Assembly (NCBI RefSeq): GCF_900105255.1 | Contig: NZ_LT629763.1 | Span: 2,852,001-2,916,000 of the forward strand | Reading direction: 5' to 3' | DNA: 64,000 nt | Origin: Halopseudomonas sabulinigri | GTDB taxonomy: Bacteria > Pseudomonadota > Gammaproteobacteria > Pseudomonadales > Pseudomonadaceae | Shown here: positions 1 to 64,000 of the stretch, piece after piece | Numbering within the stretch: the first letter of the stretch is position 1 | How the letters are laid out: every line of letters starts with the position of its first letter | The notes under the pieces: model-generated | Databases searched by the model: none | Told to the model about the DNA's origin: nothing | The model's input: the letters and a program-made list of their open reading frames with translations, nothing else | Translations under genes and position numbers: made by a program

Positions 1-576
1 CGCCGTCAGTGACGCAAAGTCCAGTGGCCGTGGCGGGTTGTCGCGCGCCCACAGCAGGCTCTCGGTGCCCTCGCGCCCCTCCTTGATTTGCTCCTTGGGA
101 TGGAACAGGCCGGTTACATAACGGAAGTCGTAATGTTGAAACCAGCTGCGCTCCTGGCGAATTTGCTGCGGCAGGCTGTCAGCAGCGGGTGCGGCGGGCA
201 TGCTCTCCTGCTGCTCGGACCAGGTTTCGCGGCGCGTGGCGAAAAAAGCGGTGCCGCTGGTGACAACCTCACCGCCCTGGCGTTGCAGCAGCAACCAGTG
301 CTGGGTCGAGCGGTTGGTGCGCAGTGGCGTGGCTTCTATCTCGAACGCGCCGGGTTGCACCGGGCCGGCAAAGTTGATGGTCAGCGATACGGGCTCACCG
401 ATGCGTTCCGGGTGCTGCAGCACGGCATTGAGCAGCGTCGCTGCGGTGACGCCGCCAAAGGGCCCCACCATGTTCTGGTAATCGTCGCTGGTGGCGCCGC
501 TGAACAGGTTGGTAGCGAGCGGCTGCAGCGCAATCGCCCGGTCGAATGCATGGCTGGCGGGCAAGGTGGTGGTCAT
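1..576 (-). CDS. TesB-like acyl-CoA thioesterase, C-terminus outside window
   Basis: The reverse-strand reading frame is open from an ATG at 576 to the left edge, so about 192 N-terminal residues are visible and the end is missing. The N-terminal half has the hotdog-fold layout of TesB-type (acyl-CoA thioesterase II) proteins, with a PFGG motif at residues 39-42 followed by a helix, then beta-rich sequence. Such proteins hydrolyse acyl-CoA to free acid and CoA in the cytoplasm. The ORF reads as a plain thioesterase-family protein; the substrate cannot be told. It lies upstream of other acyl-CoA genes on the same strand but is separated from them by about 225 bases with no recognisable element. 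Confidence 0.8.
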   Translation of the reverse strand, partial: MTTTLPASHAFDRAIALQPLATNLFSGATSDDYQNMVGPFGGVTAATLLNAVLQHPERIGEPVSLTINFAGPVQPGAFEIEATPLRTNRSTQHWLLLQRQGGEVVTSGTAFFATRRETWSEQQESMPAAPAADSLPQQIRQERSWFQHYDFRYVTGLFHPKEQIKEGREGTESLLWARDNPPRPLDFASLTA

Positions 577-801
577 CAGGTCGTTCCGATTGAAATAGTA
601 GGGCAGGGCGGGGTGAATATGATGGTCATAATAATGAGTGCCTGCGGCAGTCGACAAGCAAGCTTGGTCGCATGAATTGGCCGCCATGCGCAACGACGAT
701 GGGGGCAAGGCCTGCGATTGCTGTTGCGCCGCAGCGGTCTTGCCGACCAGCAGCGTGCTAGCCAGCGGACGCAGACTAGGCTGCGCCCGTTGTGGGTACT
801 A

Positions 802-1284
802 TCAGCCGCGTTTGTAGGTGCCGATCAGGCGGTTCATGGCGGTGGCGTTGGGCTCGATTTTTTCCAGCAGCTGCCACAGCGTAAGGCCAGCGGGCAGGTT
901 CAATTCGGTATCCAGCGCGATGATCCAGTAGTAGTACTTGTGCTGACCATGGCCCTCTGGCGGCATGGGGCCGTTGTACCCCAGCTTGCCGAAGTTGTTC
1001 TTGCCCTGGGTGTAGTAGCCGCAGCCTTCGCTCAGCTCGTTAACGCTGCCGGGAATGTTGTACAGCACCCAGTGCACGAAACCGTAGGTGCCGTTGGCGG
1101 AGATCAGCGGCGCGTCCGGGTCGTGGCAGATCACAGCGTAGCTCTGGGTGCCCGCCGGTGCATTTTTCCAGCTCAGTGCGGGGGATACATCCTCGCCCTC
1201 ACCGGTGTGCTTGCTGGGGATGACGCCCTCGGCGGTAAACGCCCTGCTTTCAAGTTTCAGATCGTTGGAAAAGGCAAATCCCAT
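802..1284 (-). CDS. YbhB/YbcL family phosphatidylethanolamine-binding-like protein
   Basis: This 160-residue protein belongs to the PEBP family (bacterial YbhB/YbcL, often labelled Raf kinase inhibitor-like). The family signature DPDAP is at residues 55-59 and a GHGQHKYYYW segment, containing the conserved G-x-H of the ligand pocket, is at about 111-120. Length is normal for the family (about 155-185). There is no signal peptide, so it is probably cytoplasmic. The biochemical role of bacterial members is not settled; a small-molecule or lipid-headgroup pocket is the usual inference. It has its own short upstream gap and no obvious operon partner. Confidence 0.88.
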   Translation of the reverse strand: MGFAFSNDLKLESRAFTAEGVIPSKHTGEGEDVSPALSWKNAPAGTQSYAVICHDPDAPLISANGTYGFVHWVLYNIPGSVNELSEGCGYYTQGKNNFGKLGYNGPMPPEGHGQHKYYYWIIALDTELNLPAGLTLWQLLEKIEPNATAMNRLIGTYKRG

Positions 1285-1358
1285 GGTGTTCTCCTTGAGT
1301 TTGGCGTGAAAGGTATCTCAATAGTAGGCCGGGAGTGGCGTCATGCAAGACTGCCAGT

Positions 1359-1652
1359 TCAGTTCATCAGTGCGCTGAGCAGCCAGAGCCCGAGCAGAAT
1401 CCAGACAATACCGAGAATGATTTTCTTACGAATAAAGGAGCGTACGCCGACATAGATCAGGCATAGCCCTAGAATGACCGCAGCGATGCTCAGCAGATTG
1501 CTGTTTACGCCCAGGGCGCGGGCAAAGCCGTTGACGAAATCCGAGCTGGCGTTACTCAGCAGGGTAAACAGCCAGACAAGGCTGTCGATGATAAAGCGAA
1601 TGACGGTGCCAAAAACCTGACCCAGCCATTCAAAAACGTTATTCGCCTGCAT
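1359..1652 (-). CDS. small hydrophobic membrane protein, unknown function
   Basis: A 97-residue protein with about three predicted membrane segments (roughly residues 13-33, 52-70 and 76-95) separated by short polar loops. A basic cluster, RSFIRKK, sits between the last two segments and suggests a cytoplasmic loop. I do not recognise a named family. It lies between the YbhB-like gene and the thiolase, on the same strand as both, with gaps of 74 and 97 bases, so co-transcription is possible but not shown. Codon usage looks like the neighbours, which supports a real gene. Function cannot be assigned. Confidence 0.7.
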   Translation of the reverse strand: MQANNVFEWLGQVFGTVIRFIIDSLVWLFTLLSNASSDFVNGFARALGVNSNLLSIAAVILGLCLIYVGVRSFIRKKIILGIVWILLGLWLLSALMN

Positions 1653-1749
1653 TCAATTTTCTCTGGTCACTGAGGGAGCGTACTCGCTGGCGACACCTTA
1701 GCAGAAGCCGGGTGTCGGCTGAACTGCCGCCACCCGGAACGCCGAGAGA

Positions 1750-2949
1750 TCACACGCGCTCGATCACTGCAGCCACACCTTGACCCAGGCCGATACACAG
1801 ACTGACCAGCGCATAGCGCTTGCCGGTGCGTTCTAGCTGGCGCAGGGCCGTTAGGGCCAGGCGAGCGCCGGAGGCGCCCAGCGGGTGGCCGACCGCAATG
1901 GCGCCGCCGTTCGGGTTCAGGCGCGGATCGTCGAAGGCAATACCCAGTTGCTTGGCGCAGCCCAGAACCTGGGAAGCGAAGGCTTCGTTGATTTCGATCA
2001 CGTCCATGTCATCCAGTGTCAACCCGGCGCGGCTCAGGGCTTTCTTGCACGCCTCGACCGGGCCCAGGCCCATGACCCGCGGCGCAACACCGGAGACCGC
2101 ACCGGCCAGTATCTTCGCGCGCGGCTTGATGCCGTACTTCTGGCCGATGGCTTCGCTACCGATGATCAGCGCAGCGGCGCCGTCGTTGACGCCGGAGGCG
2201 TTGCCAGCGGTGACCACGCCACCTTCAAACAGTGAGCGCAGGCCGGACAGAGCGGCTATGTCGCTGCTAGGGCGCGGGTGCTCGTCCTGGTCAACGACCT
2301 TGGCGGGCTTCTTGCGGCCTTGGGACACTTCAATCGGGTGGATCTCTTCGGCAAAGAAGCCGTCAGCCCGGGCCTTTTCGTACAGCGCCTGGCTACGAGC
2401 GGCGTAGGTGTCGGCTTCTTCACGAGTGATACCCAGGTCGGCAGCGACGTTGTCGGCCGTCTGCGGCATGGTGTCATCACCGAACTGCTTCTCCACCTTG
2501 GGGTTCGGGAAGCGCGCACCGATGGTGCTGTCGAAAGCGCGGAAGTCGCGGCTGTAGGCGCTTTCGCTCTTGGCGATAACGAAGGGCGCGCGGCTCATGC
2601 TTTCAACGCCACCGGCGACGAACAGCTCGCCCTCACCGGCTTTGACGGCGCGGGCGGCATCAAGGATGGCGGCCAGGCCAGAACCACACAGGCGGTTGAC
2701 GGTAACACCGGCGACTTCCTGCGGCAGGCCGGACATCAGACCTGCGTGGCGGGCGACGTTACGCGCGTCTTCACCGGCCTGGTTGGTGTTGCCCATGACA
2801 ACGTCTTCGTAGTCTTTGCCTTCGAAGGGGTTACGGGCAACGACAGCACGAATGACTTCGGCCAGCAGATCATCGGGACGAACACTGGCGATGGCGCCGG
2901 CGTGGCGGCCAAAGGGGGAACGCAGGCCATCATAGATATAGGCAGTCAT
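1750..2949 (-). CDS. thiolase (acetyl-CoA acyltransferase / 3-oxoadipyl-CoA thiolase type)
   Basis: A 399-residue degradative thiolase that splits 3-oxoacyl-CoA with CoA to release acetyl-CoA. The three catalytic elements are visible: nucleophilic Cys88 in NRLCGSG, His355 in GHPLGASG, and Cys385 in CIGLGQG near the C-terminus. The N-terminal YDGLRSPFGR is typical of the PcaF/PaaJ-like branch. Its start lies 4 bases beyond the stop of the upstream dehydrogenase gene, so the two form an operon that would perform the last two steps of a beta-oxidation-type pathway. Whether the natural substrate is 3-oxoadipyl-CoA, a fatty acyl-CoA or another chain cannot be decided from sequence. Confidence 0.92.
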   Translation of the reverse strand: MTAYIYDGLRSPFGRHAGAIASVRPDDLLAEVIRAVVARNPFEGKDYEDVVMGNTNQAGEDARNVARHAGLMSGLPQEVAGVTVNRLCGSGLAAILDAARAVKAGEGELFVAGGVESMSRAPFVIAKSESAYSRDFRAFDSTIGARFPNPKVEKQFGDDTMPQTADNVAADLGITREEADTYAARSQALYEKARADGFFAEEIHPIEVSQGRKKPAKVVDQDEHPRPSSDIAALSGLRSLFEGGVVTAGNASGVNDGAAALIIGSEAIGQKYGIKPRAKILAGAVSGVAPRVMGLGPVEACKKALSRAGLTLDDMDVIEINEAFASQVLGCAKQLGIAFDDPRLNPNGGAIAVGHPLGASGARLALTALRQLERTGKRYALVSLCIGLGQGVAAVIERV

Positions 2950-2953
2950 GCTC

Positions 2954-4468
2954 TTACTCCTGAAAGTCGGGTGTGGTCAAAGGCAGATCCAGCTGTACGC
3001 GGCGGCGCAGCCAAGGGCTGGGACGATAGCGTGGTTCGCCGTAAACGGCCTGCAAATTGTTGAGAACGGCCAGAATGTTGGTGTCGCCGTAATGCGCGCC
3101 GAAGGCCAGCGGGCCCTTGGGGTAGCCCAGGGCCAGTTGAATGGCGCGGTCCAGCGTTTGCGGCGAGGTGATGCCTTTCTGCACGATCTCGCAGCCCAGG
3201 TTGACCACACTAGCGATCAGGCGCTGAATGACAAAGCCGGCTGAATCGTTGATCACTTCTACCGGTACACCGTCGGCGCTGAGGGCCTGGCGTGCTTGTG
3301 CGACCACCTGAGCCTGGGCAGCCGGCTGACGCATCAGGGTGCGCCGCTTATCCCAGTTGGCGAAGCTGTCCAGGGCCAGGGTGCGATCTGCCGGCAGGCC
3401 CAGTTGGGTCAGGGCAGTGCTGCAGTCATCGCCTAGTGGGGTGATCAGGCAGATGGCGTCGTCTGATGGCTTGCTACCGGTTTCCAGTGTGGCGCCAGCC
3501 TTGGTCAATACCTCTGCGACCTGGTTGCGCAGCGCGTCGTCGTCCGTCTCCAGCCAGAACGGGCGGTTGATCAGCACTGTCTCGGGCTGCGGTTCGGCCG
3601 GCTCGATCTTCTGGCCCTCTTCGTAGCGGTAGAAGCCCTGGCCGGTTTTGCGCCCCAGCAGGCCAGCAGCAACGCGCTGGGCGGCGATGAACGACGGGGT
3701 GTAGCGCGGGTCGTGGTAGAACTGCTCGTACACCGACTCCATCACCGCGTGGGAGACGTCCAGCCCGGTCAGATCAAACAGCTCGAACGGCCCCATGCGA
3801 AAGCCTGGGCCATCGCGCAGAATGCGGTCGATCTGCGAAGGGGAGGCCACCCCTTCGCTGAGCATGCGCAACGCCTCGGTGCCGAAAGCGCGGCCGGCGT
3901 GGTTGACCAGAAAGCCGGGGGTGTCCGGGGTGATCGCGGGGAAGTGGCCGGCGACATTGGCCAGCTCGACCAGGCCCTCAATCACGCGCTCATCGGTACG
4001 CTCACCGCGTACTACCTCGACGATCTTCATCAGCGGTACGGGGTTGAAGAAATGGAAGCCCGCCACGCGGCCCGGGTGTTTGGCGCTGCTGGCAATGCGG
4101 GTAACTGAAAGAGAGGAGGTGTTGGTCGCCAGCACGCAGTCTTCGCTGACAATGGCCTCTAGGTCGGCAAACAGCTTCTGTTTGACCTCCAGCAGCTCGA
4201 CGATGGCTTCGATCACCAGGTCGCAGTCTTTCAGTTCTTCCAGCGTCTGTGCCGGCTGCATGCGGCTGAGGGTGGCCTCCAGCTCGGCTTCGGTCATCTT
4301 GCCTTTGGCCTGGGCACGCTGGAGCAGATTGCGGTTGAATTGCAGGGCGTCCTCGATGGCCTCAGCGCGGGTATCGAACAGCTGAACCTGCTGGCCGCTG
4401 CTGGCGAACAGTTGGGCAATGCCGCGGCCCATGGCGCCGGCGCCGATAACGCCAATCCGGTTGAACAT
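2954..4468 (-). CDS. 3-hydroxyacyl-CoA dehydrogenase (PaaH/FadB2-like, double C-domain)
   Basis: A 504-residue NAD-dependent 3-hydroxyacyl-CoA dehydrogenase. The Rossmann motif GAGAMG is at residues 9-14 and the catalytic region HFFNPVPLMK follows at about residue 139. After the first C-terminal dimerisation domain a second copy (about 410-495) ends the protein, as in PaaH-type enzymes. I chose the ATG at 4468 because GAGGAG lies just upstream; an in-frame ATG at 4513 would add 15 residues that do not belong to the fold and would lie inside an inverted repeat. It is the first gene of an operon with the thiolase and oxidises 3-hydroxyacyl-CoA to the thiolase substrate. Confidence 0.93.
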   Translation of the reverse strand: MFNRIGVIGAGAMGRGIAQLFASSGQQVQLFDTRAEAIEDALQFNRNLLQRAQAKGKMTEAELEATLSRMQPAQTLEELKDCDLVIEAIVELLEVKQKLFADLEAIVSEDCVLATNTSSLSVTRIASSAKHPGRVAGFHFFNPVPLMKIVEVVRGERTDERVIEGLVELANVAGHFPAITPDTPGFLVNHAGRAFGTEALRMLSEGVASPSQIDRILRDGPGFRMGPFELFDLTGLDVSHAVMESVYEQFYHDPRYTPSFIAAQRVAAGLLGRKTGQGFYRYEEGQKIEPAEPQPETVLINRPFWLETDDDALRNQVAEVLTKAGATLETGSKPSDDAICLITPLGDDCSTALTQLGLPADRTLALDSFANWDKRRTLMRQPAAQAQVVAQARQALSADGVPVEVINDSAGFVIQRLIASVVNLGCEIVQKGITSPQTLDRAIQLALGYPKGPLAFGAHYGDTNILAVLNNLQAVYGEPRYRPSPWLRRRVQLDLPLTTPDFQE

Positions 4469-4503
4469 GCGTGGACTCCTCAGTTGGGAATGTTTCAGGC
4501 TTT

Positions 4504-4522
4504 TGTTTCGCATGGCGAAACA
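4504..4522. promoter_or_regulatory. inverted repeat upstream of the dehydrogenase-thiolase operon, putative operator
   Basis: Arms TGTTTCGC and GCGAAACA are exact reverse complements around an ATG spacer, ending 36 bases before the chosen start of the 3-hydroxyacyl-CoA dehydrogenase. A third half-site TTTCG follows at 4526-4530, forming a second inverted repeat with the central CGAAA. This is typical of a TetR- or GntR-type operator. No regulator gene is adjacent, so the binding protein is unknown. Confidence 0.5.
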
Positions 4523-4580
4523 CTATTTCGTTTAATGTGCTGCGAGATTAAATCCTGTACCTTGTGAGTGCAAGTTTGGC

Positions 4581-4639
4581 GACAGTCTTGCGCGGTTGGC
4601 GTATGCCATACTGGTGAGCTGTCGAGACAGTCTTGCGCG
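4581..4639. repeat. 14-bp direct repeat, two copies 45 bp apart
   Basis: The 14-mer GACAGTCTTGCGCG occurs at 4581-4594 and again at 4626-4639, in the divergent gap between the dehydrogenase operon and the PaaI-type thioesterase. The second copy also overlaps a short inverted repeat CTGTC-GA-GACAG at 4619-4630. It could be a tandem binding site or a small duplication. Confidence 0.6.
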
Positions 4640-4708
4640 TGCTCAATCCTCGTATCGTCCAAGCTGTCATTATCCCATCGAGTGTAGTGAATAAAAGGTG
4701 TTGCACCC

Positions 4709-5137
4709 GTGAATCAAGATGAACGTCAAGCCATCGCCCGTACCGTGACCGGTTTTTTTCAGGAGCTGGGCGCAGAACTGGAGGAGTACAGCGAGGGGCG
4801 AGCAGTGGTGGCGCTGACGCTGACCCAGAAGCACATGAACAACGCCAGCAATCTGCACGGGGGCGTGACTGCCAGCCTGCTGGATATCGCCATGGGCTTG
4901 TGCGGCACCTGGGCCGAGTCTGCACAGGAGCGTCGGGTGGCGATTACCCTGTCACTGAATACCAATTTTTCTGCGACCGCGCAGGCGGGCAACCGGGTGC
5001 GCGCGGTGGCGACGTGCCGTAGCGGTGGCCACAAGGTGTTCATGGCCAGCTGCGACCTGCTGGACCAGGATGACCGGTTGCTCGGTTTCGGCGACGGCGT
5101 ATTCAAGAAAGGTGCTTATCGCAAGGACCTCCCGTGA
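4709..5137 (+). CDS. PaaI-family hotdog thioesterase
   Basis: A 142-residue single-hotdog protein of the PaaI/YdiI type. The motif NASNLHGGV with His50-Gly-Gly is followed by a long helix, as expected for acyl-CoA thioesterases that protect CoA pools in acyl-CoA catabolism. It starts with GTG at 4709, preceded by AAAAGG. Its stop overlaps the start of the next gene by 4 bases (GTGA), so the two are translationally coupled. It is divergent from the dehydrogenase-thiolase operon across a 240-base gap with repeats, which is compatible with shared regulation. Substrate is unknown. Confidence 0.87.
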   Translation: MNQDERQAIARTVTGFFQELGAELEEYSEGRAVVALTLTQKHMNNASNLHGGVTASLLDIAMGLCGTWAESAQERRVAITLSLNTNFSATAQAGNRVRAVATCRSGGHKVFMASCDLLDQDDRLLGFGDGVFKKGAYRKDLP

Positions 5138-6480
5138 AGCCGGTAGTGCTGCTGCCGCTTGGCGTAGCGCTTGAGCTGTTTGGCCTGTTGACGCAGCTGC
5201 ACTGGTTCAGCTGGTGTGCCGCGGCCTCTTTTGCGCTCTACTTCCTGTTGCACTTCTCGCGGCTGAATCCCTATCCGCGCTGGCTGGGCATCGTCACGCT
5301 GGCGATTTTGCTGGCGGCGGTCTGGTTCGCGCGGCCGGGCGCTGAACTGTGGCCCAAGCTCGCCAGTTCGGTCGCCTATTACACCAGCTTTCTCGGCGCG
5401 CTCGGGCTGATGCAGTTGCTCGCGCAGCGGCTGCCGCAGCTGCGCGAGCTGCACAAGGCGTTGCTATCGGGCTCCAAGGTGGTGCTGTATCCGCGCTATG
5501 TGCTGACCGCCGGCAGCATCGGCTCGATCCTCAACTTCGGCATGATGAACCTGCTGTGTGGCACGCTTACCGAGCACCTGAAGCGCTACTCCCTGACTGA
5601 CGAGCAGCGGCGCAGCGGCCTGCGTAGCGTGATGGTGACGACCTTGCGCGGGTTCGCGCTGGTGCCGCTGCTGGCGCCTACCAGTGTGACCATTGCCATT
5701 ATTTCCCGCGAGATGCCCGAGCAGTCGTGGAGTACCATGGTGCCCTACGGCGCAGTGGCGGCATTGATGATGATTGTCGTGGGGTGGCGCCGCGAAACGC
5801 AGGGGTTGCTGGAGCTGCGTGACAATATTGGTGATTCGAGCAAGGCCGACGGCATGCTGGAGTTGCTGCTGGGTAGCCTGGTGGGTCTGGGTGCCATCGG
5901 CGTGCTGGCGTCGCTGTCGAGTCTTACTGCCTCGCAGTCGGCCATGGTGCTGGTGCCCTTCGGCGTAATCGGTTACCTGCTCTGGCGTGAGCGTTCGCCG
6001 AAGCTGGTACTGCAGGAAGTCACTGCCAATATGGCCAGCATGCATAACGAGATGTTTATCTTCGGCTGTGCTGCCTTACTTGGCGGCGTGCTTGGCGCAG
6101 TCGCGCCATTGGAAGAAATCGCCGCCTGGCTGGCGCAGGACCCCAAGTACAATATTCTGCTCGCGGTCGGCAGTCTGTTCAGCACCATCACGCTGGCGGT
6201 ACTGGGTCTGGCGCCGATTGTCTCGCTGTCGTTGATTGCTGGGCTGTTGGCGCAACTGGCCTTGCTCGGCGTGCCGATTATGACGCCAGCGGTGGGGCTG
6301 ATGTGCGGCTTCTCGCTGGCGATGATTTTCTCGCCCTTTGGCCCCTCGACGCTGATTCTGTCGCGCTACAGCGGTGAAACGCCGTTCCGTGTCGCGTTTG
6401 GCTGGAACGGACGCTTTGTTCTGACCGTCATGCCGCTGTTATTGTTGCTGATCTTCTTTACCTACTGGCAGCAATCCTGA
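5134..6480 (+). CDS. polytopic membrane protein, probable permease
   Basis: A 448-residue, very hydrophobic protein with roughly ten to twelve membrane segments across its whole length. I do not recognise a specific transporter family with certainty. Near the C-terminus a segment with FGPSTLILSRYSGETPF resembles the conserved C-terminal hairpin of ion-transporter-superfamily permeases, which suggests uptake or efflux of a small anion or organic acid; this is inference. The GTG start overlaps the stop of the thioesterase gene, and its own stop is directly followed by the mutM ATG with no gap, so three genes form one transcriptional unit. The coupling need not imply shared function. Confidence 0.75.
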   Translation: MKPVVLLPLGVALELFGLLTQLHWFSWCAAASFALYFLLHFSRLNPYPRWLGIVTLAILLAAVWFARPGAELWPKLASSVAYYTSFLGALGLMQLLAQRLPQLRELHKALLSGSKVVLYPRYVLTAGSIGSILNFGMMNLLCGTLTEHLKRYSLTDEQRRSGLRSVMVTTLRGFALVPLLAPTSVTIAIISREMPEQSWSTMVPYGAVAALMMIVVGWRRETQGLLELRDNIGDSSKADGMLELLLGSLVGLGAIGVLASLSSLTASQSAMVLVPFGVIGYLLWRERSPKLVLQEVTANMASMHNEMFIFGCAALLGGVLGAVAPLEEIAAWLAQDPKYNILLAVGSLFSTITLAVLGLAPIVSLSLIAGLLAQLALLGVPIMTPAVGLMCGFSLAMIFSPFGPSTLILSRYSGETPFRVAFGWNGRFVLTVMPLLLLLIFFTYWQQS

Positions 6481-7293
6481 ATGCCCGAATTACCTGAAGT
6501 TGAAACCACCCGCCGAGGCATTGCCCCGCATCTGGAAGGCAAAACCGTCACCCGTCTGATCGTCCGGGAGCGCCGCTTGCGCTGGCCTATCCCCGAGGAT
6601 CTGGCCATTCAGATTGAAGGTCAGCGGTTTGAGCGGATCGAGCGCCGCGCCAAGTATCTGTTGATGCAGATTGGCGGCGGTACCCTGATTGGTCATCTGG
6701 GCATGTCGGGGAATATGCGCCTGGTACCGGCCGGTACGCCGGCGGCCAAGCACGAGCATGTGGATATCGAGCTGGACTCGGGTATGGCGCTGCGCTACAC
6801 CGATCCCCGCCGTTTCGGCGCCTTGCTGTGGGCGCGGGCAGGGGAGCCGCATCCGCTGCTGGCCAAGTTGGGGCCGGAGCCGCTGTCAGCGGAGTTTGAT
6901 GGCGAGCGGCTGTACCAGCTGTCACGGGGCAAGAGCAGTGCAGTCAAACCCTTCATCATGGATAACGCCGTGGTGGTCGGCGTGGGCAACATCTACGCCA
7001 GTGAAGCGCTGTTTGCGGCGGGTATCGATCCGCGGCGCGAGGCGGGCCGGATCAGCCGTGCGCGTTATCTCAAGCTGGCGGAGGAAATAAAGCGCATCCT
7101 TGCTTACGCGATCGAGCGTGGCGGCACCACGCTGCGCGATTTTGTTGGCGGTGATGGTCAGCCGGGCTACTTCAAGCAGGAGCTGTTTGTATACGGCCGC
7201 CCTGGGCAGCTGTGCAAGTTGTGCGGCAGCACGCTTAGCGAGGTACGGTTGGGGCAGCGCAGCTCGGTGTATTGCCGCCAATGCCAGCGCTGA
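6481..7293 (+). CDS. mutM: formamidopyrimidine-DNA glycosylase (Fpg/MutM)
   Basis: This bifunctional base-excision repair enzyme removes 8-oxoguanine and formamidopyrimidines and cuts the abasic strand. All hallmarks are present: mature N-terminal Pro2 and Glu3 in [10 protein letters not shown], the catalytic Lys58 in RRAKYL, the H2TH helix region around residues 155-190, and a C-terminal zinc finger with CKLC and CRQC pairs ending at residue 270. Length equals the usual 270. The start follows the upstream stop immediately. Its position matches mutM in P. aeruginosa. Confidence 0.99.
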
Positions 7294-7403
7294 AAGCGCT
7301 TCAGAAAGCGCCGTAAACCAGTAATTCAGCGGTCTGCAGGCTAATTTCAGTGTGCCACGTTCCGAAATCCACGGAATGTGCCTACAATGGAGTGTGATAC
7401 CAG

Positions 7404-7425
7404 CGATCCACGGGATAACGGATCG
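7404..7425 (+). other. inverted repeat in the leader of the small exported protein gene
   Basis: CGATCC and GGATCG form 6-base arms around a 10-base loop, about 45 bases before the ATG at 7470. A weak TACAAT -10-like hexamer lies just upstream at 7383-7388 but lacks a good -35. It may be a leader hairpin or an operator; it could be chance. Confidence 0.3.
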
Positions 7426-7469
7426 TGTAACAAGATCAACGCCTTTCGGGCCACAACCAGGGATTTAAT

Positions 7470-7802
7470 ATGCGCCTGTTACGTCAAACTACCGCGTTAG
7501 CGGCCGGCCTGCTGATGAGTGTCAGTGCCATGGCAGCCACCGACTACAACTCCTATCAGGAAGAGAAGCCCGGCTATCTCGCCATGATGGGCGACCTGAT
7601 TATTGCTCGCCCCATGCTGTTGGCCGTCACAGCCGTTGGCGCCGCTGCCTTTGTGGTAAGCCTGCCGTTCTCCGCCGCCGGTGGGAATATCGGTGAAGCG
7701 GGTCGCGAGCTGGTGGTTCGTCCTGGTGCCGAGACCTTCGTGCGCTGCCTGGGCTGCACACGTGCCGGTTACGGCCGCAAACAGCAGGACGAGAACCTCT
7801 AG
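7470..7802 (+). CDS. small exported/inner-membrane protein, unknown function
   Basis: A 110-residue protein with an N-terminal signal-like segment (residues 1-22, cut predicted after AMA) and a second hydrophobic stretch at about 49-70. The C-terminal tail contains a pair of cysteines in RCLGCTR and is basic. I recognise it only as a conserved small Pseudomonas protein that some annotations call multidrug transporter; nothing in the sequence supports transport on its own. An AGGG ribosome site precedes the ATG. It stands alone between mutM and the phosphate cotransporter homologue. Confidence 0.7.
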
Positions 7803-7890
7803 GTTCCATGCGCGAATGCCGAGTCAGGGCTGACCGCGCACCTTACCGGCAAGGCCGCTATCGCTTTTCTTACCGGATAAGCTAGCGGCC

Positions 7891-9699
7891 ATGCCTGCGA
7901 GTCGCTCGATTCGACAGCGGCTTGTCTCGCTCCAGCCAGCGTGGCTGATTGCTGCGCTGGCTGGTTTCGTGTTGCTGTTTTTTGGTAACAACGCCTTCTC
8001 TTTGCTGCTAGCCGGCATCGCGCTGTTCATTTTGGGCATGCGCTATCTTGAAAACGGTTTCCGTGCCTTTACCGGCGGTGCTCTTGAGCGCTGGCTGACT
8101 GCCTGCACCAGCAGCGTGTGGAAGAGCCTGCTATTTGGTGGCGTAACGACCGCCCTTGTGCAATCCAGCTCATTGATTACCCTGCTCAGCATCGCCTTTC
8201 TCAGCGCTGGCCTGATCAGCCTGACCGCCGGCATTGGCATCGTGTTTGGCGCTAACCTGGGTACCACGACCGGCGCCTGGCTGATTGCGCTGATCGGGCT
8301 GAAGGTTGATCTGTCGCAGATTGCCATGCCGATGCTGGTGCTTGGGGTGATCCTGGAGCGCAACAAATCGGCGAGTTGGCGCGGTGGCGGGCAGGTGCTG
8401 CTGGGTGTTGGGCTGCTGTTTCTGGGCATCGACCAGATGAAGCTGGGTTTTGCAGGTATGGATGCTGCGCTGAATCTTTCCGTCTACGCGGCCAGTGGCT
8501 GGCAAAGTCTGCTGCTGTATGCCGCGCTGGGCACCCTGGCGACAGTGCTGATGCAATCGAGCCACGCGACCCTGATGATCACCTTGACCGCCTTGGCGGG
8601 TGGCCAGTTGGGCTACCTGGATGCGCTGGCGATGGCGGTGGGAGCCAATCTGGGGACCACGATCACCGCACTGATAGCGGCGTTCAGTGCCAATAACGCA
8701 GGCCGCCAGTTGGCCGCGGCGCATATTGTGTTCAATCTGCTGACAGCCATGGTCGCGCTGGCAATTCTGCCATTGCTGGCGCAGTGGGTGGACACGCTGA
8801 GCAGTTGGTTGGGCATTGACGAGCACGCCCTGACGCTGAAATTGGCACTTTTTCATACTCTGTTCAATCTGCTCGGTCTGCTGATCATGCTGCCTTTGGT
8901 GCCGCTGCTGGTCCGTAGCCTGCAACGCTGGCTGCCGGCGGCCGTAGAACCGGATGAGGAGCTTTCACAGCAGCCGCGCTCCAGCGCGCTTTATCTGAAT
9001 GATGCTGCGCTGCTCCACGCCGACACGGCACTGCGGGTGTTACAGCAGGAGCTGGCGCACCTGGCCAGCCTGAGCCATCAGGTGATTGCCGCGGCGCTGT
9101 ACCTGCCGGCCGACTTCATGCGTGATGTGCCCGCCCGCCAGAACCTGAGTAGTCGGTTGTCGATACCGCCGCTGGCCGCGCGCGAGGATGCCGATGCGCT
9201 GTATCACCGGCATATCAAGGGCGTGTACGGCGATATTATCGCCTTTCGCAGCCGTCTGGACTGCGAGCTGTTGCCGCAGCAACAGCAGCAATTGATGGAC
9301 GATATGTTGTCTGCGCGTGATCTGGTAGAAGCGGTAAAGGCGGCCAAGCATCTGCAAGGTAACTTGCGTAAGTACGTTGACAGTCAGCGTCCGGCCCTGC
9401 GTGAGGGCTACCGGCAGTTGCGCGAGCAGGGCCGCTCAGTGCTCTCGGTATTGGCTAGTGGCAGTGCGCAGGCGGGTGTTGCCGCTGAGCGCGGGTCAGC
9501 GGCGCTTTCGCAGGCGCAGCAGATGTTCAGTGCCGGCTTTGAGCGCCAGCTGCATGAGCAACTGCGCAGTGGCGAGCTGGACGGCTGGCAGGCGACCTCG
9601 CTACTCAACGATCTTAATTACCTGAAGCAAATTGGTGATCACCTGCGTGCAGCGCACGACATGATCTATACCCGCGCAGCGCTGCGGGCTGCCGGCTAG
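7891..9699 (+). CDS. Na/Pi cotransporter family protein with PhoU-like tail
   Basis: A 602-residue membrane protein of the NptA/YjbB family, which couples sodium to phosphate movement. Two inverted repeats each carry the QSS signature, QSSSLITLL at about residue 91 and QSSHATLMI at about residue 222, with GANLGTT motifs near 121 and 252. Eight or more membrane segments occupy residues 15-350. The last 240 residues are soluble and helical, consistent with the PhoU-like domain that many members carry. Direction of transport is debated in the family. A strong terminator follows the gene. Confidence 0.9.
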   Translation: MPASRSIRQRLVSLQPAWLIAALAGFVLLFFGNNAFSLLLAGIALFILGMRYLENGFRAFTGGALERWLTACTSSVWKSLLFGGVTTALVQSSSLITLLSIAFLSAGLISLTAGIGIVFGANLGTTTGAWLIALIGLKVDLSQIAMPMLVLGVILERNKSASWRGGGQVLLGVGLLFLGIDQMKLGFAGMDAALNLSVYAASGWQSLLLYAALGTLATVLMQSSHATLMITLTALAGGQLGYLDALAMAVGANLGTTITALIAAFSANNAGRQLAAAHIVFNLLTAMVALAILPLLAQWVDTLSSWLGIDEHALTLKLALFHTLFNLLGLLIMLPLVPLLVRSLQRWLPAAVEPDEELSQQPRSSALYLNDAALLHADTALRVLQQELAHLASLSHQVIAAALYLPADFMRDVPARQNLSSRLSIPPLAAREDADALYHRHIKGVYGDIIAFRSRLDCELLPQQQQQLMDDMLSARDLVEAVKAAKHLQGNLRKYVDSQRPALREGYRQLREQGRSVLSVLASGSAQAGVAAERGSAALSQAQQMFSAGFERQLHEQLRSGELDGWQATSLLNDLNYLKQIGDHLRAAHDMIYTRAALRAAG

Positions 9700-9744
9700 C
9701 GCTGCGCCGCCTGGTTGCTTGAGCGGGCGTAACGGCCAGGCAAT

Positions 9745-9778
9745 AAAAAACGCCCGCTGCGTGAGCAGCGGGCGTTTT
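9745..9778. terminator. bidirectional intrinsic terminator
   Basis: A GC-rich stem CGCCCGCTGC / GCAGCGGGCG with a GTGA loop is flanked by AAAAAA on the left and TTTT on the right. It serves the phosphate cotransporter gene on the plus strand and the elongation factor gene on the minus strand, which converge here. Confidence 0.93.
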
Positions 9779-9820
9779 CGTGAAACGGCGCCAGGGCCGT
9801 TTCGATGCAGCCAATAGTAC

Positions 9821-11905
<2,085 letters not shown>

Positions 11906-11995
11906 GGCACTCTCTGATAAGCCGGGTGGAAAAACAGGCGGCCAATATACAGGAATCGGAAAAGAATCTCTCGGCTTTTACGATGAAATGGTGTT

Positions 11996-12019
11996 AAAGG
12001 CAGGTTAATGCCTGCCTTT
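11996..12019 (-). terminator. intrinsic terminator after gamma-glutamyltransferase gene
   Basis: Perfect 9-base arms AAAGGCAGG and CCTGCCTTT surround a 6-base loop, 30 bases beyond the stop of the gamma-glutamyltransferase gene. On the minus strand the stem ends in TTTAA, a short U-tract. It also isolates the downstream elongation factor gene. Confidence 0.65.
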
Positions 12020-12048
12020 GGAGGGGGTGGCGAGACGTTCTGTCTGTG

Positions 12049-13788
12049 CTACTCGATGCTAGCGCCTTGTTGCGTATACAATTTTGTGACCGCCGCAGCG
12101 CTCACCCGAGCCTCACCAATACCGCGTGGATCGCTGGCGGCGCTGAGTTGGTTGTCGGCCTTCTGCCAGGAAACCGCCTGCATATTGCCGTAGTCGCGGC
12201 CAACCGGTTCGATGCTGTGGCCCATGGCTTCAAGCGCGCTTTGCTGCTGGGCGCTGAAAGCAGCCGCTTCGACTTGAATATGATCCGGCAGATACTGATG
12301 GTGAAAGCGCGGACGGCTGACCCAGCGTTCGACCGGCTCGCCGCGCATGGCCTCCAGCGAACCCAGCAGCACCATGGTGATGATGCGGCTGCCGCCGGGT
12401 GTGCCGAGGATCGCCAGCTGCTGATCGTTTTCCAGCATGGTCGGGGTCATGCTGGACAGTGGGCGCTTGCCGGGCGCAATGGCGTTGGCTTCGCTGCCGG
12501 CCAGGCCGTAGGCGTTGACGCCATCCGGATCGGCAGCAAAGTCGTCCATCTCATTATTTAGCAGTACGCCGGTGCCGGGCACGGTGAAGGCGGCGCCAAA
12601 GGGTAGATTGACGCTGAGCGTGGCGGCCACGGCATTGCCCTGGGCGTCGATCAACGAGAAATGCGTGGTGTGGTTGCCTTCGACAAAGTCGATCAGTGGC
12701 CCCAGCTCGCTGCTCGGCGTGGCACGCTCAGGGTCGATGCTGGCCGCCAGCTTGGCGGCGTAGTCGCTGGAGGTCAGCTGCTGTACCGGCACCTCGACAA
12801 AGTCGTTGTCGCCCAGCAGCGCAGCGCGGTCACGGTAAGTGCGGCGCATCAGCTCAACCAGTTGGTGAGTCCATGGCACTGAACCGGGTGCGGCCTTGGG
12901 CAGGGTGTCGAGCCCCTGCAGTATGCCGGCCAGCGCGATACCACCGGCGGAGGGCAGCGGGGCGCTGATCACGTCAAAACCATTGGCGGTAAAGCGGATG
13001 GGCGAGCGTTCGATGACCTTGTAGTCGTCCAGGTCCGCCTGCTGCCAGATGCCGCCTGCGCTGCGCACCCCCTCAATCAGCTGCTTGCCAACCCTGCCTT
13101 TATAGAAGCCATCACGGCCCTCGGCTGCCATGGCGCGCAGGGTGGCGGCCAGTTCGGGTTGCTTGATGACAGTACCGACGGCGGGCAGCTGGCTATCGCG
13201 TAGAAAGAGGCGGTCGGTTTCCGGGTAGCGGTTCATCGCCTCCAGCCGGTAACCGGCGAGGGTGCGGTAGTGCTCGCTGATGGCAAAACCGTTCTCGGCG
13301 GCGGCAATGGCGGGTGCGAGCGTCTTGGCCAGGGGCAGCTTGCCGTAATGCTCGGCGAGATGGGCGAGCGCCGCCGGGACGCCGGGAATACCGGCCGCCA
13401 GCGGGCCATTGATCGCCGGGTCGCGTTGCACAATGCCGTCGCTATCACGGTAGAGGTCGCGGTTGGCGCTCAGCGGTGCGGTTTCGCGGGCATCGATAAA
13501 GCGGTAGGGCTGATCGCTGTTGCCCGGCTGGCGTAGCAGAAAGAAACCGCCGCCGCCCAGACCTGAACTGTAGGGTTCGACCACCGCGAGGGTAGCGGCG
13601 ACGGCCACCGCCGCGTCAAAGGCATTGCCGCCCTGATCAAGGATGGTGTGGCCGGCCGCGGTAGCGAGGGGGTGGGCGCTGGCGACCGCCTGCTGGCCAG
13701 GGCCATTGGCGGCGTGCAGCGGTGCGGCGGACAACAGGCCGGCCAGACTGAGGGTGATCAGAAGGTGCCTGTTGTGCCGCATGCCCAT
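12049..13788 (-). CDS. ggt: gamma-glutamyltransferase, periplasmic
   Basis: A 579-residue self-processing enzyme that cleaves or transfers the gamma-glutamyl group of glutathione. An N-terminal signal peptide (about residues 1-26, ending LHA) sends it to the periplasm. The autocatalytic cleavage and nucleophile site is Thr374 in NHTTHFS, followed by the small-subunit segments NNEMDDF and the PLSSMTPT loop that binds substrate. I chose ATG 13788, which directly follows the ferredoxin stop; an open frame extends further upstream through the ferredoxin gene but that part is out of frame with any conserved sequence. The second Met at 13782 is also possible. Confidence 0.95.
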   Translation of the reverse strand: MGMRHNRHLLITLSLAGLLSAAPLHAANGPGQQAVASAHPLATAAGHTILDQGGNAFDAAVAVAATLAVVEPYSSGLGGGGFFLLRQPGNSDQPYRFIDARETAPLSANRDLYRDSDGIVQRDPAINGPLAAGIPGVPAALAHLAEHYGKLPLAKTLAPAIAAAENGFAISEHYRTLAGYRLEAMNRYPETDRLFLRDSQLPAVGTVIKQPELAATLRAMAAEGRDGFYKGRVGKQLIEGVRSAGGIWQQADLDDYKVIERSPIRFTANGFDVISAPLPSAGGIALAGILQGLDTLPKAAPGSVPWTHQLVELMRRTYRDRAALLGDNDFVEVPVQQLTSSDYAAKLAASIDPERATPSSELGPLIDFVEGNHTTHFSLIDAQGNAVAATLSVNLPFGAAFTVPGTGVLLNNEMDDFAADPDGVNAYGLAGSEANAIAPGKRPLSSMTPTMLENDQQLAILGTPGGSRIITMVLLGSLEAMRGEPVERWVSRPRFHHQYLPDHIQVEAAAFSAQQQSALEAMGHSIEPVGRDYGNMQAVSWQKADNQLSAASDPRGIGEARVSAAAVTKLYTQQGASIE

Positions 13789-13790
13789 GC

Positions 13791-14045
<255 letters not shown>

Positions 14046-14069
14046 TCAGAGGCTCCGCGGCGCAAGGAT

Positions 14070-16258
<2,189 letters not shown>

Positions 16259-16284
16259 GGAATTCCCCTGAATGCGGTAGTCGG

Positions 16285-16824
16285 TCAGATAACGGGTGGA
16301 CCAGGATAGCCAGTCGTGGCCCAGGACAGCGGCAGCGCGTACCACGACATCATCAGCAGCTTGCTCAGGGTGTTGTAGCCCTGGCGCAGCATCTCGAAGC
16401 GGCTATCGCGCCAGCGCAGCAAAAAGGTATTGAGCTGCTCGGGGCTGGCTTTGCTCATGTCGCCCCATATCCCGGTCAGCGGGCCACGGGTGAGCGGCAT
16501 GCTCAGCAGACCAAACAGGTCGAGCACGGCCTTTTGCACGAAAGGGGAGGTGTGCGCCAGCGAATAGTCGAGCTGCGCCAGAGCCTGGGCAATCGCGTCC
16601 GGATGCTGCGTCAAGGCGGGGTGCGGGCCGAGGATTACGGGGTACAGCGCACTCAGCAGCGGCAGGTCGGAGGCGCGCAGCACTTGGAATTCCGGCGCGG
16701 CGCGCTCCGAGGTGCAGCCGGTCAGGCTGGCGGTGAGTCCGACTGTGCTCAGCGCGAGGCTGGCACCCAGACCCAGTTTGAGCAGGTCGCGCCGGCCCAG
16801 CTGGGGGTTCAGGTTGGAGTCCAT
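16285..16824 (-). CDS. laoB: LaoB-like Tat-signal small subunit, putative lipoprotein
   Basis: A 179-residue partner of the GMC dehydrogenase. The N-terminus carries a twin-arginine signal, GRRDLLKLGLG at residues 10-20, and a lipobox LTGC ending at Cys37, so it is likely exported folded and lipid-anchored. The remaining 140 residues resemble the small subunits found with membrane GMC enzymes (gluconate 2-dehydrogenase subunit 3 type). Since LaoA lacks a signal, co-export of a LaoA-LaoB complex is a reasonable inference. Start 16824 was chosen over 16869 because it gives a standard Tat leader. Confidence 0.82.
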   Translation of the reverse strand: MDSNLNPQLGRRDLLKLGLGASLALSTVGLTASLTGCTSERAAPEFQVLRASDLPLLSALYPVILGPHPALTQHPDAIAQALAQLDYSLAHTSPFVQKAVLDLFGLLSMPLTRGPLTGIWGDMSKASPEQLNTFLLRWRDSRFEMLRQGYNTLSKLLMMSWYALPLSWATTGYPGPPVI

Positions 16825-16892
16825 GGGTTCAGGCTCATTATTCTTGTTGTGGACTGAGGTGCGGGGCACCTCAGCTGAAAATACGCCAGTAT

Positions 16893-18335
16893 TCAGCGCA
16901 AAAACAGTTTGTAGACCATTTGCTGCAGCTTGCTGCCGTAGGGTGGGTAGATCGGCCGCGAACCGTTGAAGCGCTGTTTGATGTACACGCTCTTAGCCTT
17001 GCTCAGGGTCAGGAAGCCTTCGTGCCCGTGGTAGTGGCCCATGCCGGAAGGGCCAATGCCGCCGAAGGGCATGTCGTCCTGCGCCACATGGAAAATGGTG
17101 TCGTTGATACACATGCCACCAGCGTGGGTCTGCTCCATCATGCGCTGCTGCTCGGCCTTGTCGTAGCCGAAGTAATAAAGCGCCAGCGGACGCGGACGGT
17201 CGGCGATGTAGTCGAGCGCTGCATTCAGGTCGTCGTAGGGCACGATCGGCAGCAACGGCCCGAAAATCTCGTCCTGCATCAGCTTCATGTCGTCGGTAGT
17301 GTTGAGCACCAGCGTCGGCGGCAGAATGCGGCTGTCGCTCAGGTCCTCGTTGGCCGGGTTGATCGGCAGCAGGCGGGCGCCTTTCTCTTCGGCGTCCTGC
17401 AGGTAACCCTGCAGACGCAGGTACTGGCGCGGGTTTACCACCTGGGTGTAGTCGGGGTTGTCGCGCAGTGTCGGGTACATTTTCGACAGTTGATTGCTCA
17501 GGGCCTCGACCAGGCCGTCGACTCGCGCGCGCGGGCAGAGAATGTAATCGGGCGCCACGCAGGTCTGGCCGGCGTTCATCGCCTTGCCGAAGGCAATACG
17601 TTCGGCAGCGTCGGCCAGTGGCACGTCAGCGGAAATGATCGCCGGCGATTTGCCGCCCAGCTCCAGCGTGACCGGCGTCAGGTTGTCGGCCGCTGCGCGC
17701 ATGACATGTCGGCCAATGCTGGTAGCGCCGGTGAACAGCAGATGATCGAAGGCCAGCTGCGAAAAGGCCACGCCGACCTCGGCTTCACCGGTAATCACCG
17801 CCACCTGATCTTCATTGAACACCTCGGCCAGCACGCGGCCGAGCAGGTCGGCAGTTTCCGGTGTGGACTCGCTCATCTTGATCAAGGCGCGGTTGCCGGC
17901 GGCCAGCGCGGTGACCAGCGGGCCGATGGCGAGAAACAGCGGGTAGTTCCAGGGCACGATGATGCCGACTACGCCGAGCGGCTGATAGACCACCTGGGCC
18001 TTGCCCGGCTGGAAGGCCATACCCACCTTGCGCTTGGACGGCTTCATCCAGCGGCGAATGTGTTTACTGGCGTACTTGATGCCTTCAAGCGAGGGCAGAA
18101 TCTCGGCCAGCTTGGTTTCATCGGCGGAGCGGCGGCCAAAATCGGCGTTGATGGCTGCGATCAGGGCGTCCTGATGCTTCAATATCGCGGCTTTCAGCTC
18201 GCCCAGTTGGCGGATGCGGCTCTCGGCATCGGGCATGGGCGCGGCGCGAAACGCGGCGCGCTGCAGGGCAAAGAGGTCGTGCATGCGATTGATCGAATGC
18301 TGCTGGTCCTGCATGTAGGCGATATCGGCTACCAT
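16893..18335 (-). CDS. laoC: aldehyde dehydrogenase LaoC (coniferyl-aldehyde dehydrogenase family)
   Basis: A 480-residue NAD(P)-dependent aldehyde dehydrogenase that would oxidise the aldehyde made by LaoA to a fatty acid. The cofactor segment VPWNYPL is at residues 128-134, the general base Glu225 lies in TLELGGKSP and the nucleophile Cys259 in NAGQTCVAPDY. The C-terminal hydrophobic and basic tail is typical of fatty-aldehyde dehydrogenases that touch membranes. GGAGG lies 5 bases before the ATG at 18335. It is the promoter-proximal gene of laoCBA and is divergent from the laoR regulator. Confidence 0.92.
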   Translation of the reverse strand: MVADIAYMQDQQHSINRMHDLFALQRAAFRAAPMPDAESRIRQLGELKAAILKHQDALIAAINADFGRRSADETKLAEILPSLEGIKYASKHIRRWMKPSKRKVGMAFQPGKAQVVYQPLGVVGIIVPWNYPLFLAIGPLVTALAAGNRALIKMSESTPETADLLGRVLAEVFNEDQVAVITGEAEVGVAFSQLAFDHLLFTGATSIGRHVMRAAADNLTPVTLELGGKSPAIISADVPLADAAERIAFGKAMNAGQTCVAPDYILCPRARVDGLVEALSNQLSKMYPTLRDNPDYTQVVNPRQYLRLQGYLQDAEEKGARLLPINPANEDLSDSRILPPTLVLNTTDDMKLMQDEIFGPLLPIVPYDDLNAALDYIADRPRPLALYYFGYDKAEQQRMMEQTHAGGMCINDTIFHVAQDDMPFGGIGPSGMGHYHGHEGFLTLSKAKSVYIKQRFNGSRPIYPPYGSKLQQMVYKLFLR

Positions 18336-18442
18336 GGTGCCTCCGCAATAGGCCGGGCTGAGGGATTGGCCGGCTCTTGTTGTGTGTTGTGTATGCCCGT
18401 CTGCGCGCGTGCGGACGGATTGTTTGAAGCAAGTCAGGTATT

Positions 18443-18462
18443 TTTAGAGTATTTGCTCTAAA
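18443..18462. promoter_or_regulatory. palindromic operator between laoC and laoR
   Basis: TTTAGAG and CTCTAAA are exact reverse complements separated by six bases (TATTTG). The site ends 33 bases before the laoR ATG and lies 108 bases from the laoC start. Geometry and placement in a divergent TetR-family gap make it the likely LaoR binding site, controlling laoR and perhaps laoCBA. Confidence 0.65.
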
Positions 18463-18495
18463 GTGTCAATTCGTTCATTTAACCGGCTATCAGGT

Positions 18496-19155
18496 ATGAA
18501 AACCCGCGACCGTATTCTTCAGGCCAGTCTGCAGCTGTTTAACGAGCAGGGTGAGCGCGCCGTTACCACCAATCACATTGCGGCTCATCTGGGCATGTCG
18601 CCGGGTAATCTGTATTACCACTTTCGCAACAAGCAGCAGATTATCGCCGAGCTGGTGGCGCGGTATGAGGCCGAGGTGGAGGGGTATTTGCAGGTGCCGC
18701 AGGGGCGTGCGCTGACGCTGCAGGACAAGGCGCATTACCTGGAGTCGATCAATCAGGGGCTCTGGCAGTACCGCTTTTTGCTGCGGGACCTGGAGCATCT
18801 GGTGTCCGCCGACCCTGAAATGGCCGAACGTTATCGGCAGTTTTCGCGGCGTTGTGTGCAAAGCGGGCAGGCGATCTATCAGGGGCTGGTGGATGCCGGC
18901 TTTCTTTGTGCCAAGCGCGCCAACCCGGAAGCCTTGGCACTGAACTCCTGGCTACTGATGACCAGTTGGGTGAGCTTTCTCTGCACCACGGTACTGGACG
19001 GAGAGCAGTCCGAGCTGACCCCGGCCATGCTGCGTCGCGGCGTGTACCAGGTGTTGTCGCAGGAGCTGGGGCTGTTAACCGAGCAGGCGCGCCCGGCGAT
19101 CGAAGCCTTGCTGGCCGAATATTATCTACCGCTGGATGGCATTGGCTTGAGCTGA
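18496..19155 (+). CDS. laoR: TetR-family regulator LaoR
   Basis: A 219-residue TetR-type repressor. The helix-turn-helix is at about residues 20-45 with TTNHIAAHLGMSPGNLYYHFRNK, the usual recognition helix ending in YYHF. The C-terminal ligand domain (about 60-215) is all-helical. I prefer the ATG at 18496; a GTG at 18463 would start directly at the end of the palindrome and add 11 residues. It is divergent from laoCBA and is inferred to repress it, with an alcohol, aldehyde or fatty acyl signal as inducer. Its 3' end overlaps the converging hydrolase gene by 34 bases. Confidence 0.9.
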   Translation: MKTRDRILQASLQLFNEQGERAVTTNHIAAHLGMSPGNLYYHFRNKQQIIAELVARYEAEVEGYLQVPQGRALTLQDKAHYLESINQGLWQYRFLLRDLEHLVSADPEMAERYRQFSRRCVQSGQAIYQGLVDAGFLCAKRANPEALALNSWLLMTSWVSFLCTTVLDGEQSELTPAMLRRGVYQVLSQELGLLTEQARPAIEALLAEYYLPLDGIGLS

Positions 19156-20141
19156 GCGCTCAGCCAGAGTGGTATGCGCCGCTCCAGATAGTAGCGGGGG
19201 CGCCACGGCGGCCCTTCGACAAAGCCCACATGGCCACCGTGCGGGTGCAGCTCGAACTCGGTGCCGGAGGCCAGTTCACTGCTTTCAGGCAGGCTGTGCG
19301 GATAGACGAACGGATCGTTCAACGCCTGAATGATCAGCGTCGGCACCCGAATACTGCTCAGAAAGAAGCGGCTGCTGCAGCGCCGGTAATAGTCTTCGGC
19401 GCTGGCAAAGCCGTGCAGTGGCGCGGTGATGCGGCCATCAAAATCCCAGAAGCTGTCCATGCCGGCCAGCGAGCCGAGGGCGTCGAGGCGCGCGTATTCG
19501 GCATCGCGCCCCTGATGCTGAAACAGGCGCTTCTTGTTGGTCACGTAGGCCAGCATGTCGCGCATGAAGCGGCTCTGATACACCCGTGAGAAACCAACCT
19601 GCAGGCGGTCGGCGCACTGATCCAGGCGGAAGGGCACCGATACTGCCACAGCTGCTGCGACGGCCGCGTGTTCACCCTGCTCACCCAGATACTTCAGCAG
19701 CACATTACCGCCCAGTGAGTAGCCGACCGCGACCAGCGCTTGGCCGGGGTGCAACCCTTTGACGTGGGCGATTACTTCAGCGAGGTCATCGCTGGCGCCG
19801 GAGTGGTAAGCCCGGGCACTGTGGTTCGGCTCGCCGGAGCAGCCGCGCCAGTTGAGCGCCACGCTGTGCCAACCAAGTGCGGCGAGGGCGCGCTGCTGGC
19901 CGAGAATATACAGTGAGGCCGAGCTGCCGGTCAGGCCGTGCAGCAGTAGCGCAATGGGCGCCGCTTGCGCACCTGCGCTGTGCCAGTCGAGATCCAGGTA
20001 GTCGCCGTCGCTCAAGGTCATGCGTGTGCGCTGGCGCTGCAGTGCAGGCGGCCGACGCAGCAGCGGACTGAACAGCGTCTGCAGATGACCGCCCGGCAAC
20101 CAGCGGGCCGCACGGAACAGGCTCAACCCTGGCGGCGCCAC
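19122..20141 (-). CDS. alpha/beta hydrolase, YheT/ABHD1 family
   Basis: A 339-residue alpha/beta-hydrolase. The oxyanion strand LLLHGLTG is at residues 65-72, the nucleophile Ser142 sits in VGYSLGGN, the likely acid Asp in QALNDPF at about 274, and His in HPHGGHVGF near 300. This is the YheT (PA0368-like) family of predicted esterases; substrates are poorly known. The gene ends inside the 3' end of laoR on the other strand and its start overlaps the end of rsmD by about 19 bases, so it is probably translated from the rsmD transcript. Confidence 0.9.
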   Translation of the reverse strand: MAPPGLSLFRAARWLPGGHLQTLFSPLLRRPPALQRQRTRMTLSDGDYLDLDWHSAGAQAAPIALLLHGLTGSSASLYILGQQRALAALGWHSVALNWRGCSGEPNHSARAYHSGASDDLAEVIAHVKGLHPGQALVAVGYSLGGNVLLKYLGEQGEHAAVAAAVAVSVPFRLDQCADRLQVGFSRVYQSRFMRDMLAYVTNKKRLFQHQGRDAEYARLDALGSLAGMDSFWDFDGRITAPLHGFASAEDYYRRCSSRFFLSSIRVPTLIIQALNDPFVYPHSLPESSELASGTEFELHPHGGHVGFVEGPPWRPRYYLERRIPLWLSAQLKPMPSSGR

Positions 20142-20698
20142 AGGCTGTACCAGACCTGGCCGGCGCGCTTCTCGCGGTGCAGCTGCCAGTTGTCAGGCAG
20201 GCTCTGACGGCCAGGTGAGTTCTCGCTTTCCAGGTAGATCAAGGCGTCTGCGCTCAGCCAGCCGTTGGCCTCCAGCGCCGCACATGCGGGTTCGAGCAAG
20301 CCTTGATGGAAGGGCGGATCGATAAAGACAATGTCGTAGCGCTCGGCAGGTGGCGTGCCAAGCATGGCCAGGCCATTGTCCTGACGCACCTCGGCCTTGC
20401 TGCAGTTCAAGGTGCTCAGATGGCCGCGCAAGGTGCTGACCACGTCGCGGTTCAGGTCGACGGCCAGCGCCCAGCCCGCTCCGCGCGACAGCGCCTCCAG
20501 TGCCAGCGCGCCGCTGCCGGTGAAGAGGTCCAGGCAGCGGGCCCCCTGAATGTCGCCACTAAGCCAGTTGAACAGGGTTTCACGCACGCGATCCGGCGTG
20601 GGCCGCAGGCCCGGCTGCTCGGTGAAGCTGAAGCGGCGGCTGCCCCACTCGCCACCGATAATGCGCAGCTGGCCGACCTTGGCTTTGACCTGCTTCAT
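20123..20698 (-). CDS. rsmD: 16S rRNA (guanine-966-N2)-methyltransferase
   Basis: A 191-residue SAM-dependent methyltransferase that modifies G966 of 16S rRNA. The N-terminal RPTPDRVRETLFNWL substrate motif at about residues 31-45 is characteristic. The SAM-binding segment CLDLFTGSGALALEAL is at about 55-70 and the catalytic DPPF motif at about 125-128. Length is as expected. The ATG overlaps the stop of the upstream peptidase gene by 4 bases, and the hydrolase gene overlaps its 3' end. Confidence 0.95.
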   Translation of the reverse strand: MKQVKAKVGQLRIIGGEWGSRRFSFTEQPGLRPTPDRVRETLFNWLSGDIQGARCLDLFTGSGALALEALSRGAGWALAVDLNRDVVSTLRGHLSTLNCSKAEVRQDNGLAMLGTPPAERYDIVFIDPPFHQGLLEPACAALEANGWLSADALIYLESENSPGRQSLPDNWQLHREKRAGQVWYSLWRRQG

Positions 20699-22254
20699 GG
20701 CGTGGACTCCTCGGCTGGGCGTTGTTCAGCTGCCGCCGGGGCGGTTTCCCCGGCAGGCTCGGCGCTGGGCTCCGGCTGCGGCGGGCCGACAGTGATAGTC
20801 ACCCGTTGGGCGGGGTCCAGGTGGGCGGCAAAGGCGCTCTGGATCTGCTCGACGGTCAGCGCCTGCACCTGATCCAGAAACAGCTGCATCTGGTTCAGCG
20901 GCAGATGATAGAAGCCGATCGCCGCCAGTTGGCCAACAATGGCGCTGTTGCTCGCGGTGCTGAGCGGGAATTCCCCGAGAATCTGCTGTTTGGCGCGCAC
21001 CAGCTCTGCTTCGGTTGGTCCCTCGGCGATGAACGCGTCCAGCGTGCTGTTGACCACCTCAAGCGCGGTGTCGGCCTGGTCGCTGCGGGTTTGCAGGCTG
21101 ATGCTGAACGGGCCGGGCGCCTGCATCGGGGTAAAACCGCTGCTCACCGAGTAGGCCAGGCCGCGTTTCTCGCGCACCTGCTCCATCAGCCGGGAGCCAA
21201 AGCCTGAGCCGCCAAGTATCTGGTTGCCCACGTAGAGCGCAGCGTAATCGGGGTCGCCGCGCTGAATGCCCTGCTGGCCAACAATCACCTGGGTCTGAGC
21301 GCTGGCAAAGTCGATATGCGTGGTGCTGGCGCTGACCGCTTCCGGCGCGGGTGTCAGCGGTGCAGCCGGCCCCTCGGGCAGTGCGTCAGCCAGGTGTTGC
21401 GCCAGTTGCTCGGCCTGCTGGCGGTCGATTGCGCCGACCAGCGCGATCACGGCGTTGCCGGCGGCGTAGTAGGTCTGGTGGAAACGCTTCAGATCGGCCT
21501 GCTTGATGGCCTGCAGCGCTTCGGCTTCGCCATCCGGCAGGGAGCCGTAGGGGTGCTGTGGATACAGCGTGGACCAGAAGGCTTCGCTGGCGATGGCCCC
21601 GGGGCGTTGCTGCCGGTACTGCAGGCCGGCGAGCATCTGCTCGCGCACTCGCTCCACGGCTTTGGCCGGGAAGGCCGGCTCGGCGAGTACCTGGGCAAAC
21701 AGCGCCAGGGCAGGTTCGAGCTTGTCGCTGGCAGTCAGGCTACGCAGGCTGATCAGGCCCATGTCGCGGTAGGCGCTGTTGCTAAACTGCGCGCCGAGAC
21801 GATCAAAGCCGCCGGCAATATCATCGGCGCTCAGGCTGGCGGTACCTTCGTTAAGCAGTGCATTGGTCAGCATGGCCAGGCCGGGCTGCTCGCCGTCGCG
21901 GCTGGCGCCGGCAGCAAACAGCAGCTGAATGTCGAGCATCGGCAGCTCGTCTGCCTGCATGTAGTAGACCTTGGTGCCCTGGCTGGTAGTCCAGTGCTGC
22001 AGGTCGAGTCCGCGACGGGCCGGCGGAGTATCAAGGTCAAGCTGCTCCAGCGATTCCAGTGCCGGCAGTGGCGAACCGAACACTTCCTCGGCGGTATCGG
22101 GTTCGCTGCTGCTCACCGGGGTTGCCGCAGCGGGTTCAGGTTCAGGGGCGGTGGTCGGCTCCGGCGACTTGTTCAGGAGTACGGCAATCATCACGCCAAG
22201 CGCAGCGAGTGCCAGTAACCAGCGCAACAGGGACAAAGGCTTGATCGACTTCAT
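20695..22254 (-). CDS. M16 family peptidase-like protein, non-catalytic partner
   Basis: A 519-residue membrane-anchored member of the M16 (insulinase/pitrilysin) family. A single membrane segment is at about residues 8-27, followed by a Pro/Glu-rich linker and two M16 half-domains. The HxxEH zinc motif expected in the first half is absent; the corresponding helix reads LAMLTNALLNEG. It is therefore probably the inactive subunit that pairs with the catalytic protein encoded immediately upstream, whose stop overlaps this start by 4 bases. Role of such pairs in pseudomonads is not well defined; cell-envelope protein turnover is a guess. Confidence 0.88.
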   Translation of the reverse strand: MKSIKPLSLLRWLLALAALGVMIAVLLNKSPEPTTAPEPEPAAATPVSSSEPDTAEEVFGSPLPALESLEQLDLDTPPARRGLDLQHWTTSQGTKVYYMQADELPMLDIQLLFAAGASRDGEQPGLAMLTNALLNEGTASLSADDIAGGFDRLGAQFSNSAYRDMGLISLRSLTASDKLEPALALFAQVLAEPAFPAKAVERVREQMLAGLQYRQQRPGAIASEAFWSTLYPQHPYGSLPDGEAEALQAIKQADLKRFHQTYYAAGNAVIALVGAIDRQQAEQLAQHLADALPEGPAAPLTPAPEAVSASTTHIDFASAQTQVIVGQQGIQRGDPDYAALYVGNQILGGSGFGSRLMEQVREKRGLAYSVSSGFTPMQAPGPFSISLQTRSDQADTALEVVNSTLDAFIAEGPTEAELVRAKQQILGEFPLSTASNSAIVGQLAAIGFYHLPLNQMQLFLDQVQALTVEQIQSAFAAHLDPAQRVTITVGPPQPEPSAEPAGETAPAAAEQRPAEESTP

Positions 22255-23600
22255 GGCTGCGCCTCCTTGGCCAGCGGCAGCAGGGTAGTGCGGGTCAGGC
22301 GGTCGCGTACCAGATAACGGCGGGCGACCTCGCTGACCTGTTCTGGAGTAATGGCCTGCAGTGCAGACACATCCTGATCTATCAGGTGCCAGGACAGTCC
22401 GACACTTTCCAGCGCCCCAATGCGCGTGGCCTGGGCGGTGATGTCATCCTGCGCAAACACCAGGCCCGCCACCAGTTGGGCCTGCACTCGCTGCAGTTCT
22501 TCCGCGCTGGGCGGGGTTTGCTTGATCTGCTCGATCTGATCCCAGAGAGCGTCTTCCAGCTGTTGCAGGCTGACATCGCGGGACAGGTTGGGGATGCCGC
22601 TGAGGGTGAACAGGCTGTCGCCACGGCTGAAGGGGTCATAATTGGTGCCGGCGCTGGTGGCAATATTGCTGCCGCGCTCCAGATTGCTCGGCAGGCGGGC
22701 GCTGTAGCCGCCATCGAGCACCGCATCGAGCAGGCGCAGCGCGTGCACTTCCCAGGTTTGCGTGCTGGTGCCCAGGCTGGGCACATTGAAGCCCAGCAGC
22801 AGGCTGGGCAGCTGTACATCAAGATGCTGCACCAGACTGCGTTCGCCGCCGGCGGGCAATTCCAGCGGCGTGCGAATGGGTACCGGGGTGCGTGCCGGTA
22901 CCACGCCAAAGTAGCGCTCAACCAACGGCTTCACCGTTTCCGGGTAGACGTCACCAACGATCACCAGGGTCGCATTGGCGGGCACATAATGGGCGCGGTA
23001 CCAGGCGCGCAGGTCTTCGATCTGCATGCGGTCGAGGTCGTGCATCCAGCCGATCACCGGTTGGCCATAGGGGCTGGCCATATAGGCCTGGGTCAGGAAA
23101 CGCTCGTAGGCCAGGCCATTGGGGTTGTCATCTACGCGCATGCGACGCTCTTCCTTGATGACTTCGATTTCCTTGAGAAACTCGTCTTCGGGCAGGGTCA
23201 ACTGGTGCATGCGCTCGGCTTCCAGCTCCAGCGCGACCGGCAGCTGGTCGCGGCTCAGGGTCTGGTAGTAGGCAGTGTAGTCACGCGTGGTCATGGCGTT
23301 TTCACTGGCCCCCAGGCTGCCCAGCAGCTTCGAGGCCTGGCCGGGTTCAAGGTTCTTGCTGCCCTTGAACATCATGTGCTCCAGCGCGTGCGACAGCCCG
23401 GTCTGGCCCGGTGGCTCGTCGCTGCCGCCCACCTTGTACCAGACCTGCGAGGCGACTACCGGCGCGCGGTGATCCTCGCGGATGATTACCTTCAGACCAT
23501 TGTCCAGGGTGTAGCTGTGGGTGGGTTGGCGGGATTCATCGGCAACTGCCGCCAGCGGCAGCAGCGCAAACGCGAATAACAGAGAGATCAGCCGCAACAT
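22251..23600 (-). CDS. M16 family zinc peptidase, catalytic subunit
   Basis: A 449-residue periplasmic zinc protease. A signal peptide covers residues 1-20 (cut after VAVA-type end). The inverted zinc motif HALEH is at residues 71-75, and the third ligand Glu lies about 75 residues further in EVIKEERR. Length and two-half architecture fit the small heterodimeric M16B type. The frame stays open on this strand far upstream through the ftsY region, but the signal peptide, family match and ftsY on the other strand fix the start at 23600. It is followed by the non-catalytic partner and rsmD in one operon. Confidence 0.93.
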   Translation of the reverse strand: MLRLISLLFAFALLPLAAVADESRQPTHSYTLDNGLKVIIREDHRAPVVASQVWYKVGGSDEPPGQTGLSHALEHMMFKGSKNLEPGQASKLLGSLGASENAMTTRDYTAYYQTLSRDQLPVALELEAERMHQLTLPEDEFLKEIEVIKEERRMRVDDNPNGLAYERFLTQAYMASPYGQPVIGWMHDLDRMQIEDLRAWYRAHYVPANATLVIVGDVYPETVKPLVERYFGVVPARTPVPIRTPLELPAGGERSLVQHLDVQLPSLLLGFNVPSLGTSTQTWEVHALRLLDAVLDGGYSARLPSNLERGSNIATSAGTNYDPFSRGDSLFTLSGIPNLSRDVSLQQLEDALWDQIEQIKQTPPSAEELQRVQAQLVAGLVFAQDDITAQATRIGALESVGLSWHLIDQDVSALQAITPEQVSEVARRYLVRDRLTRTTLLPLAKEAQP

Positions 23601-23771
23601 GCATTGGATCCTGTGGAGCAGGGTGGTGGGCGGCAACGAGGCGTGATCTGATCGGCAGACTGCGGCTCGCCGGTGCCCGGGAGTCATACCGCCAATGGCG
23701 GAAGTGGGGTAGGATAACCCAACCTTCAATATGGCGAAGCATTCGCCGTCAGACTCAGATAGTGACCCTTC

Positions 23772-24980
23772 ATGTTTGGTTCCAAAGACAAGCCAGAAAG
23801 CCCCGAAAACAAAGCCGCCGAGCCTGCCGCCAAGCCGGAAAAGAAAGGCCTGTTCGGATGGGCGCGCCGCAAGGAAGCGCCCGAGACGCCGGCGGCTGAT
23901 ACCGCGCAGGATGCCCCGGCTCCCTTGAGCCAGCAGCTCGACAGTGTTGAAGCGCGCGAGCAGGCGGCCCGCGAGGCGGCCGCATCGCTGTTCTCCGAAC
24001 TGGGCCAGAACACCGCTGAGCCAGAGGTCGTCTCCGAACCGGCCGCTGCCGAAGAGCCCAAGGGCTTCTTCTCGCGGATGAAACAGGGGCTGTCCAAGAC
24101 CAGCGCCAACCTTGGCGAGGGCATGGCCAACCTGTTCCTCGGCGAAAAGGAAATCGACGACGAGCTGCTGGAAGAGATGGAAACCCGCCTGCTGATGGCG
24201 GACGTGGGTATTGAAGCCACCACCCTGATCATGGAAAGCCTGCAGGATCGCGTCACGCGCCGTCAGGTCTCCAGCCGCAAGGCGCTCTACCGTGCCCTGC
24301 AGGGCGAGCTGGAAGCGCTGCTCAGCCACGTGGCCAAGCCGCTGCAGATTGATGGCAGCAAAAAGCCCTATGTGATTCTGGTGGTCGGCGTGAACGGCGT
24401 CGGCAAGACCACCACCATCGGCAAGCTGGCCAAACGCCTGCAGGGCGAGGGCAAGCAGGTCATGCTGGCGGCGGGCGACACCTTCCGCGCCGCTGCCGTA
24501 GAGCAGTTGCAGGTCTGGGGCGAACGCAATCAGATTGGCGTGGTGGCCCAGCATACCGGCGCCGACTCGGCCTCGGTGATCTTCGACGCGCTGCAGGCGG
24601 CCAAGTCGCGCGGCGCCGATGTGCTGATTGCCGACACCGCCGGCCGCTTGCACAACAAGGATCATCTGATGGACGAGCTGGCCAAGGTCAAGCGGGTGAT
24701 GGCCAAGCTGGATGTTGATGCGCCCCACGAAGTCTTGCTGGTGCTGGATGCCGGCACCGGCCAGAACGCCATTTCGCAGACCAAGCTGTTCGATCAGGCG
24801 GTAGGTCTTACCGGCCTGGCCCTGACCAAGCTCGACGGCACCGCCAAGGGCGGGGTGATCTTCGCTTTGGCCAAGCAGTTTGGCCTGCCGATCCGCTATA
24901 TCGGCGTGGGCGAGCAGATCGACGATCTGCGGCCCTTTACCGCGCCCGAGTTTGTCGAGGCGCTCTTTGGCAACAAATAA
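23772..24980 (+). CDS. ftsY: signal recognition particle receptor FtsY
   Basis: A 402-residue SRP GTPase that docks ribosome-nascent-chain/SRP complexes at the membrane. The first 95 residues form an acidic, low-complexity A domain rich in Ala, Glu and Pro. The N domain follows (about 100-195), then the G domain with GVNGVGKTTT at about 208, DTAGR at about 288 and TKLDG near 354. It starts the ftsY-ftsE-ftsX cluster, divergent from the M16 operon across 171 bases. Confidence 0.98.
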   Translation: MFGSKDKPESPENKAAEPAAKPEKKGLFGWARRKEAPETPAADTAQDAPAPLSQQLDSVEAREQAAREAAASLFSELGQNTAEPEVVSEPAAAEEPKGFFSRMKQGLSKTSANLGEGMANLFLGEKEIDDELLEEMETRLLMADVGIEATTLIMESLQDRVTRRQVSSRKALYRALQGELEALLSHVAKPLQIDGSKKPYVILVVGVNGVGKTTTIGKLAKRLQGEGKQVMLAAGDTFRAAAVEQLQVWGERNQIGVVAQHTGADSASVIFDALQAAKSRGADVLIADTAGRLHNKDHLMDELAKVKRVMAKLDVDAPHEVLLVLDAGTGQNAISQTKLFDQAVGLTGLALTKLDGTAKGGVIFALAKQFGLPIRYIGVGEQIDDLRPFTAPEFVEALFGNK

Positions 24981-25016
24981 CCGCTTCGGCAGAACCCCGG
25001 CTGGAATGCATTCCCG

Positions 25017-25679
25017 ATGATTCGCTTCGATCAGGTCAGCAAGCGTTACCCCAACGGCCATCAGGGGCTGGATAGGCTCGACTTTCACATTCGCGCCGGC
25101 GAGATGGTATTTATCACCGGGCATTCCGGCGCCGGCAAGAGCACCCTGCTCAAGCTGATCATGTGCATGGAGCGACCCACCTCGGGCGCCGTACACGTGG
25201 GTGGGCAGAATCTGCAGGATCTGGGCAGCGACGACATCCCCTACCTGCGCCGCCAGGTGGGCGTGGTGTTTCAGAATCACCAGTTGCTGTTTGATCGCAC
25301 CGTGTTTGATAACGTCGCCCTGCCGCTGATCATCAATGGTACCCCGGCCGATGAGGTGGGTCGCCGCGTGCGCGCCGCGCTCGACAAGGTCGGCCTGCTG
25401 AGCAAGGAAGGCAGTTATCCGATTGCCCTTTCCGGCGGTGAGCAACAGCGCGTGGGTATCGCCCGCGCCGTGGTACACAAGCCTGCCTTGCTGCTCGCCG
25501 ATGAGCCGACCGGTAACCTTGATCCGGCGTTATCTGCCGAAATCATGGGCCTGTTTGAAGACTTCAACCGCGTGGGTGTGACCGTGCTGATTGCCAGCCA
25601 TGACCTGCCGCTGATTGCCAAGCTGGATCACCGCATGCTGACGCTGGATCAGGGTCGCCTGATCACGGATGGGGAGTGA
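25017..25679 (+). CDS. ftsE: cell division ATP-binding protein FtsE
   Basis: A 220-residue ABC ATPase that with FtsX regulates peptidoglycan hydrolases at the septum. Walker A is GHSGAGKS at residues 35-42, the signature LSGGEQQR at about 139-146, and Walker B LLLADEPTGNLD follows. Length is standard. It lies 36 bases after ftsY and its stop overlaps the GTG at 25676 that may start ftsX. Confidence 0.98.
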   Translation: MIRFDQVSKRYPNGHQGLDRLDFHIRAGEMVFITGHSGAGKSTLLKLIMCMERPTSGAVHVGGQNLQDLGSDDIPYLRRQVGVVFQNHQLLFDRTVFDNVALPLIINGTPADEVGRRVRAALDKVGLLSKEGSYPIALSGGEQQRVGIARAVVHKPALLLADEPTGNLDPALSAEIMGLFEDFNRVGVTVLIASHDLPLIAKLDHRMLTLDQGRLITDGE

Positions 25680-26680
25680 GCATGGCTGCCGCTAAACGTA
25701 ACACTGAAACCAAACGCAAGGCGCCCAAGGGCGCCGCGCGCTCCGAGCGCAATTGGCGCCACCCGCTGCGCAGCTGGCTGGGCAGCCACCGCGCCAGCGC
25801 CCGGCAGGCGCTGCGGCAGGTGGGCCGTTATCCCTTCAGCAGCGCCCTGACTGTGCTGGTGATGACTATCGCCCTGGCGTTGCCGATGGGTCTGTCAGTG
25901 CTGATCAACCAGGTTGAGCAGTTGGGGGTGAACTGGCAGGAAGCGGCGCAGATATCGGTCTACCTCAAGGATGACGTCAACGCCGAACGCCAGCAGGAGC
26001 AGCTGGCGGCGATCAAGACCCTGTCGGGTGTGGCGGCAGCGCAGTTGCTCGACAAGGAGCTGGCACTGGCCGAGTTCCAGCAGCATTCGGGTATGGGCGA
26101 TGCTCTCCTGCAGTTGAGCTATAACCCGTTACCCAGCGTCATTGTGGTCACCCCGGCGAGTATCGACGGCGGCGCGGCAGCGCTGGAGCCGCTGCGCGAT
26201 CGGCTGGCAGCCATTGATGGCGTGGATCAGGTGCAGATCGACTTGCTCTGGGTTGAACGGCTGGCGTCGATTCTGGCCATGCTGGAACGCTTTACCGGCG
26301 GGTTGGGCCTGCTGCTGATCATCGCGCTCTTGCTGGTCATGGCCAATACCATCCGCCTGGCTATTGAAAGCCGCCGCGAAGAAATCCTGGTGGTCAAACT
26401 GGTGGGCGGTACCGATGCGTTCGTGCGCCGGCCATTTCTTTATATAGGTGTGCTATACGGTCTGCTGGCCGGCGTCCTGGCCTGGCTGCTGCTAGCGGCA
26501 GGGCTGGCCTGGCTGAACGTCACGGTGCAACAGGTTGCCAGCCTGTACCAGAGCGATTTCGCGCTGATGGGCATGCCCTGGCGCGATGGCTTGACGCTGG
26601 TGTTCGGCGCTATGCTGCTGGGCCTGGTTGGTGCCTGGCTGGCGGTAGGGCAGCATGTGCGGGCGATAGAGCCTAGCTAG
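25676..26680 (+). CDS. ftsX: cell division protein FtsX
   Basis: A 334-residue membrane partner of FtsE. A basic N-terminal cytoplasmic tail (about 60 residues) precedes the first membrane segment at about 62-85; a periplasmic domain of about 100 residues follows, then three membrane segments (about 207-230, 257-282, 302-325). This is the FtsX layout, in which the periplasmic domain recruits murein hydrolase activators. The start is either GTG 25676, overlapping the ftsE stop, or ATG 25682. A dispersed repeat begins at the very end of the gene. Confidence 0.96.
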   Translation: MSMAAAKRNTETKRKAPKGAARSERNWRHPLRSWLGSHRASARQALRQVGRYPFSSALTVLVMTIALALPMGLSVLINQVEQLGVNWQEAAQISVYLKDDVNAERQQEQLAAIKTLSGVAAAQLLDKELALAEFQQHSGMGDALLQLSYNPLPSVIVVTPASIDGGAAALEPLRDRLAAIDGVDQVQIDLLWVERLASILAMLERFTGGLGLLLIIALLLVMANTIRLAIESRREEILVVKLVGGTDAFVRRPFLYIGVLYGLLAGVLAWLLLAAGLAWLNVTVQQVASLYQSDFALMGMPWRDGLTLVFGAMLLGLVGAWLAVGQHVRAIEPS

Positions 26681-26745
26681 CTACAAGCTACTCGGAGTGG
26701 GTTGGTTGGGTTTTGGGTTTATCTTGCAGCTTGATGCTTGCCGCT
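26679..26745 (+). repeat. dispersed repeat copy in the ftsX-rpoH gap
   Basis: The segment has CAAGCT near its left end, a G/T-rich centre, and ends with a 17-mer (26729-26745) that matches positions 38347-38363 in the hemW start at 16 of 17 bases. Short GCTTG/CAAGC units recur in both. This resembles the short intergenic repeats common in Pseudomonas genomes. Confidence 0.55.
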
Positions 26746-26827
26746 GGTCCAAGCCTGAACTTTAGTCTGCGTTCCCAGTCTTATTTTGCAGTGATACACT
26801 GGGTCGTCATTTTTTGGGAGTTCAAAC

Positions 26828-27691
26828 ATGAGCACTGCCTTGCAACCCATCAATAGCTTGGTGCCGGGTGCGAATCTTGAAGCCTATGTTCAGAACGTAA
26901 GCAGCATTCCGGTTCTCAGCGCTGAAGAAGAGCGAGAGCTGGCCGATCGTCTGTATTACCAGGAAGACCTCGAGGCTGCCCGTCAGCTGGTCATGTCGCA
27001 TCTGCGTTTTGTGGTGCACATTGCCCGCAGCTATTCCGGCTATGGCCTGGCCCAGGCTGATCTGGTGCAGGAAGGTAACGTCGGTTTGATGAAGGCGGTC
27101 AAGCGTTTCAACCCGGAAATGGGCGTGCGTCTGGTGTCCTTCGCGGTGCACTGGATTCGTGCCGAGATTCACGAGTTCATTCTGCGCAACTGGCGCATCG
27201 TCAAGGTGGCGACTACCAAGGCCCAGCGTAAGCTGTTTTTCAACCTGCGCAGTGCCAAGAAGAAGCTGGCCTGGCTGTCGCACGATGAAGTCGAGGCGGT
27301 TGCAGCAGACCTGGGCGTGGCCACGCGTGAAGTGCGCGAGATGGAAAGCCGCCTGTACGGCCAGGATTTGGGCTTTGATGGCGCCCAGGACGAGGACGAC
27401 GAGGTCGCCTACGCGCCAGTTCACTACCTTGAAGACAAACGCTATGACCCGGCTACCCAGCTGGAGTCAGCCGACTGGTCCGACAGCTCCAGCAGCAGCC
27501 TGCTGACCGGGCTGGAGGCGTTGGACGAGCGCAGCCGCGATATCCTGTACCAGCGTTGGCTGGCGGAAGAGAAGGCCACATTGCACGAGCTGGCCGCCAA
27601 GTATCAGGTATCGGCCGAGCGTATTCGGCAGCTGGAAAAGAACGCCATGAACAAGCTGAAGAAAAATCTGGAAACCGAGGTCGCGCTCTGA
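26828..27691 (+). CDS. rpoH: heat-shock sigma factor RpoH (sigma-32)
   Basis: A 287-residue sigma-70-family factor that directs transcription of heat-shock genes. Region 2 includes [13 protein letters not shown] and the [17 protein letters not shown] helix; the RpoH box QRKLFFNLR, used in core binding and FtsH-dependent turnover, is at about residues 135-143. Region 4 ends the protein with a helix-turn-helix near 255-280. GGGAG precedes the ATG. It follows ftsX as in enterobacteria and pseudomonads, with its own leader and a terminator behind it. Confidence 0.99.
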
Positions 27692-27717
27692 GGCGCAGCT
27701 CGCGGTGGCGTTAATCC

Positions 27718-27745
27718 AAGGGCATCCGATGTGATGCCCTTTTTT
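27718..27745 (+). terminator. intrinsic terminator of rpoH
   Basis: Perfect arms AAGGGCATC and GATGCCCTT (27718-27726 and 27733-27741) surround a 6-base loop and run into a T tract. It lies 27 bases after the rpoH stop. Confidence 0.93.
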
Positions 27746-27782
27746 ATGTGCAGTGGTATTTCAAATAACAAAGGAGTGGTGC

Positions 27783-28394
27783 ATGACCCGTCAACAAGGG
27801 GTACGTCTGGCTACGCTGCTGAGTGTGGTGATTCTGGCTTTCTTCGCTTTCGGCTTCTGGATGTCGAAGCCGCAGCAGACCGAACCCATGCAGTGGCGTG
27901 CGGCCTATGAGGAAAGCCTCTGGACGCCTTTGCAGCGTCAGCAGCTAACCCTGGGCGATGCGAGTGCGGCGCTGGGCCATGGCACCCTGTGGATGATCAG
28001 CTCGGAGGGAAAGCCGTTGCTGGTCAGCCGCTATACGCTGGAAAGTGATGGCCTCAGCTGGCGTGTGCAGGCGGTACTCAAGCTGACTGATCAGCAACGC
28101 GACAGCCTGGTACAGGCGCAGGCCTGGGAGCCGGACTTGCCGGATCAGCCGATCAACTCCTCAGTGGCCGATGCCCTGAAAGACCAGCCGGTACTGCGCT
28201 TGAGCTTGATTCCGTCTGAGCCGCTGGCACTGAGCGATATTCAGGGCACCATCGGTAATCCTGACCTGCGGTTGCCGGTCAGTGAGGGCGAAGAAGCCTG
28301 GGTTTATCCGAAGATCGGCGCCGTTGTCGCCGTGGGTGAGGAGCAGGCCCACTCCATCATGTTTGGCCTGCGCGATGATTTGAGCGGCGAATAA
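27783..28394 (+). CDS. membrane-anchored protein, unknown function
   Basis: A 203-residue protein with one N-terminal membrane segment at about residues 8-27, probably an uncleaved anchor or signal, and a soluble remainder exported to the periplasm. I chose ATG 27783 because AAAGGAG lies 6-7 bases upstream. I recognise it only as a conserved hypothetical that lies between rpoH and mtgA in pseudomonads. No motif, metal site or repeat stands out. It converges with mtgA across a 20-base gap containing a hairpin. Confidence 0.8.
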   Translation: MTRQQGVRLATLLSVVILAFFAFGFWMSKPQQTEPMQWRAAYEESLWTPLQRQQLTLGDASAALGHGTLWMISSEGKPLLVSRYTLESDGLSWRVQAVLKLTDQQRDSLVQAQAWEPDLPDQPINSSVADALKDQPVLRLSLIPSEPLALSDIQGTIGNPDLRLPVSEGEEAWVYPKIGAVVAVGEEQAHSIMFGLRDDLSGE

Positions 28395-28403
28395 GCCGCT
28401 CAA
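28380..28403. terminator. hairpin between converging genes
   Basis: Exact 9-base arms TTGAGCGGC and GCCGCTCAA surround GAATAA, which includes the stop codon of the upstream gene. There is no clear U-tract on either side, so it is a weaker, possibly bidirectional terminator for the hypothetical gene and mtgA. Confidence 0.45.
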
Positions 28404-28414
28404 GTCAACAGGGG

Positions 28415-29170
28415 TCAGATGTCCAGCCGGTTGCGCCAGTAACGCAGGGTGAGCCATTCCGGCCAGTCGCGCCCGGCCTCCAGTTCATCCAGATAGTGGC
28501 GGCCCCCGAGCTGCCGCATTTGCTGTTGAATCCAGACAGCTCGGCGTTGGGCATGGGCTGGCGGCTGTGCGGCGTCCCAGTTCAGTGGGCTAGGCAGCAC
28601 CGCGGCCAGTTGGCTGGCCTGGCGGTTCGACAGGTAGCTGGCGCCTACATGGAAGTGATGCTGAGCGGCGGCCTCGACGCCAAAGACGCCGCGATCCCAT
28701 TCGGCGATGTTCAGGTACATCTCCAGAATCCGCTGTTTCGGCCAGAGCACTTCTATCCACAGCGTGAACCAGGCTTCCAGCCCCTTGCGCAGATAGCTGC
28801 GGCCAGACCACAGAAACAGGTTCTTGGCCACCTGCTGGCTCAGGGTACTGGCACCGCGCAGACTGCCACCCTGCATGTTATGTTCTACCGCCGCGCGAAT
28901 GGCCTTGAGGTCGAAACCGTAATGCTCGGCAAAGCGCTGATCTTCAGCGGCAATCACCGCCATCTTCATGCCGTCGGGGATTTGCGCGTAGGGGCGCCAT
29001 TGATACTGGATGTCCAGCGCCTGTTCGCTTTGCCGTGCGGCAAACCAGCGTTCGACCATCAGCATTGAGCCGGGCGCTGGCGCCCAGCGCAGCACGACAA
29101 TCGGTAGCAGGCTGACGAGGGCGAGGATCAGCAGCCACTTGGCGGCTTTGCGTAGTATCTTGTTGATCAT
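28415..29170 (-). CDS. mtgA: monofunctional peptidoglycan glycosyltransferase MtgA
   Basis: A 251-residue inner-membrane enzyme of glycosyltransferase family 51 that polymerises lipid II into glycan strands. A membrane anchor is at about residues 12-30. The catalytic Glu76 lies in the EDQRF motif (76-80), followed by GGSLRGASTLSQQVAKNLFL-like motif 2 sequence around 101-120 and the KQRILEMYLN motif at about 142. No transpeptidase domain follows, which separates it from class A PBPs. The order rpoH-hypothetical-mtgA matches P. aeruginosa. Confidence 0.97.
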   Translation of the reverse strand: MINKILRKAAKWLLILALVSLLPIVVLRWAPAPGSMLMVERWFAARQSEQALDIQYQWRPYAQIPDGMKMAVIAAEDQRFAEHYGFDLKAIRAAVEHNMQGGSLRGASTLSQQVAKNLFLWSGRSYLRKGLEAWFTLWIEVLWPKQRILEMYLNIAEWDRGVFGVEAAAQHHFHVGASYLSNRQASQLAAVLPSPLNWDAAQPPAHAQRRAVWIQQQMRQLGGRHYLDELEAGRDWPEWLTLRYWRNRLDI

Positions 29171-29220
29171 GTGAGTCCGAATGAGCGATTCGTTCGGAGT
29201 ATAAACCGGGGGGATCTGTC

Positions 29221-29595
29221 ATGGCCAAATGGCTGTTGTTGTTGGCGTCGTTCAGTGGTTTTACCGGGGTGGCGCTCGGCGCCTTCGCGGCGCACGGTTT
29301 ACGCAGCAGATTGCCGGAAAATCTGCTTAATGCCTTTCAGACCGGGGTGCACTATCAGCTCTGGCACACTATGGCGCTGATCGCGGTAGCGCTGTTGTTG
29401 CTGCGCTTTCCGGAGTCGGGCCTGTTCAAGGCAACCGGGGTACTCTTTGCCTTGGGCATGGTGCTGTTTTCCGGCAGTCTGTACCTGCTGGCACTGAGCG
29501 GCGTGGGCAAGCTGGGCATGATCACGCCGCTGGGCGGCGTAACCTGGCTGATCGCCTGGGCGTGCCTGGCGCTGGGCGTCTGGCGTACGCTTTGA
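29221..29595 (+). CDS. DUF423 family small membrane protein
   Basis: A 124-residue protein with four predicted membrane segments covering almost its whole length. The N-terminal signature GVALGAFAAHGLR at about residues 17-29 is diagnostic of DUF423 (YgdD-like). Function in any organism is unclear. It is divergent from mtgA (50 bases between starts) and precedes thiS after a gap of 114 bases, in which I see no thiamine riboswitch. Confidence 0.9.
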   Translation: MAKWLLLLASFSGFTGVALGAFAAHGLRSRLPENLLNAFQTGVHYQLWHTMALIAVALLLLRFPESGLFKATGVLFALGMVLFSGSLYLLALSGVGKLGMITPLGGVTWLIAWACLALGVWRTL

Positions 29596-29709
29596 CCGCG
29601 CTGGCGTGGTCAGGTGGCGGCAAAGCGCGTTATCATAGCGCCCTTGTTTGGGTGACCTGCCACAGGCTGCCGGCACCTTTCCCCTTCACCCGGATACACC
29701 GAGCCGCGT

Positions 29710-29910
29710 ATGCAGATTCAACTCAACGGCGAACCCTATTCGCTGACGCAAGCCATTACCCTGGCCGAGCTGGTCGAGCGTCTGGGACTGGCTGGAAAAC
29801 GTCTGGCTATTGAGCTGAACCTTGAAATCGTGCCGCGCAGCCAGCATGCCGAAACGCCGCTGAACGACGGCGACCGGGTAGAAATCGTCCACGCCATTGG
29901 CGGCGGCTAG
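29710..29910 (+). CDS. thiS: sulfur carrier protein ThiS
   Basis: A 66-residue ubiquitin-like protein ending in the required Gly-Gly (here GGG). Its C-terminus is adenylated, converted to a thiocarboxylate and delivers sulfur to ThiG for the thiazole ring of thiamine. QLNGEPY at the N-terminus and HAIGGG at the end are typical. It is followed after 20 bases by thiG. Confidence 0.97.
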
Positions 29911-29930
29911 TCCGCGTACTGGAGACCTTG

Positions 29931-30722
29931 ATGACTGATTTGAGCCAAGATGCGCTGGAAATTGCCGGCGTTCGTTACCGTTCCCGCTTGCTGGTAGGTA
30001 CTGGTAAATACAAGGATCTGGCGGAAACAGGCCGCGCGATTGAGGCCTCAGGTGCCGAGATCGTCACGGTGGCGATTCGCCGTACCAATATCGGCCAGAA
30101 CCCGGACGAGCCCAACCTGCTGGACGTGGTACCACCGGATCGTTACACCATCCTGCCCAACACCGCTGGCTGCTTCAACGCCGAAGAAGCGGTGCGCACC
30201 TGTCGTCTAGCGCGCGAGCTGCTTGATGGCCACAAGCTGGTCAAACTGGAAGTGCTGGCCGATCAAAAGACCCTGTTCCCCAATGTGGTTGAAACCCTTA
30301 AGGCCGCCGAAGTGCTGGTAAAAGATGGCTTCGACGTCATGGTGTACACCAGCGATGACCCGATCATCGCCCGTGAGCTGTCGGCCATGGGCTGCGTCGC
30401 GGTCATGCCGCTGGCTGGCCTGATCGGCTCCGGCATGGGTATCTGCAATCCCTGGAACCTGCGCATTATTCTGGAAGAAGCCACAGTGCCGGTGCTGGTC
30501 GATGCCGGTGTGGGTACTGCTTCCGATGCCACCATTGCCATGGAGTTGGGCTGCGCCGGTGTACTGATGAACAGCGCTATCGCCCATGCCGACCAGCCGG
30601 TGCTGATGGCCCAGGCCATGCACCACGCCGTGTTGGCCGGTCGCGGCGCCTATCTGGCTGGCCGTATGCCGCGCAAGCTGTATGCCACCGCTTCTTCGCC
30701 GCTAGATGGCAATATTCGCTGA
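29931..30722 (+). CDS. thiG: thiazole synthase ThiG
   Basis: A 263-residue TIM-barrel enzyme that joins deoxyxylulose phosphate, dehydroglycine and ThiS thiocarboxylate to make the thiamine thiazole. The N-terminal [13 protein letters not shown], the Schiff-base lysine in the LVKLEVL strand at about residue 103, and the C-terminal phosphate-binding [11 protein letters not shown] and LMNSAIAHA segments are clear. GGAG lies 6 bases before ATG 29931; a TTG at 29928 is an alternative. It forms a thiS-thiG-trmB cluster. Confidence 0.98.
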
Positions 30723-30779
30723 AGCCTTGATGGTCATCGGTTTGCGCCGGTGACCCTGAAAATCCTACCCGAGCACCCC

Positions 30780-31508
30780 ATGTCCGATACACCAGAGCTG
30801 CCAGAAAACGCTGAAACCGAGCCCTCCTCACCACCACGGCGGGCAATCCGCAGTTTTGTCATGCGCGCCGGGCGCATGACGGAAGGGCAGCAAAAGGGCA
30901 TTGATCAGGGCTGGCCAAAATTCGGCCTGACGCTGGATCAGGGCATGCTGGATCTGGACGCCGTGTTTGCTCGTCAGGCGCCGCGCACCCTGGAGATCGG
31001 CTTTGGCATGGGGCAGTCGCTTTTGGAAATGGCGCAGGCCGCCCCCGAGCAGGATTTTATCGGCATCGAAGTGCACCGCCCCGGCGTGGGTTCGCTGCTG
31101 AACGGTCTGGTTACCAGCGAGACCGGCAACGTGCGGGTGTTCGATTGCGACGCCATTGAAGTGCTCAAGCAGTGCATCCCGGACGCCAGTCTGGACAGAC
31201 TGCTGCTGTTCTTCCCCGACCCGTGGCACAAGAAGAAGCACAACAAGCGCCGCATTGTGCAGCTCAGCTTTGCCGAATTGGTGCGCAGCAAACTCAAGCC
31301 CGGCGGCGTGCTGCACATGGCCACCGACTGGGAGCATTACGCCGAACAGATGCTGGAAGTGATGAGCGCCGCCCCCGGCTACCGCAACCAGGCCGCCGAT
31401 GGCACATACGTACCGCGTCCGCAGGAGCGCCCGGTGACCAAGTTCGAGCGCCGTGGCGAGCGGCTGGGGCATGGCGTGTGGGATCTGAAGTTCGAGCGAG
31501 TGGACTGA
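30780..31508 (+). CDS. trmB: tRNA (guanine-46-N7)-methyltransferase TrmB
   Basis: A 242-residue SAM-dependent enzyme forming m7G46 in the tRNA variable loop. The N-terminal [18 protein letters not shown] region, the SAM motif [10 protein letters not shown] at about residues 75-84, and the [14 protein letters not shown] block at about 145-158 are diagnostic. I chose ATG 30780; the frame opens at 30750 without extra conserved residues. It lies 57 bases after thiG. Confidence 0.97.
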
Positions 31509-31628
31509 CCCACCCTTTTCGCAAGAGCCGCCCAGAGCCAGGCGCAAGCCGCAGGGCGGTTGTGCCACCGGCCTTTAGCAAGGCATCGCTCTGCGGCTGA
31601 CCCAGTGACCTTCCTGCTTTGGCCTCTG

Positions 31629-32375
31629 CTATCCGTCGAGCCGCTCATAGCGCAGGCGGATAAGTGCCAGCTCACCGCTCTGGTTGAGCTGCTCCAGCGC
31701 CTCGCTCCAGGCCGCCACCAGCGCGTCGTCACAGTCGAGGCTGAAGGCAATGTAGAGCGATGAGCGATAGATTTCGATCGGTACCCGCCGCAGTGCATTC
31801 GGTGCGATGTTGAGTTGGCGGCTGTAATAGGCCACGCCAGCGGCGGTGTCGCCGATGATGATATCGGTGCGGCCAGCCAGCAGCATGCGGTAAAGCTGCT
31901 GATTTTTGGTGGCGCTGCGGTCAAGGTTGGTGAAGCCCAACGACTGCAACAGGTCGGGAATCAGGCCGGCGTGCCGGGTAGTGATTTGTGGTGCACGCAG
32001 CAGTTGCTCCAGCGAGTGGATCGGCGGCGCCGCATTGGCCCGTTGGTATGGATAGATCGACTCCTCCACGATAGGGCCTACCCATTTGTACAAGGGCTCA
32101 CGCTCGGGCGTGCGGAACAGCGAATACATGATGGTTTTCGGCCGCGTCTTCAGTTCACGGCTGGCGCGCATGCTGGGAAGTAGCGCCATGGCAAAATCAT
32201 CGCCGGTGCGCGCCATGATGGCCCTGACGATCTCAGTGGTCAGGCCGGTGAGATGACCGTCCTCCTCATAGTTGTACGGCGCCCACTCCTCGGTTACCAC
32301 CTGATAGGTGTCCGCGTGGGCGCGCATGCCAAGGGAGAGGAGTAGCAGCGCTGCAATGAGGGTTGACTGTTTCAC
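31629..32375 (-). CDS. periplasmic solute-binding protein, family 3
   Basis: About 248 residues: a signal peptide (KQSTLIAALLLLSLG, cut after AHA) and a bilobed domain related to amino-acid-binding proteins of ABC transporters. WAPYNYEEDG near the mature N-terminus and GLTTEIVRAIM are typical of SBP_bac_3. I favour the GTG at 32375 because it starts the signal peptide; in-frame ATGs at 32438 and 32459 would put a long basic tail in front. No permease or ATPase gene is adjacent, so it may act with a distant transporter or as a sensor. Confidence 0.8.
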   Translation of the reverse strand: MKQSTLIAALLLLSLGMRAHADTYQVVTEEWAPYNYEEDGHLTGLTTEIVRAIMARTGDDFAMALLPSMRASRELKTRPKTIMYSLFRTPEREPLYKWVGPIVEESIYPYQRANAAPPIHSLEQLLRAPQITTRHAGLIPDLLQSLGFTNLDRSATKNQQLYRMLLAGRTDIIIGDTAAGVAYYSRQLNIAPNALRRVPIEIYRSSLYIAFSLDCDDALVAAWSEALEQLNQSGELALIRLRYERLDG

Positions 32376-32578
32376 ATGTGCTACCGGCTTCGCTGGGCGT
32401 TTTCGAGGACGGTGATCAGCCTGTCTTTTTTCAAGCATAGCCGCTTTCAGTCCGTCCATGCCGGGCGACAGTATGCGGGCATGGCAAATCCCCTGGCCAG
32501 AGGCGTGGCGCTAGAGCTGTCATCAATGTGTCATGCCAGTGTCATAGCCTGTCGCCTGAAAACCTACAGGAGATAGCC

Positions 32579-33037
32579 ATGCGTTTGCGCGCCCTTGCCT
32601 TTGCCCTAGTCTGCCTTGCCCCGCTTGCTCACGCCGAAGTAACGCTGCAGGGTGAGCCGGAGGTTGGTATTTTCGTCACCCAGCAACGCGATGCGCAGCC
32701 GGGAGAGCGGGTGCTGACCCGCGCGACCGATGCCATCGAGCCGACTACCCGCATTCCCGCACGGCTGGGCACGCGCTTTGGTGTGCGCTTCAGCCTGGCG
32801 GGTAAAGCCACGGCAGAGGCACCGCTCAGCATGTTCTACTTCACGCCGGGCGTCGTCACCCCGGATGGCACCCGTCACGATAAGTTCGAGGTGCATCAGA
32901 AAATCGAGCCCGCGACCGCCAGCGAGGTAATGGCCTTCGAGTTCACTGACCAGTGGGAAGTGGTGCCCGGGGAATGGCGCTTTGAGGTCTATCAGGGCGA
33001 CCGTCGGCTGTTGAGCCAGGCTTTTCAGGTGCAGTAA
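32579..33037 (+). CDS. DUF3859-like exported protein
   Basis: A 152-residue secreted protein with a clear signal peptide (residues 1-19, cut after AHA) and a beta-rich mature part. The segment FGVRFSLAG and the C-terminal WRFEVYQGDRRLLSQ fit the DUF3859 family, whose role is unknown. ACAGGAGATAG lies before the ATG at 32579, fixing the start against a longer open frame from 32528. It is divergent from the solute-binding gene across about 200 bases of otherwise featureless DNA. Confidence 0.75.
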   Translation: MRLRALAFALVCLAPLAHAEVTLQGEPEVGIFVTQQRDAQPGERVLTRATDAIEPTTRIPARLGTRFGVRFSLAGKATAEAPLSMFYFTPGVVTPDGTRHDKFEVHQKIEPATASEVMAFEFTDQWEVVPGEWRFEVYQGDRRLLSQAFQVQ

Positions 33038-33158
33038 CGGCGCCGCTGTTGCTGCCATGCGTACCGGCTATGGTGCGTCATACGGCAGGCAAAGGGTTGT
33101 GGTGGATTGGGCTTGAGCTTTCTACACTGACCGCACAGTCATTGTTATGGAGAGCGTC

Positions 33159-34019
33159 GTGAGCTACGAAACCCTGGATTATCAGGTTGAGGATGGCATC
33201 CTCACCCTGACGCTGAATCGCCCTGACCGCATGAATGCCTTCAACGGCCAGATGCGCCGTGAACTCATTGCTGCCTTCGATGCCGCCGATGCCGACGACG
33301 CGGTGCGCGTCATCATCATGACTGGTGCGGGCAAGGCGTTCTGCGCCGGCGCTGATCTGGAAAAAGGCGGCGATACCTTCAACCGGCACAAGCGTCAGGA
33401 CCAGCCGGAGGGCGACGAATTGCGCGACGGTGGCGGTACCGTTTCCCTGCGCATTTATGAGTGCACCAAGCCGGTGATCGGTGCGTTCAACGGCGCTGCC
33501 GTCGGCGTGGGCGTTACCATGAGCCTGCCCATGGATATCCGCATGGCCTCTACCAAGGCTAAGTTCGGCTTCGTATTTGCCCGTCGCGGCATCACCATGG
33601 AAGCTTGCTCCAGCTGGTTCCTGCCGCGCTTGGTGGGTCCGATGCAAGCCGCCGAGTGGGTGTATACCGGTCGCGTGTTCAGTGCTGAGGAAGCCCTCAA
33701 GGGCGGCCTGGTGCGTAGCCTGCACGAGCCCGATGAGTTGTTGCCGGCGGCGCGCGAGCTGGCTCGTGAGATTGCCGACAACACCTCGGCCATGTCTGCT
33801 GCGCTGAACCGCCAGCTGCTGTGGCGCATGATGGCGGCGGATCACCCGATGGAAGCACACATCGTTGATTCTCGCGCGATTGCCTTTATGGGTGAATCTG
33901 AGGACGCGAAAGAGGGCGTCAGCTCCTTCCTGGAAAAACGCGCACCGCAGTTCAAGTTGCGCCCCAGTCAGGACAAGCCGCCGTTTTACCCATGGTGGGA
34001 TGAGCGCAAGTTCCGCTGA
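33159..34019 (+). CDS. enoyl-CoA hydratase/isomerase (crotonase) family protein
   Basis: A 286-residue crotonase-fold protein. The oxyanion-hole segment GAGKAFCAGADL is at about residues 52-63 and the second one GAAVGVGVTMSL at about 111-122, both typical. The C-terminal third contains the trimerisation helices. I favour the GTG at 33159, preceded by GGAGAG, over ATG 33147. The likely reaction is hydration or isomerisation of an unsaturated acyl-CoA. It stands alone with a terminator behind it, about 29 kb from the dehydrogenase-thiolase pair. Confidence 0.87.
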   Translation: MSYETLDYQVEDGILTLTLNRPDRMNAFNGQMRRELIAAFDAADADDAVRVIIMTGAGKAFCAGADLEKGGDTFNRHKRQDQPEGDELRDGGGTVSLRIYECTKPVIGAFNGAAVGVGVTMSLPMDIRMASTKAKFGFVFARRGITMEACSSWFLPRLVGPMQAAEWVYTGRVFSAEEALKGGLVRSLHEPDELLPAARELAREIADNTSAMSAALNRQLLWRMMAADHPMEAHIVDSRAIAFMGESEDAKEGVSSFLEKRAPQFKLRPSQDKPPFYPWWDERKFR

Positions 34020-34084
34020 CAGCCACCTGCCAGGGTAAGGCTTTTACTGTCGGGTGGAGCGCGACGCCATACCGACCGGATGCG

Positions 34085-34113
34085 ACGCCCGCACACGTTC
34101 TGTGTGCGGGCGT
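34085..34113 (+). terminator. intrinsic terminator after crotonase gene
   Basis: Perfect 12-base arms, ACGCCCGCACAC and GTGTGCGGGCGT, surround a 5-base loop, then TT. It lies 66 bases past the stop and ends 45 bases before gloA, so gloA should have its own promoter or depend on read-through. Confidence 0.75.
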
Positions 34114-34157
34114 TTCAGTGTTAGGCTTGGACCTTTTCCGCAATGGGAGCTGTTGCC

Positions 34158-34688
34158 ATGAGTCGTCACTTTGAGGCCGCGCCGGGTCTGTGCGAAAGCC
34201 GCGATCCGGCCACCGAAGGTTTTGTCTTCAACCAAACCATGCTGCGCATCAAGAACCCGGAGGCGACGCTGGATTTCTACACTCGCGTCCTGGGTATGAC
34301 CCTGGTGAAGAAGCTGGATTTCCCGCAGATGAAGTTCAGCCTGTTCTTTCTGGCGGCCATCGACAGTCACGCGCTGGGCGATTGGTCACAAGACCCGGTT
34401 GAGCGCACTCATCAGACCTTTGGCCGCCCGGCCATGCTGGAGCTGACCCACAACTGGGGTACTGAAGACGATGCCGACTTCAGTTATCACAACGGCAATG
34501 ACGAGCCCAAGGGCTTTGGTCACATCGGCTTTGCCGTGCCCGATCTGGAAGCCGCCTGTGCGCGCTTTGAAGAGTTGGGTGTTTCCTTTGTGAAGCGTCC
34601 GCAGGACGGCAAGATGCACAACATTGCGTTTATCCGCGACCCGGACGGCTACTGGATCGAGCTGTTCACCCCGGCAGGCATGGCCTGA
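34158..34688 (+). CDS. gloA: lactoylglutathione lyase (glyoxalase I)
   Basis: A 176-residue metalloenzyme that isomerises the methylglyoxal-glutathione hemithioacetal. The four metal-ligand regions are visible: [26 protein letters not shown] and WIELFTP. The insertions, such as the long loop before LELTHN, fit the longer, GloA3-like zinc-type enzymes related to the eukaryotic form. GGGAG lies before ATG 34158; the frame also opens at 34143. Confidence 0.95.
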
Positions 34689-34725
34689 GCGGCTGACGCC
34701 GGAATGCCCTATGGCCAGGCCGCGG

Positions 34726-34743
34726 GCCGGGTTGAAGCCCGGC
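34726..34743 (+). terminator. weak hairpin after gloA
   Basis: GCCGGG and CCCGGC pair around a 6-base loop, 37 bases after the gloA stop. There is no U-tract, so intrinsic termination is doubtful. Confidence 0.3.
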
Positions 34744-34778
34744 TCTCACCTGCAAGTACATAGCGTCTTAAAGCCGGT

Positions 34779-35321
34779 TCAGGGAAAGGTCGCGCCTTCC
34801 AGTGCACCGTGCTGAGTGCGTTTATCGTACTCGCGGTCAGCGGCGCCCATGGCGCTCAGTAGCCGTTGCCCGGCCGCGTTGGCGCTTTGCGACAACTGCT
34901 CGCAGCTAGCCTGGGGTGGTAACGCCAGCAAGGCTTGTTCAATCTGTCTGGCGTAGTCCAGCGCCAATTCCACGTGCCCATCCTGATGCGCCTGCAAAGC
35001 CAGCAGATAGCTGTCCCACTGTTTCTGCACGCTGGCCGGGCGAGTGGCGTCGGGCAGCAGGCGCGGCATGTGACTGGTGACGCTGACCTCGGTGCCGGCG
35101 CTAGAGAGACGGCACTGGCCCGGCGTGGACTCCCAGGTAAAGTGCCAGTCAACCCGGCTACCGCTGTGCTGGCGGTCACGGTTCAGGCTGGCGCGGATGG
35201 TGTCAGGGGTGTTGCCCTGTACATCGAATTGTTGAACCCGCGTGCTCAGCGCCGGTTCGGCCAGCAGCGCTGCACTCAAGCTCAGCAGCGCTGGCAGCAG
35301 GCACCACCGTTGCAGGCGCAT
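34779..35321 (-). CDS. DUF922-like exported protein, putative zinc peptidase fold
   Basis: A 180-residue protein with a signal peptide (about residues 1-21). The central helix AHQDGHVELALDYARQI carries a HxxxH arrangement that matches the metal site of DUF922, a family suggested to be Zn-dependent protease-like. Two cysteines, one before (GQCRL) and one after (ASCEQL) that helix, could form a disulfide. Activity is unproven. Its ATG overlaps the last base of the upstream thioesterase stop, so the two genes are coupled. Confidence 0.72.
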   Translation of the reverse strand: MRLQRWCLLPALLSLSAALLAEPALSTRVQQFDVQGNTPDTIRASLNRDRQHSGSRVDWHFTWESTPGQCRLSSAGTEVSVTSHMPRLLPDATRPASVQKQWDSYLLALQAHQDGHVELALDYARQIEQALLALPPQASCEQLSQSANAAGQRLLSAMGAADREYDKRTQHGALEGATFP

Positions 35322-35758
35322 CAGATCGGGTCCATCAGCCGCTCAAGGGCAGCGCGGCAGCGATTGGGGATGGGGAAGGCGGTGTTGCTGGCGCGGTCCA
35401 CGAATACATGCACGAAGCGCCCGGCGGCGCAGGCCTCTTCGCGGCCCTGCTTGAATACCGCCAGTTCATAATGCACCGAGCTACTACCCAGGCGCGCGAC
35501 CTTGACGCCAATCTCGATGGCATCTGGGAAGGCAATGGGGGCGAAGTAATCGCAGTTGGAGCTGACCACAAAGGCCACCTGGTCGCCATCATGAATATCC
35601 AGCCCGCCCTCGGCGATCAGCCAGCTGTTTACCGCGCTGTCGAAGTAGCTGTAATAGGTCACGTTGTTGACGTGACCGTAGATGTCATTGTCGTGCCAGC
35701 GCGTGGTGACCGGGTGCAGGTAGTGATAATCCTGCCGGGTGGGCTTGCTTGTGCTCAT
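35321..35758 (-). CDS. 4-hydroxybenzoyl-CoA-type hotdog thioesterase
   Basis: A 145-residue acyl-CoA thioesterase of the YbgC/FadM type. The signature RWHDNDIYGHVNNVTYYSYFD, in which the Asp is catalytic in relatives, starts at about residue 20. It should hydrolyse short or medium acyl-CoA in the cytoplasm. It is the first gene of a two-gene unit with the DUF922-like gene and lies 34 bases downstream of an iron-dependent alcohol dehydrogenase gene on the same strand. Confidence 0.88.
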   Translation of the reverse strand: MSTSKPTRQDYHYLHPVTTRWHDNDIYGHVNNVTYYSYFDSAVNSWLIAEGGLDIHDGDQVAFVVSSNCDYFAPIAFPDAIEIGVKVARLGSSSVHYELAVFKQGREEACAAGRFVHVFVDRASNTAFPIPNRCRAALERLMDPI

Positions 35759-35792
35759 GCGAATTCTCTTGTCAGTGGTTCAACAGGCGGCA

Positions 35793-36956
35793 TCAATAGG
35801 CCAGGTTGTAGATGGCCAGCGCGTCGGCTTCGCTGACGTCACGCGGATTATTGACCAGCAGGCGCTGCTGCAGCATGGCGTCCTTGGCCAGTAGCTCCAG
35901 CTTGTCCTTGGGTACGCCAGCGTCACGCAGGCGGCTCGGCAGGCCACAGCGTGGGCTGAGGTCAGCCAGTGCACTGACCATTTGCGCGGTGAGGTGATCG
36001 GCGTCGCCGGGCTGCAGGCCGGGGCCGACAATCAACGGCGCCAGCTCGGCGTACAGCGGGGCGGCGTGGGACGCGTTGAATTCGATGACCGTCGGCAGCA
36101 CCAGCGCGTTGGACAGGCCATGCGGAATATGGAAGTGCCCGCCCAGCGGATACGCCAGCGCGTGTACCGCGGCCACCGGGGCGTTGGCAAAGGCCTGGCC
36201 GGCGAGCAGGGCGCCGAGCAGCATGGCCTGCCGCGCTTCGCGGTTCTGGCCGTTTTGCACCACCTGATCCAGGTTGCCGGCCAGCAGGCGCAGCGCTTCG
36301 CGCGCGAGCATGTCGGACAGCGGGTTCTTCTTCAGCTTGCTGGTGTAGGCCTCAATCGCGTGCACCATGGCGTCGATGCCGGTGGCGGCGGTCACGTGCG
36401 CCGGCAGGCCCAGGGTCAGGTCGGCGTCCAGCAGCGCCAAATCGGGCAGCAGAATCGGTGAGACCACGCCCATCTTGGTGGTGGCGCCGGTGGTGATGAT
36501 GGCGATCTGGGTCACTTCCGAGCCGGTACCGGCGGTGGTCGGCACCTGGAACAGCGGCAGGCGCTGGCCGCGGGCATTGCCAACGCCGTAGATATCCGCC
36601 ATTTGCTGTTTGCAGTCGGGGTGGGCGAGCAGGGCAACCAGCTTGGCCACATCCATCGAGCTGCCGCCACCGAAACCGATAATCAGCTCGGCCTGCATGT
36701 TGCGGGCCTGTTCAACCGCTTCGAGCACCACGTGCTCCGGCGGATCGGCCTCTACCTGATCGAAGACTTCAACGCTGACCTGCGCCTTGGCCATGGCCGG
36801 CAGAATGTTGTTCAGCAGCCCGATCTTGGTGATGCCGGGGTCGGTCACGATCAGTACCCGCTGGGCGTCCCGCTCGCGGCACAGCTCGCCGAGGCGGGCG
36901 GCGGACCCGGATTCGCAGAGAATCTGGGCGGTGGTGGCAAAGCTGAACGGGTTCAT
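35793..36956 (-). CDS. iron-containing alcohol dehydrogenase
   Basis: A 387-residue group III alcohol dehydrogenase (YiaY/AdhB family). The NAD-binding GGGSSMDVAK is at about residues 96-105, and metal-ligand elements follow in GIDAMVHAIEAY, PHGLSNA and a later His. It oxidises small primary alcohols or reduces aldehydes with NAD. It lies upstream of the thioesterase and DUF922 genes on the same strand. Substrate cannot be inferred. Confidence 0.92.
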   Translation of the reverse strand: MNPFSFATTAQILCESGSAARLGELCRERDAQRVLIVTDPGITKIGLLNNILPAMAKAQVSVEVFDQVEADPPEHVVLEAVEQARNMQAELIIGFGGGSSMDVAKLVALLAHPDCKQQMADIYGVGNARGQRLPLFQVPTTAGTGSEVTQIAIITTGATTKMGVVSPILLPDLALLDADLTLGLPAHVTAATGIDAMVHAIEAYTSKLKKNPLSDMLAREALRLLAGNLDQVVQNGQNREARQAMLLGALLAGQAFANAPVAAVHALAYPLGGHFHIPHGLSNALVLPTVIEFNASHAAPLYAELAPLIVGPGLQPGDADHLTAQMVSALADLSPRCGLPSRLRDAGVPKDKLELLAKDAMLQQRLLVNNPRDVSEADALAIYNLAY

Positions 36957-37144
36957 GGGGCCTCCGGGCTAGGGTTGGAGCGAAAAAAGCGGCGAAAAAA
37001 GTCGAATGAGACAATTCTGCTGACTGCGCGTTCATGCGGCAAGTGCTATTGATGCCGCCGATGTTAACGCATGGCGGCGGGTCGGTGACAGTCACACGCG
37101 TTGAGTCGCCGCGTTGCTGTTCAGGTTGCCTGCGCGCGCTGGCG

Positions 37145-38377
37145 CTAGAGAAACAGCTCGAGTAGATCGTTCAGAAACAGCCGTCCGCGTTCGGTTGGGC
37201 GCAGCTGGTCGGCCCAGGGTTCCAGCAACCCCTTGGTGGCGGCCTGTTGTAGCAGCGGCTCGATACTTGCCAACGACTGGCCGGTGCGTGCAGCGTAGTA
37301 GCTGGCCGGCACGCCATCCACCAGACGCAAGGCGTTCATCAGAAAGTCGAACGGCAGCTCCTCGGTAGTCAGTACCTTGCGCCCGGCGCAAACGTCCTTA
37401 CCGGCGGCCAGATAATCCTTGGGCAGGCGGGTCTTCCAGTAGCGCTCGATGCGGCCATCGGTGTAAGTGATCTTGCCGTGCGCGCCGGCGCCAATGCCGA
37501 GGAAGTCGCCGTATTGCCAGTAATTCAGGTTGTGCCGCGCCTGCTTGCCGGGTTGCGCGTAGGCCGATACCTCGTATTGCGCGTAGCCGCCGGCGGCCAT
37601 GCGCTGTTGGCCGGCTTCCTGAATCGACCAGAGAATGTCTTCCTCGGGCAGGGTTGGCGGTTTGGAGTAGAACACGGTATTCGGCTCCAGCGTCAGCTGG
37701 TACCAGGACAGGTGTTCCGGCGCCAGCGCCATGGCCTGATCAATGTCGGCCATCGCCTGCTCATGACTCTGGTGCGGCAGCCCGTGCATCAGGTCGAGAT
37801 TCAGGTTATCGAAGCCGGCGCAGCGTGCCATCTCGACCGCCCCGAGGGCTTCGCGATCATCGTGAATGCGCCCCAGCGCTTTCAGGTGTTCAGCGTTAAA
37901 GCTTTGGATGCCGATCGACAGGCGGTTGATGCCGGTGGCGCGGTAGTCGACGAACTTGGCCTGCTCGAAGGTACCGGGGTTGGCTTCCAGGGTGATCTCG
38001 ATGTCGGCGGCGAACGGCAGTCGCGCGTTCAGCGCATCCAGAAAGCGCCCCAGGCTGGCCGCGGAAAACAGGCTGGGTGTGCCGCCGCCGAAGAAGATGG
38101 ACGTTAGCTCGCGACCGGCCGCCAGCGACAGATCCTGCTGCAGGTCGGTGACCATGGCGTCGATATAGGCATCTTCGGGGAGTGCGCTTTGGCTGGTGTG
38201 TGAGTTGAAGTCGCAGTAGGGGCACTTCTTCACGCACCAGGGGATATGGATGTAGGCCGCCAGGGGCGGCAGCTGCAAGCTGCGAGACAGGGCGCCGCCC
38301 CCGTCAAGCTGCAAGCGGTCTGTGCTGGCGGTTGGGGTGGTTTCTCGCTTGTTGCTTGCCGCTTGCGGCTGGGTCAT
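37145..38377 (-). CDS. hemW: radical SAM heme chaperone HemW
   Basis: A 410-residue radical-SAM protein of the HemW family (often called oxygen-independent coproporphyrinogen oxidase-like). The cluster motif CVKKCPYC is at about residue 55, GGGTPSL follows at about 103, and the HemW C-terminal domain ends the protein. It binds heme and helps insert it into respiratory enzymes. The first 45 residues are a low-complexity extension encoded by a dispersed repeat. ATG 38377 overlaps the rdgB stop by 4 bases; no later in-frame ATG precedes the core. Confidence 0.93.
38305..38366. repeat. dispersed repeat copy inside the 5' end of hemW
   Basis: CAAGCTGCAAGC at the left and GCTTGTTGCTTGCCGCTTGC at the right are arranged as an inverted repeat around a G/T-rich centre. 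Seventeen bases at 38347-38363 match the ftsX-rpoH copy with one mismatch. The whole element is in the hemW reading frame and adds residues before the HIPWC core. Confidence 0.6.
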
Positions 38378-38979
38378 AGCCCCAACCGCTGGCGTAGCTG
38401 CGCCATGGCGCGCGCGCGGTGGCTGAGCTGGTTCTTTTCCGCGGGGCTGAGTTCGGCGCTGGCGCACTTGCGCTCGGGCACCCAGAACAGCGGGTCGTAG
38501 CCAAAGCCATGGGCGCCGATGGCTTCATTCAAAATGCGGCCTTCCCAGATGCCCTCGCAAATGATCGGCATGGGATCGTCGGCGTGGCGCAGCAACGCCA
38601 GGGCGCAAATAAATTGCGCACCGCGTTCCTCTGTGGGGACGTCGCACAGCGCCTGCAGCAGCTTGGCGTTGTTGGCAATGTCGCCTTCCCCGCCGGCATA
38701 GCGTGCGGAGTATATGCCGGGCGCGCCGCCCAGTGCGTCTACTGCCAGGCCGGAGTCGTCCGCCAACGCCGGCAGGCCCGAAGCACGCGCGGCGTGGCGC
38801 GCCTTGAGCAGTGCATTCTCAACAAAGGTCAGGCCGGTTTCTTCCACGTCTTCGTCGATAAAGTCGCTCTGTGGCAGGATCTTTACCTGATCACCCAGCA
38901 TCGCCTGCAGCTCGGCCAGTTTGCCCTTGTTGCTGCTGGCGAGCACCAGAGTATCGAAGGGCAGTTGCTTACTGGTCAT
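38374..38979 (-). CDS. rdgB: dITP/XTP pyrophosphatase RdgB
   Basis: A 201-residue Ham1/RdgB enzyme that removes non-canonical purine nucleoside triphosphates before they enter DNA or RNA. The N-terminal [12 protein letters not shown], the [15 protein letters not shown] segment with acidic metal ligands, and the [16 protein letters not shown] block are diagnostic. I chose ATG 38979 since the upstream extension in this frame is non-conserved. Its start overlaps the stop of the DUF4426 gene by 11 bases and its stop overlaps hemW. Confidence 0.97.
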
Positions 38980-39409
38980 CGGGGAAGAACTCCTGCTGGA
39001 AGCTGAGGCTGTGCACCATGGCGCCGGGCGCCGCCTGAATGTCGATCTTGAACAGCAGAACACCGCGCTGCGCTGCGCTGTAGTTGGCGACGAAGTAAAT
39101 GGCATCGCCTTCCTTGATGCGCTTGAAGTCGAGTTTCACGGGCTGGCCGATCAGGCTACGCACCTCGCCCTTGAGAATGGCGTCTACCGCTTGCGCCTTG
39201 CCGTTTTCCTGGCGTTGCACGGCGATATTGATCACCCCCTGACTCGGGCCGCGCTGCAAGCCAGCGTTGGCGGCAATCTCGGGTTGCAGCAGGCTGCTGT
39301 TGAACACGTTGTGATAGACGATCAGATCGCCAAAGCGTGCCGGCTCGGCGGCGGCTTGGAGCAGCGGGTCGGCGAGCAGTGCGACGGCAAAAAGCAGGGT
39401 ACGTAACAT
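38969..39409 (-). CDS. DUF4426 exported protein
   Basis: A 146-residue periplasmic protein with a signal peptide (residues 1-21). The mature domain, with [19 protein letters not shown] near its start, matches DUF4426, a small beta-sandwich family in gammaproteobacteria found beside metW and rdgB. Function is unknown. It sits between metW and rdgB in what appears to be one operon from metX to hemW. Confidence 0.88.
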
Positions 39410-39436
39410 GGGTGACTCCTCAGGCTAGGGCAGGGC

Positions 39437-40033
39437 TCAGCGGCTGATGCGGTAAATCGCCACTTCGCCCAACAGGTTCGGCCACAGGCCGCTCAGCCAG
39501 CTGCGCTGGTGCGTCTGATCTACGACCAGGCGGTCGAGCACCTTGATGTTGCGCTCGCGGCATAGCTGCTCAAAATCCTTGAAGGTACAGAAGTGGATGT
39601 TGGGCGTGTTGTACCAGGTATAGGGCATGAATTCGGATACTGGCATACGCCCCTTGGTGCCCAGATACCAGCGGCAGCGCCAGTGGGCAAAATTGGGGAA
39701 GGTCAGAATGCCTTCATGGCCAATGCGCAACATGTCTTCCAGTACCCGGTCGGGGTAATGCATGGCCTGCAGCGATTGGGTCATGACCACAGTGTCGAAG
39801 CTGTTGTCCTCGAAATTGTTCAGCTCCTTGTCGAGGTTCTGCTCCAGCACGTTCACGCCGTGGCGGATGCAGGTGCTGATTTTCTCCGGGTCGATTTCCA
39901 GGCCATAACCCTGAACCTGCTTGTGGTCGCGCAGGTGGCGCAGCAGTTCACCCTCGCCACAGCCCAGGTCAAGCACGTGGCTGCCGGGTTTTATCCACTG
40001 TTGAATGATCTCCAGATCGGCGCGCAGGCTCAT
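39437..40033 (-). CDS. metW: methionine biosynthesis protein MetW
   Basis: A 198-residue methyltransferase-fold protein. The SAM-like motif [15 protein letters not shown] at about residues 20-34 is followed by a class I fold; ends with [17 protein letters not shown]-like sequence typical of MetW. It is required together with MetX for homoserine acylation in pseudomonads and its ATG overlaps the metX stop by 4 bases. Confidence 0.97.
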
Positions 40034-41172
40034 GCGGTCACCTCTATACGGTTCATATAGCCGCTGAGGGCTTCGATGTAACGGGGAATCGGCAGCAGAA
40101 AGGCGTCGTGCCCCTGCGCCGCTTCGATCTCCAGATAGCTCACCTGCTTTTTCGCCGCCAGCAGCGCATTGACCAGTTCATACGAGCGCGCAGGCGAGAA
40201 TCGCCAGTCGGTGGTAAAGGACATCACCAGCGTCTGTGCCTGAATACCTGCCAGGGTTTTCGCCAGGTCGCCGCCGTGTGCGGCGGCCGGGTCGAAATAG
40301 TCCAGCGCCTTGGTCATCAGCAGATAGGTGTTGGCGTCGAAGCGGCCGGAAAATTCCTGGCCCTGATAACGCAGGTAGCTTTCCACCTCAAACTCGACAC
40401 TGGTCAGGTCGTAGTTGAGCTGCTCGCTGCGCAGTTCGCGGCCAAACTTGCTGCCCATGGAGTCGTCCGACAGGTAGGTGATATGCCCGACCATGCGCGC
40501 CAGCATCAGGCCGCGCTTGGGAATAACGCCAAAGGCGGCATAGTCGCCGTGGTGGAAATCGGGGTCGGTGGTAATAGCCTGCCGCGCCACTTCGTTGAAG
40601 GCGATGTTCTGCGCCGACAACTTGGGCGCTGTGGCAATGGCCACACAATGGCGGATGCGCTCGGGGTAGCTGATCGCCCACTGCAGCGCCTGCATGCCGC
40701 CCAGACTGCCGCCGACCACCGCGGCCCATTGCTGCACGCCCAGCACGTCGGCCAGACGCGCCTGGCTGTGTACCCAGTCCTCTACGGTCAATACCGGGAA
40801 GCTGGCGCCATAGGCCTTGCCGGTTTCCGGGCTGATGCTGGAAGGGCCGGTGGAGCCGTGGCAGCCCCCCAGGTTATTCAAACTGACGACAAAGAAGCGG
40901 TTGGTGTCGATCGCCTTGCCGGGGCCGATGCAGGAATCCCACCAGCCGGGTTTGCGCTCATCGGCACTGTGGTAACCGGCAGCGTGGTGATGGCCGGACA
41001 GTGCGTGGCAGATCAGCACTGCATTGTCGGCAGCGGCGTTGAGCGCGCCGTAGGTTTCGTAAACCAGCTCGTAGGGCGCCAGGGCCTTGCCGCAGGTCAG
41101 CTGCAGCGGCTCGCTGAAGCTGTGTCGCTGGGGTGTCACCAGGCCGACGGAGTCAGCAGCAAATGTGGACAT
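40030..41172 (-). CDS. metX: homoserine O-acyltransferase MetX
   Basis: A 380-residue alpha/beta-hydrolase-fold enzyme that acylates homoserine in methionine synthesis. The nucleophile is in [12 protein letters not shown] (Ser at about 161), with catalytic Asp in the [12 protein letters not shown] region and His in GHDAFLLP near residue 360. In Pseudomonas, MetX is reported to use succinyl-CoA, so the name homoserine O-succinyltransferase is plausible; sequence alone does not prove it. The 149 bases before the start show no SAM riboswitch that I can recognise. Confidence 0.95.
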
Positions 41173-41321
41173 TAATACCTGTTCCTGTGTGGGTTGGCCT
41201 GGTCTGATACGGACGGCATAGCTGCCTGGCAGGCCCTGTCTGGCGGCGGGTGCGCGACTGACCAGTACGGCGCCAACAATCGAGGCGTCAGTCTAAAGAG
41301 CGCGCTGCGCTGGTGCAATAT

Positions 41322-41615
41322 TCAGGGCCGCTGGATACCCAGTTCTGCTGGCAGTTGCTGCGGCGCGTGGATGGCAATCCGCTTCTGCCGGCTGCTCTGA
41401 CCGCTGAGCAGGCTGACCTGCTATTTGCTGACGGCGAAGGCATCGGCCAGAAAGGCCAGCAACAGGCTGTTGGCCTTGCCTTCCACCGGCGGAGCGCTGA
41501 TGCGCACCTTGAGACGCTCACCGTGCAGCCCGGCAAAGCCGATTTGGCTGGCGCCGGGTTGCAGGTGCAAGTTGAGCAGCAGCGTCTCGCCGCGCCAGCT
41601 GTAGAACGCGGTCAC
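41322..41615 (-). pseudogene. yggU: YggU/DUF167 gene interrupted by an in-frame amber codon
   Basis: Reading from GTG 41615, which directly follows the yggT stop, 64 residues match DUF167 (SWRGETLLLNLHLQPGAS, then ISAPPVEGKANSLLLAFLADAF). A TAG follows at 41421-41423. Past it the same frame continues for 32 codons with the expected family C-terminus, QVSLLSGQSSRQKRI, to a TGA at 41322-41324. The full 97-codon length equals the family norm. Thus one base change has broken the gene, or the stop is read through, or the base is a sequencing error. YggU function is unknown in any case. Confidence 0.85.
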
Positions 41616-42202
41616 AGCGCCAGCGTCAGACCCTTGGGCATGCCGGTGGCAATCGCCATGTTGGTGATGACCAGCATGTTGAGCAGATTGAGCGCGATGA
41701 AGGCAAAGATGGGCGACAGATCCAGCCCGCCCATGGAGGGCAGAATCTTGCGGATCGGCGCGAGAACCGGCTCGCACAGCTGATTTACCAGCATGGCCGC
41801 CGGATTGGCGCTGCCCGGGGCAACCCAGGACAGGATCACACTGATGATCAGGGCGAAGAAAAACACCTTGAGGAAGAGGGCGGTAATCCCCACCAGCGAC
41901 CAGGCCAGCAGCTGCAGAATGCCCGGCAGAGCGTAGCCCATCAATTTGATGATGATAGCCATCAGCACCAGTTGGATCGCCAGCGCCAGTACCAGGGAGG
42001 CGAAGTCGACCCCGGCGTAGCCGGGGATGACCCGGCGCAGCGGCATCAGCAGCGGTTTGGTGGCACGCACGATGAACTGCGACAGCGGGTTGTAGAAGTC
42101 CGCACGCACCAGTTGCAGGATAAAGCGCAGTAGTACGATCAGCAGATACAGGCTGCCGAGGGTCTGCACAATATAGATAGCTGCCATGTTCAGGCCGGTC
42201 AT
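41612..42202 (-). CDS. yggT: YggT family membrane protein
   Basis: A 196-residue protein made of two similar YggT repeats, each with two membrane segments and the motif NPLSQFIVRATKPLLMPLRRVIPG-like, seen at about residues 38-60 and again at 135-155 (NQLCEPVLAPIRKILP). The family is linked to osmotic/ion homeostasis or Z-ring placement in other bacteria, but the role here is unproven. It lies between proC and yggU; the yggU GTG overlaps its stop. Confidence 0.93.
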   Translation of the reverse strand: MTGLNMAAIYIVQTLGSLYLLIVLLRFILQLVRADFYNPLSQFIVRATKPLLMPLRRVIPGYAGVDFASLVLALAIQLVLMAIIIKLMGYALPGILQLLAWSLVGITALFLKVFFFALIISVILSWVAPGSANPAAMLVNQLCEPVLAPIRKILPSMGGLDLSPIFAFIALNLLNMLVITNMAIATGMPKGLTLAL

Positions 42203-42211
42203 GGTGTTTCC

Positions 42212-43030
42212 TCAGGCGAGTTCTTTGGACATTTCGGCGGCGCGTTTGGCGGCGGCCTGCATGGCGTGGTCGACCATTTGTGGCAGGCCTTCTGTCTGGA
42301 AGGTCTTGATCGCCTGCTCGGTGGTGCCGCCGGGCGAGCAGACGCGGCGGCGCAGCTCGGCCACGTCGACATCGCTGTTGACTGCCATGTCGGCGGCGCC
42401 CAGCGCGGTGAACAGCGCCATGCGTTCGGCGGTGTCACGCGGCAAGCCGAGCTTTTCACCGGCGTCGATCATCGCCTCAATCATGTAGAAGAAATAAGCC
42501 GGGCCACTGCCGGAGACGGCGATCACGGCGTCGATCAGGTTTTCTTCTTCCAGCCAAACGCTGATACCGACGGCGTTGAAAATGGTCTCGGTCAGCTCTT
42601 TCTGCGCTTCGCTCACCGCGGCGGTGGCAAACAGGCCGCTGACGCCCTGGCCGCGTAACGACGGCGTGTTGGGCATGCAGCGCACAATGGGCGTAGTGTC
42701 GCCGAGCCACTCGGCCAGGCTGTCGCAGCTGATGCCGGCGGCAATCGAGATCACCAACTGGCCGGGCTTGCGCTCGGCCGGCAGCGCGCGGCAGACCGCC
42801 TGCATCACCTGCGGTTTGACCGCCAGCAGCAGCACGTCGCATTCGGCGGCGAGTAACGCATTATCGGTCACGGTACGAATCTGGAACTGCTTGCTCAGGG
42901 CCGCGCCCTGTTCCGCCTTGGGATCGCTGGCAATGATGCGCTCGGGTTTCATGTTCTTCTGCAGCAGGCCACCAATCAGGCTGGTAGCCATGTTGCCGGC
43001 GCCGATGAAACCGATAATGGGAGCAGTCAT
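42212..43030 (-). CDS. proC: pyrroline-5-carboxylate reductase
   Basis: A 272-residue NAD(P)H-dependent enzyme for the last step of proline synthesis. The Rossmann motif IGFIGAGNMATSLIGGL is at residues 5-21 and the C-terminal catalytic helices contain AVSGSGPAYFFYMIEAMID and the conserved VCSPGGTTEQAI block. Length is normal. It starts right at the end of yggS (one base between). Confidence 0.98.
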   Translation of the reverse strand: MTAPIIGFIGAGNMATSLIGGLLQKNMKPERIIASDPKAEQGAALSKQFQIRTVTDNALLAAECDVLLLAVKPQVMQAVCRALPAERKPGQLVISIAAGISCDSLAEWLGDTTPIVRCMPNTPSLRGQGVSGLFATAAVSEAQKELTETIFNAVGISVWLEEENLIDAVIAVSGSGPAYFFYMIEAMIDAGEKLGLPRDTAERMALFTALGAADMAVNSDVDVAELRRRVCSPGGTTEQAIKTFQTEGLPQMVDHAMQAAAKRAAEMSKELA

Positions 43031-43744
43031 TTAGTTGGAACCTCGCTCGGAATGCGTGTTGGTTGTGGAGTAGTCGCGTGCGCCAAAGAGTGCGCTGCCG
43101 ATACGCACCATGCTGGCGCCTTCCTGAATGGCTTCTACCAGGTCGTCGCTCATGCCCATGGACAAGGTGTCGAGCGGCAGTGGCAGGGCCGCCTGGGCTG
43201 CGCGCAACGCCGCTAGCGGCGCGCGGCGTGCGGCGCTGGTCTCGGCCGGCGCCGGAATTGCCATCAGGCCACGCAGGCGCAAGCGCGGTAGCGCGGCCAC
43301 GGCATCAGCCAGTGCAGGCAGTTCAGCCAGGCTGACGCCGGACTTGCTGTCTTCGCCGCTGATATTCACCTGCAGGCAGACATTCAGTGCCGGCAGGTGT
43401 TCCGGGCGCTGTTCGGACAAGCGTCTGGCAATCTTCAGACGGTCAACGCTGTGCACCCAGTCGAAGTGCTCGGCGATGGTTTTCGTCTTGTTGGATTGAA
43501 TGGGGCCGATGAAGTGCCAGATCAAGGGGAGGTCGGACAGCACGGAGATCTTCTCCAGCGCTTCCTGCAGGTAGTTTTCCCCTATATTCTGTACGCCTGC
43601 TGCCCAGGCGTCACGGATGGCACTGGCGGGACGGGTTTTGCTCACCGCCATCAGGGTAATGGTATCGGGGTCGCGGTCGGCAACGGCGGCGGCGCGCTGT
43701 ATGCGTTCACGAACGTTTGCAATATTCTCTGCTATCGTGGACAT
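43031..43744 (-). CDS. yggS: PLP homeostasis protein YggS (PLPBP)
   Basis: A 237-residue alanine-racemase-like TIM barrel that binds pyridoxal phosphate on Lys36 (MAVSKTRP) and influences vitamin B6 and amino acid pools. GENYLQEALEK and the C-terminal SMGMSDDLVEAI, which holds the phosphate loop, are typical. It is divergent from pilT with 77 bases between starts and is followed by proC and yggT. Confidence 0.96.
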   Translation of the reverse strand: MSTIAENIANVRERIQRAAAVADRDPDTITLMAVSKTRPASAIRDAWAAGVQNIGENYLQEALEKISVLSDLPLIWHFIGPIQSNKTKTIAEHFDWVHSVDRLKIARRLSEQRPEHLPALNVCLQVNISGEDSKSGVSLAELPALADAVAALPRLRLRGLMAIPAPAETSAARRAPLAALRAAQAALPLPLDTLSMGMSDDLVEAIQEGASMVRIGSALFGARDYSTTNTHSERGSN

Positions 43745-43821
43745 TACTGACGTTAATACCTTGCCAATCGAATAGACTCTGCCGGCATTCTACATGCTTG
43801 CAGGTTGTAATGGGGAACCCT

Positions 43822-44856
43822 ATGGATATTACCGAGCTGTTAGCCTTCAGCGCCAAACAGGGCGCGTCGGACTTGCACCTGTCGGCAGGACTGCCGCCCA
43901 TGATTCGTGTGGATGGCGACGTGCGCCGGATCAACGTGCCGGCCATGGAACACAAGCAAGTGCATGGCTTGATCTACGACATCATGAACGACAAGCAGCG
44001 CAAGGATTTCGAGGAGTTTCTCGAGACCGACTTCTCGTTCGAAGTGCCCGGTGTTGCTCGCTTCCGGGTGAACGCCTTCAATCAGAACCGCGGCGCTGGC
44101 GCTGTGTTCCGGACCATTCCTTCCAAGGTACTGACCATGGAAGATCTGGGCATGGGCGACGTGTTCAAGAAGATTTCCGACAACCCGCGTGGTCTGGTGC
44201 TGGTCACCGGCCCGACCGGTTCGGGCAAGTCAACCAGCCTTGCGGCCATGGTCGATTACCTGAACAGCACCAAGTACCAGCATATTCTGACCATCGAGGA
44301 CCCGATCGAATTCGTTCACGAGTCGAAAAAGTGTCTGGTCAACCAGCGTGAAGTGCACCGCGACACCCTGGGTTTTGCCGAAGCCCTGCGCTCGGCCCTG
44401 CGGGAAGACCCCGACATCATCCTGGTCGGCGAGATGCGTGACCTCGAGACCATTCGCCTGGCGTTGACCGCAGCGGAAACCGGCCACTTGGTGTTCGGCA
44501 CCCTGCACACCACCTCGGCGGCCAAGACCATTGACCGTATCGTCGACGTCTTCCCCGGTGAAGAAAAGTCCATGGTGCGTTCGATGCTGTCCGAATCGCT
44601 GCAAGCGGTTATCTCGCAGACCCTGCTGAAGAAGATTGGTGGTGGCCGGGTTGCTGCGCACGAAATCATGATTGGCACCCCGGCGATCCGCAACCTGATC
44701 CGCGAAGACAAAATCGCGCAGATGTATTCGGCTATTCAGACCGGCGGCAACATCGGTATGCAGACGCTCGACATGTGCTTGAAAGGTCTGATTTCCAAAG
44801 GTCTGATCACCAAGGAAAGCGCCCGCGAAAAAGCCAAGGCAGTCGACGGTTTCTAA
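43822..44856 (+). CDS. pilT: type IV pilus retraction ATPase PilT
   Basis: A 344-residue hexameric ATPase that powers pilus retraction and twitching. Walker A GPTGSGKST is at residues 130-138, the Asp box and Walker B lie in DPDIILVGEMRD, the His box in GHLVFGTLHTTSA, and the retraction-specific AIRNLIRE motif is at about 290. GGGGAA precedes ATG 43822; the open frame from 43717 would overlap the yggS start and is not conserved. It is followed by pilU after 61 bases. Confidence 0.99.
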   Translation: MDITELLAFSAKQGASDLHLSAGLPPMIRVDGDVRRINVPAMEHKQVHGLIYDIMNDKQRKDFEEFLETDFSFEVPGVARFRVNAFNQNRGAGAVFRTIPSKVLTMEDLGMGDVFKKISDNPRGLVLVTGPTGSGKSTSLAAMVDYLNSTKYQHILTIEDPIEFVHESKKCLVNQREVHRDTLGFAEALRSALREDPDIILVGEMRDLETIRLALTAAETGHLVFGTLHTTSAAKTIDRIVDVFPGEEKSMVRSMLSESLQAVISQTLLKKIGGGRVAAHEIMIGTPAIRNLIREDKIAQMYSAIQTGGNIGMQTLDMCLKGLISKGLITKESAREKAKAVDGF

Positions 44857-44873
44857 CGCGGCTGGCTGTTTTT

Positions 44874-44894
44874 GGCGGGCCCAAGCTGCCCGCC
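44874..44894 (+). other. hairpin between pilT and pilU
   Basis: GGCGGGC and GCCCGCC form a perfect 7-base stem with a 7-base loop. No T tract follows on the plus strand, so it is unlikely to terminate fully; it may partly attenuate or protect the pilT message. Confidence 0.45.
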
Positions 44895-44917
44895 GCGAAG
44901 GATAAAAGAGGCATAGC

Positions 44918-46072
44918 ATGGAGTTTGAAAAGCTGTTGCGGCTGATGGTCGAGAAAGGCGCATCCGACCTGTTCATTACAGCCGGCGTTCCACCCAGCAT
45001 GAAAGTGCATGGCAAGATTCTGCCGGTGACCAAGACCCCCCTCTCGCCTGAACAGACCCGCGAAACCGTGCTGGGCGTCATGACCGAAGCGCAGCGCCGC
45101 GAGTTCGCCGAGAAGCGCGAGTGCAACTTTGCCATTAGCGCGCGCGGTATTGGCCGTTTCCGTGTCAGTGCCTTTTATCAGCGCAACCTGGTCGGCATGG
45201 TCCTGCGCCGCATCGAGATCAATATCCCGACCATGGAAGAGCTGCGCCTGCCCGATGTGCTCAAGCAGTTGGCCATGACCAAGCGGGGCCTGGTGATCTT
45301 TGTCGGCGCGACCGGTACCGGTAAGTCGACTTCGCTGGCGTCGATGATCGGCTACCGCAACAAGCACTCCAGCGGCCACATCATCTCGATTGAAGACCCG
45401 ATCGAATTTATCCATCAGCATCAGAACTGCATCGTCACCCAGCGCGAAGTGGGGATTGATACCGATTCTTTCGAGATCGCCCTGAAAAACACCCTGCGCC
45501 AGGCGCCGGATGTGATTCTGATTGGTGAGGTGCGCAGCAAGGAGACCATGGAGCACGCGGTGGCCTTTGCCGAGACCGGTCACCTGTGTCTGGCCACGCT
45601 GCACGCCAACAACGCCAACCAGGCGCTTGACCGCATCATTCACTTCTTCCCTACCGAGCTGCATCAGCAGGTGTGGATGGATCTGTCCCTCAACCTCAAG
45701 GCGATTGTGGCCCAGCAGCTGATCCCCTCGCCGGACGGCAAAGGCCGTCGTGCAGCCATTGAGGTGTTGCTGAACTCACCGCTGGCCGCCGACATGATCC
45801 GCAAGGGTGAAGTGCACGAACTCAAACCGCTGATGGCGCGTTCTGGCGAGTTGGGTATGCAAACCTTCGATCAGGCGTTGTACAAGCTGTACAGCCAGGG
45901 CGAGATTACCTATGAGGATGCACTGGCCCACGCCGATTCGGCCAACGACCTGCGTTTGATGATCAAGCTGGGCTCGGAGACCGACGGCAAGCATCTGATG
46001 GGCGAAGAGAACAACGGTTTCTCGCTGGAAGAGGAAGACGAAACCAGCGTTCACCACCGCACACGGCGTTAA
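44918..46072 (+). CDS. pilU: PilT-dependent accessory ATPase PilU
   Basis: A 384-residue PilT paralogue that assists retraction under load. Walker A GATGTGKST is at about residues 131-139, Walker B in APDVILIGEVRS and the His box in GHLCLATLHANNA. The acidic C-terminal tail (GEENNGFSLEEEDE) is longer than in PilT, as usual for PilU. Its last four bases overlap the stop of siaD, which converges from the other strand. Confidence 0.98.
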   Translation: MEFEKLLRLMVEKGASDLFITAGVPPSMKVHGKILPVTKTPLSPEQTRETVLGVMTEAQRREFAEKRECNFAISARGIGRFRVSAFYQRNLVGMVLRRIEINIPTMEELRLPDVLKQLAMTKRGLVIFVGATGTGKSTSLASMIGYRNKHSSGHIISIEDPIEFIHQHQNCIVTQREVGIDTDSFEIALKNTLRQAPDVILIGEVRSKETMEHAVAFAETGHLCLATLHANNANQALDRIIHFFPTELHQQVWMDLSLNLKAIVAQQLIPSPDGKGRRAAIEVLLNSPLAADMIRKGEVHELKPLMARSGELGMQTFDQALYKLYSQGEITYEDALAHADSANDLRLMIKLGSETDGKHLMGEENNGFSLEEEDETSVHHRTRR

Positions 46073-46872
46073 GCGCCGCTGGGCGCCCGCGCGGTGCTCA
46101 ACTGGTTGCGACCACCACGCTTGGCTACCAGCAGGGCGTGGTCGGCCTGGTTGATGGTTTCCGAGTAGCTTTCCCCTGGCTGATACTCGGCAATGCCGAT
46201 GCTGATAGTGGCATTGACCGAGTCGGTCTGCGCGCGAATGGTCAGGTTCTCTATTGCCGTGCGCACCCGCTCCATGACCTTGGCCGCAGCGTCGGCCTGG
46301 GTTTCCGGTAACAGAATCAGAAACTCCTCGCCGCCCCAGCGCCCGCACAAATCCTGCTCTCTGATCTCTGCGTCCAGCACCCGGGCGATTTCGGTCAGCG
46401 CGCTATCGCCCAGCTCATGGCCGTACTGGTCGTTGATCGTCTTGAAGTGGTCAACGTCAAGCATGGCGATGGTAAAGGGGCGCTGGTAGCGCGCGTAACG
46501 CTCGGCTTCCTTCTTCAGACGGTCGACCAGCAGGCGCCGGTTAGGCAGCCCGGTCAGGGCGTCATGGGTTGAGGCTTCACGCAGTGCCTCGTTGAGGTCG
46601 CGCATCATGTTCTGGTAGCGATCGGAGATGCGCGCGACCTTCTCCAGTTGTCGCAGCTGCTTGTTCAGGCGCTCGGTCAGCGACTGCTCCTGCTGCTTGG
46701 CCATGCTCTGGTAAGCGTCGGAAATGCGGCTGATTCGGTCGATGCGTCGCGCCAGGTCCTGATGGTTGGCCCAGAGCGAGACCAGGGGTTCGCGCAACGG
46801 ATTGTCCTGCTGGGCGGGATCCTCCAATAGCGCGTGGATATTGGCTTCAAGGCTCTGGTTTGGCTGTTTCAT
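46069..46872 (-). CDS. siaD: diguanylate cyclase SiaD
   Basis: A 267-residue cytoplasmic GGDEF protein that makes c-di-GMP. The active-site loop is GGEEF in CGRWGGEEFLILLPE, and a product-inhibition I-site REQD lies five residues before it. The N-terminal 95 residues form a long coiled coil (KQLRQLEKVARISDRYQ and related heptads) typical of SiaD. It is the last gene of siaABCD; in P. aeruginosa SiaD is activated by direct binding of unphosphorylated SiaC. Identification rests on the operon as well as the sequence. Confidence 0.9.
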   Translation of the reverse strand: MKQPNQSLEANIHALLEDPAQQDNPLREPLVSLWANHQDLARRIDRISRISDAYQSMAKQQEQSLTERLNKQLRQLEKVARISDRYQNMMRDLNEALREASTHDALTGLPNRRLLVDRLKKEAERYARYQRPFTIAMLDVDHFKTINDQYGHELGDSALTEIARVLDAEIREQDLCGRWGGEEFLILLPETQADAAAKVMERVRTAIENLTIRAQTDSVNATISIGIAEYQPGESYSETINQADHALLVAKRGGRNQLSTARAPSGA

Positions 46873-46880
46873 CTCGGACT

Positions 46881-47258
46881 CTAGGTGTGGCTGACAATAT
46901 CGAACGGGAAGCTGCAGTCTTCCTTGAACTCCTCGGCCAACTCCGCGACCCGCTCGTTCTGTGGATCATAGTACCAGCAAACGGAGACCGGCTTGCCTTG
47001 CTGGTGAGCGGCTTCCAACAGGTCGAATATGTCCATCATGGCCTTGACGCTGCTGGTGTTCAGGTACAGCAGGCGCAACTCCAGTGCCAGAGGTGCAGAG
47101 GCCTGGTCCAGATAGGCTTCCATCCAGTCGAATACCTGCTGGAACATGTCGAAGGAGTTTTCCGGGTAGGAATCACCTTCCATGTAGAGCTTGCCGTTGG
47201 CCCAGTCACTACGAACTTCGGGGGTGGACTGGGAGCTGGCGATAGAAAAATCAGTCAT
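46881..47258 (-). CDS. siaC: SiaC, phospho-switch partner of the diguanylate cyclase (DUF1987)
   Basis: A 125-residue DUF1987 protein. With the start at ATG 47258, the conserved phospho-acceptor falls exactly at Thr68 in LYLNTSS, the position reported for P. aeruginosa SiaC. Unphosphorylated SiaC activates SiaD; the SiaB kinase blocks it and the SiaA phosphatase restores it. A TTG at 47279 in the same frame is possible but breaks this numbering. It lies between siaB (22 bases) and siaD (8 bases). Confidence 0.92.
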   Translation of the reverse strand: MTDFSIASSQSTPEVRSDWANGKLYMEGDSYPENSFDMFQQVFDWMEAYLDQASAPLALELRLLYLNTSSVKAMMDIFDLLEAAHQQGKPVSVCWYYDPQNERVAELAEEFKEDCSFPFDIVSHT

Positions 47259-47279
47259 GGGTTTAAACTCGTTACTCAA

Positions 47280-47822
47280 TCAGATGACGGCGCGCAGGCT
47301 GAAAAAGCCGCGACCGCCGGCCAGTGGCTGCAGGGAGGCCTGCAGTGGCTCGCTGGATTTTCGTGCTATGTCGATCAACCCGAGTCCGGCGCCCGAGGGG
47401 CGCGCTTCATCACGGGGGCGACGTAGCTGTTCCTTGTAGGCGGCTTTCAGCTCGGCCTTGTCCATGCCTGCCAGGCCTTCTACGGCCTGCAGCAGGTTTT
47501 CGCCGTCGGGCATTTCGATCAGGTTGCCGGCCGACACCACATAGCGGCCGCCCTGGTTGCGCGAGACCACCACGGTCGCGCCCGCTTCCTGCTCGTTCCA
47601 TTGCCGGGCGCGGGTGTAGTGGCTGATGTTCTGCGTCATTTCAATATACACCGCGAAGACATCCATGGCGGCACTGGGGTGTGCGTGCTCGGCCGACAGG
47701 TAGTTGCGCAGGGCATTACCTATCTCTTCGATCAGGCTGCGCGAGATGGGGCCGTTGAAACACAGCATTATTTGCTGGTTGTTGAAGCGCTCACGCATGG
47801 CAAAAAGGTCAATATTTTCCAT
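47280..47822 (-). CDS. siaB: SiaB family kinase
   Basis: A 180-residue protein of the SiaB family (DUF6272), a GHKL-type fold that phosphorylates SiaC. The N-terminal MLCFNGPISRSLIEEIGNALR and the C-terminal nucleotide-region GAGLGLIDIARKS are typical; the latter resembles the G-box of GHKL ATPases. I chose ATG 47822; an open frame extends to 48143 but would overlap siaA. It is the antagonist of the SiaA phosphatase encoded 34 bases upstream. Confidence 0.9.
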   Translation of the reverse strand: MENIDLFAMRERFNNQQIMLCFNGPISRSLIEEIGNALRNYLSAEHAHPSAAMDVFAVYIEMTQNISHYTRARQWNEQEAGATVVVSRNQGGRYVVSAGNLIEMPDGENLLQAVEGLAGMDKAELKAAYKEQLRRPRDEARPSGAGLGLIDIARKSSEPLQASLQPLAGGRGFFSLRAVI

Positions 47823-47856
47823 TACAGCTCCTGTGCGATTCAATGAGTGGCCCGCG

Positions 47857-49851
47857 CTAATCGAAGCGGAAGCACAGCATGGTGATGTCATCACGTTGCG
47901 GATAATCGCCCTGATAGGACGCCAGTGTATCGCTGAATGCCGCACTTTGCTGTTGCAGCGGCAATTTGGCGTGCTGGCAGAGCATCTCTGCAAAGCGGCT
48001 GCTGCCGAAACCAAAGCCGCGGTCACCGCCCGCTTGATCCAGAAAACCGTCGGTGCACAGGTAGAAGGTGCGGCCCGCCTGCAGTGCCACCTCGCTATTG
48101 TGATACTCGCCCTGCCGCTTGTCGCCCAGCGCTCTGCGACCACCGCTCAGATGCTCCACGCTGCTGCCGTCGCTATGGTAGAGAGCGATCTTGGCGCCCG
48201 AGAACACCACGCGGCGGCCCTGCAGATCAACGTAGGCCAGGCCGACGTCCATGTTGGTGGCGACGGACTTGTATTCGGCAGAGTCGCTGAGCATGCTGCG
48301 CACGATCTGGTCGGTGCGCTGCAGTATGGCGGCAGGGTCATCCAGCCCGCAATCGCTGATGGCTTGTTCCAGGGCAGCGTGGGCCAGCATGGTCATGAGC
48401 GCGCCGGGTACGCCGTGGCCGGCGCAGTCGACTACGCCAAACAGACAGCGCGGGGCTTCGCTGCGGAAGATATAGAAGTCGCCGCCGACCACGTCGCGGG
48501 GCCGCCAGAGTACGGCGTGGTGCTGCCCGAGGGCGTTGACCAACTCGCGGTTGGGCAGGATGGAGCGCTGAATCAGGCTGGCGTAGTCGATCGAGTCTTC
48601 GATCTTCTTGCGCGCGCTGAGCATGCTCTGGTTTGCCGCTTCCAGATCCCGAGTGCGTTCCTGCACCCGCTGTTCCAGCTCGCTGGTATGGCTGCGTACT
48701 TTCTGCGCCATGGCGTCGAAGGCTTCGCTGAGCTCGCCGATTTCGTCGTTGCGGGTGTGTGGCAGGGCAACGTCATAGCGGCCTGCGGCCATGGCTTGCG
48801 CGCTATATCGCAGTTGGCGTAGTGGGCGTAGCAGCAGCCGTTCGATGGCGAAGGCAAACAGCAACACGAAGAGGATCAGCAGGGCGCCCAGGCCGAGCAG
48901 TACTGGCAGCAGCCAGGTACGGTCAATGACCTGGGCGCTGTTCAGGTCGATAGCATTGGCAACAAACCAGTTCAGCTCAGGGATGTAGGACAGGGCCAGC
49001 AGTCGCGCATGGCCGTCCAGGCTGACCGTGCGCACCTGCACGGCGCCGGGCTCGGCCTGTACCGCCTGCATGGCGGCGAGCACTGAGGCTCTCTGCTCGT
49101 CATTGGCTAGCAGGTCGAGCAGGGTGTTGCCGGCCGCGGCCTTGGCATCGGCGCCCGAGTTCAGGGCTATCAGGCTACGGTCCTGGTGCGCCTGAATAGC
49201 GCCTTCACTATCCAGAATCATCGGCGTGACGCCGCTGTCGTCGCTGGCGATGAAGTCGCGGATGAAACTCGACAAATCCACGCCCGAACCGGCCAGCGCC
49301 AGCACCTCGCCGTTGTCGTCTTTCACCACCATATTGAGCCACACCTTGGTGGTGTTCAGCTCCGGGTTCAAGTCGACATTGATGTTGAAGTTCTCAGTGT
49401 CGCGCAGCGTGGCGAAAAACCAGCTGTCGGCCGGCGCGTCGGGGTTCAGCGTGTAGCGCGGTTCGCGGCTGAGCGGCTCGTCGTTGCCGTTGAAGTAGTA
49501 GCCCATGTTGCTCAACATGCCAATGAAGTAGGCATGGTCACGAAAATCCTGGCGATACCGCTCGGCCTCGCGGAAAAACAGGTCTTTCTTTTCCGGGTTT
49601 TGCGGGTCTTTCAGCCACTGCAGGGTGACCTCGGAGTTGGCCAGTCGCAGCGACAACGCCAGCTCGCGGCTGATGGGCGCGCGAATCTTTTCCCGGCTCA
49701 GCAGTGTGGCGTTGCGCGCGTACGCCTCGCCGAAATGTTCGTGAATGCCGCTGAGTAACGACCAGCCGATCAGGCCGGCGGGCAGTAACGCCAGCAAGCC
49801 GGCCAACAGCAACGCAACAAGGGATTTACCACGCAAGCCGAAAGCGGCCAT
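47857..49851 (-). CDS. siaA: SiaA, membrane sensor PP2C-like phosphatase
   Basis: A 664-residue inner-membrane protein. A first membrane segment is at about residues 10-32, a periplasmic Cache-type sensor spans about 35-310, a second segment is at about 312-335, then HAMP (to about 390), a coiled coil, and a C-terminal SpoIIE/PPM phosphatase. Metal-binding motifs GGDFYIF and VDCAGHGVPGAL are present. In P. aeruginosa SiaA dephosphorylates SiaC and so switches on c-di-GMP synthesis and aggregation. It is the first gene of siaABCD. Confidence 0.93.
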   Translation of the reverse strand: MAAFGLRGKSLVALLLAGLLALLPAGLIGWSLLSGIHEHFGEAYARNATLLSREKIRAPISRELALSLRLANSEVTLQWLKDPQNPEKKDLFFREAERYRQDFRDHAYFIGMLSNMGYYFNGNDEPLSREPRYTLNPDAPADSWFFATLRDTENFNINVDLNPELNTTKVWLNMVVKDDNGEVLALAGSGVDLSSFIRDFIASDDSGVTPMILDSEGAIQAHQDRSLIALNSGADAKAAAGNTLLDLLANDEQRASVLAAMQAVQAEPGAVQVRTVSLDGHARLLALSYIPELNWFVANAIDLNSAQVIDRTWLLPVLLGLGALLILFVLLFAFAIERLLLRPLRQLRYSAQAMAAGRYDVALPHTRNDEIGELSEAFDAMAQKVRSHTSELEQRVQERTRDLEAANQSMLSARKKIEDSIDYASLIQRSILPNRELVNALGQHHAVLWRPRDVVGGDFYIFRSEAPRCLFGVVDCAGHGVPGALMTMLAHAALEQAISDCGLDDPAAILQRTDQIVRSMLSDSAEYKSVATNMDVGLAYVDLQGRRVVFSGAKIALYHSDGSSVEHLSGGRRALGDKRQGEYHNSEVALQAGRTFYLCTDGFLDQAGGDRGFGFGSSRFAEMLCQHAKLPLQQQSAAFSDTLASYQGDYPQRDDITMLCFRFD

Positions 49852-49879
49852 GAGAACGTCCTTTTCATGATCAGGTAAG

Positions 49880-49898
49880 GCCGGGGAAGGTCCCCGGC
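49880..49898 (-). terminator. hairpin between pyrC' and siaA
   Basis: GCCGGGGA and TCCCCGGC pair around a 3-base loop, 14 bases past the pyrC' stop and 28 bases before the siaA start. The U-tract is poor, so termination may be partial. Confidence 0.45.
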
Positions 49899-49911
49899 TA
49901 CAGCAACATAA

Positions 49912-51186
49912 TCAGTTCGCCTGATATACCAGTTTTCCGTTGCACAGGGTGTGGGTCACGGCAGCGGGTGCGCCCTGCCCGATAAACGGACAGTTGGCCC
50001 CGCGCGACAGCCAGTTGCGGCCAATCTCGCAGGCCTGTGCGGGGTCGAACAGGGTAATGTCCGCCGCGCCGCCCAGTGTCAGCTGGCCTGCCTGCAGATG
50101 CAAGGCAGCCGCGGGGCCAGTGGTCAGCCGTGAGAGCAGGGCGGGCAGTTCAAGCAGGCCGTCGGCCACCAGCGTCAGCGCCAGCGGCAGCAGTATCTCG
50201 ACGCTGCTGATGCCCGGTGCGGAGGCAGCAAAGGGCACCCGCTTCGCTTCCGGCTCATGCGGGCGGTGGTGCGAGGCAATGGCCTGAATCACGCCGCTCT
50301 GTACCGCTTCGCGCAGCGCCCGGCGGTCTGCCGCAGAGCGCAGCGGCGGCATCACATGCAGCAGGCTGGAGAAGCCATTCAGGTCCTCATCGCAGAGTAG
50401 TAGCTGATAGGCGGCGACGTCGGCGGTGACCGGCAGACCGCGCGCCTGGGCGGTGGCCAGCATGTCGACCGCACGGGCACTGGTCAGCCCGCTGAAATGG
50501 GCGCGCACCCCGGTCTGTTCGATCAGCAACAGGTCGCGCGCCAGGGCCACGGTTTCGGCGCTCTCGGGAATGCCGACCAGCCCCAGGCGCGAGGCGGTAG
50601 GGCCCTCGTGTGCCATGCCGCCCTCAGCCAGTGAGGGGTCCAGCGGGGTGAAAATGATGGGCACATCGAAGGTAGCAGCGTACTCCAGCGATCGGCGCAG
50701 GATGCGGTTGCTGCCCATGGGGTTCAGGCCCTGGGTGAAGGCCACGCAGCCGGCATCGCGCAGCGCAACCAGCTCGCTCAGGTGTTCGCCTTCGAGGTTT
50801 TTGGTCAGTGCGCCAATCGGTAGCACCCGAGCATGGCCGGCGGCCTGACTGCGGTCGAGGATCAGCTCGGCTACCGCCGAGGTATCCAGTACCGGCTTGC
50901 TGTCCGGGGGGCAGCAGAGACTGGTGACGCCACCGGCGGCGGCGGCGCGGGTTTCGCTGTCGATGCTGCCCTTGCGGCTGTAGCCGGGCTCGCGCAGGCT
51001 GACGTTCAGGTCGACCAGACCGGGGCTGGCGATCAGGCCGCGGGCGTCAATGGTCTGATTGGCGGTGAAGCCTTCCGGCGCAGCACCCATCGCCTGGATG
51101 TGGCCGGCGGCGATATGCAGGTCGGTGATTCGGTCAAACTGGCTAGCCGGGTCGATCACCCGTGCGCCTTGAATGGTCAGTCGCAT
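49912..51186 (-). CDS. pyrC': dihydroorotase-like PyrC', non-catalytic
   Basis: A 424-residue member of the dihydroorotase family. The zinc-binding HxH of active enzymes (DLHVHLREPG-type) reads DLNVSLREPG here, at about residues 59-68, so both metal histidines are lost. Other dihydroorotase segments remain, including DSETRAAAAGGVTSL and RLTTGPAAALH. This matches the inactive PyrC' that pseudomonads need to assemble the PyrB holoenzyme. A separate catalytic pyrC must exist elsewhere. It starts 3 bases after the pyrB stop. Confidence 0.93.
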   Translation of the reverse strand: MRLTIQGARVIDPASQFDRITDLHIAAGHIQAMGAAPEGFTANQTIDARGLIASPGLVDLNVSLREPGYSRKGSIDSETRAAAAGGVTSLCCPPDSKPVLDTSAVAELILDRSQAAGHARVLPIGALTKNLEGEHLSELVALRDAGCVAFTQGLNPMGSNRILRRSLEYAATFDVPIIFTPLDPSLAEGGMAHEGPTASRLGLVGIPESAETVALARDLLLIEQTGVRAHFSGLTSARAVDMLATAQARGLPVTADVAAYQLLLCDEDLNGFSSLLHVMPPLRSAADRRALREAVQSGVIQAIASHHRPHEPEAKRVPFAASAPGISSVEILLPLALTLVADGLLELPALLSRLTTGPAAALHLQAGQLTLGGAADITLFDPAQACEIGRNWLSRGANCPFIGQGAPAAVTHTLCNGKLVYQAN

Positions 51187-51189
51187 GGT

Positions 51190-52185
51190 TCAGTTGGCTT
51201 CCTGGGTGAGCTGGCGTTGAGTGGTCTGCCCGGTCATGGCCATGGACATCACAGCCATGCGCACGGCAATGCCGTAGGTAACCTGCTTGAGGATCACTGA
51301 CTGCGGGCCATCGGCCACCTCGGACTCGATTTCGACGCCGCGGTTGATCGGGCCCGGGTGCATCACCAGGGCGTCCGGTTTAGCCAGGGCCAGGGTCTCG
51401 CGGGTCAGGCCGTAGAGTTTGTAGAACTCGCCTTCACTGGGCAGCAAGCCGCTTTGCATGCGCTCTTTCTGCAATCGCAGCATGATCACCACATCAACAT
51501 CGCGCAGGCCCACGCGCAGATCGTTGAATACCCGCACGCCATACTGGTCGATGCCTTCGGGCAGCAATGTGCGCGGGGCGATCACGCGAATATCCGGGCA
51601 GCCGAGCGTCTTCAGTGCCTGCATGTTGGAGCGCGCTACGCGCGAGTGCAGGATGTCCCCAACGATGGCGACGGACAGCTTCTCGAAATCGCCGCGATGG
51701 CGGCGGATGGTCAGCATGTCGAGCATCGCCTGGGTCGGGTGCGCGTGGTTGCCGTCGCCAGCGTTGATTACGGCGACATCCGGGCACACCCGTTCGGCGA
51801 TGAAGTGCGCGGCGCCCGAGTCGCCGTGGCGTACCACGAACATGTCTGCCGCCATGGCTTCGAGGTTCTGCAGCGTGTCGTACAGGGTCTCGCCCTTGCT
51901 GGTGGACGAGGTCGAGATATTCAGGTTGAGCACGTCGGCGGACAGGCGCTTGGCGGCCAACTCGAAAGTAGTACGCGTACGGGTGGAGTTCTCGAAAAAC
52001 ACGTTGCACACCGTTTTGCCGCGCAACAGTGGGACCTTCTTGACTGCGCGTTCGCCGACCTCAAGGAAGGAATCGGCGGTATCCAGCAGCTCGGTCAGCA
52101 ATTCCCGGGAGAGGCCTTCAATGGTGAGAAAGTGGCGCAGCTGGCCCTGATGGTTCAGTTGCAGGTGATGCGGCGTCTGGCTCAT
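51190..52185 (-). CDS. pyrB: aspartate carbamoyltransferase catalytic chain
   Basis: A 331-residue enzyme making carbamoyl-aspartate in pyrimidine synthesis. The carbamoyl-phosphate loop STRTRTTFE is at residues 67-75, with [10 protein letters not shown] and the [14 protein letters not shown] segment following. The N-terminal extension of about 15 residues before the core is typical of Pseudomonas PyrB, which works in a dodecamer with PyrC'. It lies in the operon pyrR-pyrB-pyrC'. Confidence 0.98.
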
Positions 52186-52192
52186 GGCTGTC

Positions 52193-52702
52193 TCAGTTGG
52201 TAGCGGCGTTCAGGGTTAACTGCAGCGGGCTTGGGCCGGTCAATTTTACCCGCTGGCCTGGGGGCAGTGCGAGGCTGGCACCGAGAATGTCGGCACGTAC
52301 CGGCAATTGCCGGGCTTCGATGTCGAGCAGGGTAACCAGCGTCACCGACGCCGGGCGGCCGTAGTCGAACAGCTCGTTGAGCGCGGCGCGAATGGTGCGG
52401 CCGGTCATCAGCACGTCATCGACCAGAATCAGGTGCCGACCGTCAACGGTAAAGGGCAGCTCGGAGGGGCGTACGCGCTGCGGCAGACCGTGCTGTTCAA
52501 AGTCGTCACGGTAAAAGGCGATATCCAGTGTGCCCATGGGCGCCTCCGGGGCGACCTGCTGATGCAGCGCTTCCGAGATCCACACGCCGCCGGTATGAAT
52601 GCCGACGAAGGCAGGGTCTTCAATCTGGCGTTCTTTCAGGTAGCGGCTCAGTTGGTCGGCCATCTGCTGCAGCAGTGGGCCTACCTCGGGCAATGCGGTC
52701 AT
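52193..52702 (-). CDS. pyrR: bifunctional regulator / uracil phosphoribosyltransferase PyrR
   Basis: A 169-residue PRTase-fold protein. The PRPP motif [18 protein letters not shown] is at about residues 91-108. In Gram-positives PyrR attenuates pyr mRNA; in pseudomonads it regulates pyr genes differently and may keep weak uracil phosphoribosyltransferase activity. It overlaps the ruvX stop by 4 bases and precedes pyrB by 7 bases. Confidence 0.96.
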
Positions 52703-53136
52703 GAATTCTCCTTGGGCTGGCTGGCGAGCCAGGTTTCGAGCAGCAGGGCGGCGGCCAGGCTGTCTACCGGGTTGTCCCGATAGCTGCCGGGTGTGCGCCG
52801 CTGATCGCGCAACTGTTGTTTGGCTTCAAAGGTGGAAAGGCGTTCGTCAATGCACTGCGCGGGCAGCTGAAAGCGGCCTTCCAGACGACGGGCAAACTTG
52901 CTGGCACGGGCGCTCATCTCGGAGTCACTGCCGTCCATGTTCAGCGGCAGGCCGACAATCAGGATGTCCGGTTTCCACTCCTTGATCAGCTTGCCGATCT
53001 GCTCCCAATCCGGGATGCCATCACGGGCTCGCAGATTGGCCAGCGGTTCGGCGCTGCCGGTGAGGGTCTGACCCACGGCCACGCCAATCTGCCGGGTGCC
53101 GTAATCGAACGCCATGGCACGTTGGTGGTGCGACAT
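52699..53136 (-). CDS. ruvX: putative Holliday junction resolvase RuvX (YqgF)
   Basis: A 145-residue RNase-H-fold protein. [14 protein letters not shown] at residues 10-23 holds the first catalytic Asp; [11 protein letters not shown] and the DERLSTFEA segment hold the rest. In E. coli it also takes part in 16S rRNA 5' processing. It overlaps algH by one base and pyrR by four, in the conserved order algH-ruvX-pyrR-pyrB. Confidence 0.96.
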
Positions 53137-53702
53137 CAGGCGTGGCCCGCCTGGCTGGTCAACAGCGCCCAGTCGACGCCGAGTGAGCGCGCCGCCGCGC
53201 CCAGGCGCTCGGCGCTGGGCAGCGCAAACAGGATGTGGTGGTCGGCCGGGCAGCTGAGCCAGACATTGTCGGCCAGTTCCTGCTCCAGTTGGCCAGCGCC
53301 CCAGCCGGCGTAGCCCAGCGTGATCAGCGCTTCACTGGGGCCGTGTCCGCGCGCCATGTCGGCGAGGATGTCGCGCGAAGTGGTCAGCTGCAGCGGCCCG
53401 AGGTCGAGACTGGATTCCCATTGGTGCGGGCCACGGTGCAGCACAAAGCCACGCTCGCGGTCTACCGGGCCGCCATTGAACACCTGGCACTGCTGCCCGG
53501 CGGCGACATCCAGTTCCGGCTCCAGCTGCTCCAGCAGGTCGGTGAGGTTGAGGTCGCTGGGCTGGTTTACCACCAGGCCCATGGCGCCCTGGTCCGTGTG
53601 TTCGCAGAGGTAGATCAGGCTGTGATCAAAACGCGGATCGGCCATGTGCGGCATGGCGATCAGGAAGTGATGGGTGAGGTTGCTCGGTATGCTTTGCGTC
53701 AT
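53136..53702 (-). CDS. algH: YqgE/AlgH family protein
   Basis: A 188-residue protein of the UPF0301 (YqgE/AlgH) family. HHFLIAMPHMADPRF at the start and YLCEHTDQGAMGLVVN are characteristic. AlgH was named for an effect on alginate in P. aeruginosa, but the biochemical role is unknown. I chose ATG 53702 (TLTHHF-type start typical for family); the longer frame overlaps tonB3. It precedes ruvX. Confidence 0.95.
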   Translation of the reverse strand: MTQSIPSNLTHHFLIAMPHMADPRFDHSLIYLCEHTDQGAMGLVVNQPSDLNLTDLLEQLEPELDVAAGQQCQVFNGGPVDRERGFVLHRGPHQWESSLDLGPLQLTTSRDILADMARGHGPSEALITLGYAGWGAGQLEQELADNVWLSCPADHHILFALPSAERLGAAARSLGVDWALLTSQAGHA

Positions 53703-53751
53703 GCGCTTAGTATTGGGCGGAAGTACGTGCAGGGCAAGGCCGCGCTGCTGA

Positions 53752-54645
53752 TCAGGAGCTGGAAACCCGGTCGCCGGGTTCAAAGCGCCAGGTACGAATG
53801 ATCTCCAGTACGTCAATGTCCATCAGGTCGCCGGTAAAGGGCGTGAAGGGAGCGGAAAGCCGCACGATGCGCAAGGCCGCGTTGTCCAGCACCTTGTGCC
53901 CGGAGGACTCGAGAATGCGTACTTCGCGCAGGGTGCCATCGCGGTTGATCGAAACCAACAAGCGCAGGCTGCCGTAAATCTTGTTGCTGCGCGCCTCCGC
54001 GGGGTAATTCAGGTTGCCGACCTTTTCGACTTTACGGCGCCAGGCGTCCTTGTAGTAGGCGCCCTTGTCTTGCATGGTCGACGCGGCGTTGAGGCGCAGC
54101 ACACGGGGGCGCCGGGCATACTGCTGGCGCTCTTCGGCAAGTTGCGCTTCCAGGCTGGCAATCTCGCTGGACAGGGTGGTCATGTTGAAATGCAGGTTGG
54201 CCGGTGGTGCCTCAGTTGGCTTGGGTTTGGCCGGTGCGGTGGTGACCTGATCCAGCTTGGGGGCGCTGGTGGTGACCACTTTCTGCTCCTGCGGAACCGG
54301 TGGCGGGGCACTCACCTGTTGCTCAGGATTGACCTTGTTGATTTCGCTGTCCTGGAAATCGGCTTCCTCAGGGGTGCTGGGCGCAGCCTTTTCTTCCAGT
54401 GTGCCGCTGCCCTGCTGGTTATGCTGGGCAAGGTAGTCGGCCTGTTCTGGCTGCTCTTCGCTCTGCTGGGTGGCGAGCGTGATTTCCAGACTCTTGGACA
54501 GCTCGCTCGGGGTGGGTAGATCGAAGGTGATGCCGAGAATAATCAGCGCGTGCAACACCGCGGCGATGAACAGGGTGAAACCCAGGCGGTCACGTGCAGT
54601 GACCGTCGGTGGTGGCGCAGCAGGGGGTGTCACGGCTGTATTCAT
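53752..54645 (-). CDS. tonB3: TonB-type energy transducer (TonB3-like)
   Basis: A 297-residue protein with one N-terminal membrane segment (about residues 22-42), a Pro/Glu/Gln-rich periplasmic spacer and a C-terminal TonB domain (about 205-290) with YPAEARSNKIYGSLRL and the VRLSAPFTPF segment. It should couple inner-membrane proton motive force to outer-membrane receptors. In P. aeruginosa the gene at this place, tonB3, is needed for normal twitching and pilus assembly. No exbB or exbD is adjacent. Confidence 0.9.
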   Translation of the reverse strand: MNTAVTPPAAPPPTVTARDRLGFTLFIAAVLHALIILGITFDLPTPSELSKSLEITLATQQSEEQPEQADYLAQHNQQGSGTLEEKAAPSTPEEADFQDSEINKVNPEQQVSAPPPVPQEQKVVTTSAPKLDQVTTAPAKPKPTEAPPANLHFNMTTLSSEIASLEAQLAEERQQYARRPRVLRLNAASTMQDKGAYYKDAWRRKVEKVGNLNYPAEARSNKIYGSLRLLVSINRDGTLREVRILESSGHKVLDNAALRIVRLSAPFTPFTGDLMDIDVLEIIRTWRFEPGDRVSSS

Positions 54646-54734
54646 GCTATCCGTAGGCGTTGGCGTGATTCACATATGCGGTGAAGTCTGCCGCGCACGC
54701 CGGAAAAAGTCCATGCGCGGCGTCACCTTGCTGA

Positions 54735-54756
54735 CCGGCAGTCTTCCTTCTGCCGG
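54735..54756. other. hairpin between gshB and tonB3
   Basis: CCGGCAG and CTGCCGG form a perfect 7-base stem with an 8-base loop in the 129-base gap. On the minus strand, where both neighbours are read, no T tract follows; on the plus strand CACTTTTC follows. Role uncertain. Confidence 0.35.
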
Positions 54757-54774
54757 CACTTTTCATCGCCGCCA

Positions 54775-55728
54775 TCAGCGCGCCGACAGTTGCTCGGCGA
54801 TGGCATCCATCAACTGGCCGCCGATATCGGTCTGGTAGGCGGCGTCTATCTCGCGGATGCAGGTCGGGCTGGTGACATTGATCTCGGTGAGGTAATCGCC
54901 GATCACGTCCAGGCCGACAAACAGCAAGCCACGTTCGCGCAGCGCCGGGCCAACCTGGGCAGCAATCCAGCGGTCACGCTCGGTCAGCGGCCGTGCTTCA
55001 CCGCGCCCGCCGGCGGCCAGGTTGCCCCGGGTTTCGCCTTTCTGCGGGATGCGGGCCAGGCAGTAGGGTACGGGCTCGCCCTTGATCATCAGGATGCGCT
55101 TGTCGCCATCGGTGATTTCCGGCAGATAGCGCTGCGCCATGATCTGCTCCTGACCATGACGCGTCAGGGTTTCGATAATCACGCTGAGGTTGGGATCGTT
55201 TTCCTTTATGCGGAAAATCATTGAACCGCCCATGCCGTCCAATGGTTTGAGAATAACGTCACGGTGCCGGGTGGCAAATTCGCGCAGAATATCGGCGCGG
55301 CGGGTGACGATATGCTCGGGAGCGCACTGCGGGAATTGGGTGGCAAACAACTTCTCGTTGCAGTCGCGCAGGCTGGCTGGACGATTAACCACCAGTACGC
55401 CGGCACGCTCGGCGGCTTCAAGAATGTGCGTCGCGTACAAAAACTCGTTGTCGAACGGCGGGTCCTTGCGCATCAGAATGACATCCAGTGTGCTTAGACT
55501 GAGTTGCTGCGATTCGCCAAGATCGTACCAATGGTCCGGATTGGCCTGTACCTGCAGTGGCCGCATGCAGCCCATGGCTTGACCGTCGGCCAGATACAGG
55601 TCCTGTGGTTCGAGGTAGAAGAGTTCCCATTGGCGCTCGCTGGCGGCCAGCAACATGGCCAGAGTACTGTCTTTCTTGTAGTGGATCGCGCTGATGGGAT
55701 CCATGACGACGCCGAGACGAATAGGCAT
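54775..55728 (-). CDS. gshB: glutathione synthetase
   Basis: A 317-residue ATP-grasp enzyme that adds glycine to gamma-glutamylcysteine. The N-terminal LGVVMDPISAIHYKKDST, the ATP-binding VILKPLDGMGGSMIFR at about residues 160-175 and the C-terminal NVTSPTCIREID are diagnostic. Length is as in E. coli (316). It is divergent from pilG across 226 bases. Confidence 0.99.
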   Translation of the reverse strand: MPIRLGVVMDPISAIHYKKDSTLAMLLAASERQWELFYLEPQDLYLADGQAMGCMRPLQVQANPDHWYDLGESQQLSLSTLDVILMRKDPPFDNEFLYATHILEAAERAGVLVVNRPASLRDCNEKLFATQFPQCAPEHIVTRRADILREFATRHRDVILKPLDGMGGSMIFRIKENDPNLSVIIETLTRHGQEQIMAQRYLPEITDGDKRILMIKGEPVPYCLARIPQKGETRGNLAAGGRGEARPLTERDRWIAAQVGPALRERGLLFVGLDVIGDYLTEINVTSPTCIREIDAAYQTDIGGQLMDAIAEQLSAR

Positions 55729-55897
55729 ATAGAATTGATTTCCGCGCTGTTTCGAGGGAGGCGTCGAGTGTAACGCCAGAAGCCATAGACGAGAAAGGGC
55801 GGCTAATCTGGCTGGATGTCCCGGACATGAGTAAGCTTTATAGATTGGCCGATAAATCTATGCTAAAAGTACGCGGAAAAGGATTTGGCTGGTCAGC

Positions 55898-55915
55898 GGC
55901 TGCGACGTCGCAGCC
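55898..55915. promoter_or_regulatory. perfect 18-bp palindrome upstream of pilG
   Basis: GGCTGCGAC followed directly by its exact reverse complement GTCGCAGCC, ending 39 bases before the pilG ATG. It lies where a promoter or 5' leader is expected and could be an operator or, in RNA, a stem with a tight loop. No regulator is implied by the neighbours. Confidence 0.5.
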
Positions 55916-55954
55916 ATAAAGATTGAACCACCATTAATAACAAAGGCTGGTCTT

Positions 55955-56368
55955 ATGGAAGAAAATTTCGAGAGCCTGAAGGTCATGGTGATTGATGACA
56001 GCAAGACGATTCGGCGCACGGCAGAAACGCTGCTGAAAAAGGTCGGATGCACCGTGATCACCGCGGTAGATGGCTTTGATGCGCTGGCCAAAATCGCGGA
56101 CAACCACCCCGATATCATCTTCGTTGACATCATGATGCCGCGTCTTGATGGCTATCAGACCTGTGCGCTGATCAAGAACAACAGCGCGTTTCGCTCCACC
56201 CCGGTGATCATGCTATCCAGTAAGGACGGTTTGTTCGACAAGGCCAAGGGGCGGATTGTTGGCTCGGATCAGTACCTGACCAAGCCCTTCAGCAAGGAAG
56301 AGCTGCTGGGTGCCATTCGCGCACACGTGCCGCAAACCGGCAGCATGGCCGGTGCTGCAGGCGCCTGA
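55955..56368 (+). CDS. pilG: twitching motility response regulator PilG
   Basis: A 137-residue single-domain CheY-like receiver. Acidic pocket residues Asp14 and Asp15 (MVIDDSK), phospho-acceptor Asp58 (FVDIMM) and the switch Lys in YLTKPF are present. It promotes pilus extension downstream of ChpA. It is the first gene of pilGHIJK-chpA. Confidence 0.97.
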   Translation: MEENFESLKVMVIDDSKTIRRTAETLLKKVGCTVITAVDGFDALAKIADNHPDIIFVDIMMPRLDGYQTCALIKNNSAFRSTPVIMLSSKDGLFDKAKGRIVGSDQYLTKPFSKEELLGAIRAHVPQTGSMAGAAGA

Positions 56369-56406
56369 GCCTGATTGCATTATTTTGAATTCACCGGGGG
56401 AGTCCG

Positions 56407-56772
56407 ATGGCCCGTATTCTGGTAGTAGATGATTCGCCGACCGAGCTGTACAAGCTTACCGGCATGCTTGAAAAGCACGGTTACGAAGTGCTCAAGGCCG
56501 AGAATGGCGCTGATGGTGTCGCGCTCGCGCGCCAGGAAAAGCCGGATGCGGTACTGATGGATATCGTGATGCCGGGCCTTAACGGTTTTCAGGCTACGCG
56601 CCAGTTGACCAAGGATCCGGAAACCGGGCATATCCCGGTGATCATCGTCACCACCAAGGACCAGGAAACCGACAAGGTCTGGGGTACTCGCCAGGGCGCA
56701 AAAGACTATCTGACCAAGCCGGTCGAAGAGTCCACCCTGATCCAGACACTGAAATCGGTACTCGGCAGCTAG
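56407..56772 (+). CDS. pilH: twitching motility response regulator PilH
   Basis: A 121-residue CheY-like receiver, phospho-acceptor Asp52 in LMDIVMPG, acidic residues Asp8-Asp9 in VVDDSP, and Lys in YLTKPV. The neighbouring order identifies it as PilH, thought to oppose PilG or act as a phosphate sink. GGGGGAGT precedes the ATG. It lies 38 bases after pilG. Confidence 0.97.
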   Translation: MARILVVDDSPTELYKLTGMLEKHGYEVLKAENGADGVALARQEKPDAVLMDIVMPGLNGFQATRQLTKDPETGHIPVIIVTTKDQETDKVWGTRQGAKDYLTKPVEESTLIQTLKSVLGS

Positions 56773-56819
56773 GAATCTCTGCCCGCTCGATGCCGCATAA
56801 CAACGAGAATAGACACGGC

Positions 56820-57356
56820 ATGTCAGAAACACAGCATCCCTTCGATCTATTGCAGGCGCTGGCCCAGCGTTGCCGCAGTGAAGCAAGCGGCCTGCCGTCT
56901 CAGGAAGTCGTCAGCGAGACCTGGAGCGGCGTTGGCTTTCGCCTCGCCGGCCATTTCATGCTGGCGGCGATGGGCGAAGTCAGTGAAATCCTCCATGAGC
57001 CACGTTACACCGCACTGCCACGGGTCAAGGCCTGGGTGCGCGGTGTCGCCAACGTGCGTGGGCGTCTGCTCCCGATTGTCGATATGAGCCGCTTCTTTGG
57101 CGTTACCAGTACGGTGCCGCGCAAGCAGCGTCGGGTACTGGTGCTCGACCGCGACGACATCTTTGTAGGGCTGCTGGTGGATGAACTGCTGGGTATGCAG
57201 CACATGCCGGTGAGTACTTTCAGCGAGCGGCTGCCCGTTCTGGACGACGCGGTACGGCCCTACGTAGTAGGCGCTTATACGGGCGATCAGACGGCATTGG
57301 TATTCAATTTTCGCGCGTTGGCGCACGATCAGACGTTTCTCGACGTGGCGCTCTGA
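56820..57356 (+). CDS. pilI: CheW-like adaptor PilI
   Basis: A 178-residue CheW-domain protein linking the PilJ receptor to the ChpA kinase. GEVSEILHEPRYTALPRVKAW-like receptor-facing sequence, NVRGRLLPIVDMSRFFG and the LVDELLGMQ motif are all present. I chose ATG 56820, giving the same length as the P. aeruginosa protein; the frame opens at 56790. The gap to pilH is 47 bases. Confidence 0.96.
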   Translation: MSETQHPFDLLQALAQRCRSEASGLPSQEVVSETWSGVGFRLAGHFMLAAMGEVSEILHEPRYTALPRVKAWVRGVANVRGRLLPIVDMSRFFGVTSTVPRKQRRVLVLDRDDIFVGLLVDELLGMQHMPVSTFSERLPVLDDAVRPYVVGAYTGDQTALVFNFRALAHDQTFLDVAL

Positions 57357-57448
57357 TCTGTTTTTTGGGGTGCGGCCGGGCAATCCGCTGCCGCAACGGA
57401 GCATGTTAGCTAGAACAACAAGGCTGTAGGCCAGGTAGGGGCCATAAG

Positions 57449-59485
57449 ATGAAAAAGTTCGATAAACAGATGCTGTCCACGATGCGAAGCAACCGCACGC
57501 TCACCGGCCTGTTCGCCGCACTGATCCTGTCGTTGTTGTTGCTCTTCGTCAACTTCCTGTACCTGAATATTCAGAGCACATACGACACCGAATACATCGG
57601 TCACGCCGGCGAGCTGCGGGTACTCTCGCAGCAGATCTCCAAATCGGCCACGGAAGCCGCGACCGGTACGCCGGAAGCCTTCGGCCTGCTGCTCACCGCC
57701 CGTAATGACTTCCAGCAGCGCTGGGATTATCTGGTCAATGGGCGTGAAGAGACCGGCCTGCCGCCGACTCCGGCTGCATTGCAGGAGCAGTTGGCGCTGG
57801 CCCAGGCTGACTGGGACAAGGTACGCCGCAACGCGGATGCCATCCTGGCCAGCCAGGCGACGGTTCTGTCGCTGCACGAGGTTGCCAACACGCTTTCCGA
57901 TACCGTGCCGCAGCTGCAGGTCGAATACGAGGACGTGGTAGACGTGCTGATCTCCAGCGGTGCACCCGCTGATCAGGTTGCCATCGCTCAGCGTCAGTCG
58001 CTGTTGGCCGAACGGATTCTCGGTTCGGTAAACCGCGTATTGGAAGGTGACCAGGATTCGGTGATGGCCGCTGATAGCTTCGGCCGCGACGCCAGCCTGT
58101 TCGGCCGCGTACTGCAGGGCATGTTGCAGGGTAACGCTGCCATCGGCATTACCCGCGTAGCTGATCCGGAAGCGGCGAGCCGACTGGAAGAAATTCAGTC
58201 GCTGTTCCGTTACGTATCCGACTCGGTTGACCAGATTCTGCTGACCTCGCCGGAACTCTATCAGGTACGCTCCGCTGCGAACGAAATCTTCACCGATTCG
58301 CAGTCGCTGCTGGATAACGTATCCGATCTGGCGATCGGCTTTGAGAATCGCGCCGATTCGCGGGTAGTCAATACCCTGCTGGGTTACGCGCTGGGTGTGA
58401 TCGCGCTGGGCTGTATTTTGCTGACCGGTGTACAGATGACCCGCGACACCCGTGAGCGTCTGGCCGAAACCCGTGATAAGAATGAGCGCAACCAGGCGGC
58501 GATTCTGCGTCTGCTGGATGAGATCGGTGACTTGGCCGACGGTGACCTCACCGCCCAGGCGACGGTGACCGAAGACTTTACCGGCGCCATCGCCGACTCG
58601 ATCAACGAATCCATTGACCAGCTGCGTGCACTGGTACAAACCATTAACGAAACCGCTCTGCAGGTGGAAGGCGCTGCCCAGGAAACCCAGGGCACAGCCA
58701 TGCATTTGGCTGAAGCTTCCGAGCACCAGGCGCAGGAAATTGCCGGCGCTTCGGCGGCGGTAAACGAAATGGCGGTATCGATCGACCAGGTATCGGCCAA
58801 CGCCTCCGAATCGGCAGCGGTGGCAGAGCGCTCGGTAGCCATCGCCAACAAGGGTAACGAGGTGGTGCAGAACACCATCGTCGGCATGGATACCATCCGT
58901 GAGCAGATTCAGGACACCTCCAAGCGGATCAAACGCCTTGGCGAATCCTCCCAGGAGATTGGTGACATCGTCAGTCTGATCAACGACATTGCCGACCAAA
59001 CCAACATTCTCGCCTTGAACGCGGCGATCCAGGCCTCCATGGCCGGTGATGCCGGCCGCGGCTTCGCGGTAGTAGCAGACGAAGTACAGCGCCTTGCAGA
59101 ACGTTCCTCTGGCGCGACCAAACAGATTGAAGCGCTGGTAAAAACCATTCAGACCGATACCAACGAGGCGGTTATCTCGATGGAACAAACCACCTCCGAG
59201 GTGGTACGCGGTGCGCGCCTGGCGCAGGACGCCGGTGTGGCACTGGAGGAGATCGAAAAGGTATCCACCAGTCTGGCAGCACTGATTCAGAACATCTCCA
59301 ACGCCGCGCGGCAGCAGGCTTCCTCCGCCGGCCACATTTCCAACACCATGAACGTGATCCAGGAGATTACCTCGCAGACGTCGGCAGGTACCACCACCGC
59401 TCGCAGCATTGGTGAGTTGGCGAAACTGGCCGAGGCCATGCGCCAGTCGGTTGACGGCTTCACGCTACCGCAGCAGGACGACTAA
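57449..59485 (+). CDS. pilJ: methyl-accepting chemotaxis protein PilJ
   Basis: A 678-residue type IV pilus chemoreceptor. Membrane segments are at about residues 19-40 and 308-328, enclosing a PilJ-type periplasmic region with two repeated helical domains (starting [16 protein letters not shown] and [16 protein letters not shown]). A HAMP-like linker follows, then the cytoplasmic hairpin, whose tip contains [17 protein letters not shown] and [18 protein letters not shown]. It senses pili/surface or ligands and signals through PilI to ChpA. Confidence 0.98.
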
Positions 59486-59544
59486 GCTGAGTCGGAGGGT
59501 CGCTTGCGCGACTCTCCGGTTCCGCTTGGAGCGAGGGGCATAGA

Positions 59545-60429
59545 GTGCAGACAACGCAAAACTGGTCGTTGCAACAGCTGCCGGAAATGGACGCGCATCA
59601 ATTTCAACAGTGGCAGACACTGCTGGAGGCGCGCACGGGCGTGTGCGTCAGTGATCAACGCAAGACCTTCCTGCAGACCAGCGTTGGCACGCGCATGCGC
59701 GAGCTGAAGATTGCCGACTATCAGACCTATTACGAACATGTGACCCAGGGTGCCGCGGGTGCCGTGGAGTGGTCTGCCTTGATTGAGCGCCTGACCGTGC
59801 GCGAAACCAGCTTTATGCGGCACCGCCCCTCGTTCGACGCCATCGGTCAGCACCTCGATCGGCTGCTGGTCGGGCGCGCAGCGGATCGTCCGTTGCAGCT
59901 CTGGAGCGTGGGCTGCGCCAGTGGCGAAGAGGCCTATTCGATGGCCATAGTCAGTGAGCAGAGCATTGCGGCGGCCGGCGGCCATGCCAGTGGCTACGGC
60001 ATCTGGGCGACCGATATCAGTCTCAAGGCGCTGGAGCAGGGCCGCACCGCCGTGTATCCGGGCAATCGCCTGGGTGGTCTGGACGAGCGGGAGCGCCGCG
60101 AATGGCTGCAAACGCTGCCGAACGACCGTTATGAGATTGCCTACGCGCTGCGTGATCGGGTGTGTTTTTCGCGTTTGAACATTCTTGAATTGGCCCAGGC
60201 CCCGATCCGGGACCTGGATATCATCTTCTGCCAGAACCTGCTCATCTACTTCCGTCGCTGGCGTCGCCGCGACCTGCTCAACCTGCTGGCGACCCGGCTC
60301 GCGCCGGGCGGCATGTTGATCATCGGATTGGGTGAAATCATGGACTGGAACAATCCCCTGCTTGAGCGGCTGCCTGATGATCAGGTGCAGGCTTACGTGC
60401 GCCGGGAAAGCACTGGACTTCTGGAGTGA
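59545..60429 (+). CDS. pilK: chemoreceptor methyltransferase PilK (CheR type)
   Basis: A 294-residue CheR-type SAM-dependent methyltransferase expected to methylate PilJ. The N-terminal all-helical domain precedes the SAM site LQLWSVGCASGEEAYSMA at about residues 115-132, then GIWATDIS and DIIFCQNLLIYFRRW. It starts with GTG at 59545, with GAGGGG upstream, and ends 2 bases before the chpA ATG. Confidence 0.96.
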   Translation: MQTTQNWSLQQLPEMDAHQFQQWQTLLEARTGVCVSDQRKTFLQTSVGTRMRELKIADYQTYYEHVTQGAAGAVEWSALIERLTVRETSFMRHRPSFDAIGQHLDRLLVGRAADRPLQLWSVGCASGEEAYSMAIVSEQSIAAAGGHASGYGIWATDISLKALEQGRTAVYPGNRLGGLDERERREWLQTLPNDRYEIAYALRDRVCFSRLNILELAQAPIRDLDIIFCQNLLIYFRRWRRRDLLNLLATRLAPGGMLIIGLGEIMDWNNPLLERLPDDQVQAYVRRESTGLLE

Positions 60430-60431
60430 AT

Positions 60432-64000
<3,569 letters not shown>

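Follow-up and report, generated by a model that had tools for sequence, protein, structure and literature searches.

YggU belongs to the DUF167/UPF0235 family of proteins (PF02594, TIGR00251), for which structures have been solved (1N91/1YH5, 1JRM, 9UNT). With regard to function, our literature search on YggU returned remarks on gene neighborhood only. Ten entries in the PDB (9UNT, 9VYQ-9VYW) stem from one and the same UPF0235 protein, PF1765; an accompanying paper was not found, and the entries suggest that work on the family's function is in progress. In gammaproteobacteria, the arrangement yggS-proC-yggT-yggU is common. Absence of yggU beside a retained yggT has been described for Leptospirillum ferriphilum (PMC6396713). 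In-frame stop codons in bacterial genes have been treated by Belinky et al. (2021; PMC7918605), who argued that many of them are tolerated or read through. Their case is based on stops shared between species, the analysis having been limited to such shared stops in order to remove artifacts. They reported TAG/CAG in-frame variants in conserved genes and a tendency of such stops to be short-lived.

In Halopseudomonas sabulinigri, the common yggS-proC-yggT-yggU neighborhood is present and the yggU frame is interrupted. In the stretch analyzed here (64,000 nucleotides of contig NZ_LT629763.1, termed the window), this frame occupies positions 41322-41615 on the minus strand and comprises 97 codons, running from a GTG at 41615, which overlaps the TGA of yggT, to a TGA at 41322 (codon 98). 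Its upstream neighbor is an intact yggT (41612-42202, minus strand), its downstream neighbor an intact metX (40030-41172, minus strand). The translation starts with VTAFYSW, reaches AVSK immediately before a TAG at codon 65 (41421-41423, minus strand) and, if this codon is read through, continues as QVSLLSGQSSRQKRIAIHAPQQLPAELGIQRP up to the TGA.

When read through, the protein gives a whole-domain match to DUF167, and PF02594 spans the single TAG with an E-value of 8.4e-23 and 82.5 bits (cut-off 30.9). TIGR00251 is matched with 87.4 bits (cut-off 35) and the solved relative 1N91 at 6.6e-20, while the cut-off of the narrower model NF003466 is missed (93 vs. 138). The gene thus passes the PF02594 and TIGR00251 cut-offs, although its frame, unlike that of an ordinary DUF167/YggU gene, is broken at codon 65. 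In an alignment with 20 congeners, the sequences stay colinear before as well as after the TAG, and the match is far beyond chance. Translation, profiles and alignment thereby bear out the frame given in an earlier note on this DNA as well as its statement that both halves keep family sequence. A 156-codon ORF on the plus strand (41313-41783), antisense to yggU, appears to be a shadow cast by the coding strand in this GC-rich DNA. The genome (4,030,103 bases, one contig) contains exactly one DUF167 copy; a backup copy covering a loss of yggU was considered and rejected, as a second DUF167 match does not occur genome-wide.

Among the 20 aligned congeners, the position of codon 65 is taken by CAG in six cases, by CGN in six, by CAA in four and by AAC, GGC, CCG and ACG in one each; a stop occurs in none. 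CAG is present in one of the two sister species (G010), in three genomes of the surrounding clade (G002, G006, G033) as well as in G023 and G027, and the other sister species (G013) carries CGC. The comparison with close relatives that had been proposed earlier thus yields sense codons in both sisters. By parsimony, the ancestral codon was most likely CAG (Gln), a single C-to-T transition away from TAG. The earlier expectation of a serine codon holds in so far as Ser is the usual residue here in the wider Pseudomonas, but this residue is unseen in the genus, where Gln or Arg predominate, and Gln (CAG), as in the sister species G010, is the likelier predecessor.

In our view, the TAG probably (about 0.78) goes back to a recent nonsense mutation of the ordinary kind, most likely from CAG, in a dispensable yggU situated between yggT and metX. 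According to this reading, a single C-to-T change would have converted the glutamine codon 65 into TAG, translation would stop after 64 residues with loss of the last third of YggU, and the gene would have become an early pseudogene, in line with repeated loss of yggU across the genus. The probable CAG to TAG change, the otherwise preserved gene and the apparently recent date resemble the nonsense codons described by Belinky et al. (2021), whereas the stops in that study were shared between species and the yggU TAG occurs in no relative.

Loss of the gene is common in the genus. A strong YggU match was obtained for 21 of 37 genomes, including the present one, and 16 gave none, so that the description of yggU as fully conserved in the earlier note was wrong for the gene. 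Nineteen of the 21 matches are intact over the matched frame and the remaining two carry different stops, i.e., the TAG at codon 65 reported here and a TAA at codon 5 in the sister species G010, which represent separate events on the tree. An intact gene (19 congeners) and a sense codon at the affected position are therefore found in relatives, as befits a pseudogene that arose by nonsense mutation. In G010 (locus L109, yggU at about 1070-1360), a draft assembly, the in-frame TAA is independent, and translation might start anew at codon 13, which is a GTG. Strains of the same species were not encountered in our scan of a genome collection, which returned only relatives with protein identities of 70% or less.

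In 14 of the 16 genomes without a match the yggT-metX junction could be read. In all 14, yggT is followed by metX without yggU, and the gap amounts to 29 to 284 bases vs. about 400-720 otherwise. One of these junctions (G031) contains a yggU-like fragment with a local score of 73, compared to 48 for the best of 40 shuffles. In G034, compared to its intact relative G002, yggU is missing while the block upstream of metX is kept. This block contains, in the present genome, the promoter-like sequence TTGCAC-17-TAGACT (41290-41318, minus strand; read by eye); the sequence or close variants of it recur in similar blocks across species (loci L111, L112, L129, L130), even where yggU is deleted, and 41290-41318 is probably the metX promoter.

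Mapping of intact and lost states on a tree of 34 species derived from yggT and metX required eight changes, or six if only well-supported branches count; as this tree is unrooted, such counts by themselves are compatible with gains as well as losses. The shared position of the gene, the intact outgroups and the fragment in G031 favor losses. It thus appears that yggU was lost several times within the genus, usually by deletions that spared yggT and metX. The situation is reminiscent of Leptospirillum ferriphilum, where yggU is likewise missing beside a retained yggT, with the difference that here a single genus allows the losses to be counted, one of them being at the stage of a point mutation. 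Beyond this genus yggU may also be widely lost: in the wider taxonomic family, 196 of 398 sampled genomes gave a profile match to PF02594.

The dN/dS ratio of yggU against the sister species G013 is 0.13, with most intact pairs lying at about 0.08-0.15. The part following the TAG has diverged no more than in intact pairs, and the two halves are about equally preserved. By both measures, the gene lies inside the span covered by intact pairs, as a recent mutation would lead one to expect. Three YggU residues differ at columns that are invariant in the genus; since two of these, V37 and E45, also occur outside the genus, the three changes constitute weak evidence for relaxed selection. On the basis of these comparisons the nonsense mutation looks recent. 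Of the options offered in the earlier note, a very recent change agrees with the sense codons of the sister species, the equal preservation of both halves and the repeated loss of the gene in the genus.

When the protein is modeled with the TAG read through (mean pLDDT 92), a helix is predicted at residues 47-59 and strands at 5-8, 11-19, 26-31, 34-38, 67-71 and 77-83. The stretch before the TAG, whose 64 codons remain translatable (41424-41615, minus strand), accounts for the first four strands and the helix, while the untranslated remainder (41322-41420, minus strand) holds the last two predicted strands and the conserved residues S71, G72, R76, K78 and R79, of which G72, R76 and K78 are invariant in 26 aligned sequences. 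As the missing third comprises the last two DUF167 strands and the conserved C-terminal motif, the 64-residue product is probably non-functional and yggU probably an early pseudogene, as far as model and alignment can tell. That the truncated protein acts as a functional short YggU would fit the preserved start and first 64 residues, but without the two strands and the three invariant residues, and with none of the relatives examined encoding a form that ends near codon 65, we regard this as extremely improbable. A single wrong base in the assembly, hiding a sense codon such as CAG in an intact yggU, is easier to envisage, given that one transition separates TAG from the codon present in close relatives and that both halves look fully preserved. 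We nevertheless rate it as unlikely. The assembly is a single contig with 99.99% completeness, and the frequent loss of yggU in the genus sets a high prior for a real nonsense mutation. In addition, the 58 orthologous frames scored in the window feature no other convincing internal stop. Comparison with frames of G013 and G010 flagged several stops; those inspected were located upstream of likely start codons, in stretches that are open in the sibling only by chance. Among the roughly 60 genes of the window, to which this survey refers, yggU looks to be the sole interrupted one, which renders generally poor sequence unlikely and is still compatible with one wrong base. General sequence decay or poor assembly was accordingly rejected as an explanation.

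The earlier note had also offered a read-through codon. ARAGORN assigned sense anticodons to all tRNAs at 44 Rfam hits, a list that lacks tRNA-Ile(GAT) and tRNA-Ala(TGC), both of which rRNA operons should contain, and is thus incomplete; the suggested search for amber-suppressor tRNAs was therefore negative among these hits. Release factor RF1 is present and intact, PylS has no match reaching its cut-off, and TAG terminates 7 of 58 window genes. Neither a suppressor tRNA nor a reassigned TAG, as would characterize a recoded gene, is thus indicated by the tRNA hits, RF1, PylS and the window's stop codons, and recoding was on this basis discarded as a candidate. The stop itself is unique to this genome among the 20 congeners compared, while a read-through codon would be conserved; with the TAG in no relative, read-through cannot draw on conservation as an argument. 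A related proposal is that of a tolerated or regulatory stop, at which a near-cognate tRNA (e.g., tRNA-Gln) reads UAG at a low level so that some full-length YggU is made. The preserved downstream frame is in agreement with it, since read-through would likewise lead to a low dN/dS such as that against G013, and so are the TAG/CAG variants in conserved genes (Belinky et al., 2021). Against it speak the lack of a counterpart in any relative, where Belinky et al. relied on shared stops, the folding of the RNA downstream of the TAG, which was no better than that of shuffled sequences (z 0.46 and 0.28), and the intact RF1, the ordinary use of TAG as terminator and the failure to find a suppressor tRNA among the tRNA hits. 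We therefore deem it very unlikely. Also very unlikely is the idea that the amber codon has become fixed in the species and that low-rate read-through renders YggU a rare, dosage-tuned protein; if true, it would mark an intermediate step on the way from retention to loss of yggU.

By itself, the nonsense mutation favored here carries little weight, as it would be just one further recent nonsense allele. Its significance lies in the genus-wide pattern: yggU, the gene of a small, widespread but functionally uncharacterized protein, would be dispensable in this genus, where it has apparently undergone several losses next to intact yggT and metX genes. This repeated loss offers a natural comparison for the role of YggU and the reasons for its dispensability.
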